DNA from: Leptolyngbya sp. FACHB-60
GTDB taxonomy: Bacteria; Cyanobacteriota; Cyanobacteriia; Phormidesmidales; Phormidesmidaceae
DNA length: 64,000 bases
NCBI RefSeq assembly: GCF_014695775.1
Contig: NZ_JACJOX010000020.1
Location: 124,001-188,000, forward strand
Direction: 5' to 3'
Shown: piece after piece, positions 1 through 64,000 of the stretch
How the letters are laid out: each line of letters opens with the position of its first letter
How positions within the stretch are numbered: the stretch's first letter is position 1
Translations under genes and position numbers: made by a program
Notes under the pieces: model-generated
What the model was told of the DNA's origin: nothing
Database searches by the model: none
The model's input: only the letters and a program-made list of their open reading frames with translations

Positions 1-88
1 GGTATCCTCAGGGCATCCTTAACCTATAAATGGTGCAGCGCTCCAGCCAGCTCCATTGCCTCCTCCTTAGCCACCGCCCCGGTGATCC

Positions 89-892
89 ATGTCGTTTCAA
101 AGATATCCCCTAGCTACGGTTCAAAAAGTTAGCCAGTTTATTCGCGAAACTCTGGTGCTTCCCCCCCACGAACAGCAGCCAGGCCAGCTCAGTGGGCAAG
201 ACGACGACGACGGCCCTCTCCCCGACTCCCTCAACGCCCTAGGCGACCTATTCCGCATTGGGGATATGCCCGAGGACAACATTCCCGCCCCCAATGCTGA
301 GGGGCGCTGGTTTGTCAGCACCCTTGACCCTGCTGAGGCGCTCGTCAAGCTGCCCGGCCTGTGGATGCGCCCTGGCATGCGCCTGGTCACCTACCTGCGC
401 CAGGACGCCAATGGCGGCATGGGCTCTACCGTTGCCCTACCCGGCCTGCTCAGCACCACAGAATATCTCGACGAGGCTATTAGCAAAGTCACGGCCCCCG
501 ACCAGGTGCCTAAACCGATGGGGGCATTGCCCAACCTGATGGCCGGCATCGACGGCGATGGCTCGCTGGCGTCCTTTCTCGCCGCCTCGATCTTTACTCG
601 GGAGGTGCGAGAGTTTGGCCGCTTCAATCGCTACGGCCGCTGGGTACACCACCGCTTTGTGACCGCACCTCCCCAGCAAATTCCGTGGCAGTGGCGCACC
701 AAAATCCCCGAAGACTTTTCTCCTAAAGTAGTGCTTCGCCAGGATGCCGAGATCATTGTCGAGTTTTACACCTGCCGCGTGCAGAAGCCCATTGCCCTCT
801 TTCGCCACCTCGATCGCTACCCCCCCAACAGCTACACCGCCGAAAACCAAGATCAGGTGGTCGCAGTGCCAGGAAATGCGGCTGTTAAGTAG
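89..892 (+). CDS. conserved cyanobacterial hypothetical protein
   Basis: The frame encodes 267 residues with no signal peptide and no membrane segment. An acidic linker (a run of Asp near residue 40) separates a short N-terminal helical part from a larger globular part rich in Trp, Arg and Tyr. It resembles uncharacterised proteins I associate with cyanobacteria, but I cannot name a domain or function. The ATG has no clear ribosome binding site. The 88 bases before it are only the edge of the window, and I cannot assign an upstream gene. Codon use and G+C match the core genes around it. A hairpin lies just after the stop codon. Confidence 0.7.
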   Translation: MSFQRYPLATVQKVSQFIRETLVLPPHEQQPGQLSGQDDDDGPLPDSLNALGDLFRIGDMPEDNIPAPNAEGRWFVSTLDPAEALVKLPGLWMRPGMRLVTYLRQDANGGMGSTVALPGLLSTTEYLDEAISKVTAPDQVPKPMGALPNLMAGIDGDGSLASFLAASIFTREVREFGRFNRYGRWVHHRFVTAPPQQIPWQWRTKIPEDFSPKVVLRQDAEIIVEFYTCRVQKPIALFRHLDRYPPNSYTAENQDQVVAVPGNAAVK

Positions 893-901
893 AACGGCGG
901 G

Positions 902-931
902 TGGCTAGACGGAAAAAGCCGTCAATAGCCA
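902..931 (+). terminator. hairpin after the first gene, possible terminator
   Basis: An outer stem TGGCTA/TAGCCA and an inner stem GACGG/CCGTC are separated by a two-base bulge and an A-rich loop. It starts ten bases after the stop at 892. There is no T-run, so termination is uncertain. Confidence 0.35.
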
Positions 932-1137
932 AGGCTCACTGTGGTTGGCCTGAGGGATCCGACTTTGAGTAATTAGGTAAGAAGTGACGCTAGCTGAAGC
1001 AAGCTTTTGAAGCTGTAGAAAAGCCAGTAAAAACAGCAGGTTATTAAGGGTCTAAACGAAAATATTCTCAGAGGTAGGACTGGGAGGGGTAGGTTTGTGC
1101 TCCAATAACAGCGGGATCAGCACGGTGACATAGCCCT

Positions 1138-2244
1138 ATGGAGTTCAACCATCTGAGTTTTTACGTGGATGAGGTGGCCCCCTGGCGCGACTGGTTTGTC
1201 CATGCCTGGGGTGGGGTTTGGGTGGGGCCAGAGCCGAGCCTAAACCCAGCGCAACCCCCAGATAGGGCACTCGTCTACCTAGGGCAGGTGCCACTCCTGA
1301 TTGTGGCTGTGCCCTCGACCGTGACTCAATATTTGCAACAACACCCGCCGGGCATTGGCGATATTGCCCTCCGGGTGGCTGACCTCGAACAAACTCTGCG
1401 GCAGGTGGTGGCGGCCGGGGGCAAAGTTATTCAGCCGATCCAAACGGACGCCTGGGGACGAGGGTGCTGGGGACAGATCCAGGGCTGGGGATCCCTAAGC
1501 CACACCCTGGTAGAGGGGCAGGGAGAGACTTGGGTGCCGGGCATTGCCCCTAGCGATCGCCAACAATCGGCCTACCCCAGCAGCTTAGTGACGGCGATCG
1601 ACCACGCCGTAGTCAACGTACCCATGGGAGAACTGTCCCAGGCCGTGGCTTGGTACGCCAGTCAGCTGGGCTTTCAACCCCGGCAGCAGTTTGCCATTGA
1701 TACCCCGCGATCGGGCCTGCGGAGCCAGGTGCTGGCCCACCCCCAAGGCAGCGCCCAGCTTCCCATCAATGAACCGGCTACCGCTAACTCCCAGGTGCAA
1801 GAATTTCTCGACTACAACCGGGGTGGTGGCATTCAGCACGTGGCGCTCCACACCGAGGACATTGTCCACACGGTAGAGCAACTGCGCCGCGGGGGCGTGA
1901 GCTTTTTGCCGGTGCCCCAGAGCTACTACGAAGCCCTGGGACAACGTCCCGGCTACCAAACCCAGGGCGATATGCCGTTAGATTGGCTCAGCCAGCGCGA
2001 GGCCGCCATTGCCCGACTGCAAATCTTGGTGGACTGGGATCCTCGTCTGCCCCAGGCTCGTCTGCTGCAAACCTTTACCCAGCCCTTTTTGAGTATTCCC
2101 ACCGTCTTTTTTGAGCTGATTCAACGACAGGTGGTGCGGGTCAACGGCGATCTGGCCCAAGCCCAGGGGTTTGGGGAGCGCAACTTTCAGGCCCTGTTTG
2201 AGGCCATTGAGCGGGAGCAGATGAAGCGGGGCAGCCTGGCTTAG
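1138..2244 (+). CDS. hppD: 4-hydroxyphenylpyruvate dioxygenase
   Basis: This Fe(II) enzyme turns 4-hydroxyphenylpyruvate into homogentisate, the head-group precursor for tocopherol and, in plants, plastoquinone. The 368 residues form two vicinal-oxygen-chelate halves. The C-terminal half carries the expected metal triad: His156 in AIDHAV, His234 in GIQHVAL and Glu326 in FFELIQR. The C-terminal helix motif GFGERNFQALFEAIEREQ is the family signature that closes over the active site. Length fits the bacterial/cyanobacterial enzyme. It has its own upstream region of about 245 bases and converges on the CPP1-like gene. A repeat-rich hairpin element separates the two. Confidence 0.93.
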   Translation: MEFNHLSFYVDEVAPWRDWFVHAWGGVWVGPEPSLNPAQPPDRALVYLGQVPLLIVAVPSTVTQYLQQHPPGIGDIALRVADLEQTLRQVVAAGGKVIQPIQTDAWGRGCWGQIQGWGSLSHTLVEGQGETWVPGIAPSDRQQSAYPSSLVTAIDHAVVNVPMGELSQAVAWYASQLGFQPRQQFAIDTPRSGLRSQVLAHPQGSAQLPINEPATANSQVQEFLDYNRGGGIQHVALHTEDIVHTVEQLRRGGVSFLPVPQSYYEALGQRPGYQTQGDMPLDWLSQREAAIARLQILVDWDPRLPQARLLQTFTQPFLSIPTVFFELIQRQVVRVNGDLAQAQGFGERNFQALFEAIEREQMKRGSLA

Positions 2245-2268
2245 GGTTATGCCAGAGAATAGCAAGAT

Positions 2269-2332
2269 GTAGGGTATAGGGTTTAAGGTACAGGGCTAAA
2301 TCTTAAACCTTGCACCCTAAACCCTAGACCTT
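2269..2332. repeat. dispersed TAGGGTTTAAGG-type inverted repeat, copy A
   Basis: The left half reads GTAGGGTATAGGGTTTAAGG and the right half is its approximate reverse complement (ACCTTGCACCCTAAACCC). It sits between two convergent genes and could form a long imperfect hairpin. Related copies lie at 6621-6684 and 54414-54484. Confidence 0.7.
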
Positions 2333-2358
2333 GGAGCTTTTCAGAGATCGCTAAGTCT

Positions 2359-2973
2359 CTAGCGCAGGAAACTGCTGATCGTCCACAGTGCCAGACAGGT
2401 GACTGCGGCCGCGATCGCGTCGGGGGTCGCCCAGGCAAACTGTGCTCCTTGGGGAATGAGCAGCTGCCCTACGGTCAGGCCCAGGGCTAGACCAGCAGCC
2501 AGACCGGCAATGGTGAGCAGCACCGCTCGCCAAAACTTGTTTTCTTTGCGGTTGAGAAAGTAGATGGCAGCCCCAATAGCCACCGCTAGCGATAGCGAAG
2601 GTGCAGCGAACCCGAGCAGGCCTAACCCTGCGTAGGTCACAGCGGGCCAGATAATGTCGTTGCGGCTAGGGGTGTCGACCAGGCCATTCAGCCAGTCGGG
2701 TCGAGGGAGGGAGGGGGTGGATTTGGCCAGGGACGAGGTTTCGGGTACGTTTTCAGCAAAGCGAATGCGATCGGGCACCTTGATTTTGCCCTCTTGTCGC
2801 AGGCGCAGGCGCTCCATCAAAATGGCGTCGTAGGCGGCTTCGACGGCGGCCTGCTGCTTGGGCTCTTCGGCATAGTGATCGACTAGGCGATCGCGGGCCG
2901 CCTGAATTTCTTCAAAGGTTGAGGCTTCAGTTAGCCCCAGCAGTTCATACGAATTTTGGTCGCTCATCTGCAA
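2359..2973 (-). CDS. CPP1-like family protein (J-like domain plus membrane helices)
   Basis: The 204-residue protein starts with a J-like helical domain (residues about 5-60, YELLGLTEASTFEEIQAARD). It lacks the HPD tripeptide that would stimulate Hsp70. Three or so hydrophobic segments follow between about residues 105 and 200. This layout is that of the CPP1-like (DUF3353) family of cyanobacteria and plastids. The plant member, chaperone-like protein of POR1, stabilises protochlorophyllide oxidoreductase. A role as a membrane-bound holdase in pigment or protein biogenesis is inferred. The gene converges with hppD and is divergent from the antiporter gene. Confidence 0.85.
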   Translation of the reverse strand: MQMSDQNSYELLGLTEASTFEEIQAARDRLVDHYAEEPKQQAAVEAAYDAILMERLRLRQEGKIKVPDRIRFAENVPETSSLAKSTPSLPRPDWLNGLVDTPSRNDIIWPAVTYAGLGLLGFAAPSLSLAVAIGAAIYFLNRKENKFWRAVLLTIAGLAAGLALGLTVGQLLIPQGAQFAWATPDAIAAAVTCLALWTISSFLR

Positions 2974-2995
2974 AACTCCAAAACCCCCAGACGAC

Positions 2996-3024
2996 TTGAC
3001 AACAACAGCCTGCCCTGATCGAAT
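2996..3024 (+). promoter_or_regulatory. possible sigma-70-type promoter for the antiporter gene
   Basis: A perfect TTGACA (2996-3001) is followed after 17 bases by TCGAAT, which matches four of six positions of the -10 consensus. It faces the antiporter gene in the divergent gap. Inferred from sequence only. Confidence 0.35.
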
Positions 3025-3199
3025 CTAAACCCAAGCCCCACGACAGTTGCCTAGACCCAGTGTAACTAGCGACCCCACAAATAGGGAACACCTGTCTAAA
3101 TGGGTATCTCCCTAGGGCATATCTTACGGCCTAGGCTCTCTGAGAAAGCCCCACGCAATTTTTGTTTGTGTCGTGCGAGGGCAGAGCTCACCCCCTAGG

Positions 3200-4879
3200 A
3201 TGGGCCCTAGTATGGGGAAGAGTTTTGGCGTTTTGCGGATATTTGCCCCTATGGGTACAGCATTAGCGATGGGTTTGTGGCTGGCCCAAGCGCCACCGGA
3301 GGCAGAGGTCCTAGCCGACAGCACCAGCGACGTTACTGGCTTGGTCAATGCCCTGATCGTGCTGCTGCTTGTAGCTACGGTGGTTGCCCTGATTACCCGA
3401 CGGCTGCGCATTCCCTACGTGGTAGGGCTGGTGCTGGCGGGGCTCAGCATTACTCAATCGGTGCTGCCAGGGTCAGTGGGTCTCAACGCCGAGGTGATTC
3501 TAAATTTATTTCTGCCGATTTTGATCTTTGAGGCCGCTATCAACACTGACATTAGCCGGTTGCGCAGCACCATTAAGCCCATTGCTCTGATTGCGGGGCC
3601 AGGGGTGGTGCTGGCGGCAATGATTACCGCTGCCCTGCTTCAGTGGGGTCTGGGGCTGGCGACGATTACCGCCGCCGCCATCGGCGTGATTTTGACCATT
3701 ACCGACACGGTTTCAGTAATTGCCGCTTTTAGAACGGTGCCGGTACCCCCTCGGTTGGCCACCATCGTGGAGGGCGAGAGTCTGTTTAACGACGGCACGG
3801 CCCTGGTACTGTTGGGCATCCTTACCACCATTCACCTCCAGGGGTCGTTTACGGTTTGGCAGGGGCTACAGCAGGTGGTGATTGCCTTTGTGGGGGGCGG
3901 GGCGCTAGGACTGGGGCTGGGCTACCTGTGCGTGGGGCTGTTTCAGCAGCTCGACGATGCCCTCAGCAATATTTTGCTGACGGTGGCGGTGTCCCTGGGC
4001 ACGTTTCAAATTGGCCAGGCACTGGGGGTATCGAGCGCGATCGCCGTCGTGGTCGCCGGGCTGGTAATTGGTGAACTGGGCTTTCGCCAGACCTCGGCCT
4101 CGACTAAGGTCACCCTGCTCAACTTTTGGGAATATGCGGGCTTTGGGGTAAATACCTTTATCTTTTTGCTGGTGGGTATAGAGGTTGACCCAAGCGTGCT
4201 GCTGCAAACCATTCCGGCGGCGCTGTTTGCGGTGCTGGCCTATCAAACCGGCCGTGTTTTGACCACTTACCCCCTGCTGTATCTGCTGGGCTTTTGCGAT
4301 CGCCCCCTGCCCCTGCGCTGGCAGCATGTGCTGATTTTGGGCAACGTCAAGGGGTCGCTGTCGATGGCACTGGCGCTGAGTTTGCCTGCCGATCTGCCGG
4401 GGCGATCGCAGGTGGTCGCCCTAGTGTTTAGCACTGTGCTGGTGTCGTTGGTGGGCCAGGGGCTAACCCTGCCCTGGCTGGTGAAGCGGCTGCGCCTCAC
4501 GGCCCCCTCCGCTACCAAGCAGCGCCTCGAAACGCTACAGCTCAACCTGATTGCCGCCAAAGCAGGGCAGCAAGAGCTAGCCGCTCTGCTGCGATCGGGC
4601 AGTTTGCCCAAAAATCTCTACGAAGAGCTGTTTGCCGCCTACCAGGCTCAGATCGCCAGCGCCGATCGCGACCTGCGTGACTTCTACAACCAGCGCACCC
4701 TTACCGATGCTGCCCACCTCGAAGACCAAAGCCACCTAGACGGACTGCGCCGCCGCCTTTACCTCGCCGAGAAGGGGGCCGTCAACGACGCCCTGCGCAA
4801 GGGACTGCTATCTGAAGAGACCAGCCAGTCCTATGTCAGAGCCCTCAACGAAAAGCTGCTGGCCCTCAAAGATGACTGA
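3200..4879 (+). CDS. Na+/H+ antiporter, CPA1 family
   Basis: This inner- or thylakoid-membrane protein exchanges Na+ for H+. About a dozen hydrophobic segments fill residues 45-440 of the longest reading. They are followed by a roughly 100-residue charged cytoplasmic tail with helical character. The motifs TDTV (about residue 177) and EGESLFNDGTALV (about 200-212) are the ion-binding region of CPA1/NhaP-type exchangers. The frame stays open back to a GTG at 3173. I prefer ATG 3200 or 3212 because these follow purine-rich stretches and start close to the signal-anchor-like first helix. The gene converges with a TrkA-N gene, which suggests joint ion homeostasis. Confidence 0.9.
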   Translation: MGPSMGKSFGVLRIFAPMGTALAMGLWLAQAPPEAEVLADSTSDVTGLVNALIVLLLVATVVALITRRLRIPYVVGLVLAGLSITQSVLPGSVGLNAEVILNLFLPILIFEAAINTDISRLRSTIKPIALIAGPGVVLAAMITAALLQWGLGLATITAAAIGVILTITDTVSVIAAFRTVPVPPRLATIVEGESLFNDGTALVLLGILTTIHLQGSFTVWQGLQQVVIAFVGGGALGLGLGYLCVGLFQQLDDALSNILLTVAVSLGTFQIGQALGVSSAIAVVVAGLVIGELGFRQTSASTKVTLLNFWEYAGFGVNTFIFLLVGIEVDPSVLLQTIPAALFAVLAYQTGRVLTTYPLLYLLGFCDRPLPLRWQHVLILGNVKGSLSMALALSLPADLPGRSQVVALVFSTVLVSLVGQGLTLPWLVKRLRLTAPSATKQRLETLQLNLIAAKAGQQELAALLRSGSLPKNLYEELFAAYQAQIASADRDLRDFYNQRTLTDAAHLEDQSHLDGLRRRLYLAEKGAVNDALRKGLLSEETSQSYVRALNEKLLALKDD

Positions 4880-4942
4880 GATAATCCGCCTGAGAGCACC
4901 CCGGTAGCAAGGATTACTCATACTGCCCCTCGCCTCAAGCCC

Positions 4943-5620
4943 TCAGGCGCAGAGCCCCATGAAGTCGAGCATCTTTCGCACCAGACCGGGCTTGGTCACC
5001 GCCAGAATGGTTGAGCCGCTCTCAAGCACCGTGCTCCCGTTGGGAATAGTCAAATCTTCGTGGGGGTGGGCCTGGTAACCGATGATCAGCGTGCCTGCCG
5101 GGAAGCGGGAATCTTGGGCAATTTCGGCCACGGTGCGACCCACAATGGTGCATTGCTGTGGAATGGGCAGCTTGAGCACTTCCACCTGGCCCTGCTCAAA
5201 GTGCATCATCGCTTCCACCTGGGGATACTCAATAGCGTTCACAATGCGGTTGATGGTGAGTTCGGTGGTGCTCACGGTGTGGGTCGCCCCCGCCAGTTGG
5301 TAGGGCTCGGCAAAGTCGCGATCGCTCATCCGCACCACCGTCTGGGGCACCCCGTAGTGCTTCGACAGGGTGACGATCGCCAAATTCAGAGCATCCTCAG
5401 GCAGGGCCGCAATCACGGCGTCGGCCTTGCGAATACCTGCCTCCAGCAGGGTAGTGGTATTTACGGCACTGCCCTCAAAGGCCATGACGCCGATCTTTTC
5501 ACGGGCATACTGGCAAGCCAGCGGGTCAGGGTCGACCACAGCCACGGTGTGCCCTTCTGCTAACAGGGTCTTGGCTAGGTCGAGGCCCAGCATGCCAGCG
5601 CCGCCAATCAATACGTACAT
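4943..5620 (-). CDS. TrkA-N domain potassium-channel/transporter regulator
   Basis: The 225-residue protein begins with a Rossmann fold (IGGAGMLG near residue 5, acidic VVDPDP at the end of the second strand) that binds NAD(H) or a nucleotide. A TrkA-C-like domain follows from about residue 140 (VEVLKLPIP, LIIGYQAHPHEDLTIPNGSTVLESGSTI shortened). Such proteins gate K+ uptake systems (Trk/Ktr) or other cation carriers in response to nucleotides. No channel subunit is encoded next to it. Its convergent neighbour is a Na+/H+ antiporter, which could be a partner. The start has a reasonable upstream purine stretch and is divergent from the SDR gene. Confidence 0.88.
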   Translation of the reverse strand: MYVLIGGAGMLGLDLAKTLLAEGHTVAVVDPDPLACQYAREKIGVMAFEGSAVNTTTLLEAGIRKADAVIAALPEDALNLAIVTLSKHYGVPQTVVRMSDRDFAEPYQLAGATHTVSTTELTINRIVNAIEYPQVEAMMHFEQGQVEVLKLPIPQQCTIVGRTVAEIAQDSRFPAGTLIIGYQAHPHEDLTIPNGSTVLESGSTILAVTKPGLVRKMLDFMGLCA

Positions 5621-5806
5621 GGTTAACGACTCCTTAATGTTCAGTGGCCGTGCTGGGCAGTAGATATACCCTCCTAGGGGGATATACCAAAAATCAGCCC
5701 TTTAGTTATGCTCACCGCATCCATTGTAGGGATGCATCCCCTTGCCTGACCTAGGCCGTAGCTCGCCCTGCTACCTGCTAACTTATCTATTCTTCGGAGC
5801 TAACCC

Positions 5807-6616
5807 ATGAAAGGACTCGTCGGCAAAACTGCGCTGATCACTGGCGCTTCGTCGGGCATCGGCCAGGCGATCGCCATTCGCCTGGCTGAGGAAGGCTGCA
5901 ACATCGTGATCAACTACCACAGCGACAGCGAGGGTGCCGAAGACACCCACCGCCAGGCTATGGAGAAAGCCTGCACCGACGTAGAGAATTGTGGCGTTAA
6001 GGCGCTGCTGCTCAAGGGTGATGTCTCCAAAGAGGAAGATGCGATCGCCCTGGTGCAGCAGTCCATCGACCACTTTGGCCAGCTCGACATTTTAATCAAC
6101 AACGCTGGCGTTCAGACCGACAGCCCATCGGAGGCGCTTGAGGCCGACAGCTTTGATTGGGTTTTGGGGGTCAATCTGCGGGGGGCCTACCTGTGCGCTC
6201 GCGAAACCATTAAGCACCTGCTGTCCAGCGATCGCCCCGGCAGCGTGATCAATATTTCTAGCGTGCACGAAATCATTCCCCGCCCTCAGTACCTTAGCTA
6301 CTCCATCAGCAAAGGCGGCATGGGCAACATGACCCGCACTCTGGCCTTAGAGTACGCCGCCAAGGGCATTCGAGTCAACGGCATTGGCCCCGGAGCCACC
6401 GTCACCCCCATCAACGATGAATGGACCGACGATCCCGCCAAAAAAGCCGAGGTCGAGAGCCACATTCCCATGGGTCGGGCCGGCACCAGCGAAGAAATGG
6501 CAGCCGCTGTAGCGTTTCTAGCCTCCGACGAAGCCGCCTACATCACTGGGCAGACCCTCTACATCGATGGCGGCCTCACCCTCTACGCCGATTTCCGAGA
6601 AGCGTGGTCGGCCTGA
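5807..6616 (+). CDS. SDR-family glucose 1-dehydrogenase-like oxidoreductase
   Basis: This 269-residue classical short-chain dehydrogenase has the cofactor motif TGASSGIG (residues 12-19), NNAG (about 98-101), catalytic Ser151/152 and Tyr165-x3-Lys169, and the C-terminal YITGQTLYIDGG motif. Sequence style and length match the glucose 1-dehydrogenase group, but substrate prediction within SDRs is weak. A short insert after the second strand makes it slightly longer than typical members. A repeat-type hairpin (6621-6684) follows the stop and probably limits read-through towards psaD. Confidence 0.85.
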   Translation: MKGLVGKTALITGASSGIGQAIAIRLAEEGCNIVINYHSDSEGAEDTHRQAMEKACTDVENCGVKALLLKGDVSKEEDAIALVQQSIDHFGQLDILINNAGVQTDSPSEALEADSFDWVLGVNLRGAYLCARETIKHLLSSDRPGSVINISSVHEIIPRPQYLSYSISKGGMGNMTRTLALEYAAKGIRVNGIGPGATVTPINDEWTDDPAKKAEVESHIPMGRAGTSEEMAAAVAFLASDEAAYITGQTLYIDGGLTLYADFREAWSA

Positions 6617-6620
6617 AAAA

Positions 6621-6684
6621 GGGTTCAAGGTTTAGGGTTTAAAGCTTACGGCCACTCCTTAACCCTAAACCTTAAACCTTACCC
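6621..6684. repeat. dispersed TAGGGTTTAAGG-type inverted repeat, copy B
   Basis: The left half has GGGTTCAAGGTTTAGGG and the right half has CCCTAAACCTTAAACC, forming an imperfect hairpin. It begins four bases after the SDR stop codon. It is the same family as the copies at 2269-2332 and 54414-54484. Confidence 0.7.
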
Positions 6685-6740
6685 CTCACCATCAACGGAT
6701 CCACCCATTCATCAAGTCTTTCACCGCTACCTGAAGAACT

Positions 6741-6758
6741 GTTACACTTCCTCAACAA
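6741..6758 (+). promoter_or_regulatory. possible HLR1-like (RpaB) half-site upstream of psaD
   Basis: GTTACA at 6741, then CT, four bases and a degenerate second half (CAACAA). It resembles the paired TTACA boxes bound by RpaB at photosystem I promoters in other cyanobacteria. Only the first half matches well. Confidence 0.3.
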
Positions 6759-6822
6759 TCGGTATTACCCCCTACTCTTGCGATGATACGATGCCCATCA
6801 AACGGTTGAGAGATAGGACTTC

Positions 6823-7251
6823 ATGACTGAATCGCTGACAGGTCAAACACCTATTTATGGAGGCAGCACCGGCGGTCTCCTCACCAAGGCTGCGGTCGAA
6901 GAAAAATATGCCATCACCTGGACCAGCCCCAAGAAGCAGGTTTTTGAAATGCCCACCGGTGGCGCTGCCTTCATGAACGAAGGGGATAACCTCCTTTACC
7001 TGGCCCGCAAAGAGCAGTGCCTTGCCCTTAGCAGACAGCTGCGCAACAGATTTAAGCCCAGAATCGAAAACTACAAGATCTACCGCGTTTTCCCCAGCGG
7101 TGAAACCCAGTATCTGCACCCAGCAGACGGCGTCTTCCCTGAAAAGGTGAACGAGGGCCGTGGGGCCGTGAACAGCATTGGCCGCAACATCGGGGCCAAC
7201 CCCGACCCGTCCACCATCAAGTTTAGCGGTAAGACTACCTACGAGGTCTAG
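6823..7251 (+). CDS. psaD: photosystem I subunit II, PsaD
   Basis: PsaD is the stromal/cytoplasmic extrinsic subunit that docks ferredoxin and holds PsaC on photosystem I. The 142 residues match the usual cyanobacterial length. They include the conserved core [40 protein letters not shown] and the basic ferredoxin-binding segment. There is a plausible ribosome binding region (GAGAGATAGG) before the ATG. A hairpin terminator follows the gene and trpE comes next. psaD-trpE adjacency is also known in Synechocystis (slr0737-slr0738). Confidence 0.98.
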
Positions 7252-7314
7252 GCCCTTTTGGCTCGGCTTGCTGAGCTGATTGCTACCAAGTTCTGACTGT
7301 GACTGTTGTGTTGT

Positions 7315-7346
7315 AAGGGGGCGTAGCTGCGGCTAGGCCCCTTTTG
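7315..7346 (+). terminator. probable rho-independent terminator of psaD
   Basis: AAGGGG (7315-7320) pairs with CCCCTT (7338-7343), with an inner TAGC/GCTA stem, followed by a short T-run. It lies about 65 bases after the psaD stop. Confidence 0.65.
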
Positions 7347-7439
7347 CTATCTAGACGGGCTGGCCTATGGGTGGCGATCGCCCCCTCTGCCAGCCCTTGA
7401 ACCATTGCGCCGCCTCGATCGCGCTGTAGAATAAGTGCC

Positions 7440-8969
7440 ATGATTTTTCCAGCCTTTGAGCAGTTTCAAACCTACGTCACCCAGGGCAACTTTGTGCCCG
7501 TCTATCAAGAGTGGTTGGCCGATCTCGACACGCCGGTATCGGCCTGGTACAAAGTCTGTGCCGGGCAGCCCTACAGCTTTTTGCTGGAGTCGGTCGAGGG
7601 GGGCGAAAGCCTAGGCCGCTACAGTTTTTTGGGCTGCGACCCGGTGTGGGTACTAGAAAGTCGGGGCGATCGCGCCACCCAAACCCACCGCGACGGCACC
7701 GTCATTGACCACCAGGGCAACCCCTTCGACACCCTGGCCGACTGTCTTGCCCCCTACCAACCGGTGAAGCTGCCCGCCCTGCCCCCCGGCATTGGCGGCC
7801 TGTTTGGCTTCTGGGGCTACGAGCTGATCCGCTGGATTGAGCCCACGGTGCCTGTTTACCCCCTCAGCCCCGACGACCTGCCCGACGGTCTGTGGATGCA
7901 GGTGGATAGCCTGCTGATTTTTGACCAGGTACAGCGCAAAATCTGGGCCGTGGCCTACGCCGACCTGCGCTACCCCGGCACAGATGTGCGGGCAGCCTAC
8001 GAGGCGGCCTGCGATCGCGTCCAGCAGCTGCTCCACAAACTCACATTGCCGTTGCCCCCGGCCCAGTCTGCCCTGTCCTGGCACCCGCCCCACCGCGACG
8101 CGCCCCCAGTAGACTACACCAGCAATCGCACCCCGGCTGAATTCTGTGCCAGCGTTGAGCAGGCCAAGGCTCACATCCAGGCTGGCGATATTTTTCAGGT
8201 CGTCATTTCCCAGCGATTAAATACCACCTATGGGGGTAATCCATTCGATCTGTACCGCTCGCTGCGGCAGATCAACCCCTCCCCCTACATGTGCTACTTC
8301 AATTTTTACGACTGGCAGCTGATTGGCTCTAGCCCCGAAGTCATGGTCAAGGCCACCCTGGCCGACGACCCCAGCCAGCCCCGCGTGGCCACGGTGCGCC
8401 CGATCGCCGGTACCCGCCCCCGAGGCAAAACCGCTGCTGAAGACACCGCCTACGAAAAAGACCTGCTGGCTGACCCCAAAGAGCGGGCCGAGCACGTCAT
8501 GCTGGTCGATTTGGGTCGCAACGACCTGGGTCGCGTCTGCCTCAGCGGCACCGTGCAGGTTGACGAGCTGATGGTGATCGAGCGCTACTCCCACGTCATG
8601 CACATCGTCAGCAACGTGGTCGGAGCCCTCAGCCCGCACAAAACCGCCTGGGATTTACTTAAGGCCTGTTTCCCAGCGGGCACCGTCAGCGGTGCGCCCA
8701 AAATTCGCGCTATGCAGATCATCCATGACCTAGAGCCCTGTCGCCGTGGCCCCTACTCTGGGGTTTATGGCTACTACGACTTTGAGGGCCAGCTCAACAC
8801 CGCCATTACCATTCGTACCATGGTGGTGAGGGCGCTGCCCGAGGGGGGGCACAGCGTTGCGGTACAGGCCGGGGCCGGGCTAGTGGCCGACTCTGTCCCC
8901 GAATCAGAGTATCAAGAAACCCTAAACAAAGCCCGAGGCATGTTAGAGGCGATTCGGTGCCTAAGCTAG
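7440..8969 (+). CDS. trpE: anthranilate synthase component I
   Basis: This enzyme converts chorismate and ammonia or glutamine to anthranilate, the first committed step of tryptophan synthesis. The 509 residues contain the N-terminal regulatory domain with the LLES motif near residue 37 (feedback-binding region). The chorismate-binding domain carries GDIFQVVISQR, SPEVMVK, PIAGTRPRG, DLGRNDLGRV, GTVSGAPKIRAM and the C-terminal QAGAGLVADSVPE. These distinguish TrpE from most isochorismate synthases. No trpG is adjacent. It starts after the psaD terminator, so it probably has its own promoter. Confidence 0.96.
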   Translation: MIFPAFEQFQTYVTQGNFVPVYQEWLADLDTPVSAWYKVCAGQPYSFLLESVEGGESLGRYSFLGCDPVWVLESRGDRATQTHRDGTVIDHQGNPFDTLADCLAPYQPVKLPALPPGIGGLFGFWGYELIRWIEPTVPVYPLSPDDLPDGLWMQVDSLLIFDQVQRKIWAVAYADLRYPGTDVRAAYEAACDRVQQLLHKLTLPLPPAQSALSWHPPHRDAPPVDYTSNRTPAEFCASVEQAKAHIQAGDIFQVVISQRLNTTYGGNPFDLYRSLRQINPSPYMCYFNFYDWQLIGSSPEVMVKATLADDPSQPRVATVRPIAGTRPRGKTAAEDTAYEKDLLADPKERAEHVMLVDLGRNDLGRVCLSGTVQVDELMVIERYSHVMHIVSNVVGALSPHKTAWDLLKACFPAGTVSGAPKIRAMQIIHDLEPCRRGPYSGVYGYYDFEGQLNTAITIRTMVVRALPEGGHSVAVQAGAGLVADSVPESEYQETLNKARGMLEAIRCLS

Positions 8970-8992
8970 CTCTGCTCAAGGGCAATGACTAC

Positions 8993-9733
8993 CTAGCCGC
9001 AGCCTTCCGCCCAAGTCACTGACGGAAACTGTCCGGCGCGAAACTGCGTGACTCGCTCCTGGTCGTCGGTTTCAAACACCAGGCGATAGACATCTTCACC
9101 GGGATCCTGGGGGGTGAAAATGACGGTCTTACCAAGGGTCACCGGGTTGGCGGTAGCCTCTAGCTGTTCACCATACACTCGCACCAGGTCTTGCTCGGTC
9201 GAGCCAATTCTGATGCCGCTGCGGGTGGTGGTGAGGCTGCCTGGCCACACATCGACTCGCAGCACCTGATCGTCAATAGCCATCAGCCCAATCGGTTCAC
9301 CGTGGTCTTTGATGCGGTAGTACTGACATTGACCGTTGCTAGCGTCTTCGATCAGGACTGGGGTGAGCCCCTTCGCTTGCAGATCGTCGAGCTCCATGCC
9401 GATGCGAATGGGACCGAGACCTGTAGTCTTGAGAGGCGCTGCTAGCAGCGCCAGAGTGGGGGCGACATCGGCATTGACCCCAGGAGCCAGGGCGATCGCC
9501 CGCTGCATCACCCGCAGCGAGCTGAGGGGAGCGAGCACACCGTCAAGCAATGGGCCAGCTTGAGGACTGTAGGAGGGCAATACTTGAGCAGTAGGTGCAG
9601 TGGTTCTAGCAAGGATGGCTTGGGCCTCCCCTTGAGACCGTTGGCCATAGCTGGCTGCCACTAACCCAGCCAGGGAGGTAAAGGCCGCGATCGCAGCCAG
9701 GGAGCCCCGGCGTTTTTGTTTCCCCTTGACCAT
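8993..9733 (-). CDS. secreted hypothetical protein with duplicated IRIGM/IRIGS repeat domain
   Basis: The 246-residue protein starts with a basic segment and a hydrophobic stretch (LAAIAAFTSLAGLVAASYG), so it is probably exported or anchored. A low-complexity linker leads to a C-terminal domain of about 130 residues. That domain contains two related units: GLGPIRIGMELDDLQ near residue 105 and SGIRIGSTEQDLVRVYG near residue 170. Similar repeat pairs occur in small secreted bacterial proteins of unknown role. A Cys near residue 135 and another at the penultimate position could form a disulfide. It is convergent with trpE and divergent from the SLH gene. Function unknown. Confidence 0.72.
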   Translation of the reverse strand: MVKGKQKRRGSLAAIAAFTSLAGLVAASYGQRSQGEAQAILARTTAPTAQVLPSYSPQAGPLLDGVLAPLSSLRVMQRAIALAPGVNADVAPTLALLAAPLKTTGLGPIRIGMELDDLQAKGLTPVLIEDASNGQCQYYRIKDHGEPIGLMAIDDQVLRVDVWPGSLTTTRSGIRIGSTEQDLVRVYGEQLEATANPVTLGKTVIFTPQDPGEDVYRLVFETDDQERVTQFRAGQFPSVTWAEGCG

Positions 9734-9930
9734 TACTCCTCAGTCCGATATGTGGCTCAACCAGCGACAGACGGGCAGCATTGGTAAAACGCCGCCACTG
9801 GCCAGCCAAAATTTTACGCTCGGCCTAAACCGGCTCAACCCCTAGGCAAGACTTATCATAGGGGGGCAAGTCTGGTCAATAGTGTGACCTGACATCGCTT
9901 TAGTGTAGCAGCCGCAGTCATCTGTCCCCA

Positions 9931-10866
9931 ATGCCATTCCGTTCTTCGCCCCGGTGGCCTCAGATGCCGTCAACCCATCGCCCTCGGTGGCATCCGCTGA
10001 TGCTCGCTGGGCTGTTAGCGATCGCCACCGCCTTAACCCTGTTTGCTTGGACTAGCAAACAACCCGTAGACGCTGAAGCTACCCTGATACCAGCCACCAG
10101 TCCGCCCCCAGCGCGGGGTCTCAAAAGGTTGTTTCATCGCCCCTATCCCCAGCCATCGCCCCTGACAGTGCCTCCCCCGGTGCTCCCTCAACCCCTGCCG
10201 CCCCAGCAGGCTTGGCCTGAGCTGCCGCTGGTACAAACTCAGCCCAACTTTGACGACCTCAATACCGATCACTGGGCCTGGCCGCTGCTAGCTGATCTGG
10301 CCCAGCGAGATTTGGTGTCGGGCTTTCCCGACGGCACCTTTCGCCCTGGGGCCGCGATGACACGGGCTGAGTTTGCCGCCCAGCTAGCCCAGTTTAATCT
10401 CTCCCCCGATCGCTCCCCGATTCCTGAGCAGACCTCGTACCCAGACGTGGGGCCAGACCACTGGGCCTACAGCAGCGTGCAAGAGTCAGTAAAAATGGGG
10501 TTTCTCAGCGGCCATCCAGGGGTGGGCTTTTTGCCAAACCAGTCTGTCACCCGCATTGAGGTGATTGTGGCCTTGGCCAACGGGCTAGCACTGACATCAA
10601 GCCGCGCCGCTACCGAAGCCTTGGTGCCCTATGCCGATCGAGACCAGGTGCCAATCTGGGCCATTCGTCAGCTAGTCGCGGCGACCGAAGCAGGTCTGGT
10701 GGTCAACTATCCGAAAATTACGGTGCTGGCTCCCGACCGAGTCGCCAGCCGAGCCGAAGTGGCCGCCATGCTGCATCGATCGCTGGTGTACACGGGCAGT
10801 CTACAAGCGATACCCTCACCCTACATCGTAGAAAAGGCCAAGCTGCCATCATGGCATAGCTATTAA
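9931..10866 (+). CDS. S-layer homology (SLH) domain protein
   Basis: The 311 residues comprise a basic N-terminus, one membrane segment or signal anchor (residues about 22-42), a Pro-rich linker and three SLH repeats. The repeats start near residues 110 (DHWAWPLLADLAQRDLVSG), 168 (DHWAYSSVQESVKMGFLSG) and 225. SLH repeats bind pyruvylated secondary cell-wall polymer or peptidoglycan. In cyanobacteria they occur in porins and envelope-anchored proteins, but there is no beta-barrel region here. A periplasmic envelope-tethering role is inferred. It is divergent from the secreted hypothetical gene. Confidence 0.88.
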   Translation: MPFRSSPRWPQMPSTHRPRWHPLMLAGLLAIATALTLFAWTSKQPVDAEATLIPATSPPPARGLKRLFHRPYPQPSPLTVPPPVLPQPLPPQQAWPELPLVQTQPNFDDLNTDHWAWPLLADLAQRDLVSGFPDGTFRPGAAMTRAEFAAQLAQFNLSPDRSPIPEQTSYPDVGPDHWAYSSVQESVKMGFLSGHPGVGFLPNQSVTRIEVIVALANGLALTSSRAATEALVPYADRDQVPIWAIRQLVAATEAGLVVNYPKITVLAPDRVASRAEVAAMLHRSLVYTGSLQAIPSPYIVEKAKLPSWHSY

Positions 10867-10924
10867 ACCTCAGCCCTACGGTAGGCGAGGCATACTAATG
10901 GCAAATAAACTACACCGGATATTT

Positions 10925-11470
10925 CTAAAACGACGGTAGCGAGATGCCGTCCAGGCCATCCTGCTCTAGGGTAGGCAGCTCTAACCGCTGGCTGCGACGG
11001 GTACGCATAGCTAAACGATAGCTGACGCTCTGTAACTCGGCCTGAAGCTGACGATTTTCGCGCTGAATTTCGGCCACTCGCTGCTTGACCGCCGTCATGC
11101 GGTCAGCAAACTTTTGCCGATAGACCGTGGGCAGTTCTTGCACGACCTGCTCAAGCATGCGGGTGCGATCGGTCAACTCTTGCACCGTCTGCCGCAGCTG
11201 TAGCACTTCACCGTCGCGCTCTTCTAGCTGCCCTTGGTAAAAGTCAATCTGCTTTTCAACTCCCCGCAGCTGATCGCGCAGAGCAGTCATCTCCGCCTGG
11301 TGCTGCTCAGACATTTCGGGGCTGGGCACAAACCCAGTGTTGCCTTTCACTAGGCGAAACAGTTCCTGAGAAAGTTGTTGCACCAGCTGGTCACGAATGG
11401 CCAGCTCAGACTCGAGCCGGGCAATTTCTGCCTGCTGCTCATTCATATCAGTATATGAAGACTGCGCCAC
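10925..11470 (-). CDS. coiled-coil hypothetical protein
   Basis: Nearly all of this 181-residue protein is predicted coiled coil: heptad-rich Glu/Gln/Leu/Arg from residue 8 to about 150. A short C-terminal tail ends LDGISLPSF. It has no signal peptide and no catalytic motif. A GTG start at 11470 is preceded seven bases upstream by GGGAG, which supports it over the internal ATG at 11446. It lies downstream of rpsF on the same strand, about 280 bases away. Function unknown; a structural or scaffold role is only a guess. Confidence 0.7.
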   Translation of the reverse strand: MAQSSYTDMNEQQAEIARLESELAIRDQLVQQLSQELFRLVKGNTGFVPSPEMSEQHQAEMTALRDQLRGVEKQIDFYQGQLEERDGEVLQLRQTVQELTDRTRMLEQVVQELPTVYRQKFADRMTAVKQRVAEIQRENRQLQAELQSVSYRLAMRTRRSQRLELPTLEQDGLDGISLPSF

Positions 11471-11750
11471 AAGATTACTCCCACACCAAACGACTAACCT
11501 GCTACCCGATGCACTAAAGCCTGATCATGCTCCCCGTCCTGGCTCAACTAGCTGTGTCCAAAATAATATGGGTGAGCCCAGCGAGACTTTGGCAGGGTTA
11601 GATTAAGTTGCTGCTAATTTATAGCACCTGTCTGAAAAGTTGGCACACTCAAAATTAAATTGGCTGCCCTCTAAACCAAAGCCGCTAGTCAATCTCTTCC
11701 TAAGGGCAGACTGACCAGCGGCAGACGGGCATTTTATGGCAAAGCCAGGT

Positions 11751-12176
11751 CTACTCTTCTTCGCCAGTGGCGACGGTAGCTTCGTCAGCGACGACGGTAG
11801 CTTCGTCAGCGACGACGGTAGCTTCGTCAGCGACGGCGGCAACGACCTCAGCAGGTTCTTCAACTTCTTCAGGTAAAGGCTCGTCAGACTCCTGCTTCAC
11901 TGTCAGAAAGCGAATCACTTCCTCACTCAGACGCATGGCGCGCTCAAGAGGTGCGATCGCCCCGCCAGGTCCGGTGTAATTCATCTGAATATAGATGCCT
12001 TCACGGTGGCGATTAATTTCGTAGGCCAGACGGCGCTTGCCCCGGTGCTGGGTCTCCAAAATTGAAGCGCCCTGATCCTTCAGCATGGTTTGATATTTGC
12101 CAATAGTCGCATCAATGGCCTCGTCATTTAGATCGGGGCGCAGGATGTACATCGTCTCGTACATGTAAGCTGTCAT
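11751..12176 (-). CDS. rpsF: 30S ribosomal protein S6 with repeat-built acidic tail
   Basis: S6 binds the central domain of 16S rRNA together with S18. Residues 1-105 are the conserved S6 fold ([53 protein letters not shown]). The last 35 residues are an Ala/Glu/Val tail. It contains ADEATVV repeated, encoded by three perfect 21-base direct repeats. The gene has no rpsR partner here and is divergent from the FAH-family gene. The ATG is preceded by AAGGAG. Confidence 0.96.
11772..11834. repeat. rpsF: three tandem 21-bp repeats inside the rpsF 3' end
   Basis: The unit GACGGTAGCTTCGTCAGCGA plus one base occurs three times back to back (starts 11772, 11793, 11814). On the coding strand it adds a seven-residue ADEATVV unit each time. 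Confidence 0.9.
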
Positions 12177-12336
12177 GAAAACTCCTTGTGGACATAGTGG
12201 CCTTTAGCAGCCAAAAATAGGCATAAATAAGCCTTTGCAGCCGTTTGGCCCCTCGCTTACCCATGCTTTACGTTCTGGCGCAAAGACAAGGATCTACAAT
12301 CATACCAAGAATTAGCAGGCCAAGAGTTAGAAAATT

Positions 12337-13113
12337 ATGGCGCAACGCTACGTTAGGGTTCAGTCTCAAACTGGGCAACTGCATTACGGACTGCTGCGCC
12401 CCGATCGCAGTGTGCAAGTGCTAGACGCGCCACCCTGGTTGCAAGGGCAGCCCACCGAAGTCGAGCTATTGCCCGGTAGCTATGACCTGCTGGCCCCCTG
12501 CGCCCCTTCCAAGGTAGTAGCGGTGGGCAAAAACTATGCCGCCCACGCTGCCGAGATGGGTACCGAAACCCCGCCTGAGCCCTTGCTATTTATCAAGCCC
12601 TCAACGGCGGTTACCGCTGTGGGGGCTCCTATCTACTATCCACCCCAATCGGGCCAGGTCGACTACGAAGGCGAGTTGGCCGTGGTAATCGGCGATCGCT
12701 GCGCCCATGTGCCGCCCGAAACCGCCCGCGCCAAAATTTGGGGCTACACCATCGCTAACGATGTCACCGCCCGTGACCTGCAGAAGCGTGATAGCCAGTG
12801 GACCCGCGCCAAGGGTTTCGATACCTTCTGTCCCCTCGGCCCCTGGATTGTGCGAGAACTTAGCGCTGGAGCGCTGCTTCAGACCTTTCTCAACGGCCAA
12901 GCAGCGCCCGTACAGTCAGCTTCAATCGAAGAAATGATCTACAGCCCTGACTACCTGGTGTCCTACATCAGCGAGATTATGACCCTGCTGCCCGGAGACG
13001 TAATCCTAACGGGTACCCCAGCTGGGGTCGGCCCACTTCAGGTTGGCGACCAGATCAGAGTAGAAATCGAAGGCATTGGTGCGCTCGAAAATACTGTGGC
13101 GCTGCGCCCCTAG
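12337..13113 (+). CDS. fumarylacetoacetate hydrolase family protein
   Basis: The 258-residue protein carries the FAH catalytic fold. It has VGKNYAAHAAEMG near residue 68, KPSTAV, DYEGELAVVIG with the metal-binding Glu pair, GYTIANDVTARDLQKRD, and the C-terminal GDVILTGTPAGVGP. Members cleave carbon-carbon bonds in acylpyruvates or decarboxylate oxaloacetate. Length and the short N-terminal domain suggest the acylpyruvase/oxaloacetate tautomerase-type group rather than true fumarylacetoacetase. Its last codons overlap the stop of the convergent tic20 gene by four bases. Confidence 0.9.
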   Translation: MAQRYVRVQSQTGQLHYGLLRPDRSVQVLDAPPWLQGQPTEVELLPGSYDLLAPCAPSKVVAVGKNYAAHAAEMGTETPPEPLLFIKPSTAVTAVGAPIYYPPQSGQVDYEGELAVVIGDRCAHVPPETARAKIWGYTIANDVTARDLQKRDSQWTRAKGFDTFCPLGPWIVRELSAGALLQTFLNGQAAPVQSASIEEMIYSPDYLVSYISEIMTLLPGDVILTGTPAGVGPLQVGDQIRVEIEGIGALENTVALRP

Positions 13114-13604
13114 CGCACCTGCATGTGTACGGCCTCTGAAATCGTTGGAATCTCGGCGTAAAGCCCCCGGAAGGTCTGCACCAGAGAGTAGCCAACCGAA
13201 ATCAACATGCCGAGAAACAACATATTGGACAACGTGCTAAACAGCAGCTCCCCAAACAGGCTGGGGTCTAGCAGGCTGAGAATTAGGCTAAACACCGCCA
13301 AAATAATGCTCAGCAAAATCGCCTGCATCGTGTTGAAGCGAATGAATCGGCTGATGTTTTCGTTGCGCACAACCAGCAAAATGAGCGCAAAAAATACGAT
13401 TAGCCCAAAGAAGGGAATGGTGCTCTCTAGGGTGCCATAGACGGCAATCAAGGGGGCCAGGGGCAGCAGCAAAAAACCAAACACCGGAAACTGGCTAATC
13501 AGCTGAAGACCGTAGGGTAGCCCGGCAGTAACCGGCAAAATATAGGGCAGGGCCGCCAGAATGCGATCCAAGATAGTGGGATTTGGGGAACTGCTCCAGG
13601 TCAT
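13110..13604 (-). CDS. Tic20 family membrane protein
   Basis: The 164 residues have four hydrophobic helices (about 18-38, 40-82, 95-120, 125-150) with the family pattern RILAALPYILP at the start and ISRFIRFNTMQAILL in the middle. The plastid Tic20 protein is part of the inner-envelope protein import channel. The role of the cyanobacterial ancestor is unresolved, so only membrane location is secure. It is convergent with the FAH gene. Confidence 0.9.
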   Translation of the reverse strand: MTWSSSPNPTILDRILAALPYILPVTAGLPYGLQLISQFPVFGFLLLPLAPLIAVYGTLESTIPFFGLIVFFALILLVVRNENISRFIRFNTMQAILLSIILAVFSLILSLLDPSLFGELLFSTLSNMLFLGMLISVGYSLVQTFRGLYAEIPTISEAVHMQVR

Positions 13605-13753
13605 TGGTTTTCTCCAGACAAACGCTAAGGGCTACCAGGCTATAGCCTTACCATATCGTAAATCTATGGTTTGCCGGGGAGACGACGTATACGGTTCACG
13701 GTACGGAGAACAACCCCATGGGGTTCTGCATCTGTCTCTTACCGTCTATATCT

Positions 13754-13951
13754 TTAGCCAATATCAGCTACCCGAAAGCCCATCTGGCACTCAAACTGAG
13801 CGGGCAAAGCTTGGTCTAAACTGGCCACTGGGCGACCGCAGCCCAGTCGACCCTGCTGCCAGCGGGGCTGACCGTGGCGATCGGCCATCAGACAGTTGCA
13901 GCACACAGACTGGGGCGAAATGAGTTGATTATCGGTCATTAGCACCAGCAC
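13754..13951 (-). CDS. small cysteine-rich hypothetical protein
   Basis: This is a 65-residue frame with five cysteines in a CCNCL...GCGRP...ECQMGF arrangement, which could bind a metal ion or a cluster. Adjacent in-frame starts exist. The GTG at 13951 lies eight bases after GGGAGG, a strong ribosome binding site, and fits better than the ATG at 13939. The style recalls short proteins seen in cyanobacterial genomes, but I cannot name a family. It reads in the same direction as tic20 but is separated from it by about 150 bases. Function unknown. Confidence 0.55.
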   Translation of the reverse strand: MLVLMTDNQLISPQSVCCNCLMADRHGQPRWQQGRLGCGRPVASLDQALPAQFECQMGFRVADIG

Positions 13952-14084
13952 GATGGTCACCTCCCTAACATCGGGGTTAACCTGACCTTTCCTTAATCTT
14001 AGGATGCCCTACGGGAGATGCTGTGTGCTGGCATACGCAATCAAACTCAATCGGTCAACGCAACCCGCAATATAAATTTTTGGT

Positions 14085-14130
14085 CTAAAAAATCGTTGTC
14101 GGACGCTGCACGTAGCGTCCGACAACGATT
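14085..14130 (-). terminator. strong rho-independent terminator of crhR
   Basis: A perfect 17-bp stem (AATCGTTGTCGGACGCT with its complement) and a six-base loop are followed, on the minus strand, by a run of T. It begins 30 bases after the crhR stop at 14160. Confidence 0.88.
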
Positions 14131-14159
14131 CGGCGGTAAGAATCTCTAGAGGATTCCCG

Positions 14160-15569
14160 CTATTCCTTCGCCTTGCTGACCTCGCGCGGCTCCGAGGAGA
14201 CCCCTTTGCGTTTCTTAGGCAGGGGCACCCCACCCTCGGACATCTCAGGTTCGCTGCTGTGGTGTTCGCGCTGCCATGCCGGTACAGTTTGGTCGTAAGC
14301 CATTTGCAGGGCGGCGGCGGCAACAGTGCGCAGGTCATACTCTTCGCTGAGCTGAGACACTATCGGCAAAAACGATGCCAACCGCTCACTGGTAATCGCC
14401 TCGCGCACCTGGCTGCGCAGCCGCTCTAGGTTACGGGCGGCGATCTCAGCACGGGTGGGAATTTTCACCAGGGTCATGGGCTGCTTGGTGTGGCGCTCAA
14501 TCTGTCGCAGCTTGTACTTTTCTAGAGGTGTCACCAGGGAAATCGCTATGCCTTTCTTGCCCGCCCGCCCAGTGCGGCCGATGCGATGCACATAGCTCTC
14601 CATAGCGTCGGGCATGTCGAAGTTGATCACGTGGGTGAGGTCATCGACGTGCAGCCCTCGGGCCGCGATATCGGTGGCCACTACCAGCTTCACCTGCTGC
14701 TGGCGAAACCGCATCAGCAGCCGTTCACGCTGGGACTGGCTGAGGTCGCCGTGGTACTCATCGACGCTGTAGCCTGCCGCTTGGAGCTGGCGGGTGAGAT
14801 CGCCGGCGGTGCGACGGGTACGCACAAAGATGATCGCGGTTTCGGGATCCTCTAGCTCCAGGATGGGCTGGAGGGCGCGCACCTTGGTCCAACCTCGAGG
14901 CACGATGTAGCTCACCTGCTGAATCTGCTTAGGCGAGGCTTTGGGCGACTGCACCGTGACGGTCACGGGAGACTGCAAAAACTTGGTGGCTAGCTCCCGA
15001 ATAGCTGGGGCCATGGTGGCAGAGAAAAAGGCGGTTTGCCGCTCGGCAGGGGCTTTGCTGAGAATTTTCTCGACATCTTGAATAAAGCCCATGTTGAGCA
15101 TTTCATCGGCTTCATCAAGCACGAGCCAGCCCAGGCCTTTAAGGGACAAACTGCCCCGATTGAGCATATCGAGCACGCGACCTGGGGTGCCCACTACAAT
15201 CTGAGTGCCCCGGCGGAGTTGCTCCTGCTGGCGCTCGATGGACTGGCCGCCGTAGATAGCTAACACCTTGGGCCGACCGTCGATGCGAAAGCCGCGCATG
15301 GCTTGGCACACTTGAATGGCCAGCTCGCGGGTAGGCGTCAGCACTAGCACCTGCACAGCGGGATTGCTAGCGTCAACCTGCTCCATGAGAGGCAGAGCAA
15401 AGGCAGCGGTTTTGCCGGTGCCGGTTTGGGCCTGACCGATCAAGTCTCGCCCTGAGAGCAGGTGAGGAATAGCCTCTGCCTGAATAGCCGTGGGTTCGTC
15501 GTAGCCCATGCTTTCGAGATGGCTAACGCGGGCAGCAGATAGGCCCAAACTGGCAAACGATAGGGTCAT
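14160..15569 (-). CDS. crhR: DEAD-box RNA helicase, CrhR type
   Basis: This ATP-dependent RNA helicase unwinds RNA secondary structure. In Synechocystis CrhR is redox- and cold-responsive. The 469 residues show the full motif set: a Q motif near 23-30, AQTGTGKT (47-54), PTREL, TPGR, LDEADEML (151-158), SATM (183-186) and HRIGRTGR near 330. A basic C-terminal tail follows. The gene lies 46 bases downstream of rimO in the same orientation. A rimO-crhR operon is described in Synechocystis, so co-transcription is likely. A strong terminator closes the unit. Confidence 0.93.
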   Translation of the reverse strand: MTLSFASLGLSAARVSHLESMGYDEPTAIQAEAIPHLLSGRDLIGQAQTGTGKTAAFALPLMEQVDASNPAVQVLVLTPTRELAIQVCQAMRGFRIDGRPKVLAIYGGQSIERQQEQLRRGTQIVVGTPGRVLDMLNRGSLSLKGLGWLVLDEADEMLNMGFIQDVEKILSKAPAERQTAFFSATMAPAIRELATKFLQSPVTVTVQSPKASPKQIQQVSYIVPRGWTKVRALQPILELEDPETAIIFVRTRRTAGDLTRQLQAAGYSVDEYHGDLSQSQRERLLMRFRQQQVKLVVATDIAARGLHVDDLTHVINFDMPDAMESYVHRIGRTGRAGKKGIAISLVTPLEKYKLRQIERHTKQPMTLVKIPTRAEIAARNLERLRSQVREAITSERLASFLPIVSQLSEEYDLRTVAAAALQMAYDQTVPAWQREHHSSEPEMSEGGVPLPKKRKGVSSEPREVSKAKE

Positions 15570-15615
15570 AGTAGTTCCTTGGAGCAGTGGACAAAAGACA
15601 AAATATTGAGAAAAC

Positions 15616-16968
15616 TCAGCGAGCCAGGCTTAGCAAGGGCTCTGCGGACGGGATCGCGACGATTTCGCCAAAGAGGTCGTAGGTGTCAGCGGCGGTGATT
15701 TTCACAGGGATAATCTGGTTGAGGGGAGCGGTGCCGGTCACGTAGACCAGACCGTCAACCTCAGGGGCAAAACGATCGCTGCGGCCGATCGCCATGCCCG
15801 TGGCTGGGTTCTCTTGCTCAATCAACACATCTACTACGCGGCCAATGTGGGAGCGGTTGTGCTCCCAGGCAATAGGCTGCTGGGCCAGCATGAGCGCTTC
15901 GCGGCGGCGATCGCGCTCGTCTTGGGGCACCTGGTTGGGCAGGCTGTAGGCAGGGGTGCCTTCCTCAGCGGAGAAGCTAAACACGCCGACATGGTCAAAC
16001 TGATGGCGCTCTACAAACTCCAGCAGATGCTCAACGTGGGCTTCGGTTTCGCCCGGGAACCCCACAATGAAGGTGGTGCGCAGCACGGCCTCGGGCAGAG
16101 CTTCTTTAATACGGTGAATCACATTGTCGTTAACCTGCCCCTGCCAGGGACGGTTCATGGCCCGCAGCACCTCGGGATGGGAGTGCTGCAGGGGTAGATC
16201 GAGGTAGGGCAGCACGTTGGGGGTTTCGCGAATGGCGGCCAGCACTTCGGGGGTGAGACCAGTGGGGTAGGCGTAGTGCATGCGCACCCAGGGCACGTCT
16301 ACTTCACCCAGCGCCCGCAGTAGCTCGGCCAGGCGGGGCTTGCCGTAGAGATCCATGCCGTAGTTGGTGGTGATTTGCGAGATCAGCACCAGCTCTTGCA
16401 CGCCCTCGGCGGCCAGCTGGTGAGCCTCAGTCACGATGGACTCGATGGTGCGCGATCGCTGATTGCCCCGCAGGTGCGGAATAATGCAGAACGCGCAGCG
16501 GTAGTCACAGCCCTCTGCTACGCGCAGGTAGGCCACGCTAGAGGCCGTAGTGCGATAGCGGGGAACGGTTTCATCGGCAATGTAGGTGGGTTCGGGGGAA
16601 ACAATCTTCACCCGCTCACCCGCTTCGGCCCGCTCAATCACTTCGACAATGCGATTGTAGTCGCCAGTGCCAACCAAGGCCACGGCCTCGGGAATTTCTT
16701 CTAGCAACTCATTTTGAAAGTGCTGGGCCAGACAGCCCGTGATCACCACTTTCTTTTTGGCGGCGGCCAGCTCCACTAGGGTGCGCACCGACTCTTCCCG
16801 CGCCTCTTGGATAAAACTACAGGTGTTGACCACAACATAGTCAGCCAATTCTTCGTTGGCATCGACTTGGTAGCCCGCCTGCACTAGCAAACCGAGCATG
16901 TGCTCGGTATCAACCCGGTTTTTTTCACAGCCCAGGTGGTTAAACGCAACCGTTGGCTTCAGCCCCAT
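15616..16968 (-). CDS. rimO: ribosomal protein uS12 methylthiotransferase RimO
   Basis: This radical-SAM enzyme adds a methylthio group to the conserved Asp of ribosomal protein S12. The order is the UPF0004 domain ([28 protein letters not shown], giving three Cys for the auxiliary cluster), the radical-SAM domain with CDYRCAFC, and a C-terminal TRAM domain. The S12-type features separate it from MiaB. The frame is open to 16995, but MGLKPTVAF at 16968 matches the family start. It is the upstream gene of the rimO-crhR pair and is divergent from btpA. Confidence 0.94.
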
Positions 16969-17322
16969 GGTGTCTCTCAGTGTGTAACATGCCAATCATG
17001 CCAAAAGCTTTGGGTCGTAGAGTCGACTTAGCCACGCTAAGCCACTGGTAAACCGTTCCATCTCGGTACCAGCACCATTAACACCATCGCTCAGGCATCC
17101 ATCAATCCTGTGTTGACGAATTGCCCAGCAAATCTTTTGGCCAATGGCACCAGGGGGCAATACAAATTAACACTCATAAATAATACATCACAAAAGCAGG
17201 GGATGTCCTAAATCGCGTCCCCGGGATTGATATGCTGATAGGGTGGGTTGGGCCTGAGTCTGCTGAGGCGGGCTAGGTCAACCTGTAGTTCTATACGTTA
17301 GGCGAGTCCAGGCAAAATTCAC
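16969..17322. other. divergent gap between rimO and btpA
   Basis: About 350 bases hold the start regions of both divergent genes. I see an A+T-rich stretch at 17160-17195 and a small GGGGATG/CGTCCCC dyad at 17199-17222. I find no convincing promoter consensus, small gene or RNA. Confidence 0.4.
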
Positions 17323-18174
17323 GTGGACTTAATCAAAGTCTTTAACACCCGCAACCCGGTCATTGGGGTACTGCACCTGCTGCCCCTGCCGACGTCTCCC
17401 CGCTGGCAGGGAGACTTACAGGCCGTGGTCGATCGCGCCGAGCAAGAGGCCACGGCCCTCGCCTCGGGCGGCGTGCACGCCATTATTGTGGAAAATTTTT
17501 TTGACGCCCCGTTTACTAAGGGGGCCGTAGACCCAGCGGTGGTCAGCGCCATGGGTCTGGTGGTGCAGCGCTTGCAGACACTGATCACAGTGCCCATCGG
17601 TATTAACGTGCTGCGCAACGATGCCCGCAGCGCCCTGGCGATCGCTACCTGCACCGGGGCCGCTTTCATCCGCGTCAATGTGCTCACGGGTGTGATGGCC
17701 ACTGACCAGGGATTGATCGAGGGCTGCGCTCACGATCTGCTGCGCTACCGCAAAGAGCTGGGCAGCTCGGTACAGATTTTGGCCGATGTGCTGGTCAAGC
17801 ATGCTCGCCCCCTGGGCTCGCCCAACCTGACTACGGCGGTGCAGGAGACCATTCACCGGGGGCTGGCCGACGGCATTATTTTGTCGGGCTGGGCGACGGG
17901 CAGCCCGCCCAGCCTGGAAGATTTAGAACTGGCCAAGGCCGCAGCGGGCGATCGCCCCGTCTTCATTGGCAGCGGGGCCGATGTCGACAACATCGGCACT
18001 CTAATGAAGGCTGCCGACGGCGTGATTGTCGCCAGCTCCCTTAAGCGCCAGGGCGACGTTAACCAGCCCATCGATCCAATTCGTGTGGGGCAGTTTGTAG
18101 AGGCCATGCAGGAAAGCCTGGAAGCCCTAGAGAGCAATCTCACCTTACCGACCATGGTGGCCCCTAAGGGGTGA
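17323..18174 (+). CDS. btpA: BtpA/SgcQ family protein, photosystem I biogenesis
   Basis: BtpA is a thylakoid-associated factor. In Synechocystis its loss destabilises the photosystem I reaction-centre proteins. The 283 residues form a TIM-barrel-like fold with the family segments VIGVLHLLPLPTSPRW (near residue 12), GGVHAIIVENFFDAPF, IGINVLRNDA, FIRVNVLTGVM, ADVLVKHA and VFIGSGADVDN. It starts with GTG. The VKOR-thioredoxin gene follows 110 bases downstream on the same strand. Psa genes lie elsewhere in the window, not adjacent. Confidence 0.93.
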   Translation: MDLIKVFNTRNPVIGVLHLLPLPTSPRWQGDLQAVVDRAEQEATALASGGVHAIIVENFFDAPFTKGAVDPAVVSAMGLVVQRLQTLITVPIGINVLRNDARSALAIATCTGAAFIRVNVLTGVMATDQGLIEGCAHDLLRYRKELGSSVQILADVLVKHARPLGSPNLTTAVQETIHRGLADGIILSGWATGSPPSLEDLELAKAAAGDRPVFIGSGADVDNIGTLMKAADGVIVASSLKRQGDVNQPIDPIRVGQFVEAMQESLEALESNLTLPTMVAPKG

Positions 18175-18284
18175 CGGTCTATGCCTGGACTGAGGCATTA
18201 AGATAGACACTAAACGGGCGGTAACCCCCGCCATCTCGTGTCGCTGTAGAGTTTGGGTTAGCTGTTTTGGAAGAGAGGCGCATC

Positions 18285-19205
18285 ATGAGACGTCGTCGTC
18301 AAGAGAGCCGTTGGATTCATCGCTGGTCGCGCTGGCTGGTGGCGGGGATCGCCTTGATCGGTGCTCTGGGTACGGGTTATCTGACCATTGCTAAGCTGAC
18401 TGGCGGTGGGGCCTGCCCCACAGAAGGGTGCGATCGCGTGCTCTCTAGCCCCTGGGGCACCGTATTTGGCCTGCCCCTGACGCTGTTTGGCTGTTTGGCC
18501 TACGGCACTATGCTAGTGCTGGCCGTTGCCCCTCTATTAGTTAATGCCGATACAAACAAGCCTCTGCGCCAGAAGCTTGAAACCTGGACCTGGCCGCTGA
18601 TGTTTATGCTGGCCTCGGCCATGCTGGTGTTTAGCGGCTATCTGATGACGGTGCTGGCCTTTGAGCTACAGGCGGTTTGCCCCTACTGCATTGGCTCGGC
18701 GCTGTTCGCCATCTCCATGTTTGTGATTATTTTGCTGGGCAACCATTGGGATGACCTTGGCCAGATCGCCTTCATCGGCCTGATTGTGGGCGTCGTAACC
18801 ATCGTCGCGACCCTGGCTGTTTATGCCCCTATTAACGCTGCAGGTAGCCCCAGCAGCAACGTCGCCGGGCAGGCCGGGCCACCGATTACCAGCGCCTCTG
18901 GCCCCGCCGAAGTTGCCTTGGCCAACCACCTTAAAGAGGTCGGCGCTACTATGTATGGCGCTTGGTGGTGCCCCCACTGCCACGACCAAAAACAGCTGTT
19001 TGGGGCTGAAGCCGCTGCCGCAATCAACTATGTAGAGTGTGCAGAAGACGGCCAAAACCCCCAGGTCGCGGTGTGTCGGTCGAAACCCGAAATTACCGGC
19101 TTCCCCAGTTGGGAGATCAACGGCGAGTTTTATCCGGGCACCCAGAGCCTAGCGCGTCTGGCGGAGCTAACAAACTACAGTGGCCCAACGAATTTTCAGC
19201 GCTAG
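18285..19205 (+). CDS. VKOR-thioredoxin fusion, disulfide-forming membrane oxidoreductase
   Basis: The N-terminal vitamin K epoxide reductase domain has about five membrane helices. It carries a loop cysteine pair (GGACPTEGC, about 50 residues in) and the CPYC active site that passes electrons to quinone. A periplasmic or lumenal thioredoxin-like domain follows with WWCPHC. Together they oxidise protein thiols. Cyanobacterial and plastid (LTO1) homologues support disulfide formation and photosystem II assembly. The frame is open to a TTG at 18267, but ATG 18285 has GAGAGG seven bases upstream. A hairpin follows the gene. Confidence 0.93.
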   Translation: MRRRRQESRWIHRWSRWLVAGIALIGALGTGYLTIAKLTGGGACPTEGCDRVLSSPWGTVFGLPLTLFGCLAYGTMLVLAVAPLLVNADTNKPLRQKLETWTWPLMFMLASAMLVFSGYLMTVLAFELQAVCPYCIGSALFAISMFVIILLGNHWDDLGQIAFIGLIVGVVTIVATLAVYAPINAAGSPSSNVAGQAGPPITSASGPAEVALANHLKEVGATMYGAWWCPHCHDQKQLFGAEAAAAINYVECAEDGQNPQVAVCRSKPEITGFPSWEINGEFYPGTQSLARLAELTNYSGPTNFQR

Positions 19206-19239
19206 AGGCTTGAAGTCACACAAATTGCGCTAGTGCTTT

Positions 19240-19280
19240 GAAACGGCTGGTACCCAACCATATAGGGTGTCAGCCGTTTC
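19240..19280 (+). terminator. hairpin after the VKOR gene
   Basis: A perfect 10-bp stem GAAACGGCTG/CAGCCGTTTC with a 21-base loop lies 35 bases after the stop. There is no T-run, so termination strength is uncertain. Confidence 0.45.
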
Positions 19281-19346
19281 AGTTATGAACTGACGCCTTT
19301 AAGCAAATGCTTGATCAGCTCTAATCTAATCATCAAGCCAAGGTTA

Positions 19347-19733
19347 ATGATTAGATTTAATACTAAGTATTTTTATCTAGCAATTTTATTGTTTCTGATT
19401 GAAGCCTCGATCGCGATTTTTCTAGACGATCGCATCATTCGCCCTTTAGTTGGCGATATTTTGGTTGTTGTTCTCATCTACTGCTTCATCAAAGCCTTTT
19501 GGCAAATTCGGACTATCACTGCGGCCTTGGGGGTCTTTGCCTTTGCCTGCCTCATTGAAGGGCTGCAATATCTTCAGCTAGTCGATCGCCTCGGACTGCG
19601 CGACAACCGGCTAATTGCCACCGTACTCGGCACTACCTTTGATAGCAAAGACATTCTGGCCTATGCGATCGGTGCCGCCCTAGTGCTGGTTGTGGAGCAT
19701 CGCCCTGTGGCGTCTGGACGATGGAATAGATAG
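19347..19733 (+). CDS. DUF2809 family membrane protein
   Basis: About 128 residues with four hydrophobic helices make up almost the whole protein. The patterns RIIRPLVGDILVVVLIYCFI, FACLIEGLQYLQ and DILAYAIGAALVLVVE match the DUF2809 family of small inner-membrane proteins with no assigned role. ATG 19347 lies after AAGG. An in-frame TTG at 19311 would add an unlikely 12-residue extension. The A+T-rich start contrasts with its neighbours. Confidence 0.82.
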   Translation: MIRFNTKYFYLAILLFLIEASIAIFLDDRIIRPLVGDILVVVLIYCFIKAFWQIRTITAALGVFAFACLIEGLQYLQLVDRLGLRDNRLIATVLGTTFDSKDILAYAIGAALVLVVEHRPVASGRWNR

Positions 19734-19894
19734 GTTGACCAACCGCCATTGCGCAAACTTTACTCAACTTTATCGATTTGCCCAAAATAGTTCCGGGCTG
19801 TACGACCCGTTCCATTCCGGGAATGCTGAAGCTAAGCCTGGTTGACTATCAAATGACCAGGGACCGCACAACATTACTAATGGATTAGAGAAAC

Positions 19895-20383
19895 ATGCCT
19901 AAACGCAGATTACCGCGTGGTGGTGGTACTCAAGTTGCCTTGAGCCCAGAACTAGCAGTGGCCATGATTGGTCTATTTTCAGCGTTTGCCGATGGTGATG
20001 TGTCTAGCGATGCAGAAGCCTATGCGCTGGGTGAAATGGTCAGCTGCATCGACCTGTATTCTGAATATACGGAGGAAGACTTTGCCGACTTAGGTGCCGA
20101 GATCGGCAACCTCATCAACGAGTCTGGAGTTGAAGCCGTCGTCTCCCAAGCCATTGAGACGATTAAGGATGAGGGCGTAGAAGAAGCCGCCTTTATTATT
20201 GCGCTAGTCGTTCTCGTTTCAGACGGTGAAGTGCCCGAAGACGAGCAGGAGTTTATCGACGACTTGCGCCAAGCTCTCAGAATCTCTGTCGATCGAGCTG
20301 ACGAAATTGTAAGCGAGCTTTTCTCTGAAGTAGAAGAAGAGGAAGAAGTTGAGGAGGAATACGACGAGAGCGAAGAAGAGTAG
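19895..20383 (+). CDS. TerB-like protein with acidic tail
   Basis: The 162-residue soluble protein resembles the TerB fold: a helical domain with two symmetrical acidic DGDVSSDAE / DGEVPEDEQ loops (about residues 30 and 112) that may bind divalent metal. The last 25 residues are almost entirely Glu and Asp. TerB-domain proteins are linked to tellurite resistance and to membrane-associated stress complexes, but isolated members like this one have no known role. No other ter genes are nearby. Two hairpins follow the stop. Confidence 0.78.
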   Translation: MPKRRLPRGGGTQVALSPELAVAMIGLFSAFADGDVSSDAEAYALGEMVSCIDLYSEYTEEDFADLGAEIGNLINESGVEAVVSQAIETIKDEGVEEAAFIIALVVLVSDGEVPEDEQEFIDDLRQALRISVDRADEIVSELFSEVEEEEEVEEEYDESEEE

Positions 20384-20400
20384 ATTCTATTTAATCCTTG

Positions 20401-20508
20401 TTAATGGCAAAAAAATGTGCCATTAATCTGGCGTTTCTAACCTCAAATAGCTTATTAAGGTGGGCATTGGGCATGATGGCATATAGCTTTCTAAGCCCAT
20501 TGCCCACC
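20401..20508. terminator. two hairpins after the TerB-like gene
   Basis: The first is a perfect 9-bp stem TTAATGGCA/TGCCATTAA (20401-20426). The second is a 14-bp stem with one mismatch, GGTGGGCATTGGGC/GCCCATTGCCCACC (20459-20508). Its core resembles the GGTGGGCA-type palindromes elsewhere in the window. It lies between convergent genes and may serve both. Confidence 0.45.
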
Positions 20509-20536
20509 TGTCTTATTTAACTCGAAGGAGATGCTT

Positions 20537-20935
20537 CTATTTCTCTTGAGAATTGGTCAGTGTTTCTACAATCTCATTCTCTTCAACAATCTCATCGAGG
20601 TTGAGCTTATCTTTGATTAATTCTCCAGCTGAGCTTTTAGATTTCTTTCCTGCATCAGCAGCAGCAGCGGCGTCAGTAGCGGCTTTGTTTTGCCATTCGC
20701 GGCGCTGCTCTCGCATTTCGCTGAGTTTTTCTTCAGGAATAATTGGCTCTGCACCTTTAGATTCTGCTTGAGCAGCAAAGCGAGACGATGCGGCTAAGGC
20801 TACCAACGAGCTAGGGGCAGGATTTGCCAGAGCTGCCGTTTGGGAAAAGCCAAACAGTGCAACCACAGCCACAAGCAACACTGCAAGGCGCTTGACAGTC
20901 ATTTTTAATGAGATATAAAGATTACGAGTTGCCAT
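20537..20935 (-). CDS. small secreted hypothetical protein
   Basis: The 132-residue protein has a clear signal peptide (positive start, LAVLLVAVVALFGFSQTAALA, cleavage after about residue 37). The mature part is hydrophilic and helical, rich in Glu, Lys and Ala. ATG 20935 has AAGGA eight bases upstream and is preferred to the second Met at 20902, although the latter would give a more standard signal peptide. I do not recognise the mature domain. It is probably periplasmic or lumenal. Confidence 0.65.
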   Translation of the reverse strand: MATRNLYISLKMTVKRLAVLLVAVVALFGFSQTAALANPAPSSLVALAASSRFAAQAESKGAEPIIPEEKLSEMREQRREWQNKAATDAAAAADAGKKSKSSAGELIKDKLNLDEIVEENEIVETLTNSQEK

Positions 20936-21314
20936 GATTTTATCCTTCTAAAAACAGAAATAAAATTTGTGGTAAGTACCGCTGAGCTACAGATTTTTTC
21001 TACTAAAAGAACGCATCTGATAACTCTAGAAAAGGCAATCAGTCAGTCAACAAGCTTCACAGCTAATGACTTCCTAGATGTGAGTAGCGTAAGTAAAAAT
21101 ACGGCCTCTAACGTCTTCCTCAAGATAGAAACGGGGCGGAAGGGTGATTGGGTAATGCTGAATTGAGGAGTGAACCTGGCAGGCAGCAGACATCGATCTG
21201 CCCAAAATCGCTAGTTGTGGGGAATGTTGCAACTCTCTAGACCGTTTCTACAATATTGATGTCAAAGGGTTTGCTCTCTTTATCTCCTTTTGCTCATAGG
21301 ATGCGTCTTTGGCA
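20936..21314. other. gap with a possible short helix-turn-helix-like frame
   Basis: This 379-base stretch contains one plus-strand frame (20969-21166, GTG start, 65 codons). Its C-terminal half, FTANDFLDVSSVSKNTAS, has a loosely winged-helix look. There is no ribosome binding site and no recognised family, so it may be a gene remnant or chance. Nothing else is evident. Confidence 0.25.
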
Positions 21315-22919
21315 TCACTGGGGCCAGATGTAGCCCAGATCGTCGATCTCTAGAGGCGTATCGGGAAAGTCGCGTTGGGTGAACTGGCGCACCAGCACCA
21401 CGCCGCCGAAGTGGTCATCGAGGTAGGGGACGCCGTTGCGATCGAGGGCGACAGGGATGATGCGCCCGCTAACGAAGTTGCCCTGGGCATCGAGGTCGGT
21501 TTGCAGAATCAGCGAGGTGCCCAAGGGGCCAACGGTAGAGAGGCTGCGGTAGCCGAGGAAATTTCCGAGAGAATAGGCAATCAGCTTGTTGTTGTACAGC
21601 TCGATCGCTCTGGGAACGTGGGGCCCATGGCCCAGCACCAGATCGGCCCCGTGGTCAACAACGGCGCGAGAGAAGCGCACTACGTTGCCGCGATTTTCGG
21701 AGTAGAACAGCTCGTCTTGATCGCGGGTGACGGTGGCATCGGTGCCTTCTTTGCCGGCGTGGAAGGAGACGACAATGATATCGGCCTGGGCGTTGGCGGT
21801 CTCTACTAGGGCGATCGCAGCCTCTATATCCTGCACCCGGTTGTGCTCTTGATAGTTGCTAAAGCCAATGAACGCCACGGTTTGCCCTTGGGCCTCGACG
21901 TACAAAATTTCGCCTTTACGGCCCACGGCCTTCATGCCTGCTGCTTCGATGTGGGCGATGGTATCGGTGAAGCCCTGCTCAAAGAAATCCATGGAGTGGT
22001 TGTTGGCTACGCTCAAAACGTCAAACCCGGCCTCTTTGAGCACGCTGGCGTACCAGGGTGGGGTGCGAAAGGCGAAGGTATTGGCGCTGCTGGTGTCCTT
22101 GGCGCTGCTCGGCACTTCGGTGAGGGTGCTTTCAAAATTGCCGAAGGTGATATCGGCTTCGCCCAGGTGGTATTGAATGCTGCCAAACAGGTATTGCCAG
22201 TCGTCGGGCAGGCGGTAGCGCTGGTAGTCGGTACCGGGAATGATGTCGCCCACGGCCTTAATAGTCAGAGCTACGGGGGCCGCTATGTCGGGAAGCGCCA
22301 AGGCTGCGGTAGACGCTGCCGGAAGCAGGGGCTCGATCGCCTGAGTCATCCCGGCCTTGGTGGCAGGTAGTGACTGGGTTGGGCTAGATACACGCTGCTG
22401 TTCGTAACGCCATTGGGTTATCCCAGCGGCTAGGCCAAACCCGAGCACCGTCGCCATAGACAATGCTCCCCAGCGCCAGCGGTGAGGACTAGAGGCTGCT
22501 GGCGCTGGCACTGATTCCGTTGAGCTGCGAGCAGTGGGCGCGATTCCCACAGCTCCTCCTTCCGCTGACGGTCCATCGGCAAAGATGGTGGCTGGAGGCG
22601 TTGGGGCAGCGGCATTTAGGCTAAAGACCTGCTGCCAGCGGTATTCTAGGGGGCGATCGGTGCCATCCACCACTTTTAGTTCGATGATGTCAGGCAGAGC
22701 GAGGGCCGTCACTACGGTGTGAATGCGATTGATGTGCTGAGGCAGTCCATCAAGATTTGGGGCGGTGAGCAGCACGTAGAGGGTGCGATCGCGCCGAGAA
22801 ACCTCTACCCGCAACGCTGGATCGCCTAGGGTCGTGGTGAGCAGATCGGCGATCGTGGCTATGTTGCCCCGCTGGCTCTGGGGCCATGCAGACAGTTGGG
22901 TCAGATCAGCAATAGTCAC
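21315..22919 (-). CDS. CapA-family protein with N-terminal cyanobacterial domain and membrane anchor
   Basis: The 534 residues comprise an N-terminal domain of about 105 residues (QRGNIATIADLLTTTLGDP, QQHINRIHTVV type), a Pro/Ala linker and one membrane helix near residue 155. A C-terminal CapA domain runs from about residue 215 to the end. CapA domains have the calcineurin-like metallophosphatase fold (VGDIIPGTDYQ, GNFESTL, VANNHSMDFFEQG, HGPHVPR, YSLGNFLG). They act in poly-gamma-glutamate capsule formation in Bacillus. In cyanobacteria the substrate is unknown. It starts with GTG. No cap genes are adjacent. Confidence 0.88.
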   Translation of the reverse strand: MTIADLTQLSAWPQSQRGNIATIADLLTTTLGDPALRVEVSRRDRTLYVLLTAPNLDGLPQHINRIHTVVTALALPDIIELKVVDGTDRPLEYRWQQVFSLNAAAPTPPATIFADGPSAEGGAVGIAPTARSSTESVPAPAASSPHRWRWGALSMATVLGFGLAAGITQWRYEQQRVSSPTQSLPATKAGMTQAIEPLLPAASTAALALPDIAAPVALTIKAVGDIIPGTDYQRYRLPDDWQYLFGSIQYHLGEADITFGNFESTLTEVPSSAKDTSSANTFAFRTPPWYASVLKEAGFDVLSVANNHSMDFFEQGFTDTIAHIEAAGMKAVGRKGEILYVEAQGQTVAFIGFSNYQEHNRVQDIEAAIALVETANAQADIIVVSFHAGKEGTDATVTRDQDELFYSENRGNVVRFSRAVVDHGADLVLGHGPHVPRAIELYNNKLIAYSLGNFLGYRSLSTVGPLGTSLILQTDLDAQGNFVSGRIIPVALDRNGVPYLDDHFGGVVLVRQFTQRDFPDTPLEIDDLGYIWPQ

Positions 22920-23078
22920 AAATGAAACGGTATCCAGGCTCCAAAGTTAATGCAAATCATACCTTCGGAGTAAAAAGAAACTATCACCTGCCAAAAAACT
23001 GCCCTGCTAGCCAGAGGCCAACCGGGCAGAGACGGGTCTATCGAACACTGTGGAATGGGGAAATCAGCGGCGCTGCCT

Positions 23079-23498
23079 CTACCGAGACGAACCAATATCA
23101 CGGTAGAGGCCTTTACGGCGCTGTCGTTGCCGGATGGGCAAGCCAGTACCCACCAGCCCCATCAGCCCTAGCGTCGCCTTGGGGCTGGGTCGTTGAGATA
23201 CCGCTTCAGCTCGAGCTGCGGGCTGATGGGGCTGCACCGACTGGCGATGCTCAAGCCCTGCCCAAGAAAGCAGCCCTGCGACGATGAAGGTGCTGAGGTG
23301 ATTGAGAGCTTTCTCAGGAATGGGCAGATCGTAGTGGCTTTTGAAGGTTCTCGCCAAAAACCAGAAGAACAAGCCAACCCCAATCAACAGCGCAATCACG
23401 TTGATTGTAGGAGTGTGGGCAAAGGTGTAAATGGCACCGCCCATCGGGCCATCTATCGCCCCTTCAAACTCTTCGTAGGTAGTAAATGGGCTTGACAT
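23079..23498 (-). CDS. small membrane protein downstream of amt
   Basis: The 139-residue protein has an acidic N-terminal segment (TTYEEFEGAIDGPMGG) and two membrane helices (about residues 30-51 and 66-82). Its long basic, Pro/Gln/Arg-rich tail looks disordered. It starts 45 bases after amt on the same strand and has GAGGAG before its ATG, so translation is credible and co-transcription likely. I know no domain for it. A role as an Amt-associated or ammonium-related accessory is inferred from position only. Confidence 0.72.
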   Translation of the reverse strand: MSSPFTTYEEFEGAIDGPMGGAIYTFAHTPTINVIALLIGVGLFFWFLARTFKSHYDLPIPEKALNHLSTFIVAGLLSWAGLEHRQSVQPHQPAARAEAVSQRPSPKATLGLMGLVGTGLPIRQRQRRKGLYRDIGSSR

Positions 23499-23543
23499 AA
23501 AACTGGCTCCTCAAAATAGCTAATATCCTGATGAACTTTTAAC

Positions 23544-24941
23544 CTAGGGTTTGGGGGCAACCTGGGGCATCGGCACAACGGGAATATCCAAATTGCCATT
23601 TTTCTCAGGCAGGATAGAGTATTCTGGATAGCCAGCGATGCCGTAGTCAGATAAGTCTAGGCCGGTGATTTCTTGAGCTTCAGAAATACGCAGTAGGCCC
23701 ATCTTTTTCAGCACTAAGCTAACCCCATAGCCAGGCAAAAAGCCCAGCAGTAGCGCACAAATTGCTGCACCTATAATCTGAGCACCAAAATTAATGGCAG
23801 GAACACCCTCGGGTTGAGGGTAGCCAGCGGCAACAATACCCACTAAGAGCGAGCCCAGTACGCCGCAGTAGCCGTGCACTGCAAAGGCGCCTACAGCATC
23901 GTCAATGCCAGCTTTTTCGATCGCCCTGCCCACAAACGGCATGGTAAAAGCACCCAAAAAGGCCAGCAAAATCACAATCTGCGGGCTGTAGAGATCGAGC
24001 CCAGCTCCGGAGGTAATAATCCCCGCCAGGCCACCTGAAATGGTGTAGAAGGGGTCGCCCTTAGAGCCCATATAGGCCCCGACCAGACCAGCCGACAGGG
24101 CCAGGGTGGTGTTTACGCCTAGCGAAGCCAGGGTCATGGGGGTGCCATAGATGGTGATCTCGCTCGTCTGCCCTGGAACAAAGATGACGCAGGCGGCCAA
24201 AAAGGCGTAGAACCCAACGAAAATCAGCATGAGCCCCACCATGGTGAGGGGCAAGTTGTGGGGCATAATCACCCGTGGCTTGCCCTGGGCATCAAACTTG
24301 CCGATGCGGGGGCCGAGGTTAATCACCACCCCGAGGGCAAAGAAGCCCGCCACACCATGGAGCACCGCAGCGCAGCCAAAGTCGTGATAGCCCAGCTGAG
24401 TAAAGAACCAACCGTAAGGGCTCCAGCCCCAAGCGGCGGCTACCACCCAGGTAAACGAGCCCAAAATAATGGCCAGAATAGAGTAAGCCCCAATCTGAAT
24501 CCGCTCAATCACCGCCCCTGAAAGGATGGAGGCCGTGGTCATGGCAAACAGAGCAAAGGCAAACCAGAACACCCCGGTCAGGTTGTCGGCAATGTTGGGG
24601 CCAAGCGCCGGGGACCAAGGATAGGAAGCCTGCACCAGCGCTAGCACATCGCCCACCGTGCCCTCGGAGGCTGGGTCAGTCCATGGGCCGACAATGCCCC
24701 CTTGGAAGGGAAACAGGGGAAAGGCGTTGTAAACCCACCAGCCGAAGTAGAAGAACGTCAGACCTACCAAGGCTAAGGTCATTAGGTTTTTGACCATAGT
24801 AGCCAGAACGTTTTTGGACCGTGCCGCACCGCCCTCATAGGCCAAAAAGCCCACGTGAATTAACAGCATTAGAACAGAGGCCCAATAGTAGTAAGACTCT
24901 GATACAAAAGTTGCTAAAAACTCTTGTGATTCAGGAGACAT
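23544..24941 (-). CDS. amt: ammonium transporter
   Basis: This inner-membrane channel takes up ammonium. The 465 residues hold eleven hydrophobic helices. The pore twin histidines are present: first in HDFGCAAVLHGVAGFFALG (with the conserved upstream Asp), second in AFAVHGYCGVLGS. The C-terminal cytoplasmic tail (EAQEITGLDLSDYGIAGYPE) carries the GlnK/PII-interaction motif seen in Amt/Mep proteins. No glnK or glnB is adjacent. Its upstream gap of about 240 bases contains GTA-N7-TAC, one base short of a canonical NtcA site. Confidence 0.96.
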   Translation of the reverse strand: MSPESQEFLATFVSESYYYWASVLMLLIHVGFLAYEGGAARSKNVLATMVKNLMTLALVGLTFFYFGWWVYNAFPLFPFQGGIVGPWTDPASEGTVGDVLALVQASYPWSPALGPNIADNLTGVFWFAFALFAMTTASILSGAVIERIQIGAYSILAIILGSFTWVVAAAWGWSPYGWFFTQLGYHDFGCAAVLHGVAGFFALGVVINLGPRIGKFDAQGKPRVIMPHNLPLTMVGLMLIFVGFYAFLAACVIFVPGQTSEITIYGTPMTLASLGVNTTLALSAGLVGAYMGSKGDPFYTISGGLAGIITSGAGLDLYSPQIVILLAFLGAFTMPFVGRAIEKAGIDDAVGAFAVHGYCGVLGSLLVGIVAAGYPQPEGVPAINFGAQIIGAAICALLLGFLPGYGVSLVLKKMGLLRISEAQEITGLDLSDYGIAGYPEYSILPEKNGNLDIPVVPMPQVAPKP

Positions 24942-25126
24942 AGGTAACTCCTAACTGTCAGTTAAGTTGTACAAAGAATTCATCGAAACAAAACGACCAA
25001 CCCACTCAACTGCGAGCGTGCCAAGAACGAAAAAGCCGCCTCGTTCTAAAAACAATCGCTGCCAGGTCTTGAGAGATGTAGCCTATCTACGGACAGCCTT
25101 GGACCCAAAAATGAACCAGAAACTAA

Positions 25127-25163
25127 ATAACGAGCCGCACTGTCTTGATGCTCGGCTTGTTAT
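25127..25163 (-). terminator. hairpin after the DUF1989-GcvT unit
   Basis: ATAACGAGCCG pairs with CGGCTTGTTAT (one wobble). Read on the minus strand it is followed by TTTAGTTT. It lies 22 bases past the end of the last gene of the unit. Confidence 0.4.
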
Positions 25164-25184
25164 GTCAAGAGTGTGCAATGCAAA

Positions 25185-25700
25185 TTAGGTATGAGCTGTA
25201 GTCAGCGCTACTGAACCACCGCTGAACGATCGAATTAGGCGGCAAAACTTTTCGCTTTGGGACTTAGCAAAGTGCAGGTCTAAGGCAGGTTGACCGGCCA
25301 CGGGGTGATGCCAAATGAGGACGGGCAGAGCCGAAATTTGGGCGGGCACAGCACAGTGCAGAGGCAGCCCGTGCAGCCGATGGGGAGCTCTGACGGTGGC
25401 CTGGGCCGCTATCGTGGGGAACTGTTCAGCGGGTAGCGTGATGGCCCCCATCCAGCTCAACTGCTTGACCCACACCTGAAGCTGTAGAGCCGCCACAATT
25501 TGGTCGAGGGGACCGAGGTAGGTGATGCGAAAGCTGCGATCGCACAGTCTCAGCACCGCACAGGGCAGTCTCGCCAGCGTGGTTTCCATCGACTGAAAAG
25601 GCGCTAGATGATCGACCGCCTCGCCAAATAAGGTTCTCGCTGCAACCAGGCCATCGGCTCCCGCTAGATCCCAAGGAGAGGAAACCGTGAATTCATTCAT
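25185..25700 (-). CDS. small protein overlapping the DUF1989-GcvT gene; SoxG-like candidate
   Basis: The 171-residue soluble protein starts inside the end of the upstream gene (four-base ATGA overlap), a sign of translational coupling. It contains short beta-rich segments such as RLPCAVLRLCDRSFRITYLGP. Its size and its position after a GcvT-type folate domain recall the gamma subunit (SoxG) of sarcosine oxidases, but I see no decisive motif. A partner subunit for the upstream fusion protein is the simplest reading. Confidence 0.6.
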   Translation of the reverse strand: MNEFTVSSPWDLAGADGLVAARTLFGEAVDHLAPFQSMETTLARLPCAVLRLCDRSFRITYLGPLDQIVAALQLQVWVKQLSWMGAITLPAEQFPTIAAQATVRAPHRLHGLPLHCAVPAQISALPVLIWHHPVAGQPALDLHFAKSQSEKFCRLIRSFSGGSVALTTAHT

Positions 25701-27520
25701 ACCCGCACCCGACTCTTGGTTGGATCAAACGCCGCTAGCGGCCCCACCGTTGCTTTCACCCTGCGCTTAAGACCATCCAGCAGACCGACCTCGACCACCA
25801 GCCCAGGCTCAGCAAACTCAGGGACGACCTGGGCCATAGCAATGCTGGTATTGAGGATGGGTGAAAATGTGGCGCTGGTGATCTGCCCCACCCGCCACCA
25901 TTCCCCAGCGGCGAAAATAGGCTGGCCGTGGGTTGCCACCTCTGCCCCCTCTAGCACTAGCCCCACCGCCACCCGAGGGGGATGGCGACGAATGGCCTCT
26001 AGGGCAGCTTTGCCGATCAAGTCAGGCTTTTTCAGCGCCACGGCCCAGCCAATACCCGCCTGGTAGGGCGAGGTTAAATCGTCAAACTCGTGGCCCAGGG
26101 CCAGCAATCCGGCTTCGATGCGGGCGCGATCGAGGGCTTTCATACCCAGGGGCAGCAGTCCTACTGGTGCTCCGGCTTGCGTCAAAACATCCCACAGTGC
26201 TGCACCATCCTGGGGATGTACGAACAGCTCATAGCCCAGTTCGCCGGTGTAGCCGGTACGCGAAATCAGCACCGGAATGCCCTGGATGTGAGCTTCTAGA
26301 AAACCGAAGTAAGCCAGGAATTCGACCTCGGGCACTAGGGTTTTGAGCACCTGACGGGAGAGCGGGCCTTGGAGGGCAAGGTTGTGAAGCCTCACTGATT
26401 CCACCGTCACATGCCAACCTCGATCGTTCGCAATGCGCTGTAGCCAATCGCCGTCGGTGTCGCAGTTGCCCACGTAGCGGTAGCGGGTGGGGCCAAAGCA
26501 AAACACAATACCGTCATCGACAATGCCACCGTGAGGGGTGAGCAAGCAGCCGTAGGCCCCCTGCCCCGCTGCTAATTTCTCCAGATTGCGAGAAAAGGCG
26601 TATTGCAGCAAGGCAAAGGCATCGGCTCCAGCAATGTCAAACTTGCGCAGGGCCGAGAGATCCATTAGTGCTGCCCGCTGGCGCAGTGCCCAATACTCAG
26701 CCTGATCACCCTGGTGGGCAAAGGTTTGGGGCACCCAAAAGCCGTTGTACTCTGTCAAATCGTCGGTCAGCTGATGAATGCTGGGGGTAAAGGCGCTGGC
26801 CTGGGTCATTCGCAGGGGCAAGGTTGCCACCCGTCGCCCCATGGCCCGTTCAAAGGTTTGCCCTGCCGCGTAGATGCGTAGGTGAATGGGCGTCGGCTGC
26901 CAGCCGTTAGCGGGGTCAATGTCGTCGGGGCAGGCGGAACTGGCGCAGAGCAAATCTTGGTGAGCCAGCAGCAGTACGTAGTCGCCAGGGCGAGAGAGGG
27001 GTTCTGCGAAGGCGATCGCACCGTGACCATCCACACTGGTGTTGTAGAAAAAGTTGAGGGCGGGCCAGCCGGGGCGGGGCGCAATGCCGTAGGGGGCCAG
27101 CACCCGGTTAAAGTTGTCGCTACAGCTGGGGTGACCGGGATAGCCGGCATCTTCGTAGTAGCGAGCGGTGCAGGCGAGCAAAAAACTGTCGTGGCGACCG
27201 CAGGTGTCTTGAATCACCTCTGTCAACGGCTGCATCGATTGCGAAAAGAGCTTGCTGGGCAGCCCCGCCTGGGGAACGGCCAACCCGGTGAGCGTTCGAG
27301 TCACTGTGGCATCGAGCGGGTCGCTGTGGTGCTCGCCACCAAAGGCCAAAAAGTCGGAGCACTGGGAGCCAGCCACATCAATGATTTGAATGAATTGGCC
27401 AGCGGTGACCGAGTAGGCGATCGCTTCCCCCGGCGCAATACGATACTCGACTACCACTTTCCCCAGCGGCGGCGGAATGTCGGTGTGGGCTATGGGCGGA
27501 AGGGGCAGTGCAGTTGTCAT
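25697..27520 (-). CDS. DUF1989-GcvT fusion: urea-carboxylase-associated-like domain fused to folate aminomethyltransferase-like domain
   Basis: The first 230 or so residues match the DUF1989 (urea carboxylase-associated) fold. They include IIDVAGSQCSDFLAF and GHPSCSDNFNRVL, whose Cys and His are probable metal ligands. Characterised DUF1989 proteins include the carboxyguanidine deiminase subunits. The remaining 380 residues are a GcvT-type domain (RAALMDLSALRKFDIAGADA, SRTGYTGELGYELFV, ALDRARIEAGLLALGHEFD, FSPILNTSIAMAQV) that normally uses tetrahydrofolate as one-carbon acceptor. The frame is open to 27634. ATG 27520 gives the expected N-terminus and leaves room for promoters towards the divergent DUF29 gene. 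Reaction unknown. Confidence 0.85.
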   Translation of the reverse strand: MTTALPLPPIAHTDIPPPLGKVVVEYRIAPGEAIAYSVTAGQFIQIIDVAGSQCSDFLAFGGEHHSDPLDATVTRTLTGLAVPQAGLPSKLFSQSMQPLTEVIQDTCGRHDSFLLACTARYYEDAGYPGHPSCSDNFNRVLAPYGIAPRPGWPALNFFYNTSVDGHGAIAFAEPLSRPGDYVLLLAHQDLLCASSACPDDIDPANGWQPTPIHLRIYAAGQTFERAMGRRVATLPLRMTQASAFTPSIHQLTDDLTEYNGFWVPQTFAHQGDQAEYWALRQRAALMDLSALRKFDIAGADAFALLQYAFSRNLEKLAAGQGAYGCLLTPHGGIVDDGIVFCFGPTRYRYVGNCDTDGDWLQRIANDRGWHVTVESVRLHNLALQGPLSRQVLKTLVPEVEFLAYFGFLEAHIQGIPVLISRTGYTGELGYELFVHPQDGAALWDVLTQAGAPVGLLPLGMKALDRARIEAGLLALGHEFDDLTSPYQAGIGWAVALKKPDLIGKAALEAIRRHPPRVAVGLVLEGAEVATHGQPIFAAGEWWRVGQITSATFSPILNTSIAMAQVVPEFAEPGLVVEVGLLDGLKRRVKATVGPLAAFDPTKSRVRV

Positions 27521-27652
27521 AACAAGATTGCACCAGAGGCTCTGGCTCGCCGCAGTGGTGCAGGCTACCGAACTAGCCATCTCTGGGCTAAGATTGGCCA
27601 GCCTGCTTTTGGCTACACTTGAGTCACACGCCATGCGCTAGGCAAAGCCGCC

Positions 27653-28078
27653 ATGACCCTCTACAACAGCGATTTTTACGCCTGGACTCAGGCCCAAGCT
27701 AAGACTCTCAAAGCAGGCATTTGGGATGCACTAGATATTGAAAACTTGGTGGAGGAAATTGAAACCTTGGGACGGCAAGAACGACAGGAGTTACGAAACC
27801 GCCTAGGCATTCTCCTCGGACATCTGCTGAAGTGGCAATACCAGCCTGGGAACCGCAGTAACAGTTGGCGATCGATCATGCGAGAACAGCGCCGACGCAT
27901 CGACCAGCTTTTAGCAGACAGCCCCAGTCTAAAGCCGTTTCTGTCAGAGGCCATAGCCCGCGCCTACCAGGATGGGCTTGACTTAGCGGTGCGAGAAACT
28001 GGGCTAAGCTACGACGCTTTCCCAGAGGATTGTCCTTACTCCTTTACCGAGGCTCTTACTCCAAACTTTTTGCCCTAG
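27653..28078 (+). CDS. DUF29 family protein
   Basis: The 141-residue helical protein has the typical start LYNSDFYAWTQAQAKTLK and the conserved DIENLVEEIETLGRQERQEL and LLKWQYQP segments of DUF29. The family is abundant and often multicopy in cyanobacteria and has no proven function. It is divergent from the DUF1989-GcvT gene. Confidence 0.9.
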   Translation: MTLYNSDFYAWTQAQAKTLKAGIWDALDIENLVEEIETLGRQERQELRNRLGILLGHLLKWQYQPGNRSNSWRSIMREQRRRIDQLLADSPSLKPFLSEAIARAYQDGLDLAVRETGLSYDAFPEDCPYSFTEALTPNFLP

Positions 28079-28521
28079 GAGCCGTGTGGATGGTGAGCAT
28101 TGCCACCATCCACAGTCAATCACTATTTGTGAAGCTCTTATCTCGTCAAAAAACTACTCCAGCAGCAGGGTTTTGGTCATGATCGCCATCCACTGGTTAG
28201 GTCATAACTATGAAATGTACAAAAGGCCCCGAAGCTTTTATTTGGAAGGCCATAGTCATTTTCACGATCGTGAATCCCGTCATTTCTTAGTTTTTAGTCA
28301 GCACGTTTGACGTGATAAGGCTACTATTTCCAGGAATTGAATTCAAATCTACTAAGCTATACCTTCAAAACTTGAAGTTTAAACATCAAATATGCTTTTT
28401 AATCCCTTAAGTGCTGACTGTCATCCAGTGAATCTACTAGATGATGCAGTGCTGTAAGCTTCTTGTTCAACGAATCTAACATTTAAGTATTACATAATCA
28501 GTTGTCGCTCACACTACTACT
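28079..28521. other. A+T-rich gap before the Abi_C-like gene
   Basis: These 443 bases are clearly richer in A and T than the flanks and lack HIP1 sites. Short frames are present but none has a ribosome binding site or a recognisable product. It probably belongs to the same acquired segment as the next gene. Confidence 0.4.
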
Positions 28522-29352
28522 ATGAAATACTCGATCTATCTATCAGAAGAAGACAAAAGGCGGCTTGAATACGAAGTTGTCTCTCAAGATCTAAGAGTCT
28601 ACTTAACTCGGCTAATCGAGCGAAATCTCGATTTTGCAAAGAATGGTCTTATTAACAGGAACTGGCTTGTCAATCGATCTCGAACGCTGGCTGGAAAAAC
28701 TATTTATGTTCTTTCAGCAAACGACTGGGGTGATTATGAGAACTTTGAATACGCATGGCATAACGGGGAGTTTGAGCTGTGTCTTCGCCGCCTCGATACA
28801 CCCGGATTAATTGAGTTGCTCTGTGAGACTTTGGAGCACGGATGGCTAGATGCTTCAACGTTAAATCAATCCCTAGAACAAGAAGACTCCTCTTTTCGCT
28901 TTCGTCAAGAGCATGGGGATCTCGCAGTGGATGTTTTCTCTATCGAACAGTTAGAAGAGGATGCTCCTGATGTTGGGGAGCATCCGAATATTCGCGTGCT
29001 TGTGAAGCGGATGGACACTGGTTTGGAATCAAAGGATTATTCTGCGGTGCTTCATGCGAGCGCCAGCATTTTTGAAACTCTTGCTAAGCACATTGTCGGA
29101 ACATCCAGTATTCAGAACCAATCTTTAGGATCTTTCTTTGCTCGGTACCAGAGGGATTCTCAACTTCCACCTGAACTGCAAGCCAAAGTGATCGCTGTTT
29201 ATAATGCACGTAACACAACACCTCTTGCTGGTCACGGCAGTACAGAGACTCCAACTCTAACAGTTCATGAGGCCGTCACTCTTACAGAACTTACAAAAGC
29301 CTTCGTTCGCATTGAATATATATTGCAGACAGGCGCTGAAAGCATTAGTTAA
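28522..29352 (+). CDS. Abi_C-like (abortive infection C-terminal) domain protein
   Basis: The 276-residue soluble protein has two parts. The first 180 residues hold no domain I can name. The last 95 (YSAVLHASASIFETLAKHIV, AKVIAVYNARNTTPLAGHGS) resemble the HEPN-related Abi_C domain: a four-helix unit with an R/N-x(n)-GHG motif found at the end of phage-resistance proteins. Codon use and base composition are more A+T-rich than in the surrounding genes, which suggests transfer. It stands alone with no partner gene beside it. A defence role is inferred. Confidence 0.62.
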   Translation: MKYSIYLSEEDKRRLEYEVVSQDLRVYLTRLIERNLDFAKNGLINRNWLVNRSRTLAGKTIYVLSANDWGDYENFEYAWHNGEFELCLRRLDTPGLIELLCETLEHGWLDASTLNQSLEQEDSSFRFRQEHGDLAVDVFSIEQLEEDAPDVGEHPNIRVLVKRMDTGLESKDYSAVLHASASIFETLAKHIVGTSSIQNQSLGSFFARYQRDSQLPPELQAKVIAVYNARNTTPLAGHGSTETPTLTVHEAVTLTELTKAFVRIEYILQTGAESIS

Positions 29353-29582
29353 TTATGCATTTAGACAAATTCGTAGAAAGATGATTCAGCTGATTTGAAC
29401 CGTAAGCGTTTTCCACTCGAGTCAGAGAATAGCCTGTGATAAGTCTCAGCAAAACGCCGAAAGCAAATTGATTCTCTCGGGTCTAGACAACTTCAACATT
29501 GGTGAAGACAACACCTTGGGCGTACTGCTAGTCACGATCGCCTCAACTCGCACAACGGAAGCAGGCCCAGAATCAACCTTGA

Positions 29583-31268
29583 CTACCGAGACTCCAACAC
29601 CCCGCCAAAGCTAGAGCCCACAATTCGAGGCTGCCCGTCTATCATCTGCACCGTGAACGATCGCTGTTCTCGCTGGGTAGAGCCATCTGGGTAAACATAG
29701 GTGTTCTCGCCCACAAAATTAATGCTGTCTGCGGTTTGCCCCGTCACCCGCAGATTCTCCACTGAAACGCGATCGAACTGGGCAAAAAAGCCAGGGTCAA
29801 ACTGCTGCGCTAGCGAGCCACTAAACTGCGATCGCGCCGCATCCCAAGATTTACTCGAAACATGGCTATACAGGGTTGCCACCGTCGCCTGGGCTGCCTC
29901 GGGCGTTAGCCCCCCACCCGCTGGCGCTGGTGGAGCCGGCGCTTCAGGTTCTACAACCTCTGCTTCTGGCGCATCGACCACCTCTGGCTCTGGGGCAGCG
30001 GGTGCCTCAGGCTCAGCCTCAGCCGATTCGACAGCGGCCTCGCGGGGCGCGGCAGGCGCTTCCGCTTCGGGCTCAGGTTCAACGACTGTAGGCTCAGCGT
30101 CGGCAGGTGAATCAACGGTAGGAGCCGTGGACACCACTGGGGTTTCGTCTTCTGGGGTAGACGAGGCTGAGCGCCACGCCTGCCAGCCGAGTAGACCGGC
30201 GATCGCCACCACCACCGCCGCCAAAGCCCCCGCCGCCAGGGGCACCCAGTTAGTTGACGACGGCTCTCGCCGCCGCACCGGCACCTGGGCGGCTGGCACC
30301 TGGGCGGCTGTCAGCTGAGTCCGTTCTCGCCGCCGCCCTATCGCCACCGTTGCGGCAGTGGTGCGGGGAGACTGGCCCTGAGGTACCGGCGCAGCTGGCA
30401 CATACCGACTCAAGGCTGGGGGCAAATTCCTTAGGGCAGCCAGCGCCTCGACGGCAGTGGTATAGCGGGTGCGAAAGTCGTAGCGCACCATCACCTCCAA
30501 CACATCCAGCAGGGCAGGATTGGCCTGGGGTGCGTATTGCTGCCACTCCAGCTCGCCGCTGCGAGGGTCGGGATGCAGCTCAGTCGGTGGGTAGCCGGTC
30601 AGGGCCTGAATGCCTAAGATGCCGACGGCATAAATATCGCTGCTGAACTGGGGTCTCCCGGCCACCTGTTCACTCGGCATATACCCCTGGGTGCCGATGG
30701 AAATGGTGTGGCTGAGGCCAGACCGCAGAGCCGTGGCCTGGGCGCTCACCTGCTTCACCGCACCAAAATCAATCAGCACAATGCGGCTATCGCTGGCGCG
30801 GCGGATCAAATTTGAAGGCTTGATGTCGCGATGGATGACGCCATGGGAATGTACAAAAGTTAAAATCCCCAGTAGATCGCCCAGAAATGCGGCGACCTGG
30901 GCCTCGGTCCAGGGGGTATCCAGCTCTTCTGCCAAAGAGTGACCTTCGATCAGCTCCTGGGCCAGGTAAAACTCCTGCCCTTCCTCAAAGTGGGCCAGCA
31001 GCCCCGGAATTTGTGGGTGTGTCCCCAGCTTGTAGAGGGTCTGGGCTTCAGTATCAAATAGCCGTCGCGCCGTTTGTAGCTCTTCGGCAGTGGTCACCTG
31101 AGGCTTGAGCTGCTTCACCACGCAGAGCGGATGCCCCGGCAGGTGCAGGTCTTGGGCACTAAAGGTTTGACCAAAGCCCCCCAAGCCTAAGGGCTGCATG
31201 AGCCGATAGCGGCCTCCCAGCGGTCTAGATTCTGGCGGCAGGTTGGGAAACGAAGCGGTCATAGCCAT
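29583..31268 (-). CDS. membrane-anchored serine/threonine protein kinase
   Basis: The 561 residues include an N-terminal Hanks-type kinase (residues about 20-285) with GLGGFGQTF, the catalytic loop HRDIKPSNL, the DFG loop (LIDFGAVK) and TIGTQGYMPSEQ. A linker, one membrane helix near residue 350 (WVPLAAGALAAVVVAIAGLLG), an Ala/Pro/Glu-rich stalk and a C-terminal domain of about 105 residues follow. The C-terminal domain (ATVATLYSHVSSKSWDAARSQF) has the NTF2/SnoaL-like look of extracytoplasmic sensor modules. The substrate and signal are unknown. A second in-frame ATG lies six bases inside. Confidence 0.93.
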   Translation of the reverse strand: MAMTASFPNLPPESRPLGGRYRLMQPLGLGGFGQTFSAQDLHLPGHPLCVVKQLKPQVTTAEELQTARRLFDTEAQTLYKLGTHPQIPGLLAHFEEGQEFYLAQELIEGHSLAEELDTPWTEAQVAAFLGDLLGILTFVHSHGVIHRDIKPSNLIRRASDSRIVLIDFGAVKQVSAQATALRSGLSHTISIGTQGYMPSEQVAGRPQFSSDIYAVGILGIQALTGYPPTELHPDPRSGELEWQQYAPQANPALLDVLEVMVRYDFRTRYTTAVEALAALRNLPPALSRYVPAAPVPQGQSPRTTAATVAIGRRRERTQLTAAQVPAAQVPVRRREPSSTNWVPLAAGALAAVVVAIAGLLGWQAWRSASSTPEDETPVVSTAPTVDSPADAEPTVVEPEPEAEAPAAPREAAVESAEAEPEAPAAPEPEVVDAPEAEVVEPEAPAPPAPAGGGLTPEAAQATVATLYSHVSSKSWDAARSQFSGSLAQQFDPGFFAQFDRVSVENLRVTGQTADSINFVGENTYVYPDGSTQREQRSFTVQMIDGQPRIVGSSFGGVLESR

Positions 31269-32145
31269 TGGAAGTGACGGTTGAACTATTAGACGACAAT
31301 CTAGCAGATGCCGTTAACCCCCTTAGGGTAGCGCTCAGCGGCATAACCCTAAACATAGCGATCGCTATAAATGCCGACTTGGCCAATTTTAGGGTGACGC
31401 GATAGGCCGTCAGCAGGTTCCTAGAGGAGAATAATTGGAGTTAAACCTTTAGAACCGCCAAACATGGCCAAAAATTAGCAGGAAACGGGACAGAAGGCCA
31501 GACCCCTTAATTCTCTACGTAAAGAGCCAAAAATGATCTAATAGCATGCCTCCCATTTGCTTATAGCTCATGGGTGCGGGCGATCGCAGCAGCCGGTCAA
31601 TCATACCCTTTGCAACGAAGGCATCTGCGCCATAGCTTTGCACCGCCAAAGGTGAATTTACGCCATATTTTGGAGTCAGAGAAAGAATCTTCTATTTTTT
31701 CCTTTTGGCTCTTTTAGCAGCTAAATGTCTCTGAATAACTACTTTATAGCGGCGATCGCATTTTTCAATCCATGAAAAATTTTGGAAATTAGGCCATTTA
31801 GCACTTTGCTATGGACTGCCCTTTGACCTATCCAAAATCATTAACAACAGACGAAATTTGGATCCAAAAGCTGTTGACTTTGCCGCAAAACTAGCAGCTT
31901 GTCATTACATCTGAGATAAAGTCAGTTACGTGTTAACTCAACCTAAAGTTTAGGGTAAGCTCTGCCTTGAGTAAGAGGCAATCCTCACAATTTTGTGGAC
32001 GGCTACCTGCTGTTAGCGAATGTTGAGGTTGTCAGCTTACTCTGCTCGTCAACGCATTGACTAAAACCACAAGTTTCAGCAGCGCGCAAGACTTGCAATA
32101 TTTCTTCACCTGTGGCTTTTGCGCGATCGCGACATAGATTTCAAC
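31269..32145. other. 877-base intergenic region between kinase and L,D-transpeptidase
   Basis: It contains the divergent start regions of both genes and several HIP1 sites. The only notable frame is 31515-31691 on the minus strand (listed separately). The A+T-rich part at 31690-31930 has poly-T/poly-A tracts. I see no tRNA-like fold and no clear promoter. Confidence 0.4.
31515..31691 (-). pseudogene. possible remnant of a receiver-like or other coding region
   Basis: A minus-strand frame of about 58 codons ending at TAG (31515) reads LTPKYGVNSPLAVQSYGADA and then FVAKGMIDRLLRSP. GADAFVAKG resembles the end of response-regulator receiver domains, but the phosphoacceptor Asp region is absent and there is no clear start. 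It may be a decayed fragment. Confidence 0.25.
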
Positions 32146-32862
32146 ATGCTAAACCGCTTCATTAATCTCACTGGGCTTGCCTTATTCGTGGCCTTAATCG
32201 TGCCTGCTGCCCAGCAAGCCCGTTCTGGTTATATGCCTACTGCACCCACCTCTGCCCTTGAACCAGGGCTCACGGGTGAAATTTCTTCCCCGGTGCCTCA
32301 GGCGACGGTGCCACCCGTTGAGAGCCCTCAGGGGCTGTCCGTTGACGCTGGCTTGGGTGAGGTGGCCTCCCTCAGCTCTCAAACTGCACCAGTACCTCCT
32401 CAAAGCAATCAAGCACCGCCCGCTGACGCTAACCTAGCTAACTCAACACTTGCGATCGCTTCACAAGCTCAAGATGTTCGCGTAGAAATTCACCTGCGGC
32501 ATCACGAAGTCTTGGTCTACCAGGGCGAAACTATAACCAAACGCTACCCCATTGGGGTGGGCCAGTCTGGATGGGAAACGCCTGTAGGCACCTTTCAAGT
32601 GCAGCAGATGCGCGAAAACCCTACTTGGATCAGTCCCTTCACCGATGAGCGAATTTCTGGCGGTGATTCCCGCAATCCATTGGGTACGCGGTGGATTGGC
32701 TTTTGGACAGACGGTCACAATTGGATCGGGTTTCACGGCACTCGCAACCCAGCAACGGTGGGTAGAAATGCATCGCACGGATGTATCCACATGCACAGAG
32801 CTGATCTCGAAGCTCTGTATAGCCAGGTCAAGCTTGGCACCTCAGTCACTGTGAAACAGTAG
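32146..32862 (+). CDS. L,D-transpeptidase (YkuD), paralogue 1
   Basis: This periplasmic enzyme makes 3-3 peptidoglycan cross-links or attaches proteins to peptidoglycan. A signal or anchor segment (LTGLALFVALIVPAAQQA) is followed by a Pro/Ala/Ser linker of about 90 residues. The YkuD domain has WETPVGTFQVQQM and the catalytic SHGCIHM with its upstream GFHGT histidine. The frame is open to a TTG at 32119. ATG 32146 starts the signal sequence properly. The gene ends with a strong terminator. A close paralogue lies at 34193-34753 on the other strand. Confidence 0.92.
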   Translation: MLNRFINLTGLALFVALIVPAAQQARSGYMPTAPTSALEPGLTGEISSPVPQATVPPVESPQGLSVDAGLGEVASLSSQTAPVPPQSNQAPPADANLANSTLAIASQAQDVRVEIHLRHHEVLVYQGETITKRYPIGVGQSGWETPVGTFQVQQMRENPTWISPFTDERISGGDSRNPLGTRWIGFWTDGHNWIGFHGTRNPATVGRNASHGCIHMHRADLEALYSQVKLGTSVTVKQ

Positions 32863-32924
32863 GCCAACGGTCTGCATAATTGTCACCCTATCCTGGCTGC
32901 GCTGATCGAGGCTAAATAGAGACG

Positions 32925-32981
32925 ACATTTTGCCTGTGCTGTATCTCTCAAAAGAGGTACGGCACAGGCAAAATGTTTTTT
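32925..32981 (+). terminator. very strong rho-independent terminator after L,D-transpeptidase 1
   Basis: A 24-bp stem (ACATTTTGCCTGTGC/GCACAGGCAAAATGT plus nine inner pairs with two wobbles) has a four-base CAAA loop. It is followed by six T and lies 62 bases past the stop. Confidence 0.92.
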
Positions 32982-33123
32982 AGTGGGCGAGCGCTTTTTC
33001 TCAGCGAAAATATTGTTAAAAAGTTCCAAACTATTGATAGATAGATTTATCAATAAGCCTCTTTAGCCTTTTAACAAGTGCTCTTAACAGCGCCAAGTTT
33101 AAATCAATTTCAAGAGGTAATAT

Positions 33124-33804
33124 ATGAACGCTCAAAATCGCCTTGTTTGCGCCTTGACTGGTCTGGCCGGTGCCATATTGACAGGTGCATTGATCGGTAT
33201 ACCCAGTGGGGTTGCTCAGGTCAATGGTGCCGGACAATCTCCCGGTACGACAACGGGTCAGCAACAGCCGTCTGGGACAACTGGCGCAGGTCAGCAGCAG
33301 CCGTCTGGGACAACTGGCGCAGGTCAGCAGCAGCCGTCTGGGACAACTGGCGCAGGTCAGCAGCAACCGTCTAGGACAACTGGCGCAGGTCAACAGCAAC
33401 CAGGAACCGTTCAACAGCAGCAACAGCCGGGAACCGTTCAGCAGCAGCGGCAGCCAGGGACTGTTCAACAGCAACAGCAACCAGGAACCGTTCAGCAGCA
33501 ACAGCAGCCGGGAACCGTTCAACAGCAGCAGCAACCAGGAACCGTTCAGCAGCAACAGCAGCCGGGAACCGTTCAGCAGCAGCGGCAGCCAGGGACTGTT
33601 CAACAGCAACAGCAACCAGGAACCGTTCAGCAGCAACAGCAGCCGGGAACCGTTCAACAGCGTCAACCGGGGACTGTTCAACAGCAGCAACAGCCGGGAA
33701 CCGTTCAGCAGCAGCGGCAACCGGGGACTGTTCAACAACAGCAGCAGCCGGGAACCGTTCAACAGCAGCAGCAGCAAGACGAGGGTGTGCGTGCCCTGTG
33801 GTAA
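33124..33804 (+). CDS. secreted Gln/Pro-rich tandem-repeat protein
   Basis: The 226-residue protein has a signal peptide (LVCALTGLAGAILTGALIG, cleavage near residue 31). Repeats follow: four units of S(G/R)TTGAGQQQP, then fourteen PGTV units separated by QQQQQ or QQQRQ spacers. It ends in DEGVRALW. AGAGGT before the ATG supports translation. The 33-bp and 27-bp DNA repeats are nearly identical, so copy number probably varies between strains. Flanking L,D-transpeptidase genes suggest a cell-wall-linked or envelope polymer-like protein, which is inference. Many open frames on the other strands here are by-products of the repeats. Confidence 0.72.
   Translation: MNAQNRLVCALTGLAGAILTGALIGIPSGVAQVNGAGQSPGTTTGQQQPSGTTGAGQQQPSGTTGAGQQQPSGTTGAGQQQPSRTTGAGQQQPGTVQQQQQPGTVQQQRQPGTVQQQQQPGTVQQQQQPGTVQQQQQPGTVQQQQQPGTVQQQRQPGTVQQQQQPGTVQQQQQPGTVQQRQPGTVQQQQQPGTVQQQRQPGTVQQQQQPGTVQQQQQQDEGVRALW
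33256..33770. repeat. 33-bp and 27-bp coding tandem repeats
   Basis: About four 33-bp units (33256-33395) are followed by about fourteen units of mostly 27 bp (33396-33770), in frame throughout. Small spacer-length changes (QQRQ instead of QQQRQ) show indels in multiples of three. Confidence 0.85.
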
Positions 33805-34192
33805 CTGTGACGTTTTAGCTCAGCTTCTATCGTGTGGCTGAGCTACGGTGAATGACAATAACAAAATCGGCATTGCTGAGTACGAGTATGAATCAAACAT
33901 GCGGCCCTCCGTTGGGATATACGTTCGCATGCCTATCTAGATTTATGCCACTATTCAGCAATGCCACAAAGTTTTGGAGTTCCCATTAAAAACGTACACA
34001 TTCAGCATTGTGATAAGGAGATGTTGCTCCTTATCACAATGCTGAATCCCCATCTCGAAAACTTTTACAGCAAGCGTCGGCTTTATTAGGACCCTCGCAC
34101 TCCTAGTAGCGTCTCAGTACTGAGCTTTTCAACTATTAGCTTATGTTCTAAGCTGTTGGGTCAACGCAATAATTGATAGCTTACTTAAGCTA
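33805..34192. other. 388-base gap rich in inverted repeats
   Basis: It lies between the repeat protein gene and the convergent second L,D-transpeptidase gene. It holds an 11-bp inverted repeat GGCATTGCTGA (33869-33879) / TCAGCAATGCC (33955-33965) and the two-tier hairpin listed next. I see no coding frame of interest. Confidence 0.5.
33968..34065. repeat. two-tier long hairpin, possible structured RNA or terminator
   Basis: The inner part is a perfect 21-bp inverted repeat (arms 34000-34020 and 34027-34047, starting ATTCAGCATTGTGATAAGG, loop ATGTTG). The outer part is AAAGTTTTGGAG (33968-33979) pairing with CTCGAAAACTTT (34054-34065), one mismatch. There is no T-run directly after either end. 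Confidence 0.7.
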
Positions 34193-34753
34193 CTAAGGCA
34201 CAACTCTAACAGGTGTACCAAGCTCGATACGAGCAAATAAGGCTTCTACATCAGCATTGTGCATTCGAATACAGCCATGAGAAGCCGCTGTCCCAACGGA
34301 GGCTGGGTCAGATGTACCATGAAAGCCTACCCAGACATGACCGTCCGTCCAAAATCCAACCCACCGGGTGCCTAATGGATTGCGGGAATCGCCGCCAGGA
34401 ATTCGCTCATCGGTGAAGGGATGTATCCAGGTGGGATGCTCTTGCATCTGCTGCACTTGAAAAGTACCCACGGGCGTTTCCCATCCAGCTCTGCCAATGC
34501 CAATTGGATACTCCTCAATGCGATTGACCCCGTGGTATAGGGTTACCTTACGTTGGCTGAGGCTGATTTCTACCCAAACAATTTCTTCGTTTGCCCTGCT
34601 TGAGCCTATGCCAGCCATAGGAGAAGCCGCCAGCATAGAAGACGCTGCTAGGGAAGGTGAGCTTTGGAAATAGGCTGCACCAATGGCATAGGGCGCTAGT
34701 CCGATCGCAGTCACTAGCCCAACTAGGTTGATTAACTGATTCCACGTTCTCAT
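34193..34753 (-). CDS. L,D-transpeptidase (YkuD), paralogue 2
   Basis: The 186-residue periplasmic enzyme has a signal segment (LVGLVTAIGLAPYAIGAAYF) and a YkuD domain with WETPVGTFQVQQM, RNPLGTRWVGFWTDGH and the catalytic SHGCIRM. The catalytic domain is nearly identical to paralogue 1, but the Pro/Ala linker is much shorter. A recent duplication with inversion around the Gln/Pro repeat gene is the simplest explanation. It probably acts in peptidoglycan cross-linking or protein attachment. Confidence 0.92.
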   Translation of the reverse strand: MRTWNQLINLVGLVTAIGLAPYAIGAAYFQSSPSLAASSMLAASPMAGIGSSRANEEIVWVEISLSQRKVTLYHGVNRIEEYPIGIGRAGWETPVGTFQVQQMQEHPTWIHPFTDERIPGGDSRNPLGTRWVGFWTDGHVWVGFHGTSDPASVGTAASHGCIRMHNADVEALFARIELGTPVRVVP

Positions 34754-35027
34754 TCATGAGCTCCTACTGTTGTCACAGTGTCTAGGCGATCGCCCAGATA
34801 CTATTGGGACAGCACCACCCACGGCATTTCTAAAAAATCACCGTGATTGATTCGCTGGCTAAAATTCTGCCAATTTCAGGCTAAAAAGAACGTGAATGAT
34901 TGCCAATGCTCCGTGGGGATGAAGTTTTCAACCAGGAGGGCGTTGTTTAGGGGGGATGTCCAAAACTACTTAGATATCGTTGAAAGAGTCACCGTGAGGT
35001 ATGGGGACTGGAAGCGCATCTCCTGCA

Positions 35028-36956
35028 TTAATTACAGCAGCTGTGTTTGCTAGCCGCAGGCGGCACGTCGTTGGCCGGGTTTTGGTCAAAGAAGTTCAGC
35101 GGCTTGAGCATAAAGCCAATGTAGGCCACGGGCATGATCGGCCAGTCTTCGGCGCGGGGCACGTGGCTGTGGGCAAAGGTGTGCCACACCACCAGGTCGG
35201 TGTTGGCCACGGGGCGATTGCCCGCTGTCCACTTGGGCAAACCCTCACCACCGGGGCTTTGGTTGGGGTAGTCGCCCGCCGGGAATCTCTCGTCGGAGCT
35301 ATAGGGCGTGACCCACAGGTGCTTAGTCATGTAGGTGGCGCGCTTCATGACGCTGGCGTTGGGGCTGGCCAGGGGCAGGGTATTCTCACCGGGAATCAGC
35401 TTGTAGGCCGTGGGGTAGCCCATGGCGTTGGTTTCTGTCGGGTTTACGATTTTCCAGTAGCGGCCCTTCATGGGGTCGATCAGGCGCTGGGCGGCGAGTT
35501 CGGTGTCGAGCAGCGTCGATTTGGCGTAGAAGGCATTGCCATAGGGGTTGAGTTCGTCCTCTTCAGGCTCAATATCCACTTCGTAAACAGAATTTTGCAG
35601 GCCATCCACACACATGTCGAGCCGCACGTTAAAGATGTGCTGGTGCACCGGGGCGTAGAGCTGGGGGGCGACCAGAGTGCCATACTTGGGCACCTCGCCG
35701 GGGGGGAATGCCGCCGTGCTGATCATGCCCGTCAGCTTGACCTCGTACTGAATGCTGCCATCTTGGTAGAAGTACCAGTAGAAGCCGTACTCATAGTTGC
35801 CTACGGTGGCGATGAAGGAGACGACTAACCGGCGCGACCTGCGCACCTCGGTCTCTTCCGTCCGCCAGTCCACGTGCTTCCAGAGAATGCCAAAGTCTTC
35901 TTCGTGCAGGCAGACAGCATTTTTGATCTGGGCTACCTCGCCGCGCGAGTTGGTCATGAAGGCGTCGAAGTAGTAGATTTCGCCCAGGCAGTCGCAGCCC
36001 AAAGTCAAAGAATTCGCCAGTGAGCCAATGCCGTATTCGCCCACGTCGAAGGCGTTTTTGCGGTAGTGGTGGGGCTGGGGGTCACCGTAGGGCACGGTCA
36101 TTTCGGCCAGCGAGGCGCGATAGAGAATGGGCCGCTCTTCGCCACCGTCGGTGTAGTTGACGGTGTAGAGCACCAGCCCTTCACGGGGGGTAAAGCCGAT
36201 GCGCATTTTCCACTTTTGCCAGTGAATTTCGTGACCGCTAACCGAGAAGCTGGGGCCTTCAGGCTGCACAATTTCGAGCGGCTTGAGGTCGGTGCGAAAG
36301 GCTTTGACGTACTCCTGGGAGTAGTTGGCCGACTGGGGCGGCAGGGGCACCACGCCATGGTCTTCGACCCGGATCACCTCCATTTTGTTGAGGTCAACGA
36401 CGGGAATGACGCCTTCGATGGGGCGGGCGTAGCCGTTGTCGGTGGGGTTGGCCCGCACCCAGCAGAGGGCGCGGGAGAGGCGCACACCGTCTTCATCCTC
36501 AAGGCCATAGTGGCCTGCTGACCAAGGGTCAACCATCACCAAGCTGGGGTCGGTGATGCCACGTTTGGCGATCGCCTCAATAAACTCCGGGCAGGCTTTG
36601 ACCGCATTCTCACACTCAATAAACTCATCCAGCATGATCGGCGGCTGCACGTCGGGGACGTGTTTCCAGGAGGTGACGGTGCCCTCGGTGAGAGACACGA
36701 TCGCCTCATAGGTCTGGGCCGTGGCATTGTCGAGCAGGATGGCAAAGGCTTCCCGCACAATGTCATCCCCCGGCTTAAAGCCCATTACCGTTTCTTTCGC
36801 CGGTTCGTTGAGGGTGACGGTGGCAAAGCGGGTCGTCGCACCTAAGGATTTTTGCTCGCGCAGAATGGCGACAGCGGCGGCAATTTCTTCGGGTGTTAGT
36901 GGTTCTAGGGGGTGGGCAACAGCGATCGCAGTGGGACGTTCTTGGGCGATAGTCAT
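35028..36956 (-). CDS. copper amine oxidase (primary-amine oxidase)
   Basis: It oxidises primary amines to aldehydes with release of ammonia and hydrogen peroxide, using copper and a self-made topaquinone. The 642 residues have two N-terminal small domains and the large catalytic domain. The topaquinone precursor is Tyr388 in VGNYEY. The likely catalytic base is Asp304 in FDVGEYGIG. Copper ligands are His438 and His440 (HQHIFNVRLDM), and the third is in HVPRAEDWP near residue 606. No signal peptide is visible, so it is probably cytoplasmic. It is the last gene of a same-strand series with an ACAD-like and a PhyH-like gene. Confidence 0.95.
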   Translation of the reverse strand: MTIAQERPTAIAVAHPLEPLTPEEIAAAVAILREQKSLGATTRFATVTLNEPAKETVMGFKPGDDIVREAFAILLDNATAQTYEAIVSLTEGTVTSWKHVPDVQPPIMLDEFIECENAVKACPEFIEAIAKRGITDPSLVMVDPWSAGHYGLEDEDGVRLSRALCWVRANPTDNGYARPIEGVIPVVDLNKMEVIRVEDHGVVPLPPQSANYSQEYVKAFRTDLKPLEIVQPEGPSFSVSGHEIHWQKWKMRIGFTPREGLVLYTVNYTDGGEERPILYRASLAEMTVPYGDPQPHHYRKNAFDVGEYGIGSLANSLTLGCDCLGEIYYFDAFMTNSRGEVAQIKNAVCLHEEDFGILWKHVDWRTEETEVRRSRRLVVSFIATVGNYEYGFYWYFYQDGSIQYEVKLTGMISTAAFPPGEVPKYGTLVAPQLYAPVHQHIFNVRLDMCVDGLQNSVYEVDIEPEEDELNPYGNAFYAKSTLLDTELAAQRLIDPMKGRYWKIVNPTETNAMGYPTAYKLIPGENTLPLASPNASVMKRATYMTKHLWVTPYSSDERFPAGDYPNQSPGGEGLPKWTAGNRPVANTDLVVWHTFAHSHVPRAEDWPIMPVAYIGFMLKPLNFFDQNPANDVPPAASKHSCCN

Positions 36957-37045
36957 GGGATATGGCTCCTGAGGAGTAGTTGGGAGAGGGGGAGGGGAAA
37001 TTTTGAGTTTTGAGTTTTGAATTGGGCCTGCGGCCTAAGGATTCT

Positions 37046-37202
37046 GTAGGGTGGGCATTGCCCACCATTGCTCTGGGCTACAAATCGTTTAACGCCTGGG
37101 CATTGTTCTCGACGGGACAGCTGATCAGAGGCGATCGCGGCTTTTTGGCCAACACTCTGGGGGTTTTGGGCCGGGATGAGTGGTGGGCGGTGCCCACCCT
37201 AC
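37046..37202. mobile_element. MITE-like element with GTAGGG...CCCTAC inverted ends, copy 1
   Basis: The left end GTAGGGTGGGCATTGCCCAC (37046-37065, then C) and its inverted counterpart (37182-37202) enclose 115 bases with no coding capacity. Each end is itself a GGTGGGCA-type palindrome. The right end supplies the TAG stop codon of the acyl-CoA dehydrogenase gene (37199-37201). No target duplication is obvious. Confidence 0.6.
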
Positions 37203-38614
37203 GCGGCGGCGACGGGAACAGGCACTTCCTCCTCTAAATCAGCCAGCAGCGACTCGGCGAGCCTGCGCTTTTCGTCGGGGTCGAGCTTCTTCAGCTCGTT
37301 GTGCAGCACGCGCTCGTTCACCGACTGGTTCCAGTAGTCGAGCGAGTCGAAGCCCAGCAGGGCCGCTTTGCCGACGAACTGGCGTAGCACCTCGTTGGTT
37401 GGCCCCATCACCCAGCCCGCTTTGCCATCACGCAGGTAGCGCTCGATTTCCATGTCTTTCTTAAAGCCGGAGCCACCGCAGGCGTGGAGCATTTTGTCGC
37501 AGACATGGGCCACATTCTTGGCCGCCTCAAACTTGATTTGCCAGTACCAGTGCAGATAGGCCGAGCGCGGCAGGGCGCTGGTATCGGCGTGGATGGCCCA
37601 ATCGCAGCCGTTGGTGAGCTGATCCATCAATTGCCCCATGGAAAAGGTGAACATGCGGCAGGCGCTGGTGTCGATAATCGCCTCACCAAAGTAGTCCTGA
37701 ATTGTTGGGTAATCCGCGACGCGTATGCCCACATCGACGTGCTTTTTGCGGGTGACGTGGGCCTTGGCAATGTCGATCGCTCCCAAGGCAATCCCATTCC
37801 AGCAGGCCGACGAGCAGAGCAAAAAGAACGGATCAACGATTTCGTCGTTAGAGGTGCTGCCATCGCCCTCGGGGCCAACCATGCGATCGCGCGGCACGGT
37901 CACCCCATCCACCAGCAGGGTGCCAGACTGGTTGCCGCGTAGGCCCAAGGCATCCCACTTGTGGGGCTCAGCCTGCACCTCGTCGGCATAGATCAAAAAG
38001 CATGACAGATCGGCATAGTTGCCGTCGAAGTGGGGGCTGGTGGTCTGCACAATGTACCAGTCGGCAAACCCCGCTGAGGTCGTCCACGACGCCTTTTTGT
38101 TCACCTGCCAGCCATCAGGAGTCGCCGTGGCCCTGGAAGACACAGGGTACCAGAAGTGCGAGCCAGTCTCGGGGTCAGAGTAGGACAGGGTGCCGATTAG
38201 CACCTCGCTATCGAGCCGCTTCAGCAAGCTTTGCAGTTCTGGGCTGTTGTGAGCGCGAAATAGGGCTGCTGCCACCGCCCCCAGGTGCATGGTGTAGCAC
38301 ATCGCCGTGCTGGGGCAGCCGTAGCGGGCGATGGTTTCGACCACCATGGCGGCGCAGATGTGGTTTTCACCCAGGCCACCCCATTCTTTAGGCACAAACA
38401 GGCTGAGCAACCCCAGGGATGCCAGCGCCTCGAAGTTTTTGCGCGGGTAGATCAAGTTGCGATCGGAGGCGATCGCATTGGGTCGCAGCACCGCCGCGCA
38501 CAGCTCGATCAGTTTGGCCTGGAGCGCTTGCTGCTCGGGGGTGAGCAACCACTGGGGGTCAAAGTCTTCAGTTAAACCGGTGAAAGGCATTCCGTTCCAG
38601 GTTTTGGTAGACAT
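37199..38614 (-). CDS. acyl-CoA dehydrogenase-like flavoprotein
   Basis: The 471 residues show the acyl-CoA dehydrogenase fold. An N-terminal helical domain is followed by the FAD-binding middle region (IGTLSYSDPETGSHF, WTTSAGFADWYIVQTT, ALGLRGNQSGTLLVDGVTVP). The C-terminal helical domain contains HACGGSGFKKDMEIERYLRD. Members oxidise acyl-CoA esters, but relatives act on nitroalkanes, sulfur heterocycles or amines. Cyanobacteria generally lack beta-oxidation and no thiolase or hydratase is nearby, so a non-classical substrate is likely. The stop codon lies inside a MITE-like end. Its last residues (VPVPVAAA) may be element-derived. Confidence 0.9.
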   Translation of the reverse strand: MSTKTWNGMPFTGLTEDFDPQWLLTPEQQALQAKLIELCAAVLRPNAIASDRNLIYPRKNFEALASLGLLSLFVPKEWGGLGENHICAAMVVETIARYGCPSTAMCYTMHLGAVAAALFRAHNSPELQSLLKRLDSEVLIGTLSYSDPETGSHFWYPVSSRATATPDGWQVNKKASWTTSAGFADWYIVQTTSPHFDGNYADLSCFLIYADEVQAEPHKWDALGLRGNQSGTLLVDGVTVPRDRMVGPEGDGSTSNDEIVDPFFLLCSSACWNGIALGAIDIAKAHVTRKKHVDVGIRVADYPTIQDYFGEAIIDTSACRMFTFSMGQLMDQLTNGCDWAIHADTSALPRSAYLHWYWQIKFEAAKNVAHVCDKMLHACGGSGFKKDMEIERYLRDGKAGWVMGPTNEVLRQFVGKAALLGFDSLDYWNQSVNERVLHNELKKLDPDEKRRLAESLLADLEEEVPVPVAAA

Positions 38615-38733
38615 GGGGGGTGGATGGGTGGGGGGTGGACGGGTAGGGAAGGTAGGGAAGTTTTGAGTGTTGAATTTATGCCGGATAGCAAGAACTCAAA
38701 ATTCAAAACTAAGAACTTAAAACTCTCAACCAA

Positions 38734-39633
38734 TCAAGCGATCGCCATTGCGCCCTGCCCCAGCGGGTCTTCGCAATAGTCCACCAGGTGGGGGCTGCGG
38801 TAGCCGTCGTTGCGCCAGAGAATGGGGAAAAAGCTCTCATCCATTTCGGTTTCGCCGACGCGCTTGTAGCGGCCGTAGATGTAGCCCTGGGGGTTGGTGG
38901 GGTGAAACTGGGCCGAGGCGGGGATGGTGTGCAGACCAATGCTGCGGAACATGCCCTCGGTGCGGGTGGTGGGGCCGAGGCCGTGCCAGGTGCGTCCGTG
39001 GTGGAAGGCGCAGCCGCCAGCGGGCACATCGACGACAACCAGCTCCGGTTCAGGAACGCCAGCGTTTTCGGCGGCTTGTAGCATGGCCCAGCGATAGTCT
39101 TTGGTCGGGGCGTGGAACTCGCCCGCAACGCTGGAGAGTGGCCACTTGTGGGAGCCTTTGGCGTAGACTAGGGTGCCATCGGCGGCGGTGGCCCGATCCA
39201 GCGCCACCCAGCAGGTCATCATGGCAGCGGGTTCGAGATAGTCAATGTAGGCACCGTCTTGGTGCATGGCGATCGCCTGGGCCCCGGGCGGCTTCATCCA
39301 CAGGCTGTCTTGGCCAATGCGGGCCCCCTCCCACCCAGCCAGCGTGGCGCTGAGGCGGCCAATTTCTGAGGAGAGCACCAGGCTGGCGATGGTGCAATCG
39401 CACTTCCAGCCGTTGCAGATCTCGCGGGTAATGTCGGGTAGGCTCATGCGCGGTCGCCAATGCCACTCATCGGGGTAAATGCCCGTTTCAAAATCGCCGT
39501 GAAACATGGGTTCTAAACGATTAGCTAGGCGTTCGGCAAAGTCTGCGGGCAGAAAGTTTTCCAGAATCAAAAAGCCGTCATTCTGGAACTGCTGAATTTG
39601 GGCAGGGGTGAGCTGAATGGGTTGATAGTCCAT
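38734..39633 (-). CDS. phytanoyl-CoA dioxygenase (PhyH) family oxygenase
   Basis: This Fe(II)/2-oxoglutarate-dependent hydroxylase has about 299 residues from ATG 39633. The frame is open to 39678, but MDYQPIQLTPAQIQQFQNDGFLIL is the normal family start. The iron-binding facial triad is visible: MHQDGAYIDY gives His and Asp, and HHGRTWHGLGPT gives the distal His. An Arg follows in TRTEGMFRSIGLH for 2-oxoglutarate. Substrates of bacterial members range from ectoine to acyl-peptides and cannot be read from sequence. It is first in the PhyH-ACAD-amine oxidase series. Confidence 0.92.
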   Translation of the reverse strand: MDYQPIQLTPAQIQQFQNDGFLILENFLPADFAERLANRLEPMFHGDFETGIYPDEWHWRPRMSLPDITREICNGWKCDCTIASLVLSSEIGRLSATLAGWEGARIGQDSLWMKPPGAQAIAMHQDGAYIDYLEPAAMMTCWVALDRATAADGTLVYAKGSHKWPLSSVAGEFHAPTKDYRWAMLQAAENAGVPEPELVVVDVPAGGCAFHHGRTWHGLGPTTRTEGMFRSIGLHTIPASAQFHPTNPQGYIYGRYKRVGETEMDESFFPILWRNDGYRSPHLVDYCEDPLGQGAMAIA

Positions 39634-39703
39634 TGCAAACAGAGTCTCTGGGTGCAGGAAACACAGGGAGCGGGGCAAGTCTGGTCTACAGAAAATTGTC
39701 GAT

Positions 39704-39724
39704 GGTGGGCCATGCCCACCCTAC
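39704..39724. repeat. single GGTGGGCA...CCCTAC palindrome
   Basis: One copy of the same palindromic unit that forms the ends of the elements at 37046-37202 and 48519-48646, here without a partner. It lies just upstream of the PhyH-like gene. Confidence 0.7.
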
Positions 39725-39745
39725 GGGGGCGATCGCAAAGTATGG

Positions 39746-39802
39746 GTAGGTTGGGTGAAACCCAACGCAGGGTTTAGCTCTGTTGGGTTTCACCCAATCT
39801 AC
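39746..39802. repeat. GTAGGTTGGGTG-type hairpin element
   Basis: Two 21-base arms (left begins GTAGGTTGGGTGAAACCC, right ends TTTCACCCAATCTAC) have one mismatch and a 15-base loop. Similar GTAGGTTGGGT hairpins are widespread in cyanobacterial intergenic DNA. Confidence 0.75.
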
Positions 39803-39885
39803 TGGGCCGAATTTGACTCGACTTAGTTGACAAATCTGGGGGGTGCCCTATGTACTTGTCATAATAAGTTCTCCCCCCAAAGATT

Positions 39886-40629
39886 ATGTGTCCCCCGTTA
39901 CCCGCAACCGAATCTCTCACCAGCCTCACCGTTGAGCCGGGCGTTTTGCACATTGCCGCCAGCGACTTTGACGCCCGCCCTATGAGCTTTCTCACCGCTG
40001 ATGGGCAGCGCACCGGCTACGAGCCTGAGCTAGCCCGCCACCTCTGCCACCAGCTCGGGCTGACCCCCGTGTGGCACAACCTGCCTATGTTTGAGTTTTA
40101 TACCTGCCTGGCTACCGGGAAATACGATGTGGTGTGGTTTAACCAAGCCATTACCCCCGATCGCCAGCAGATAGTCGATTTTACTCAGCCCTATGGCCTG
40201 TTCGATGAAGCGGTGTTAGTCAAACAAGGCAGCGGTATTGCCGCTGTTGCAGACCTGTCTGGCAAGCGGGTAGGAGGACTGGCCGACAGCACCAACATTG
40301 CCCTGGTTGAGGGTTTCCCCGGCGCGATCGCGGTGCCCTACCCCGGTAGCGACCAGGTGCTGCCTGAAATGCTGGCGGCCCTCCGTGCTGGAGAGATCGA
40401 CGCGCTGATTGACGATGAACTGGTTTTGGTCGTGGCGGCTGAGGAGGATGCCTCGCTGAAGCTTGCCTTTACGCTGCCAACGCGGGTGCCCTTTGCGATC
40501 GCCACGGCCAAATCCACCCCCACCCTAACGGCGACGCTCAATGGGGCGATCTCAGCTGCCCTAGCCGACGGCACCATGGCCAAACTCTGGGCTGAATGGA
40601 TTCCCTGGAAGCCGTTTCCCTGGGCGTAA
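39886..40629 (+). CDS. amino-acid-type periplasmic-binding-fold protein lacking a signal peptide
   Basis: The 247 residues match the ABC-type amino-acid-binding (PBPb) fold: LHIAASDFDARPMSFLTADG, YEPELARHLCHQLGL, YDVVWFNQAITPDR, VDFTQPYGLFDEAVLV, ALRAGEIDALIDDELV. The N-terminus has neither a signal peptide nor a lipobox, and the upstream region offers no in-frame extension. It may be cytoplasmic, act as a sensor, or use an unusual export route. It is divergent from the PhyH-ACAD-amine oxidase series and has no permease or ATPase neighbour. A near-palindrome of G and C runs (39838-39843, 39874-39879) precedes the start. Confidence 0.85.
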   Translation: MCPPLPATESLTSLTVEPGVLHIAASDFDARPMSFLTADGQRTGYEPELARHLCHQLGLTPVWHNLPMFEFYTCLATGKYDVVWFNQAITPDRQQIVDFTQPYGLFDEAVLVKQGSGIAAVADLSGKRVGGLADSTNIALVEGFPGAIAVPYPGSDQVLPEMLAALRAGEIDALIDDELVLVVAAEEDASLKLAFTLPTRVPFAIATAKSTPTLTATLNGAISAALADGTMAKLWAEWIPWKPFPWA

Positions 40630-40690
40630 TCTGGACAAAATCACGGACTTACAGAACCGTCCCATCGCGATCGCCACCCATCCCCGCCTC

Positions 40691-42544
40691 CTACTCCAAC
40701 GACTCTCGATACCGCGCCAGCAGCGGCTGCAAGAAGTCGTAGCCATCGACGCCAATCACGGCGAGAAACTGGCGACGGTGGTCGGCGAGAATGCCCTCAA
40801 AGGTCTCTGGCCCCAGTTGCCCGTAAAGAATGCTGAGCAGGGCAGCGGGCTGCCGCCATTCGGGGGAGTCGATCTGGTGGTGCAGATACATACCGAGGCA
40901 GCCGGTGAGCACCGCTTGTTCGAGGTTGCCGTCGCCCTGGTAGGCGGCAGCGAGGTTGGCAAAATTGGAGGCCATTAGAAAGCGATCGCCGATCGCCTGC
41001 GCCACCTGTAGCCCCTGCTGGAGGGACTCGATCGCATCCCGATATTGCCCGAGCTTGAGCTGGGCAATGCCGAGGCTATTGGCGCAGAGGGCCTGGCTGG
41101 GGCGATCGCCTACCTGCTCCGATAGCGCCAGCCCTTGCTCCAGATAGCTGAGCACGGTTTCGTACTGTTCGGCCTCCAGCAGTTGGGACTGGCCCTGGGC
41201 GACTTGGCTATAGCCCACGTTGGCCAAAGCGTTGGCCTGACCAATGCGATCACCGCTCTGGCGAGCTAAAATCAGCGCCCGCTGGCTGTGGCCTTGGGCC
41301 GCCTCAAAGTCTTGCTGGGCCACTGAGGTGCGGCTGAGATGGTTGAGGTTGGCAATTTCACAGGGCACATCCTGGGCCTCGCGGGCCACCTCTAAAGCCT
41401 GCTGGTGAAAGCGTTGGGCCTGGCTGTAGTTGCCCAACGCCCGCTGCGAATAGCCCAGCAGGGTGAGAATGCGGGCTTTCACCGCTGTGTTGGGCACCGC
41501 TTGCAGGGGCTGATCCAGGTACTCTAGCAGGGCGCGAAGGGGCTCTCCAGACAGGGCGGTAAACAGGCCGCCATAGAGCGGAAAATAGCTTTGGTTGGCA
41601 AACTGCCGCAGCCCCTGAAGCGCCAGCTGAAACGAACCCATCGACAGAATGCGCTGACCCTGCTGGCCCAAGCGGTCAGAGATCTGCCCCCAGACCACGG
41701 CAAAGGTGAGAAAAGTGGCAATCGATAGCCGCTTGCCCGATTGAGGGTCATAGGGCTGGCGATCGAACCAGTTCACCAGGGCCAGCTGAAGGCGCTGCAA
41801 AACCACCCCCCAAGCAACCCAGTCGGCCACGGCTAAGGGAGCCGTCACGCCAGCGGCAGTGACCGTCTGATGCTGAGCCAGGTCAACAAACAGGCGTTTC
41901 AGCGCTGGGTTGCCCACAATTTTGCCCCAGTGCTGCCACGGGCCAGACTGGTCGCCAGGCTCGCTAAAGCCTAGCTGCTGACCCTGAGCATAGATCCACC
42001 CCACCACGTCGCCTTCGAGTTGCTGCCAGGCGGTCAGTCCCTGGTCTAACCCGTCAGCTAAGGTGGCCAGGGCCGGGGCAGTCTCGGTAGCCTGTGCCGA
42101 TTCGGACGGCACAGGAGCCTGCTTGAGCGCCCGCACTAGCTGCACCAACTGTTCCCGAGAGAGGGGCTGTTCGCGGTTAGGGTCAAGGGCGGCGAGGAGC
42201 TGAGACAGCCGCTCTTCGGGCGGCGCATTGAGAATTTCAGCTTCTATGCTGGTGAGCACCGCTGTGGCCTGGTTGTCGGCCTGCCAGCGCTCCCATTCGC
42301 CCTGGATGGTGCGGAGGGCACGCTGTTGGCGCAGAGCTTTGGCCTGCTTAAATTCGTCACTGCCGGGGGCTAGGTCGGTCTCTAGGGCGGCCAGGGTAGT
42401 GGCCAAGGCCCGCTCAAACAGTTCGCCACTGCCCGGCTCGATGCCCGCTTGCAGCATGCGGTAGACCTGCTGTTTCGACTGAATTTTGCCCTTGAGGGTA
42501 GCGGCTACTATGTCATCAATGAGTGTCTGGTACGGTTGAGCCAT
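40691..42544 (-). CDS. tetratricopeptide repeat protein
   Basis: The 617-residue soluble protein has a helical N-terminal region (residues 1-150) and a middle domain without a name. At least five TPR units span about residues 345-590 (LLGYSQRALGNYSQAQRFHQQALEVA, ANALANVGYSQVAQGQSQLLEAEQYE, ANSLGIAQLKLGQYRDAIESLQ, ASNFANLAAAYQGDGNLEQAVL). Such proteins are common in cyanobacteria and mediate protein-protein contacts. The partner is unknown. It is divergent from tilS and convergent with the solute-binding-like gene. Confidence 0.83.
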   Translation of the reverse strand: MAQPYQTLIDDIVAATLKGKIQSKQQVYRMLQAGIEPGSGELFERALATTLAALETDLAPGSDEFKQAKALRQQRALRTIQGEWERWQADNQATAVLTSIEAEILNAPPEERLSQLLAALDPNREQPLSREQLVQLVRALKQAPVPSESAQATETAPALATLADGLDQGLTAWQQLEGDVVGWIYAQGQQLGFSEPGDQSGPWQHWGKIVGNPALKRLFVDLAQHQTVTAAGVTAPLAVADWVAWGVVLQRLQLALVNWFDRQPYDPQSGKRLSIATFLTFAVVWGQISDRLGQQGQRILSMGSFQLALQGLRQFANQSYFPLYGGLFTALSGEPLRALLEYLDQPLQAVPNTAVKARILTLLGYSQRALGNYSQAQRFHQQALEVAREAQDVPCEIANLNHLSRTSVAQQDFEAAQGHSQRALILARQSGDRIGQANALANVGYSQVAQGQSQLLEAEQYETVLSYLEQGLALSEQVGDRPSQALCANSLGIAQLKLGQYRDAIESLQQGLQVAQAIGDRFLMASNFANLAAAYQGDGNLEQAVLTGCLGMYLHHQIDSPEWRQPAALLSILYGQLGPETFEGILADHRRQFLAVIGVDGYDFLQPLLARYRESLE

Positions 42545-42701
42545 CGATCGCTATGCCGTTCAAAACTGCGGAGGAGCCGTTGCCCCAAGTGTGCCACAGA
42601 TTTTTCTGAGATTCAGCCCGATAGCGGCAGACGGTTGGAGGTCAAAGCCCGACGAAATCCTCGGGTGAGGTAGCCTGGGAAGAACGCGTTTCCCTTTATC
42701 T

Positions 42702-43727
42702 ATGGGCCCTTTATCTAGGGGCGGGGTGCCCTGGAGCACTACCCACGCCGGGGTGCATCGGCTGCTCAAAGTTCGTCCGCTGTTGCCTCGGGGGGCGACA
42801 GGGTTATTGACGGTATCGGGTGGGCAAGATTCGGTGTGCCTGCTCAAGCTGCTGGTCGATCTGCGGCCCAAGTGGGGCTGGCAACTGCGGGCAGTGCACT
42901 GCGACCACCGCTGGCGACCCGACTCGGCGGCCAACGCCGATTTTGTGCGACAGCTGTGTGAAGGTTGGGACATCCCCTGTGAAGTGGTCACCGCCGATGC
43001 CAACTACCCCACCGAAGCCAAGGCTCGGCAGTGGCGCTACCGAGTATTTGAAGAGTTAGCTAGTCAAGAACGCTGTACCCACGTGGCGACGGGGCACACG
43101 GCGAGCGATCGCACTGAAACCCTGCTCTACAACCTGCTGCGGGGCAGCGGCACCGATGGCCTTCAGGCCCTGGCCTGGCAGCGGCCCCTTTCCAAAGACA
43201 GCCCCATTGCCGTAGTGCGACCTCTGCTGGGGCTGACTCGTCAGCAGACCGGGGAGTTTTGCCGCCAGTTTGAGCTGCCCATCTGGCCAGATGCCACCAA
43301 CCAGGACACCGGCTACGCCCGCAACCGCATTCGCCTAGAGCTGTTGCCCTACCTGCAAGAGCACTTTAACCCTGGGGTAGACGTGACCCTAGCGCATACA
43401 GCTGAGCTGCTCACGGCTGAGGTGGAGTTGCTAGAGGCAATGGCAGGCGAGCTGTATGGGGCATCGGTCTTGCCCCCCGTTGGGGAGGGCGAAGCGTGGA
43501 AAATTCAGCGATCGCCCCTCAAGACCGCGCCCCTGGCCCTTCAGCGGCGGGTGCTGCGGCGGGTGCTCCAGCAAGTGACCCCAGCCCAGGTCAGCTTTGA
43601 GCATGTGGAGAAACTTATCGCCCTACTCGTCGCCCCCCAGGGCAGCCAGAGTGATCCCTTCCCCGGTGGACTTGTTGCCGTGGTAGACAGCGACTGGCTG
43701 GTGCTAAAGCCATCAACGGCGACATGA
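42702..43727 (+). CDS. tilS: tRNA(Ile)-lysidine synthetase
   Basis: It modifies the wobble cytidine of tRNA-Ile(CAU) to lysidine so that it reads AUA. The 341 residues hold the N-type ATP pyrophosphatase domain with the P-loop SGGQDS (residues 39-44), HCDHRWRPDS, ATGHTASDRTETLLYNLLRGSGTDGL and DATNQDTGYARNRIR. A short C-terminal TilS-specific helical part follows. A GTG at 42726 (VPWSTTHAGVHRLL) would match the usual cyanobacterial start better than ATG 42702. Confidence 0.95.
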   Translation: MGPLSRGGVPWSTTHAGVHRLLKVRPLLPRGATGLLTVSGGQDSVCLLKLLVDLRPKWGWQLRAVHCDHRWRPDSAANADFVRQLCEGWDIPCEVVTADANYPTEAKARQWRYRVFEELASQERCTHVATGHTASDRTETLLYNLLRGSGTDGLQALAWQRPLSKDSPIAVVRPLLGLTRQQTGEFCRQFELPIWPDATNQDTGYARNRIRLELLPYLQEHFNPGVDVTLAHTAELLTAEVELLEAMAGELYGASVLPPVGEGEAWKIQRSPLKTAPLALQRRVLRRVLQQVTPAQVSFEHVEKLIALLVAPQGSQSDPFPGGLVAVVDSDWLVLKPSTAT

Positions 43728-43800
43728 GGCCGCAGCATGGGATGGTGTAGGTTCTAGAATGGCAGTAGATCTATTAACCCTTGTCCGTGCGGGCTAACCC

Positions 43801-44799
43801 ATGACCTTACCCCCCGCTCTACGCTATCGCTTGGTACGCCTGCAATCTTTGGGGCGATCGCTCAATCGTCCGACGGTATGGGGCGGTCTTGGCCTGCTGG
43901 GGTTGCTAGCCGTGGCCGTGCCTCAGTACTCGCGCCACCCCGAGTGGCGCAGTCAATACAACCCAACAGTTGACAGTGCCGCCGTAAACCCCGACACCAA
44001 CCTGGGCAATTTATCTAGCGACGATTTGGCCGACCTGGCCGAAATTGACAATCTGGCCGTGCTGCTTGACCAGATTCAGCCCACCACGGCTACTGCTTTA
44101 GAGGAGGCGGCGCGATCGCCCAATACTGACCCGCTGGCGCTGCCCACCGCTACAGAAGAGCAGCAACCCCCCACTAGCCCCTTCGCCAACTATTTAGAGC
44201 GCAGCCGTTTTCGGTTTAGCACCTCGGCTAGCGGGAGCGAAGCCGATTCCCCAAACGCTACTCAATCGCTTGGCCCATCGTCGGCCGATCCTGCGATGCG
44301 TTCTGGCGAGGGCGCACAACCCAGTGCGCTGCAACAAGCGCTCAACCAGCGATCCAGCGCCAGTACCGCTCCGCCATCTGAAGTAACGTCCGCAGAGCGC
44401 ACTCCGGTGACAGAGGCCACCCCTACCGACAATCTAACGCCCTCCCCCTGGATGGTTGAAGGCAGCCTGCCTGGAGTAGACCAGCGGTTTATTCGCACCA
44501 CCCCACAAATGTCGCCACCGCCGGGCACGACAGGCTACACATTGCCGCCAGCGCTAGCGCCTAGTCCATCAGTAGTAGCTCCAGTGGCCCCAGCAACGCT
44601 CAACTTAGACTTTGGGACTCCAACTGCCGCACCGTCTGCGGGGGTAACAGCGCAGCCTCCGACTGGCATCCCCAGCAATACTCCTAGCTCACCTCCTCAG
44701 CCAGAGCCTGCCCCCTTCTCAGCCCCAAGGCCACCGGGCGTTTACACCGGCAACGGCTATATCAACACGTTCTCAGACCCAAGCGGGCCAGTAGATTAG
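43801..44799 (+). CDS. anchored Pro/Ser/Thr-rich hypothetical protein
   Basis: The 332-residue protein has a basic N-terminus, one membrane segment (VWGGLGLLGLLAVAVPQY, near residue 26-43) and a long Pro/Ser/Ala-rich stalk. It ends in PPGVYTGNGYINTFSDPSGP. Short Gly-Asn-Thr-Phe-Ser tails of this kind recur in cyanobacterial membrane-anchored proteins. No catalytic domain is visible. A periplasmic spacer or envelope role is a guess. Confidence 0.72.
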   Translation: MTLPPALRYRLVRLQSLGRSLNRPTVWGGLGLLGLLAVAVPQYSRHPEWRSQYNPTVDSAAVNPDTNLGNLSSDDLADLAEIDNLAVLLDQIQPTTATALEEAARSPNTDPLALPTATEEQQPPTSPFANYLERSRFRFSTSASGSEADSPNATQSLGPSSADPAMRSGEGAQPSALQQALNQRSSASTAPPSEVTSAERTPVTEATPTDNLTPSPWMVEGSLPGVDQRFIRTTPQMSPPPGTTGYTLPPALAPSPSVVAPVAPATLNLDFGTPTAAPSAGVTAQPPTGIPSNTPSSPPQPEPAPFSAPRPPGVYTGNGYINTFSDPSGPVD

Positions 44800-44900
44800 G
44801 CAAAAATACAACCCTTCTCAATCCTGAATTTGAGCTGATCGGTGTGCGTTTGACCGTCGAAACATATGCCGAGGCCTGCCGGCATGACTCTTCGTTTTCC

Positions 44901-44943
44901 AAAACAAAAAGAGGATGACTAGGCTTTCTACCTGGTCATCCTC
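44901..44943 (-). terminator. rho-independent terminator of the DUF6679 gene
   Basis: The 13-bp stem GAGGATGACTAGG/CCTGGTCATCCTC has one wobble. On the minus strand it is followed by TTTTTGTTTT. It lies 26 bases after the gene's stop. Confidence 0.8.
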
Positions 44944-44969
44944 CAAGGATTCTGATAAATGTGGTGGAT

Positions 44970-45281
44970 CTAGTCAGCGCTCGACTCTGGATAGGGGTCG
45001 CTCAGCTGCTCAGTCTCGGGGCAATCGTCAGAGACATTGATCTCAACATCGCCTCGGGGGACGGCGGCGAGGCGCTTGGTGACTGCGCCAATGCTCTCTA
45101 GGCGCACCATTTCTTCCCAAGAGCAGATCTCGTCTTCTTCCTCAGTTTCGTAGCGAAAGGTGACCAAGTCGCCTTCGATATCCAAAATCTTCGCCCGCTC
45201 AATCCAACGCTGTTGATCCCGTAGAAAAATCCACACATCTTGACCATCACAACAGAGTTGATAGATCTTGCGGTGTAGCAT
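44970..45281 (-). CDS. DUF6679 family cyanobacterial protein
   Basis: About 103 residues make a small beta-rich protein with the near-invariant start MLHRKIYQLCCDGQDVWIFL and DEICSWEEMVRLESIGAV. These match an uncharacterised family that I know only from cyanobacteria (DUF6679). AAGGAG lies nine bases before ATG 45281, which is preferred to the longer frame from 45317. The C-terminal tail is acidic and probably disordered. Function unknown. Confidence 0.85.
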   Translation of the reverse strand: MLHRKIYQLCCDGQDVWIFLRDQQRWIERAKILDIEGDLVTFRYETEEEDEICSWEEMVRLESIGAVTKRLAAVPRGDVEINVSDDCPETEQLSDPYPESSAD

Positions 45282-45627
45282 AGTCGCGGCTCCTTCACAG
45301 GTAACATCAACGCTCATATCGCTTCGCTAACGGAGGGGAGCGTTCACCCAGCTGAAACGAGGTTGGCCTACATCGCTGGCTTTGCCTAGCCCCGTGGTTG
45401 TGCCCTCGCTCTAGCTAAATTACGCGTCAGCAGTCTGGGTAGATGACCAGTAGCTACAGGTCGTAGCTCATCCTAATTCTGTACCTTAACATTCCCCGCG
45501 TGATTCATTCTTCTCATATCAGTGAAGCGGAGACATGTAGTGTAACAAGCCTACGTTCGCTTGGCCACAACACCCTGAGGGCAAGCGCTATAGTGAGAAA
45601 CTAGCCCTGTTCTCGTGTCTTGCCCCT
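45282..45627. other. divergent gap between the DUF6679 and creatininase genes
   Basis: These 346 bases hold the start regions of both genes. I see no convincing promoter, repeat or small gene. Confidence 0.35.
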
Positions 45628-46377
45628 ATGCTGCTGCACCTCTGCACCTGGCCCGAAGTTGAGGCTTACCTCACTCAGTCGTCAGGCATTATTTTGCCAA
45701 TTGGCTCTACAGAACAGCACGGCCCCACCGGCCTGATCGGCACCGACGCTATTTGCGCCGAAGTGGTGGCCAAGGGTGTTGGCGAGGCCGCCAATGCTCT
45801 GGTTGGCCCCACCATTAATGTGGGTATGGCGCTGCACCACACGGCATTCCCTGGCTCTATGACCCTGCGCCCCAGCACGATGATTGCCGTCATTCAGGAC
45901 TACCTTACGCCCCTGGTGCGCCACGGCTTTACCCGGTTCTTTTTCGTCAATGGCCACGGCGGCAATATTGCCACGCTGAAGGCGGCTTTTGCCGAAGCCT
46001 ACACTGCCCTAGCTCATGACCACATTCCCAATGCTGAGCGGGTGCGCTGCAAGACGGCCAACTGGTTTATGGCGCGATCGGTCTACACCCTGGCCAAGGA
46101 ACTCTATGGTGACCAAGAAGGCTCTCACGCGACGCCTAGCGAGGTGGCTCTGACTCAGTACGCCTATCCCGATTTCATTAAGCAGGCTCTGCTGGAGCCG
46201 CAGGTGGCTCCGTCGGGCCATGCGATCTACAGCCCTACGGATTTTCGGCAGCGCTACCCCGATGGCCGCATGGGGTCGAACCCGGCACTGGCCACCCCCG
46301 AGCATGGGCAGCAGCTCTATGAGGCAGCGGTGAAAGAACTCACCAGCGACTATCTAGCGTTTTTGGCGGCAGAGTAA
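45628..46377 (+). CDS. creatininase family amidohydrolase
   Basis: The 249-residue protein has the metal-binding motifs of the creatininase/FAPy-deformylase family: GSTEQHGPTGLIGTDA near residue 26, ALHHTAFPGSMTL, NGHGGN near residue 110 and EGSHATPSEVALTQY with its late acidic ligand. Members hydrolyse creatinine, formamidopyrimidines in riboflavin/F420 pathways, or peptides such as mycofactocin precursor. The substrate cannot be assigned here. It precedes the accessory island. Confidence 0.9.
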   Translation: MLLHLCTWPEVEAYLTQSSGIILPIGSTEQHGPTGLIGTDAICAEVVAKGVGEAANALVGPTINVGMALHHTAFPGSMTLRPSTMIAVIQDYLTPLVRHGFTRFFFVNGHGGNIATLKAAFAEAYTALAHDHIPNAERVRCKTANWFMARSVYTLAKELYGDQEGSHATPSEVALTQYAYPDFIKQALLEPQVAPSGHAIYSPTDFRQRYPDGRMGSNPALATPEHGQQLYEAAVKELTSDYLAFLAAE

Positions 46378-46395
46378 ACGTCTATACGCCTCTAC

Positions 46396-46698
46396 ATGAC
46401 TGACACCGTCAACTCTTTGAATGGCATCCCTATCCGTCTGCCTGACGAGCGGTGGCAACATATTATTCAACGTCATGCCGATATTGCCGATCGGAAAGAC
46501 TTGATTCTACGAGCGATCGCAGCACCAGAGCGTTTGCTAGCAGGCAACGAGGGGGCGCTGATGGCTGTTCAAACGCTAGAGCTTGGCAAGTGGCTGGTAG
46601 TCATCTATAAAGAAACGCAGCAGGACGGCTTTGTGGTAACCGCGTTCTCAACCCGTAAGGCGAATTCACTCAACCGGAGACAGCAGCTATGGCCATAG
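46396..46698 (+). CDS. PBECR-like nuclease-fold small protein, putative toxin
   Basis: The 100-residue protein contains LPDERWQHIIQRHADI, a Pro-Glu-Arg-Leu-Leu segment and KWLVVIYKETQQDGFVVTAF. This layout matches small cyanobacterial proteins placed in the PBECR (phage Barnase-EndoU-ColicinE5/RelE-like) nuclease group. It overlaps the next gene by ten bases, the arrangement typical of toxin-antitoxin pairs. Toxicity is inferred. Confidence 0.65.
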   Translation: MTDTVNSLNGIPIRLPDERWQHIIQRHADIADRKDLILRAIAAPERLLAGNEGALMAVQTLELGKWLVVIYKETQQDGFVVTAFSTRKANSLNRRQQLWP

Positions 46699-46931
46699 CC
46701 AACTATCAAGAAGCTCAGAGCTATCTTAAGTTTCTGCCTCTGCTGCATGATTTGCCGAAACAGCCCTTCTTCATCGTTTACGATTCAGAAGCTGACGTAC
46801 TCTACATTGACTTCAACAATCCGCCTCAATCTGCGGAGGATAGCGAAATCACTGACGACGATATTGTCATTCGTTACAACGATGCTGATGCGATTGTCGG
46901 CTTAACCATTCTCAATGCCAGTCAACGCTAG
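46689..46931 (+). CDS. DUF2283 domain protein, putative partner or antitoxin
   Basis: The 80-residue protein has the DUF2283 signature VYDSEADVLYIDF, then an acidic stretch and DIVIRYNDADAIVGLTILNAS. DUF2283 proteins often sit next to small nuclease-like or DUF4258 genes. The ten-base overlap with the upstream gene implies coupled translation. A neutralising role is a hypothesis. Confidence 0.8.
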   Translation: MAIANYQEAQSYLKFLPLLHDLPKQPFFIVYDSEADVLYIDFNNPPQSAEDSEITDDDIVIRYNDADAIVGLTILNASQR

Positions 46932-46991
46932 CGCGGCTGATTCATTCAACCGCATTGCTATAACAGCGGCTTGACTTGCCATAACCACTCG

Positions 46992-47160
46992 ACGACATAG
47001 CATTGTAGCGGGGTGATATAGCTTATCCACCCGGTGATATGGCATTGCAGGGCAGTGACATAACGATGCAGGGCGATGATATGTCAATACCACTAGATGA
47101 CATGGCATTGCAGGCGGTGGATCTAGCGAAACCAGCCGTTGCAATGGCATTACCATAGGG
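46992..47160. repeat. eight degenerate 21-bp tandem repeats upstream of the ATPase gene
   Basis: The motif G-A-(C/T)-A-T-(A/G)-G-C starts at 46994, 47015, 47036, 47057, 47078, 47099, 47120 and 47141, an exact 21-base period. The better-conserved units share GATATGGCATTGCAGGGC. The array ends about 25 bases before the ATPase start. Confidence 0.85.
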
Positions 47161-47184
47161 GCTAGCCCTGTTTCGGCCCCGGCA

Positions 47185-48518
47185 ATGCCCAGCGACTTTG
47201 AGATTCTGCGCAGCATTTACAACGCTTTCGACCCCTTTGAGCCGCTGCTCCCAGGCGACCCGGTGTATGTCAATTGCAGTGCGGTGCGGGGCGAAGAAAA
47301 TATTTTGGTGGATGTGGGGCGGCAGATTACTTACAGCGATCGCATCACTCACCAGCTCTACACCGGCCATCGGGGCGCAGGCAAATCGACCGAGCTGCTG
47401 CGGCTCAAGGAAGCCTTAGAACAAGACGGCTACCGTGTGTCGTCTATTTTGCCGCCGAAGAGGCTGACATTGACCCTGAAGACGCGCAGTATACCGACAT
47501 TCTGCTGGCCTGCACCCGCAACCTACTGGCAGATTTGCAGGGCGATCAGAAACCGATTCAGCAGTGGTTAAAGTCGCGCAAGACTGAGCTAGTGGATGCC
47601 ATGCAGAGCGAGGTCGGTTTCGACAGCATTGACGCCGAGGTGCCCTTTAGCAAGCTCACCACCACGCTTAAGGTCAGCCCCACCGCCCGCGCCCAAATTC
47701 GCAAAATTGTGGAGCCGCATACGCCCTCGCTGATTGAGGCGCTGAATACGTTTATTAAAGAGGCGATTGCCCAAACGCCCCAGCAAACGACCCACAAGCT
47801 GGTGCTTATCGTTGATAGTCTCGACCGTATTCCATCCATTTTGCGAGAAAACGAACCTAGCAACCATGAGCAGATTTTTGTCGATCGCAGCGAACAGCTC
47901 AAAATGCTGGATTGCCATATTATCTACACCGTGCCGATTTCGCTGGTGTATTCGGGCCGTGCCCCTGACCTGCGCGACATTTACGATGCCGAAATTCAGG
48001 TATTGCCGATGGTGATGGTGCGCGACCAGGCGGGCCAGGTGTGCGAACCGGGGCTAGCCATTATGCGCGAGCTGGTGCGCCAGCGGGTGTTTCACGCCGA
48101 GTCGGTGAGCCCTGAGGCTCAACTAGTGGGTGACATCTTTGACGATGGCGAAACTCTCGACCAGCTTTGCCTGATGAGCGGCGGCCACATGCGCAACCTG
48201 ATGCTGATGGCTCAGGAGGCGATTAAGCAGACGACGGCGCTGCCCATTGGCAAAAAGGCGGTGCGCTTGGCCATTACCAAGGCCCGAAACACCTACCGCA
48301 ATGCGGTGTACGACAACCAATGGGGGCTACTGGCCAAGGTGTGGCAAACCAAAGAGATTTTGAACGACGAAGCCCACCGCGACCTGCTGTTTAACCGCTG
48401 CATTTTGGAGTATCGCTACATTGATGGCGATGGCGAAATTGTCTGCTGGCGGGATGTGCACCCCCTGCTGCGCAGCGTGAAGGAGTTTCAGGCAGCGTTA
48501 GATAAACTAGAAACATAG
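47185..48518 (+). pseudogene. P-loop ATPase interrupted by a one-base frameshift
   Basis: Residues 1-85 read in one frame (MPSDFEILRSIYNAFDPFEP, EENILVDVGRQI, Walker A GHRGAGKSTEL). The rest continues in the -1 frame (VVYFAAEEADIDPED, IYTVPISLVYSGRAPD, Walker B LVLIVDSLDRI, GGHMRNLMLMAQEA). The join lies at 47437-47441, consistent with loss of a single base. With the frame restored it would be about 444 residues, the normal size of this KAP/STAND-like ATPase family. It may be a true mutation, programmed slippage or a sequencing error. It is followed by a MITE-like element and the TPR gene, its likely partner. Confidence 0.8.
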
Positions 48519-48646
48519 GTAGGGCGGGCACTGCCCACCAACGTCTCGGCAGTGCCATGAATCCTGGGACGCGTCATTGTTATTTGATAGACCGAAGGAA
48601 CCTTGGCAAAGCTGCATATGTTAATGGTGGGCAGTGCCCACCCTAC
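48519..48646. mobile_element. MITE-like element with GTAGGG...CCCTAC inverted ends, copy 2
   Basis: The left palindrome GTAGGGCGGGCACTGCCCAC (48519-48538, then C) and an inverted right copy (48626-48646) enclose 86 non-coding bases. The left end starts directly after the TAG stop of the ATPase gene, and the right end is 22 bases before the TPR gene. Confidence 0.6.
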
Positions 48647-48668
48647 GCTCTCGACGAAGTAGCGCTCT

Positions 48669-50516
48669 ATGGCAAAACCCGAGCTAACGGAATGGGACGA
48701 AGACCTCACGGCATCGCCGGATGAGGAATACGACGCGCTGGTGCGGGCAATTCATTGGGCGAAGGGATTTGGCCTGCTGTTCGTGCAGTGCTCACCTGCC
48801 GAGGGAGAGCGGTTGATTGAGCGGGTGCGCGACGACATTACCGACAAAACTATAGATGTGCTGCGCCTAGAGGGCGAAATTGACGACCTCTACGAAACGG
48901 TCGCTGCGCTGCCCGAAGTTGATAAGGCCAACGTGCTGTTTATTACTGGGCTAGAGAAGTCGCTGGCGCCCTACATCAAACCGGGCTACGGCAGCGAGGG
49001 CGACTACTACGCCAAAGACACCGTGCCAAAGATTCTTGGCAAGCTGAACTTGCAGCGCGAGAAGTTTCGAGAAACGCTAAAGCTGTGCTTTGTGTTTTTA
49101 GTGCCGCCCTACGCGATGAAATACTTAATTCGCCGTGCGGCGGATTTCTTCGACTGGCGATCGGGCGTATGGGAGTTTGCAGTACCTCAAGAGCAATTAC
49201 AGCAGGAAGCAAAACAGCTTCTTCAAGATAATGATGTTAAGAAATGTCTGAGTTTAACTCCCCTTCAGCAACGTGAACGTTTTTGGAAAATTGAAGACAT
49301 TCTTGCAGAAGCTAGTCAATCCAGCGAAGAGAGTAGCGAACTCCGACGGGAACAAGCAAGGCTATTACATGCCGGTCAAAATTATGAATCAGCTGTCGAC
49401 TATTGTGAGGCCGCTCTAGCAATTAAACCTGATTACCCTGAAGCATTTTGGAGTAAAGGAAATGCGCTGGGTCGATTAGGCCACTATGAGGAGGCGATCA
49501 GTTGCTATGAAACTGCTTTATCAATTAAGTCTGATTACTCCCAAGCGCTTCACAACAAAGGTGCGATGCTAGCAAGATTAGGTCGCCATGAGGAAGCTAT
49601 CGTCAATTATGATGCAGCTTTAGCAATTAAACCTGACTATAAAAATGCGTTTTACAGCAAAGACGTTGCATTAACATACTTAGCACGCTATGAGGAGATG
49701 ATAGCCAATTATGAAACGGCCTTAAAATTTTATCTTAATGATCATGAATTGCTCAATAGACAAGGAGCAATGCTGTTTCAATTGAGACGTTACGAGGAAG
49801 CGGTTGTCAGCTATGACGCTGCTCTAGTAATAAATCCTAATAACTATGGAATACTCAGTATTAGAGGAATGTTGTTGTCTAATCTAGGTCACTATGAGGC
49901 AGCAATCGTCAGCTATGACGCTGCCCTAGCACTCAACCCTAACTTTCATAATGCGTTTTACTATAAAGCGATTGCACTGGATAGCTTGGGCCGCTATGAG
50001 GAAGCGATCGCCTGCTATGACGCCGCCTTGGCGATTAAACCCGACGATCACCAAGCGCTCATCAACAAAGGGTATGCACTGGATAACTTGAGCCGCTACG
50101 AGGAAGCGCTCGCCTGCTATGACGCCGCCCTAAACATCAAACCCAACAAGTACGAAGTGCTCTACAACAAAGGGGTTGCGCTGCGTAAATTGGGTCGCTA
50201 TGAGGAAGCGATTGCCTACTATGATGCCGCCCTGGACATCAAACCCTACTTTCACGAAGCGCTCTATAACAAAGGGGTTGTGCTGGATGACTTGGGCCGC
50301 TATGAGGAGGCAATCGCCTGCTATGACGCCGCCCTGGACATCAAACCCAACAAGCACAAAGTGCTCTACAACAAAGGGGTTGCGCTGCGTAAATTGGGCC
50401 GCTATGAGGAGGCAATTACTTGCCTTGAAGCCGCTTTGGCCGTCAAGCCTGGCTACCAACTAGCGGTAGACAACAAGGAAGAGGCGCTAGAAAAACTGGC
50501 GGATGCTTCTCACTAA
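48669..50516 (+). CDS. TPR protein with N-terminal ATPase-partner domain
   Basis: The 615-residue soluble protein has two parts. Residues 1-180 (MAKPELTEWDEDLTASPDEE, GFGLLFVQCSPAEGERLIER, ILGKLNLQREKF, RRAADFFDWRSGVWEF) form a P-loop-like domain that I recall beside the ATPase family above in cyanobacterial genomes. Residues 235-612 are about eleven TPR units of 34 residues. The last five are almost identical in DNA, showing recent repeat expansion. The middle TPR section is more A+T-rich than the ends. A sensor or effector scaffold working with the ATPase is inferred. Confidence 0.83.
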   Translation: MAKPELTEWDEDLTASPDEEYDALVRAIHWAKGFGLLFVQCSPAEGERLIERVRDDITDKTIDVLRLEGEIDDLYETVAALPEVDKANVLFITGLEKSLAPYIKPGYGSEGDYYAKDTVPKILGKLNLQREKFRETLKLCFVFLVPPYAMKYLIRRAADFFDWRSGVWEFAVPQEQLQQEAKQLLQDNDVKKCLSLTPLQQRERFWKIEDILAEASQSSEESSELRREQARLLHAGQNYESAVDYCEAALAIKPDYPEAFWSKGNALGRLGHYEEAISCYETALSIKSDYSQALHNKGAMLARLGRHEEAIVNYDAALAIKPDYKNAFYSKDVALTYLARYEEMIANYETALKFYLNDHELLNRQGAMLFQLRRYEEAVVSYDAALVINPNNYGILSIRGMLLSNLGHYEAAIVSYDAALALNPNFHNAFYYKAIALDSLGRYEEAIACYDAALAIKPDDHQALINKGYALDNLSRYEEALACYDAALNIKPNKYEVLYNKGVALRKLGRYEEAIAYYDAALDIKPYFHEALYNKGVVLDDLGRYEEAIACYDAALDIKPNKHKVLYNKGVALRKLGRYEEAITCLEAALAVKPGYQLAVDNKEEALEKLADASH

Positions 50517-50586
50517 TACAAATTAATAACGCTAATGAAAATCTAGTATTTCTCAGGAATAAATACCCTGGCTATTGAGCTAAACC

Positions 50587-50739
50587 GCACAATTAGTCGC
50601 CACAACCGACGACCTCATTCTCGACATGTACGTCGGCGAAGTGCCTCAACTCAAGGCTTGATATAAAGGCGAAACCATCGACGCACTAATGGCCAACGTT
50701 CGAAAAGTCATCGAGATGTGCATCAAAGAACTCAATTGA
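50587..50739 (+). pseudogene. HicB-like antitoxin remnant with in-frame stop
   Basis: The frame reads LILDMYVGEVPQLKA, then TGA (50659-50661), then YKGETIDALMANVRKVIEMC and a stop at 50737-50739. The pattern is that of HicB-type antitoxins (E-V-P-x-L, G-E-T-x-x-x-A-x-x-N). The TGA probably replaces a Trp codon. No start codon and no HicA toxin are adjacent. Confidence 0.6.
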
Positions 50740-50858
50740 GCTTCTCTGTGATAAGTCGTAATGCACAGTGGGAATCTTACACATAAGCCCGTGGCGCAAA
50801 CAACGCGCCGCATCCGCCCAGCTTTCCACTATTCCTAACTCTTAAACAGGAGTGCATT

Positions 50859-51218
50859 ATGCCCATTACTGACACTAGCCGCCGCCTGCGGCCCGCTATT
50901 CTCGACAAAGATATCGACTCCCTCCACGGTCTTGGCACGATTCCCACCTACAGCACCGTCCGCGCCGCAGCCACCCCCGACGCATTGCAGCTTGCCCACG
51001 CCAAAATGCGCGCCATGCAGCAGACCGAAACCGAAAAGCTCGCGATCGCCAAAGCCGCCACCGACGCCGCCCGCGTCGCCGAGTGGGAATTTCACAACGC
51101 CGTGCTGGCTATGAAAGAGTGCGTGCGCGGCCAGTTCGGCTCCGACAGCAACGAAGCCCAGGCGATCGGCCTAAAGAAAAAGTCTGAGCGCAAACGCCCC
51201 AAGCGCCAGGCTGCCTAA
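50859..51218 (+). CDS. small conserved cyanobacterial hypothetical protein
   Basis: The 119-residue helical protein has the conserved middle KMRAMQQTE...AEWEFHNAVLAMKECV and the tail QFGSDSNEAQAIGLKKKSE with a basic end. I recall the family only from filamentous and Leptolyngbya-type cyanobacteria, where it can be multicopy. No function is known. AGGAG lies before the start and a strong terminator follows. Confidence 0.8.
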   Translation: MPITDTSRRLRPAILDKDIDSLHGLGTIPTYSTVRAAATPDALQLAHAKMRAMQQTETEKLAIAKAATDAARVAEWEFHNAVLAMKECVRGQFGSDSNEAQAIGLKKKSERKRPKRQAA

Positions 51219-51242
51219 CTATAAATTTCCTCCTGATGCTCG

Positions 51243-51272
51243 AACGCCCCAGATACCGCTGGGGCGTTTTTT
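51243..51272 (+). terminator. rho-independent terminator after the small hypothetical gene
   Basis: A perfect 10-bp stem AACGCCCCAG/CTGGGGCGTT with a six-base loop, then TTTT, 25 bases after the stop. Confidence 0.92.
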
Positions 51273-51287
51273 GTGGGCGTCCTCGGG

Positions 51288-51863
51288 CTACGGCTCCGGC
51301 ATCTGCCAGTTAGGGTTGACCAAGCTGGTCATTACGTGGTCTTGCCACTGGCCGTCTATAAACAGATAGTCGCGGGCAATGCCTTCAATTTGAAACCCTA
51401 GCCGTTTGAGCACGCTGGCGCTGCGGTGGTTGTGGGGCATGTAGTTAGCCATCACCCGGTGCAGATTGAGATTATCAAAGGCATAGGCAATCAACGCTTT
51501 GCCAGCCTCGGTCATGTAGCCCTGGCCCTGGTGCTCAGCAGAGAGACCATAGCCCAGGGTGGCCCCCTGAAACGCGCCGCGAATGATGGTGTTGAGGTTG
51601 ATGGTGCCCATCACCTGGCTCGGCTCAGCGCGAGAAAAGATAAACAGCTTCACCGCCTGACCAGAGTAGAAATCGTTGCGGCGGGCATTCAGCACATTTC
51701 GCCAAAAGTCTGGGGTGTAAAAGTCGTCTGGCCGCTGGGGTTCAAAAGGTTGTAGATAGTCACTGTTGTCGTGGTAGTAGCGCAAAATCTCGGCAATGTC
51801 GCCGGGTTTGCCGAGCCGCAGCCGCAGCCGTGGGGTGTTGAGCGTGGGCTCTTGAGTGATCAT
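51288..51863 (-). CDS. GNAT N-acetyltransferase, RimJ/RimL type
   Basis: About 191 residues transfer an acetyl group from acetyl-CoA to an amine, often a protein N-terminus. The family motifs are LNTPRLRLRLGKPGD at the start, LGYGLSAEHQGQGYMTEAGKALI (acetyl-CoA pyrophosphate loop) and HRVMANYMPHNHRSASVLKRLGF. The frame extends to 51935, but ATG 51863 (MITQEP) starts the conserved domain. Whether S5 or another substrate is modified cannot be told. Confidence 0.9.
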   Translation of the reverse strand: MITQEPTLNTPRLRLRLGKPGDIAEILRYYHDNSDYLQPFEPQRPDDFYTPDFWRNVLNARRNDFYSGQAVKLFIFSRAEPSQVMGTINLNTIIRGAFQGATLGYGLSAEHQGQGYMTEAGKALIAYAFDNLNLHRVMANYMPHNHRSASVLKRLGFQIEGIARDYLFIDGQWQDHVMTSLVNPNWQMPEP

Positions 51864-52072
51864 CGCCGCCCATAGTAGTGGCCCACCGAGGTTTGAGCTG
51901 AGCAATGGAGCGCCATCCTGCGGTGAGAGGAGCATTGCTATGGTGCCATAGGAGAGGGTAAGGAGGGCGGGGAAGTGGGGCAGATAAGGGAGGTGAGGAA
52001 GATGGAGGGCGAGAGAGGGGCGGGGGGCTTTTTCGGTATAGTAGGGGTCTGCAAAATCGAGGATGGAGAGCT

Positions 52073-53620
52073 ATGGCGCGCCTGGCACTGTTGAGCGTAT
52101 CGGATAAAACCGGGCTGGTAGAGTTAGCCAAAACTTTGGTAGAAGAGTTTGGCTTTGACCTAATCAGCAGCGGCGGTACGGCGAAGGCGATCGCAGCGGC
52201 AGGCCTCCCCGTCACCAAAGTCTCTGACTACACCGGCTCGCCAGAAATTCTCGGCGGGCGGGTCAAGACCCTGCACCCCAAGATCCACGGCGGCATTTTG
52301 GCGCGGCAAGACCTGGCCGAAGACCAAAAAGATTTGGCCGACAACGGCATTCGCCCGCTGGATCTGGTGGTGGTGAACCTCTACCCCTTTGAGCAGACGA
52401 TCGCAAAAGACGGCGTCACTATGACCGATGCGATCGAGAATATCGATATTGGTGGGCCAGCCATGCTGCGGGCAGCCGCCAAAAACCACGCCCATCTCAC
52501 CGTGCTGTGCAGCGCTGAGCAGTATGGGCCATATCTAGACGCGCTGCAAGCTAGCGAAAGCCAAGTGCCCCTAGAGTTTCGGCAAGCCTGCGCGCGGGCA
52601 GCGTTTTGGCATACGGCCAGCTACGACCAGGCGATCGCCACTTACCTCACCGCTGCCACCAGCGAGGAAGGTGCGCTGCCCCAGCAGTGGGCGATGACGG
52701 GTCGCCAGCAGGCCACTCTGCGCTACGGCGAAAATCCTCACCAGACAGCAGCCTGGTATCGTACCGGCTCTATCCCAACCGGCTGGGCCGGAGCTGAGCA
52801 GCTCCAAGGCAAAGAGCTGAGCTACAACAATTTGGTGGATCTGGAAGCAGCGCGGCGGATTATTGCAGAGTTTCCCAGCGATCGCCCCGCCGCCGCCGTG
52901 CTCAAGCACACCAACCCCTGCGGTGTGGGGATGGGCGATACGCTAGCTAGCGCCTACCGTCGCGCCTACGATGCCGACGATGTCTCGGCCTTTGGCGGCA
53001 TTGTGGTGCTCAATCGCCCCATCGATGCCGACACCGCCGAGCAGCTCACGGGCACGTTTTTGGAGTGCATTATGGCTCCGGGGTGCGATCGCGCCGCCCA
53101 AGACATTCTGGCCAAAAAGCAAAATCTGCGGGTGCTGGTGCTGGAGGATCTGCTGACTGGGCCAAATCAGGTGGTGAATGCGATCGCGGGTGGATTCCTT
53201 CTGCAAGCTCCTGACACCCATCGCGACGACCCCGCTACCTGGCAGATTGTTACGGAAGCCAAGCCCACCGAGGCCGAGCTAGCCGAAATGCTCTTTGCCT
53301 GGCGGGTGGTAAAGCATGTGAAATCGAATGCGATCGTGGTGACTCACCAGCAGCAAACCCTCGGCATTGGGGCTGGGCAAATGAACCGCGTCGGCTCCGT
53401 CAGCATTGCCCTGGCCCAGGCGGGTGAAAAAGCTCAGGGGGCTGTCTTAGCCAGCGACGGATTCTTTCCCTTTGACGATTCGGTACGCACTGCCGCCGCT
53501 GCGGGCATTCGCGCTGTGGTGCAGCCCGGCGGCAGCCGCCGCGACGACGACTCGATCAAAGCGGCCAACGAGTTAGGTCTGGTGATGGCAATGACCGGCG
53601 TGCGGCATTTCCTGCACTAA
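52073..53620 (+). CDS. purH: bifunctional AICAR transformylase / IMP cyclohydrolase
   Basis: PurH carries out the last two steps of IMP synthesis. The 515 residues have the N-terminal methylglyoxal-synthase-like cyclohydrolase domain (LLSVSDKTGL, LISSGGTAKAI, GGRVKTLHPKIHGGIL). The C-terminal formyl transferase domain has RYGENPHQTAAWY, KHTNPCGVGMGD and MNRVGSVSIAL. It ends RHFLH. GGATGGAGAG precedes the ATG, and a TATAGT at 52037 may be its -10 box. Confidence 0.98.
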   Translation: MARLALLSVSDKTGLVELAKTLVEEFGFDLISSGGTAKAIAAAGLPVTKVSDYTGSPEILGGRVKTLHPKIHGGILARQDLAEDQKDLADNGIRPLDLVVVNLYPFEQTIAKDGVTMTDAIENIDIGGPAMLRAAAKNHAHLTVLCSAEQYGPYLDALQASESQVPLEFRQACARAAFWHTASYDQAIATYLTAATSEEGALPQQWAMTGRQQATLRYGENPHQTAAWYRTGSIPTGWAGAEQLQGKELSYNNLVDLEAARRIIAEFPSDRPAAAVLKHTNPCGVGMGDTLASAYRRAYDADDVSAFGGIVVLNRPIDADTAEQLTGTFLECIMAPGCDRAAQDILAKKQNLRVLVLEDLLTGPNQVVNAIAGGFLLQAPDTHRDDPATWQIVTEAKPTEAELAEMLFAWRVVKHVKSNAIVVTHQQQTLGIGAGQMNRVGSVSIALAQAGEKAQGAVLASDGFFPFDDSVRTAAAAGIRAVVQPGGSRRDDDSIKAANELGLVMAMTGVRHFLH

Positions 53621-53630
53621 ATTCTGGGAG

Positions 53631-54110
53631 GTGCGGGAGATGGCATTTCTACCGGAGTCTTTTCATGTGCCAGCGGTGGTGGAGACAGCCCGGTTTAGGC
53701 TGCGATCGATCACCATCCATGACGCATTCAAAGACTTTGATGCCGTCATGTCGAGTCGCGACCATCTCTGGAACCGCTTTGGTGAGATTTGGGGCTGGCC
53801 CCCAGAAGACCTGACGATTGAGCAGAATATTGTCGATCTGGGCTGGCATCAAAAAGAGTTTCAGCTGAAATCTTCCTTTGACTATGCAGTCATGAGCCTC
53901 GATGAGGCTCGCCTACTCGGCTGCATCTATATCGACCCGCCACCACAGGCCGACGTGGATGCCGAAGTTTGGTATTGGGCTAGGCAAAGCGAACTGGCCT
54001 CAGGCTTAGAAGCTGAAGTGGAAGCCTTTTTGCTGCCTTGGCTACGGGATAACTGGCCATTCAGCACCATCTGTCTCAATGGCACCGCCGTCAAACTTGG
54101 TGGGAGCTAG
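53631..54110 (+). CDS. GNAT-like acetyltransferase-fold protein
   Basis: The 159-residue protein starts ten bases after purH. VETARFRLRSITIHDAFKDF is a typical GNAT N-terminal strand. EARLLGCIYIDPPPQADVDAEVWYW resembles strands 4-5, but the acetyl-CoA loop (Q/R-x-x-G-x-G/A) is not obvious, so activity is doubtful. It is probably co-transcribed with purH. Confidence 0.72.
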   Translation: MREMAFLPESFHVPAVVETARFRLRSITIHDAFKDFDAVMSSRDHLWNRFGEIWGWPPEDLTIEQNIVDLGWHQKEFQLKSSFDYAVMSLDEARLLGCIYIDPPPQADVDAEVWYWARQSELASGLEAEVEAFLLPWLRDNWPFSTICLNGTAVKLGGS

Positions 54111-54143
54111 ATTCCCCAATCATCCCTACTGATCAAAAGCGAG

Positions 54144-54389
54144 TTAGTTTTCTGAAATTTCGGATTCAACCGCGGCCCCCTCCGGCACCGGGTCATAACC
54201 GCCGGGGTGAAAGGGATGACAGCGGGTAATGCGCCGTGCCGCCAACCAGCTCCCCTTCACCGGCCCAAACCGCTCGATCGCCGTCAGCGCATACTGTGAG
54301 CAGGTCGGGTTAAATCGGCAGGTAGGCGGAAACAGCGGCGACAGCAGCCGTCGATAGCCATGAATGAGGAGCAGCAGAACTTGCTTCAT
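54144..54389 (-). CDS. yidD: membrane protein insertion efficiency factor YidD
   Basis: The 81-residue protein has the family pattern [35 protein letters not shown] and [12 protein letters not shown]. YidD assists YidC-dependent insertion. No yidC or rnpA is adjacent. The N-terminal amphipathic helix fits inner-membrane association. Confidence 0.95.
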
Positions 54390-54413
54390 AGCTCCATTTT
54401 AGCGGGCTGGGTT

Positions 54414-54484
54414 GCAGGGTTTACGGTGCAGGGTATAAGGCAAAAGCAGGAACCCTATACCAAAAACCTTGAACCTTACACCCT
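54414..54484. repeat. dispersed TAGGGTTTAAGG-type inverted repeat, copy C
   Basis: The left half has GCAGGGTTTACGGTGCAGGG and the right half has CCCTATACCAAAAACCTTG through ACACCCT. It abuts the stop codon of the gene at 54485. Confidence 0.65.
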
Positions 54485-54844
54485 CTAATAATCCAACGTC
54501 AGCGTGTTGTAGTCTTGCGGGGCCTGACGGCTGTTGCGCTCGGGCAGATACACGTTGGTGCTGGGGGCAAAATTGAGTCCTTGAGGCTTGGAGGCAGCGG
54601 AAGACTGGGTAGGCTGGCGCAGCGTGGTGGCTTTGGCATCTAGCCCTGCGGTTTCCCGCTCAATTTCAGCGAGGCGGTCGCACAACTGCTGACGGCGACC
54701 GTCGATGTACTCTAGCTCCTGCTCAAGGCGCGTCTTCTCGACGGTGAGCTTATACATATCTAGATACTGCGCGGCCTCAGTGACCGGGCGCGGCATCGTG
54801 CTGATCTTAGGAAAACTTCGGCGGGGGGCGCGTTTGATGCTCAT
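54485..54844 (-). CDS. coiled-coil hypothetical protein, GvpV-like at most
   Basis: The 119-residue protein has a basic start (KRAPRRSFPKISTMP) and a coiled coil (ATEAAQYLDMYKLTVEK-like segment through DRLAEIERE, residues about 20-75). A Ser/Pro/Asn-rich tail follows. The start recalls cyanobacterial proteins annotated as gas vesicle protein GvpV. No other gvp genes are nearby, so this label is tentative. Confidence 0.62.
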   Translation of the reverse strand: MSIKRAPRRSFPKISTMPRPVTEAAQYLDMYKLTVEKTRLEQELEYIDGRRQQLCDRLAEIERETAGLDAKATTLRQPTQSSAASKPQGLNFAPSTNVYLPERNSRQAPQDYNTLTLDY

Positions 54845-54935
54845 AAGCTATCGGGAGGCTGACCTAGAGTTCACAGCGTTAGCTTGCCCACCCAGCTTGC
54901 ACAATTCCCAGCGCCCCACGATTTGTAGCAATGGG

Positions 54936-55985
54936 TCAGGCCTCGGCGAGCACGCGGGCCAGTGCATAGGCCACATCTACACCTACATTGTCGCCTTCCC
55001 GATTGGTGGCGGCAGCGATAGTGGTGGGCCTACCCGCTAGGGCCGAAAAGTGAAAGGCTGCGATCGAATAGCCTGGCCCACCACCGTTGTGCCCCGCAAC
55101 CCGAGCGTAGGGCGATGCGGTATCCACAAACAATCCCAGCCCACAGCCCACATTTTGCAGGGGTGGGTGTGGTCCCAATCTGTGCACCGGCTGAGCCATC
55201 TGCTCTACTAGCGTTAGAGCGAGGAGCTCTCCTGTTATTAGGGCGTGCATCATTGTGGCCAGTTCTGCCGCCGTAGACACCACCACCCCATGGGAAACCC
55301 AACCGGGATGGTAGCGCTGCGACATATCCTCAAGCTCGTCGCCAAATACCGACGTATAGCCCGGCGTCAGACCCGTGACATCGTCTAGTGAAGCGGCGAC
55401 GAAAGTTTGCGTCAACCCCAGGGGCGTAAAAAATAGCTCGTCTAAGTAAGCCTGCATAGATTGCCCCGTGACCTTCTCCAGCAACAGCTTGAGCACTAAA
55501 TAGCCAATATTGGAGTAAGACCAGCCTTGGCCAGGGGCGAACAACAAGCCTTGCCGGGAAGCCACCTCAAAAAAGGCCTCGGGCGGCCAGGGAGCGCCAG
55601 GGGTTACTTTTACGGCCTCGTGGTAGGCCGGCAGACCGCCGTAGTCGGGCAATCCACTGCTATGGCTGAGAATCTGGCGCAGGGTAATGGGAGTTTGCAC
55701 CGGAAAATTTGACCAGTAGTCTTGAATAGGTGCATCTAGGCTCAGGCGTCCTGCTTTGGCCTGCTTCATCACCGTCGCTGCGATGAGAGATTTAGTCACG
55801 CTGTAGATATAGAAGCTGGCGTCGGAGGGAAGCGATATCGTCTGGTGCAGGTCTTGATGCCCCATACCCAGAGTGAGCAGGGGCTTGCCTTCTATACAAA
55901 CGGCGATCGCCGCCCCCGGTATTTGAGCCTGGGTCAGCGTTCGGTCAACCGCCTCCTTAAGCGCCGCTTGAGTGCCTTGCTCCAC
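54936..55985 (-). CDS. beta-lactamase-fold serine hydrolase (class C type)
   Basis: The 349 residues carry the active-site motifs SVTK (Ser62, Lys65), YSN near residue 157 and HNGGGPG near residue 306 replacing KTG. There is no signal peptide, so it is more likely a cytoplasmic esterase or D-aminopeptidase-like enzyme than a secreted beta-lactamase. It ends the LysR-side divergon and is in line with the LysR gene, three bases downstream of its stop. Confidence 0.9.
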   Translation of the reverse strand: MEQGTQAALKEAVDRTLTQAQIPGAAIAVCIEGKPLLTLGMGHQDLHQTISLPSDASFYIYSVTKSLIAATVMKQAKAGRLSLDAPIQDYWSNFPVQTPITLRQILSHSSGLPDYGGLPAYHEAVKVTPGAPWPPEAFFEVASRQGLLFAPGQGWSYSNIGYLVLKLLLEKVTGQSMQAYLDELFFTPLGLTQTFVAASLDDVTGLTPGYTSVFGDELEDMSQRYHPGWVSHGVVVSTAAELATMMHALITGELLALTLVEQMAQPVHRLGPHPPLQNVGCGLGLFVDTASPYARVAGHNGGGPGYSIAAFHFSALAGRPTTIAAATNREGDNVGVDVAYALARVLAEA

Positions 55986-55988
55986 AGA

Positions 55989-56906
55989 TTAAAGCTCCAT
56001 AGCTTGACAGACTTCTCGAATGATTTGCCGCAGCCAGAGATTGGCCGCATCGCGATCGCTGAGTTTGCTCCAGGCCATCGAAACCACCCAGTTAGGCACC
56101 TCAAGGGGCAGTTCAAAGACTTGTAGAGGATAGTACTGAAGAAAGTGCTGCTCTAAGCACGAGGGAATGGCTGCGATGAGATCAGAGGTAGCGATCGCCG
56201 TGGGCAATGCTAGCCAGTAGGGCACCGTAAGTGCAACGCGTCGCTGCAGCCCCTGCTCGGCCAAGATTTGATCAACAATGCCGGTGGCATCCCGCCGCAG
56301 CGTAAAGAGCGCGTGGGGAAACGCAACAAACTGCTCTAGGCTAACTTTGCCATTCTCAGAGGCCGGATGACTTAATCGACAGACCCCAAGGAATCGCTCT
56401 GCCAGCAGCTTTTCTTCAAGAATATGGCTGGGCAAATTTGCAAAAGTTCCCAGTGCCAAGTCGATAATTTCACTTTCAATCAACTCGATAAATGACTCTT
56501 TTTCGACAGTAATCAAGCGCAGATCAATGTGCGGTGCTTGTTGCTTAAGAGCGACTAGCAGTTTTGGCAAAATTAAACTAGCGAAATAGTCAGACGTGGC
56601 TAGGGTAAACACCCGTTGCGAACTGGCTGGGGCGAAGGATTGTGGTTCTGCTAGGGTCGCTCGAATGGTATCTAGGGCGGCGGCGACCTGGGGGGCAATT
56701 GCATTCGCCTTTGCTGTCGGCCGCATCTCTCGCCCAACCCGCACAAACAGGTCGTCACTAAAGAGCGATCGCAATCTGCCCAGGGCTGCGCTCATTGCGG
56801 GCTGCCCCACATGAAGGCGCTGAGCCGCTGCCGTAACACTTTTCTCTGCATATAGCGCCTCAAAAGCCACCAGTAGATTGAGGTCAACAGCACCCAGATT
56901 AATCAT
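55989..56906 (-). CDS. LysR-family transcriptional regulator
   Basis: The 305 residues have an N-terminal winged helix (LLVAFEALYAEKSVTAAAQRLHVGQPAMSAALGRL) and a C-terminal periplasmic-binding-like effector domain. The sequence style is close to NodD/NocR-like regulators that recognise aromatic or hydrophobic inducers. It is divergent from the SnoaL-SMP30-ABM-SDR operon, the usual target arrangement. The serine hydrolase gene follows after three bases. Confidence 0.93.
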   Translation of the reverse strand: MINLGAVDLNLLVAFEALYAEKSVTAAAQRLHVGQPAMSAALGRLRSLFSDDLFVRVGREMRPTAKANAIAPQVAAALDTIRATLAEPQSFAPASSQRVFTLATSDYFASLILPKLLVALKQQAPHIDLRLITVEKESFIELIESEIIDLALGTFANLPSHILEEKLLAERFLGVCRLSHPASENGKVSLEQFVAFPHALFTLRRDATGIVDQILAEQGLQRRVALTVPYWLALPTAIATSDLIAAIPSCLEQHFLQYYPLQVFELPLEVPNWVVSMAWSKLSDRDAANLWLRQIIREVCQAMEL

Positions 56907-56911
56907 TCTCG

Positions 56912-56943
56912 TTGATGGATTGCATCTCTATTATCAATTTGAT
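56912..56943. promoter_or_regulatory. possible LysR-type operator
   Basis: TTGAT (56912), ATCAA (56933) and TTGAT (56939) form two overlapping dyads. ATCAATTTGAT is a perfect palindrome around one T. It lies in the LysR/SnoaL divergent gap. Confidence 0.4.
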
Positions 56944-56995
56944 TTATTTTAATCCTGCCTCTATCGTGGGCTTAAGGCGTTAAGGGAAGTAAAGC

Positions 56996-57442
56996 ATGAC
57001 TGACGTAGAAGCCCAAAATTTAGCAATTGCCCATCGCTTTGTTACCCAATTTTTGGGAAAAGGCGATGTAAGCATCGCGACGGAACTGCTCGACAAAAAC
57101 GTGCAGGTAACTACTGGCCTCAAGCCCAGTGGCCCAATTAATGGTATTGAGGAATACACACAGGTTTTTTCTGACTTCTACGCGGCCTTTCCCGATGGAA
57201 AACCCTTGGTCATTGAAGATAGTTTTGCCGCCGGCGATCGCGCCGTGGTGCGCTTTAAGTCATTTCAGCAGCACGTGAAAGACTATTTTGGCATTCCCAA
57301 AAGCGCTCGCGTCATTACCTTTCACGAAACCCACGTCATGCGCATTATCAACGGCAAGATTGTAGAAAACATTGTCAGCGCTACAAATTTAGAGTTTGAA
57401 ATGCTGATGGCCCCCGTGTTAGCGCCTCTGATTCTCACCTAA
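56996..57442 (+). CDS. SnoaL-like/ester cyclase-type protein
   Basis: The 148-residue NTF2-like protein has the SnoaL pattern: HRFVTQFLGKGDVSIATELLDKNVQV, YTQVFSDFYAAFPDGKPLVIED, FHETHVMRIINGKIVE. Relatives include polyketide cyclases and hydratases or isomerases. Active residues cannot be assigned with certainty. It is the first gene of an operon divergent from LysR. Confidence 0.85.
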   Translation: MTDVEAQNLAIAHRFVTQFLGKGDVSIATELLDKNVQVTTGLKPSGPINGIEEYTQVFSDFYAAFPDGKPLVIEDSFAAGDRAVVRFKSFQQHVKDYFGIPKSARVITFHETHVMRIINGKIVENIVSATNLEFEMLMAPVLAPLILT

Positions 57443-57567
57443 CTGTTTAGAGAATGCCAAACATCTTCTATGAAGCCAGCGATCGCCTAAATCAAGGATT
57501 GCTCGATTTTGTCGGATAGGATACATGAATATTTGTTAGTTATGCGCCAACATCAACCCAGCAATAT

Positions 57568-58506
57568 TTGAAATGCCCGAACTGCATTCTATTCTGCGCT
57601 ACAGCTATGGCCCTCCCAGATCTCTATGCCGATACACCCATTGAGCTAGCTCCAGCTCAATCTCTCGCAACCTTTCCGGTCAATACGTTTTTAGAAAACC
57701 TGGCGATCGCCTCCAATGGCGACATCTTTGTCACCAGCCACGAAGCCGGAGAAATTTTTAAGCTCGACACCAATCACAACCTCACTCAATATGCCAAGTT
57801 TGATGGCAAAGTCACAGGCATTGTTATCACCGGCTCAGACAGCCTCCTGGTCAACGGGTGGACTGCGGAGGGTGTGCCGTTTATTGCAACGCTAACGCAA
57901 GGAACGGTTCAGTCGCTGCAAACTGTTCCGGAGGGCGCTTTTCTCAATGGCATCACAGCAATTGCCCCGGACTTATACCTCATGGCCGACTCCTACCGAG
58001 GAGCAATCTGGCTCTTTGAACTGGCAACTAAGACCGTTAAGATTTGGCTAGAGCACCCGCTACTGGCCCGTAGCGACAGCAATGATCCTTTTCCGGCCGC
58101 CAATGGGCTCAAGCGATTTGGCGATGTTCTATACGTATCTAATACTCAGCAAAAGCTGCTGCTGCGCATTCCCCTAGACCACAATTTGGCACCCCGAGAG
58201 CCCGAGATTTTTGTGTCAGGCACCAACATTGACGATTTTGCCTTTGACGCCTACGGCAACCTCTACGGGGCAACCCATGTTCACAACAGCGTGCTGCGCA
58301 TCGATCCCAGTGGCAAAACGACGATCATTGCCCAGGCTGAGCAGGGAGTCACTGGCTGCACCGCCGTAGCCTTTTACGGCACGGATTTGTATGTCGTCAA
58401 CAATGGGGGCATGTTTTTGCCACCACCAGAGGGCGTTGAGCCGGCCCAAATCGTGCGGCTTGGGGTGGGCGTTACCGGCGTACATCAATTGGGAGTTACG
58501 CCATGA
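57568..58506 (+). CDS. SMP-30/gluconolactonase-like beta-propeller protein
   Basis: The protein has up to 312 residues with repeated blade motifs ([37 protein letters not shown]-like, [17 protein letters not shown]). The SMP-30/LRE family contains lactonases, using a metal at the propeller centre, and strictosidine synthase-like enzymes. The TTG at 57568 yields a weak signal-peptide-like start ([15 protein letters not shown]). ATG 57607 would give a cytoplasmic form. Neither has a good ribosome binding site. Confidence 0.8.
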
Positions 58507-59054
58507 TTAGTAACCCTCCTGTGACAGTAGATGTAATGCAAAGCGTCAGACCCGGCAAAGACCGTGAGTTTGAGACTTTGCTAGAGAAAATCATCGGCAC
58601 CGCCAGCACCTTTGAGGGCTATTTAGGCTCCTCGATCTTTCGGCCCAATGAACAAAACCCGTCAGAATATCGCATTATCTTCAAGTTTGATCGGCTAGAA
58701 AATTTGAAGCGCTGGGAAAGCTCGCCCGCTCGCCAAAGGTTTTTGAGCGAAGCCAAACAACTCACCGTCAGTGATGGCACATTTTCAATTATTACGGGGT
58801 TAGAAACCTGGTTTACGCTGCCTGCAAAACCGGGCGTGAAACCTCCCGCTCGTTACAAGATGGTCGTGGTTTCTGGAGTGGCCATTTTCGCCATTAACCG
58901 ACTGCTAGCGCTGCTGCCCACGGCCTGGTTAGCACTATTTCCGCCGCTGGTGCAGTTGCTAATTGCAGTGTTCATCACAACGGCTTTAATGACCTACGTG
59001 GTCATGCCCAGACTGACCAAGCTATTGGCTGGTTGGCTCTATCCCCAACTTTAG
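58503..59054 (+). CDS. antibiotic biosynthesis monooxygenase-domain protein with C-terminal membrane helices
   Basis: The 183-residue protein overlaps the SMP-30 gene by four bases (ATGA). An ABM ferredoxin-like domain covers residues 5-105 ([36 protein letters not shown]). Two hydrophobic helices follow (about 117-137 and 148-168), so it is membrane-bound. ABM proteins oxidise aromatic polyketides or act as heme-degrading-type or quinol-processing enzymes. The reaction is unknown. Confidence 0.86.
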
Positions 59055-59081
59055 TTACCCACCCAAACTAGGAGAAAAGTT

Positions 59082-59732
59082 ATGGCAGAGTTGTGCGTCA
59101 TTGTAGGTATGGGCGAAGGCAACGGCATGGCGATCGCCCGCAGATTTGCCAGCGAAGGATTTGCGATCGCCATGATTGCCCGCAATGAAGACAAGCTGAA
59201 AGGCTACCAAGCCACTTTAGAAACCGAGGGCATCACCGCTCACTATTTCTTAGCCGACGCGGGGGATGAGGCTGCGCTGACAGCGGCGTTTGAATCGCTG
59301 CAAACGCAGTTAGGTACGCCAGAGGTGCTGATTTACAATGCCGCCGTGCCCCGCATGGAAAGCGTATTGCAGACCAGCTACGACACCTTGGTCAACGACT
59401 TTAGGGCCAATGTAGCTGGGGCGATCGCCTGCGTTCAGGCCATTCTTCCCGCTATGCAGACTGAGCAAAAAGGCACGCTGCTGTTTACTGGTGGCGGGTT
59501 CGCCCTCTACCCCGACCCCAACTTTGTTTCCCTTTCCCTTGGCAAAGCCGGGATTCGCGTGCTGGCCAATACCCTCCATGCAGCACTGAAGGATTCGCCC
59601 ATAAAGGTAGGTACCGTGACCATCTGCGGCACAGTCAACGGCGATGACCCTAAATACAACAGCGACCTGATCGCCGAAGAGTACTGGAAGCTCCACATCG
59701 CCGAAAATGGAGACTACGAAACCCTCTACTAA
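59082..59732 (+). CDS. short-chain dehydrogenase/reductase (atypical)
   Basis: The 216-residue Rossmann protein has the modified cofactor motif VGMGEGNGMAIAR (residues 7-19) and YNAAVPR in place of NNAG. YPDPNFVSLSLGKAG replaces the usual Tyr-x3-Lys with Ser-x3-Lys. A non-catalytic or altered-chemistry role is possible. AGGAGAAA lies before the ATG. It sits between the ABM and the second SDR gene. Confidence 0.86.
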   Translation: MAELCVIVGMGEGNGMAIARRFASEGFAIAMIARNEDKLKGYQATLETEGITAHYFLADAGDEAALTAAFESLQTQLGTPEVLIYNAAVPRMESVLQTSYDTLVNDFRANVAGAIACVQAILPAMQTEQKGTLLFTGGGFALYPDPNFVSLSLGKAGIRVLANTLHAALKDSPIKVGTVTICGTVNGDDPKYNSDLIAEEYWKLHIAENGDYETLY

Positions 59733-59745
59733 GGCGCAGGGAAAC

Positions 59746-60453
59746 GTGAGCCACGATCTAAAAACGATTGTCGTTGTCGGCGCTAGCCGAGGCATTGGTG
59801 CGGCAGTCGCCCAGCATTTTGACCATCAGGGGCATCGGGTGTGGTCAGTCTCCAGAAGTCCTGCCGTCGCTGGCCACTGGGTACAGGCCGATATCTCTGG
59901 GCCTGAGGGGATAGAGGCGATCGCCGCTGCCCTCGGCGACACCCCTGTTGATGCTCTGCTATTCATGGGCGGCGTGTGGGAGGCAGGGGCGTTCACCGAC
60001 GCCTACGATTTTTTGGCCAGTTCCGACGCCGAAACCCGCTTTGTGCTCAGCGTCAACACGATTGCCCCGATAGAGATCACGCGATCGCTCGCCGCTAACC
60101 TCTCCCAGGCCGCTAACCCCAGAGCCATCTATATCGGTGCCCTTTCCGGCTTAGACAACTGCCCTTCCGTCGAAGTGGCTAACACCGCCTCTAAGTTTGG
60201 CCTCCGGGGCGCAGTGCAGGCCCTACGGCTGGCACTGGGTAGCCAAAATATCGGCTTCACCGTCATCAACCCCGGCAACATAGCCACCGAGGAAGTTTTG
60301 CTTGACATTGAGGAAGGTCGGTTCGGCCCGCAGACGCCCATTCCCATCACGGTCATCACCGCCACCATCGACTGGCTGCTGAGCCTGCCGCCCAGCGTGG
60401 ATGTGCCGGACTTGAATCTGTGGCAGCGATCGCAAACGTCTAAACCAACCTAA
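59746..60453 (+). CDS. short-chain dehydrogenase/reductase
   Basis: About 235 residues include VVGASRGIGAAVAQHF near the start, FMGGVWEAG in the NNAG position and NTASKFGLRGAV, where the Tyr of Tyr-x3-Lys is replaced (Asn-Thr-Ala-Ser-Lys). The GTG at 59746 follows CAGGGAAAC. An ATG at 59707 inside the previous gene is the alternative. The stop overlaps the convergent ffh gene by four bases. Last gene of the LysR-linked operon. Confidence 0.85.
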   Translation: MSHDLKTIVVVGASRGIGAAVAQHFDHQGHRVWSVSRSPAVAGHWVQADISGPEGIEAIAAALGDTPVDALLFMGGVWEAGAFTDAYDFLASSDAETRFVLSVNTIAPIEITRSLAANLSQAANPRAIYIGALSGLDNCPSVEVANTASKFGLRGAVQALRLALGSQNIGFTVINPGNIATEEVLLDIEEGRFGPQTPIPITVITATIDWLLSLPPSVDVPDLNLWQRSQTSKPT

Positions 60454-61922
60454 AGCTGGCCAAAGCCCTTCTTTTTCTTCTGACTTTTCTGCTTTTTGTT
60501 GCTGGGGGGGCGAAAGCCGGGCTGAGGCCCGCCGCCCATGCCCGGTAGCCCTGGCATACCGCCGCCCATACCTGGCATGCCGCCACCCATACCGGGCATG
60601 CCACCCATACCGGGAAAGCCGCCGCCGCGACCCATCTGCTGCATCATGGTGCGCATTTTGGTGAAGTCGCTGACTAGCTTGCCCACGTCTTTTTCTTGAT
60701 GACCCGAGCCTTTGGCGATGCGGCGGCGGCGGCTGGGGGAGCTAGAGAGCAGGTTGGGCTGCTTGCGCTCCTGTGTGGTCATGGAGTTGATCATGGCTTC
60801 GCAGCGCTTGAGCTGGGCCTCGCCCTGTTCTAGCATGTCGCCCGTGATTTGCTTACCCATGCCGGGAATCAGCTTCATGATGCCGCCCAGCGAGCCCATG
60901 CTCTTCATAAAGCGCATCTGCTTGAGAAAGTCGTCGAAGTCAAACTCGGCTTCGAGAATTTTCTGCGTCAGCTTTTCGGCGTCGGCAATATCGACCGATT
61001 CCTGAGCTCTTTCCACCAGGGTGAGCACATCGCCCATGCCCAAAATGCGGGAGGCCATGCGATCGGGGTAGAAGGGTTGCAGGGCCTCTACCTTTTCGCC
61101 CACACCGATGAACTTGATCGGCTGACCCGAGATCTGGCGCACCGACAGGGCCGCACCACCGCGGGCATCACCATCCATTTTGGTGAGAATAGCCCCAGTA
61201 ATGCCAATCTGGTCGTGGAAGGTGCGGGTGAGGTTGGCGGCTTCCTGGCCAGTCATGGCATCGACCACCAGCAGCACTTCGTCGGGCTGAATGGCGGTTT
61301 TAATGTCGGCCAGCTCGGCCATCATTTTGGGGTCGATCTGCAAACGACCTGCGGTGTCGACAATAACGGTGTCAACGCCGTCGGCTTTAGCTTTCTCGAT
61401 GCCCTGGCGAGCGATATCTACCGGGTTGGCGTCGGTGCCTAGCTCAAACACGGGCACATCGATCTGCTTACCGAGGGTGACCAGCTGATCGATTGCCGCA
61501 GGACGGTAGACGTCGGTGGCTACCAGCAATGTGCTGCGGTTTTCCTTGCGCAGGTGCAGGGCCAGCTTGGCGGTAGCGGTAGTTTTACCCGTACCCTGAA
61601 GGCCCGCCATCAGCACCACGGTGGGCTTAGTCGGGGAGTCGGCCAGGGGAGCATTGGTGTCGCCCATCAGCCGTACCAGCTCGTCATTCACCACTTTGAT
61701 GAACTGCTGGTCGGGGCTCACCCCTTTGACCACCTCAATACCCAGGGCGTTTTCTTTGACCTGGGCAATAAAGTCTTTGATCACCTGAAGGTTGACGTCG
61801 GCCTCTAGCAGGGCGCGACGCACCTCGCGCAGGGCGCTGTCGATGTTAGACTCGCTGATTTTGTCCTGGCCACGCAGGCTTTTCCAGGCAGACTCAAGGC
61901 GATCAGACAGGGCTTCAAACAT
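60450..61922 (-). CDS. ffh: signal recognition particle protein Ffh
   Basis: This GTPase binds 4.5S RNA and signal peptides and directs co-translational membrane targeting. The 490 residues include the NG domain (GLQGTGKTTATAKLAL near residue 107, DTAGRLQID, TKMDGDARGG). The M domain has the RNA-binding SRRRRIAKGSG motif and a Met/Gly-rich segment, ending in a Gly/Met/Pro-rich low-complexity tail and a Lys-rich end. Confidence 0.97.
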   Translation of the reverse strand: MFEALSDRLESAWKSLRGQDKISESNIDSALREVRRALLEADVNLQVIKDFIAQVKENALGIEVVKGVSPDQQFIKVVNDELVRLMGDTNAPLADSPTKPTVVLMAGLQGTGKTTATAKLALHLRKENRSTLLVATDVYRPAAIDQLVTLGKQIDVPVFELGTDANPVDIARQGIEKAKADGVDTVIVDTAGRLQIDPKMMAELADIKTAIQPDEVLLVVDAMTGQEAANLTRTFHDQIGITGAILTKMDGDARGGAALSVRQISGQPIKFIGVGEKVEALQPFYPDRMASRILGMGDVLTLVERAQESVDIADAEKLTQKILEAEFDFDDFLKQMRFMKSMGSLGGIMKLIPGMGKQITGDMLEQGEAQLKRCEAMINSMTTQERKQPNLLSSSPSRRRRIAKGSGHQEKDVGKLVSDFTKMRTMMQQMGRGGGFPGMGGMPGMGGGMPGMGGGMPGLPGMGGGPQPGFRPPSNKKQKSQKKKKGFGQL

Positions 61923-62218
61923 GGTTTAACGAAGAGAATAATCCTGAGGCGGAGATTCTATTCTAAAGGGTGAAGGCTCCAACCAGAAATGCAGCTAGCC
62001 CAGTTGGGAACGACGCGCTGCGATTGGGTACCATAGACATAAACGAAAAAACTAGCCCCAGATGGGCTTACACAGTTAATAGAACTGGTGTTGCGCTGCA
62101 GAGATAGGGTTTACCCCATCTCTAAAAACTCCTAGGATTCCGCAAAGATGTTAGGGCTGCTGCGGAATTTCTTCGGGTTGCTCTGTAAGACTTTAGTAAG
62201 GGTACGTCAAGAGCAACT
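61923..62218. other. gap between ffh and the GAF-type gene
   Basis: The 296 bases hold the divergent start regions. A small dyad AGAGATaGGG/CCCATCTCT (62100-62122) and an 8-bp ATTCCGCA/TGCGGAAT dyad are present, but I see no clear promoter or RNA gene. Confidence 0.35.
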
Positions 62219-64000
62219 ATGGCAAATGAATCGTCTCGCTGCATCGATACTGATCGAATAGCTGCCCCTGAGGGGGGACTACTGATAGATATTTCGTATA
62301 GTTTGGGCGATCGCGCTGGCTGTGGACAGGAGGGTGAGACCCCTGATCAGGCGATCGCTCAACCGAACTTGCCCTGGCTAGAGCTAATTCAGAACTATAG
62401 CCACTTGGTGATGGCGGTGGTGGATGTGGTGACGGCGACCAGCAGTCCTACCCAAGGTCATTCGGTGCTGTTTGCCAACCAATATTTTTGCCGCCTGACA
62501 GGCATTCGTGCTGAGGGGGGGCACCTCGACCTAAGCTTTTTTGACCAGCTCTCAGCGGCGGATCAAAAGGGTCTGCGGGAGCGGTTTCGCCGGCATTTCT
62601 TGAATGCGGTGCTGCGCTATGTCTACGGGGCAGATGACTTGGTCTCGCAGCGGCTGCTCCACGAGCCGCTGGTGGTGTCGCTGGCCGACTCTGAAACCGG
62701 CGAGATGCGCCAGATTGAGCTGCGGCTGCGCACAGCGACGGAGGGCTTGCAGATAACGGCGATCGCCCCCGAACTCCAGGCTAGCCTGGCTGACTGCTGG
62801 CCCGTGGCCCCCAGCCACGAGCAGGTAACCACCCAGCTGCTCGGCCAAGAACCCGCCTTTAGGCAGCTGATTGCGGCCCTCAAGCTAGGCCAATACAGCG
62901 CTAGCGGCCAGATTTTGATCGAGGGCATCGACGTCACTGAGCGAGAGACCTCCAAGGCGCTCATTGAACTGTTGGTGGGTCACGAGTCGGTGCTGGGAAC
63001 CCGCCGCTTTGAGCAGGCTAACGAGCTGATGAAGCAGCTGTTTAGCGCTGACGACAGCTTTTTGCTGAGCGCCGAAAATAGCCAGGCTCAGCTCTTTACC
63101 CAGCTCAACCAGCCCGAGTGGCAAACTGCCAACTACGCCATCGCAGACTTGCAGGGGTCAACCTTTTTGCGGGCTACCGAGCACCGCGAGGTGGTCAATG
63201 TGCCCGACCTTAGCCTCGACTGCGCTACTGCCTGTGAGGCCGCGATGCTGCATCAGGGAGTGCGATCGCTGATGCTGATTCCCCTAGTGATGCGCACCGC
63301 TCGTCTGGGCGACAGCAAGGCCCAGATGGTGGGCCTCATAGGCCTCACCAGCCCCAGACCCTACGCCTTTGACCAGGCCGATTGCAGCCGCGCCACGACG
63401 CTGATTCCAGCGCTGACGGCGGCTATGCGCCACAGTGTGCAAGACCGCTTCAACAACATTCACCCTTCGGTGCGGTGGCGGTTTGAGCAAGAGGCCGAGC
63501 GCCTGAGTCTGGGGCTGCCCCCCGCTCAGATTGCCTTTGAGAACGTCTACCCGCTCTACGGTATCTCTGACATTCGCGGTTCCTCAGACGAGCGCAACCG
63601 AACAATTCAGCAGGATTTGCTAACTCAGTTTCGCCTCGCCCTGGCCGTGGTGGAATCGGCGGGCCGGGCCGTTAACAATGCTCTGGTAGGGCAGTTGGCC
63701 CTCGATCTGGCCGACCACATTGCCATGCTAGAGAAAGGAGTGACGGTCGATTCTGAGGTGACGCTGCTGCGCTATCTGCAAGGGGAAGTGGAGGTGCATT
63801 TTGCCTACTTTGCCCAACACAGCCCCGAGGCCGAGGCCGCGATCGCCCAGTACAAAGCCGCCATCGACGCCAACCACGGCTGCGTTTATGCCGCCCGCGC
63901 CCTGTATGACGACACCATTGGCCACATCAACGGGCTGCTGCGCGAGACCTGGACCCAGTGGCAGCAGTCGATGCAGGCAATCACCCCCCACTACTGCGAT
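62219..64000 (+). CDS. GAF-domain-containing signalling protein (3' end outside the window)
   Basis: The frame runs open from ATG 62219 to the window end (594 codons). Residues about 50-130 look PAS-like (NQYFCRLTGIRAEGG). Residues 300-390 form a GAF-like domain (VRSLMLIPLVMRTARLGD, VGLIGLTSPRPYAFDQADCS). A helical region then holds NVYPLYGISDIRGSSDERNR, a motif that recurs in large bacterial GAF proteins. No kinase or cyclase output is visible within the window. Confidence 0.85.
   Translation, partial: MANESSRCIDTDRIAAPEGGLLIDISYSLGDRAGCGQEGETPDQAIAQPNLPWLELIQNYSHLVMAVVDVVTATSSPTQGHSVLFANQYFCRLTGIRAEGGHLDLSFFDQLSAADQKGLRERFRRHFLNAVLRYVYGADDLVSQRLLHEPLVVSLADSETGEMRQIELRLRTATEGLQITAIAPELQASLADCWPVAPSHEQVTTQLLGQEPAFRQLIAALKLGQYSASGQILIEGIDVTERETSKALIELLVGHESVLGTRRFEQANELMKQLFSADDSFLLSAENSQAQLFTQLNQPEWQTANYAIADLQGSTFLRATEHREVVNVPDLSLDCATACEAAMLHQGVRSLMLIPLVMRTARLGDSKAQMVGLIGLTSPRPYAFDQADCSRATTLIPALTAAMRHSVQDRFNNIHPSVRWRFEQEAERLSLGLPPAQIAFENVYPLYGISDIRGSSDERNRTIQQDLLTQFRLALAVVESAGRAVNNALVGQLALDLADHIAMLEKGVTVDSEVTLLRYLQGEVEVHFAYFAQHSPEAEAAIAQYKAAIDANHGCVYAARALYDDTIGHINGLLRETWTQWQQSMQAITPHYCD

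Follow-up and report, generated by a model that had tools for sequence, protein, structure and literature searches.

A Tdm-type protein and its small GcvT-fold partner in cyanobacteria: a predicted two-subunit TMAO demethylase

Trimethylamine N-oxide (TMAO), the fish-odor compound, is demethylated by heterotrophic bacteria of marine and soil habitats. The demethylase of Methylocella silvestris, Tdm, carries a DUF1989 domain followed by a GcvT-type half; Zn is bound at C263, C279, and C343, Fe lies near H276 and D346, Phe and Leu occupy two positions at which tetrahydrofolate is contacted by Tyr and Arg (101 and 223 by E. coli numbering), and the N-terminal domain has been called ubiquitous (PMC12560246). 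Proteins of the carboxyguanidine-deiminase type, UAAP1 and UAAP2, share the DUF1989 fold with a Cys zinc site but have no GcvT domain. Among the open PubMed Central papers searched, none links Tdm to cyanobacteria, and microalgae are said to lack, as a rule, the ability to use methylamines (PMC7574528). A phototroph with a TMAO demethylation route could draw nitrogen directly from methylated amines. Here we describe a tdm-like gene pair in Leptolyngbya sp. FACHB-60, on a 64,000-nucleotide stretch of DNA that we call the window. The Tdm enzyme type is already known; the cyanobacterial form differs in the loss of a domain, in a putative small subunit, and in an accompanying flavoprotein.

The large protein and its relation to Tdm

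The gene pair and the adjacent transporter gene occupy the following window positions.

25697-27520, minus strand: tdmA-like large gene (607 aa; DUF1989 [metal], GcvT, and GcvT C-terminal barrel)
26948-27442, minus strand: DUF1989 domain of the large gene (residues 27-191)
25724-26761, minus strand: GcvT folate-type domain (residues 254-493) and C-terminal barrel (516-599)
25697-25700, minus strand: ATGA stop/start overlap (4 bp) of the large and small genes, read as translational coupling
25185-25700, minus strand: small partner gene (171 aa; degenerate GcvT fold, SoxG-like; putative gamma subunit)
23544-24941, minus strand: amt, ammonium transporter (Pfam)

The large gene is a 607-codon open frame that starts with an ATG at 27520 and ends at 25697. 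Translation from another in-frame ATG, at 27634, would lengthen the product to 645 aa; the start at 27520 agrees with those of relatives. A sequence-only reading of this DNA had described one gene that combines a DUF1989 domain of metal-binding type with a domain resembling folate aminomethyltransferases, a small gene overlapping its end by four bases, and an ammonium transporter gene downstream. An HMM search of both halves bore out the fusion, with DUF1989 (residues 27-191; 1e-47), GCV_T (254-493; 4e-65), and GCV_T_C (516-599; 1e-14) all matched by Pfam in one chain; the small gene does share 4 bases with the end of the large gene, and amt does lie downstream, 243 bp beyond the small gene on the same strand. 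Linkage of amt and tdm recurs in 15 clade loci in several differing arrangements. A gene for a hypothetical protein of 139 aa follows amt (23079-23498, minus strand) and is kept by amt in 14 tdm loci.

What had looked like a new domain combination is the known Tdm architecture, since the best family and structure matches of the large protein are both Tdm. The best NCBIfam match, NF053776 (Tdm), scored 781.8 bits (E = 8.6e-235) and fell below the curated cutoff of 1100, partly because the N-terminal domain is missing. The best PDB match was likewise Tdm (9q59/9q5l/9q5a; E = 2e-174), with window residues 13-606 aligned in the same DUF1989-GcvT order and an identity of ~45% across 594 residues. 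When the large subunit was searched by fold, structures of GcvT and DUF1989 came back but 9q59 did not, apparently because the structure library ends in April 2026.

The alignment to 9q59 places window residues C117, C133, and C197 at the Zn ligands C263, C279, and C343 of Tdm (C117 and C133 inside DUF1989, C197 just past it), H130 at H276, and D56, D199, and D200 at D198, D345, and D346. When conservation was scored on 25 cyanobacterial-clade and 54 other sequences, C117, C133, C197, H130, and D56 were invariant in all 25 clade members and D200 was present in 24. The claim of a metal-binding DUF1989 domain thus survives, its Cys/His ligands being kept on alignment to Tdm. The folate site gave a split outcome: a catalytic-type Asp, D336, is retained in the GcvT half, but both folate contacts are substituted, with F340 and L463 where GcvT of E. 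coli has Tyr101 and Arg223. Because these are the two substitutions reported for Tdm (PMC12560246), an obligatory coupling to folate is unsupported. As a separate observation, Cys stands at the equivalent of Tdm Asp345 in a sub-clade whose Tdm proteins are otherwise full length (L046, L051, L054, and 17 more loci), and that position is apparently Ala in PDB 9q5a.

The same earlier reading had suggested new chemistry, namely, a carboxyguanidine- or urea-type deiminase or hydrolase step coupled to one-carbon transfer to tetrahydrofolate. DUF1989 does also occur in UAAP1/2, and the large protein matches TIGR03424 at 103.5 bits. However, that score is far under the Tdm match (104 bits for UAAP2 versus 782 for NF053776, rounded) and under the UAAP2 cutoff of 284.7, the other UAAP profile gave 73.2 bits against a cutoff of 205.95, and the DUF1989 domain does not stand alone in this protein. 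Moreover, the entire fusion aligns to Tdm, two folate contacts are substituted, and the annotated neighborhoods showed no guanidine or urea carboxylase genes. A deiminase or hydrolase of this kind is therefore very improbable, and the DUF1989-GcvT order is that of an already known TMAO demethylase. Judged from its sequence, the large protein probably has a Tdm-type function, and we infer that TMAO is its substrate.

A scan of genome contigs yielded 80 relatives of the large protein, and in a tree, a branch with full support set the cyanobacterial sequences, together with one from Armatimonadota (L029), apart from all others. The ~150-aa N-terminal DUF1989-like domain of Tdm is absent from the window protein and from its cyanobacterial relatives, which measure ~600-620 aa from their likely starts (607 aa in the window, compared to 763 model positions for Tdm). 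The Armatimonadota protein has an N-terminal region of the size of this domain and weakly resembling it. Zoogloea Tdm is also without the domain, and there the flavin reductase gene stops ~100 bp before the tdm match; since the domain is missing in Zoogloea as well, it is not universal in Tdm.

The small partner protein

Wherever a clade locus extends far enough past tdm, the small gene follows (25/25 loci), and so the pairing is not due to chance. The two genes overlap by 4 bp at 18 of these loci (the window counted) and by 1 bp at 3, lie close by at 3, and are separated by one inserted gene in L025. The small gene is frameshifted in L013, a poorly covered metagenome contig, and in L017. An alignment of 19 members contains 14 invariant residues. 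Clade homologues thus keep both the fusion and the small partner described in the earlier reading.

Neither Pfam nor NCBIfam has a match to the small protein. With all 19 members, Pfam gave no SoxG match and 3 weak GCV_T matches (best E, 0.002), and a PDB sequence search with the partner profile returned chance matches only. Comparison of profiles by hhalign matched 157 columns of the partner profile to the GcvT half of Tdm (E = 1e-7; probability, 94.3) versus probabilities of 0.1 for the Tdm N-terminal domain and 0.4 for DUF1989. The alignment to GcvT skips the HGGxxDD loop, the bearer of the GcvT catalytic Asp. An AlphaFold model of the small protein (pLDDT, 92.8) was used in a Foldseek search, which found GcvT, dimethylglycine dehydrogenase (DMGDH), and the sarcosine oxidase gamma subunit SoxG (1vrq_C; E = 4.9e-5; TM, 0.63/0.56). 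As a PDB search with the MgdD protein of L030 returned nothing, the link between the partner and SoxG rests on the fold search. Both proteins are stand-alone, short GcvT-type folds (171 versus 195 in length) whose genes accompany a GcvT-domain large subunit. They differ in that there is no match at the sequence level, only the TM values given above, and in that the window partner goes with a DUF1989-GcvT protein and not with a flavin dehydrogenase. We read the small protein as a non-catalytic GcvT-fold subunit that is most like SoxG and that is likely a structural subunit of the Tdm-type enzyme.

Cyanobacterial Tdm is without its N-terminal domain and a separate small gene is present, a situation that simple gene fission, with the partner as the split-off domain, would also produce. 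The hhalign probabilities (0.1 for the N-terminal domain, 94.3 for GcvT) and the Armatimonadota locus, which has both an N-terminal region and a partner, make fission hardly tenable, and on the same two grounds we rejected the partner as a relocated N-terminal domain.

Taking the small protein as a GcvT-fold subunit, we infer an alpha-gamma TMAO demethylase. Its large subunit would be Tdm minus the N-terminal DUF1989-like domain and would convert TMAO to dimethylamine (DMA) and formaldehyde at the Zn(Cys3)/Fe site in DUF1989, with the GcvT-type domain receiving or releasing the formaldehyde. The degenerate small subunit would be co-translated with the large one via the 4-bp overlap and would presumably pack against the GcvT half in the manner of SoxG against SoxA. 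The physiological role would be the acquisition of nitrogen from methylated amines. Such a subunit would provide a handle on the role of the GcvT half of Tdm, a question left by the Tdm paper.

Across 386 cyanobacterial genomes, the partner was found in 4, of which 3 have an intact tdm gene and 1 (L099) has the partner fused to a remnant of a deleted tdm gene. In this remnant (L099:1486-1965), the GcvT C-terminal part is joined directly to the partner; the genome is without trimethylamine monooxygenase (Tmm) and without the flavoprotein described below.

Methylamine genes near the pair and in the window genome

Tmm genes that exceed the curated cutoff adjoin the pair in two cyanobacterial loci, L025 and L005, and a third Tmm gene, truncated by the end of the locus, adjoins it in L004. 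Type III glutamine synthetase genes of the GmaS type occur in 7 clade loci; L030 has mgsABC-like genes of the glutamate synthase type and a soxA-like mgd subunit, L023 and L029 have relatives of TMAO permease, and L029 has DMA-monooxygenase-like genes. The published methylamine pathway comprises the same steps as these genes, and an ammonium transporter is part of the scheme (PMC5520151). The sister-locus neighbors agree with the use of methylamines for nitrogen, and together with amt they give the pair the nitrogen context that the position of the transporter had suggested.

The window genome has two GmaS-type genes above the cutoff. Neither Tmm nor a HODM-type DMA monooxygenase turned up in searches of this genome; thus, DMA has no visible fate there. 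The MgsC-like protein of L030 gave only partial matches in the window genome, at 33-34% identity. Three further genes of the window bear on the pathway or are linked to tdm elsewhere.

35028-36956, minus strand: copper primary-amine oxidase (NCBIfam NF008559, 994 bits; cutoff, 651); tdm-linked in 6 loci
37199-38614, minus strand: acyl-CoA-dehydrogenase-like flavoprotein; catalytic Glu absent (G404); predicted group D amine N-monooxygenase
38734-39678, minus strand: PhyH-type 2-oxoglutarate dioxygenase (Pfam); tdm-linked in 7 loci

An acyl-CoA-dehydrogenase-like flavoprotein in tdm loci

The flavoprotein gene lies ~10 kb from the tdm pair, and its product is 56-94% identical across tdm loci of cyanobacteria, Armatimonadota, Zoogloea, Labrys, and Pseudonocardia. 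The position of the catalytic residue E376 of MCAD is Gly in 19/19 aligned relatives (IERYLRDGKAGWVMGPTNE), and Phe or Trp stands at the position, placed by eye, of the catalytic Glu of isovaleryl-CoA dehydrogenase (IVD). In Rhizobiales (e.g., L040-L042), a permease gene is followed in order by DMA monooxygenase genes, Tmm, and tdm; Zoogloea has the same order with the flavoprotein gene in the Tmm slot, followed by a flavin reductase gene (PF01613). An HpaC-like flavin reductase gene is located next to the flavoprotein gene, between it and tdm, in 8 Zoogloea loci (L032-L035, L037, L038, L043, and L052) and 3 Labrys loci (L057, L063, and L074); no cyanobacterial locus has one adjoining the flavoprotein gene.

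All 19 cyanobacterial tdm genomes encode either the flavoprotein without Tmm (14 genomes) or Tmm without the flavoprotein (5 genomes), never both or neither (Fisher, 8.6e-5, uncorrected for kinship), and 3 or more changes of state are needed on the tdm tree. Among the 386 cyanobacterial genomes, the flavoprotein occurs only in that of the window; Tmm is present in both remaining tdm genomes and in one genome without tdm. The exchange is not absolute, since three Labrys genomes and two Pseudonocardia genomes (L039 and L047) hold both.

Group D monooxygenases, some of which are N-hydroxylases, have the same fold and work with reductases of this kind (PMC6165268); the flavoprotein is therefore predicted to be a trimethylamine (TMA) N-oxygenase. 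With group D members such as isobutylamine N-hydroxylase and DnmZ, in which N-oxygenation is known, it shares the acyl-CoA-dehydrogenase fold and, in Zoogloea and Labrys, a putative HpaC-like reductase partner; it differs in that its closest sequence matches are ordinary acyl-CoA dehydrogenases (8i4p, 3e-30), with DnmZ at only 5e-11, and its substrate is a prediction. With Tmm (NF058570) it shares the slot upstream of tdm and, by prediction, the reaction, but Tmm is a single-component FMO whose fold is unrelated to an acyl-CoA-dehydrogenase fold served by a separate flavin reductase. We give an about even chance that the flavoprotein is a two-component flavin monooxygenase that replaces Tmm in making TMAO. 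Oxidation of DMA or another amine of the same pathway, instead of TMAO formation, is a real possibility that we put somewhat below even: the Labrys and Pseudonocardia genomes above hold both proteins, and DMA would otherwise have no visible fate in the window genome. Yet in Zoogloea and L029, the flavoprotein coexists with DMA-monooxygenase-like genes while filling the Tmm slot, and it is exclusive with Tmm in 19/19 cyanobacterial genomes.

This exclusivity also bears on whether the Tdm-type enzyme has drifted to another substrate (for example, a different tertiary amine N-oxide or an N-methyl compound such as dimethylglycine or one akin to it), with the small subunit marking a change of specificity. 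The score under the Tdm cutoff, the lost N-terminal domain, residues peculiar to the clade (N352 and C325 among them), and a window genome without Tmm are what such drift might leave. However, every metal-site residue is retained, three cyanobacterial loci have Tmm beside the pair and others have GmaS or Mgs genes, and exactly one of Tmm and the flavoprotein is found per genome (19/19). We consider drift unlikely.

For a TMAO demethylase, the substrate would be imported or made from TMA by Tmm or, in the window organism, by the flavin monooxygenase encoded at 37199-38614. A bolder and rather doubtful proposal is a distinct route from TMA to nitrogen, in which a new acyl-CoA-dehydrogenase-fold monooxygenase would stand in for Tmm and the SoxG-like subunit of an alpha-gamma Tdm would close the GcvT pocket, so that formaldehyde would be passed to tetrahydrofolate rather than released. 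If the prediction for the flavoprotein is true, it would be an unrecognized TMA oxygenase that escapes marker-gene surveys relying on tmm.

Two other genes recur near tdm. A MOSC_N-MOSC protein (YcbX/mARC type) is encoded between the flavoprotein gene and tdm in L023 (L023:7082-7885), L017, L019, L020, and L027; mARC relatives reduce N-oxygenated amines, and a reduction of this type is possibly relevant to TMAO at these loci. An SBP_bac_3 protein gene is linked to tdm in L025 (L025:7083-7832), L004 (L004:703-1440), and four more loci, with a possible role of its product in amine binding or sensing, and in L004 it directly precedes tdm.
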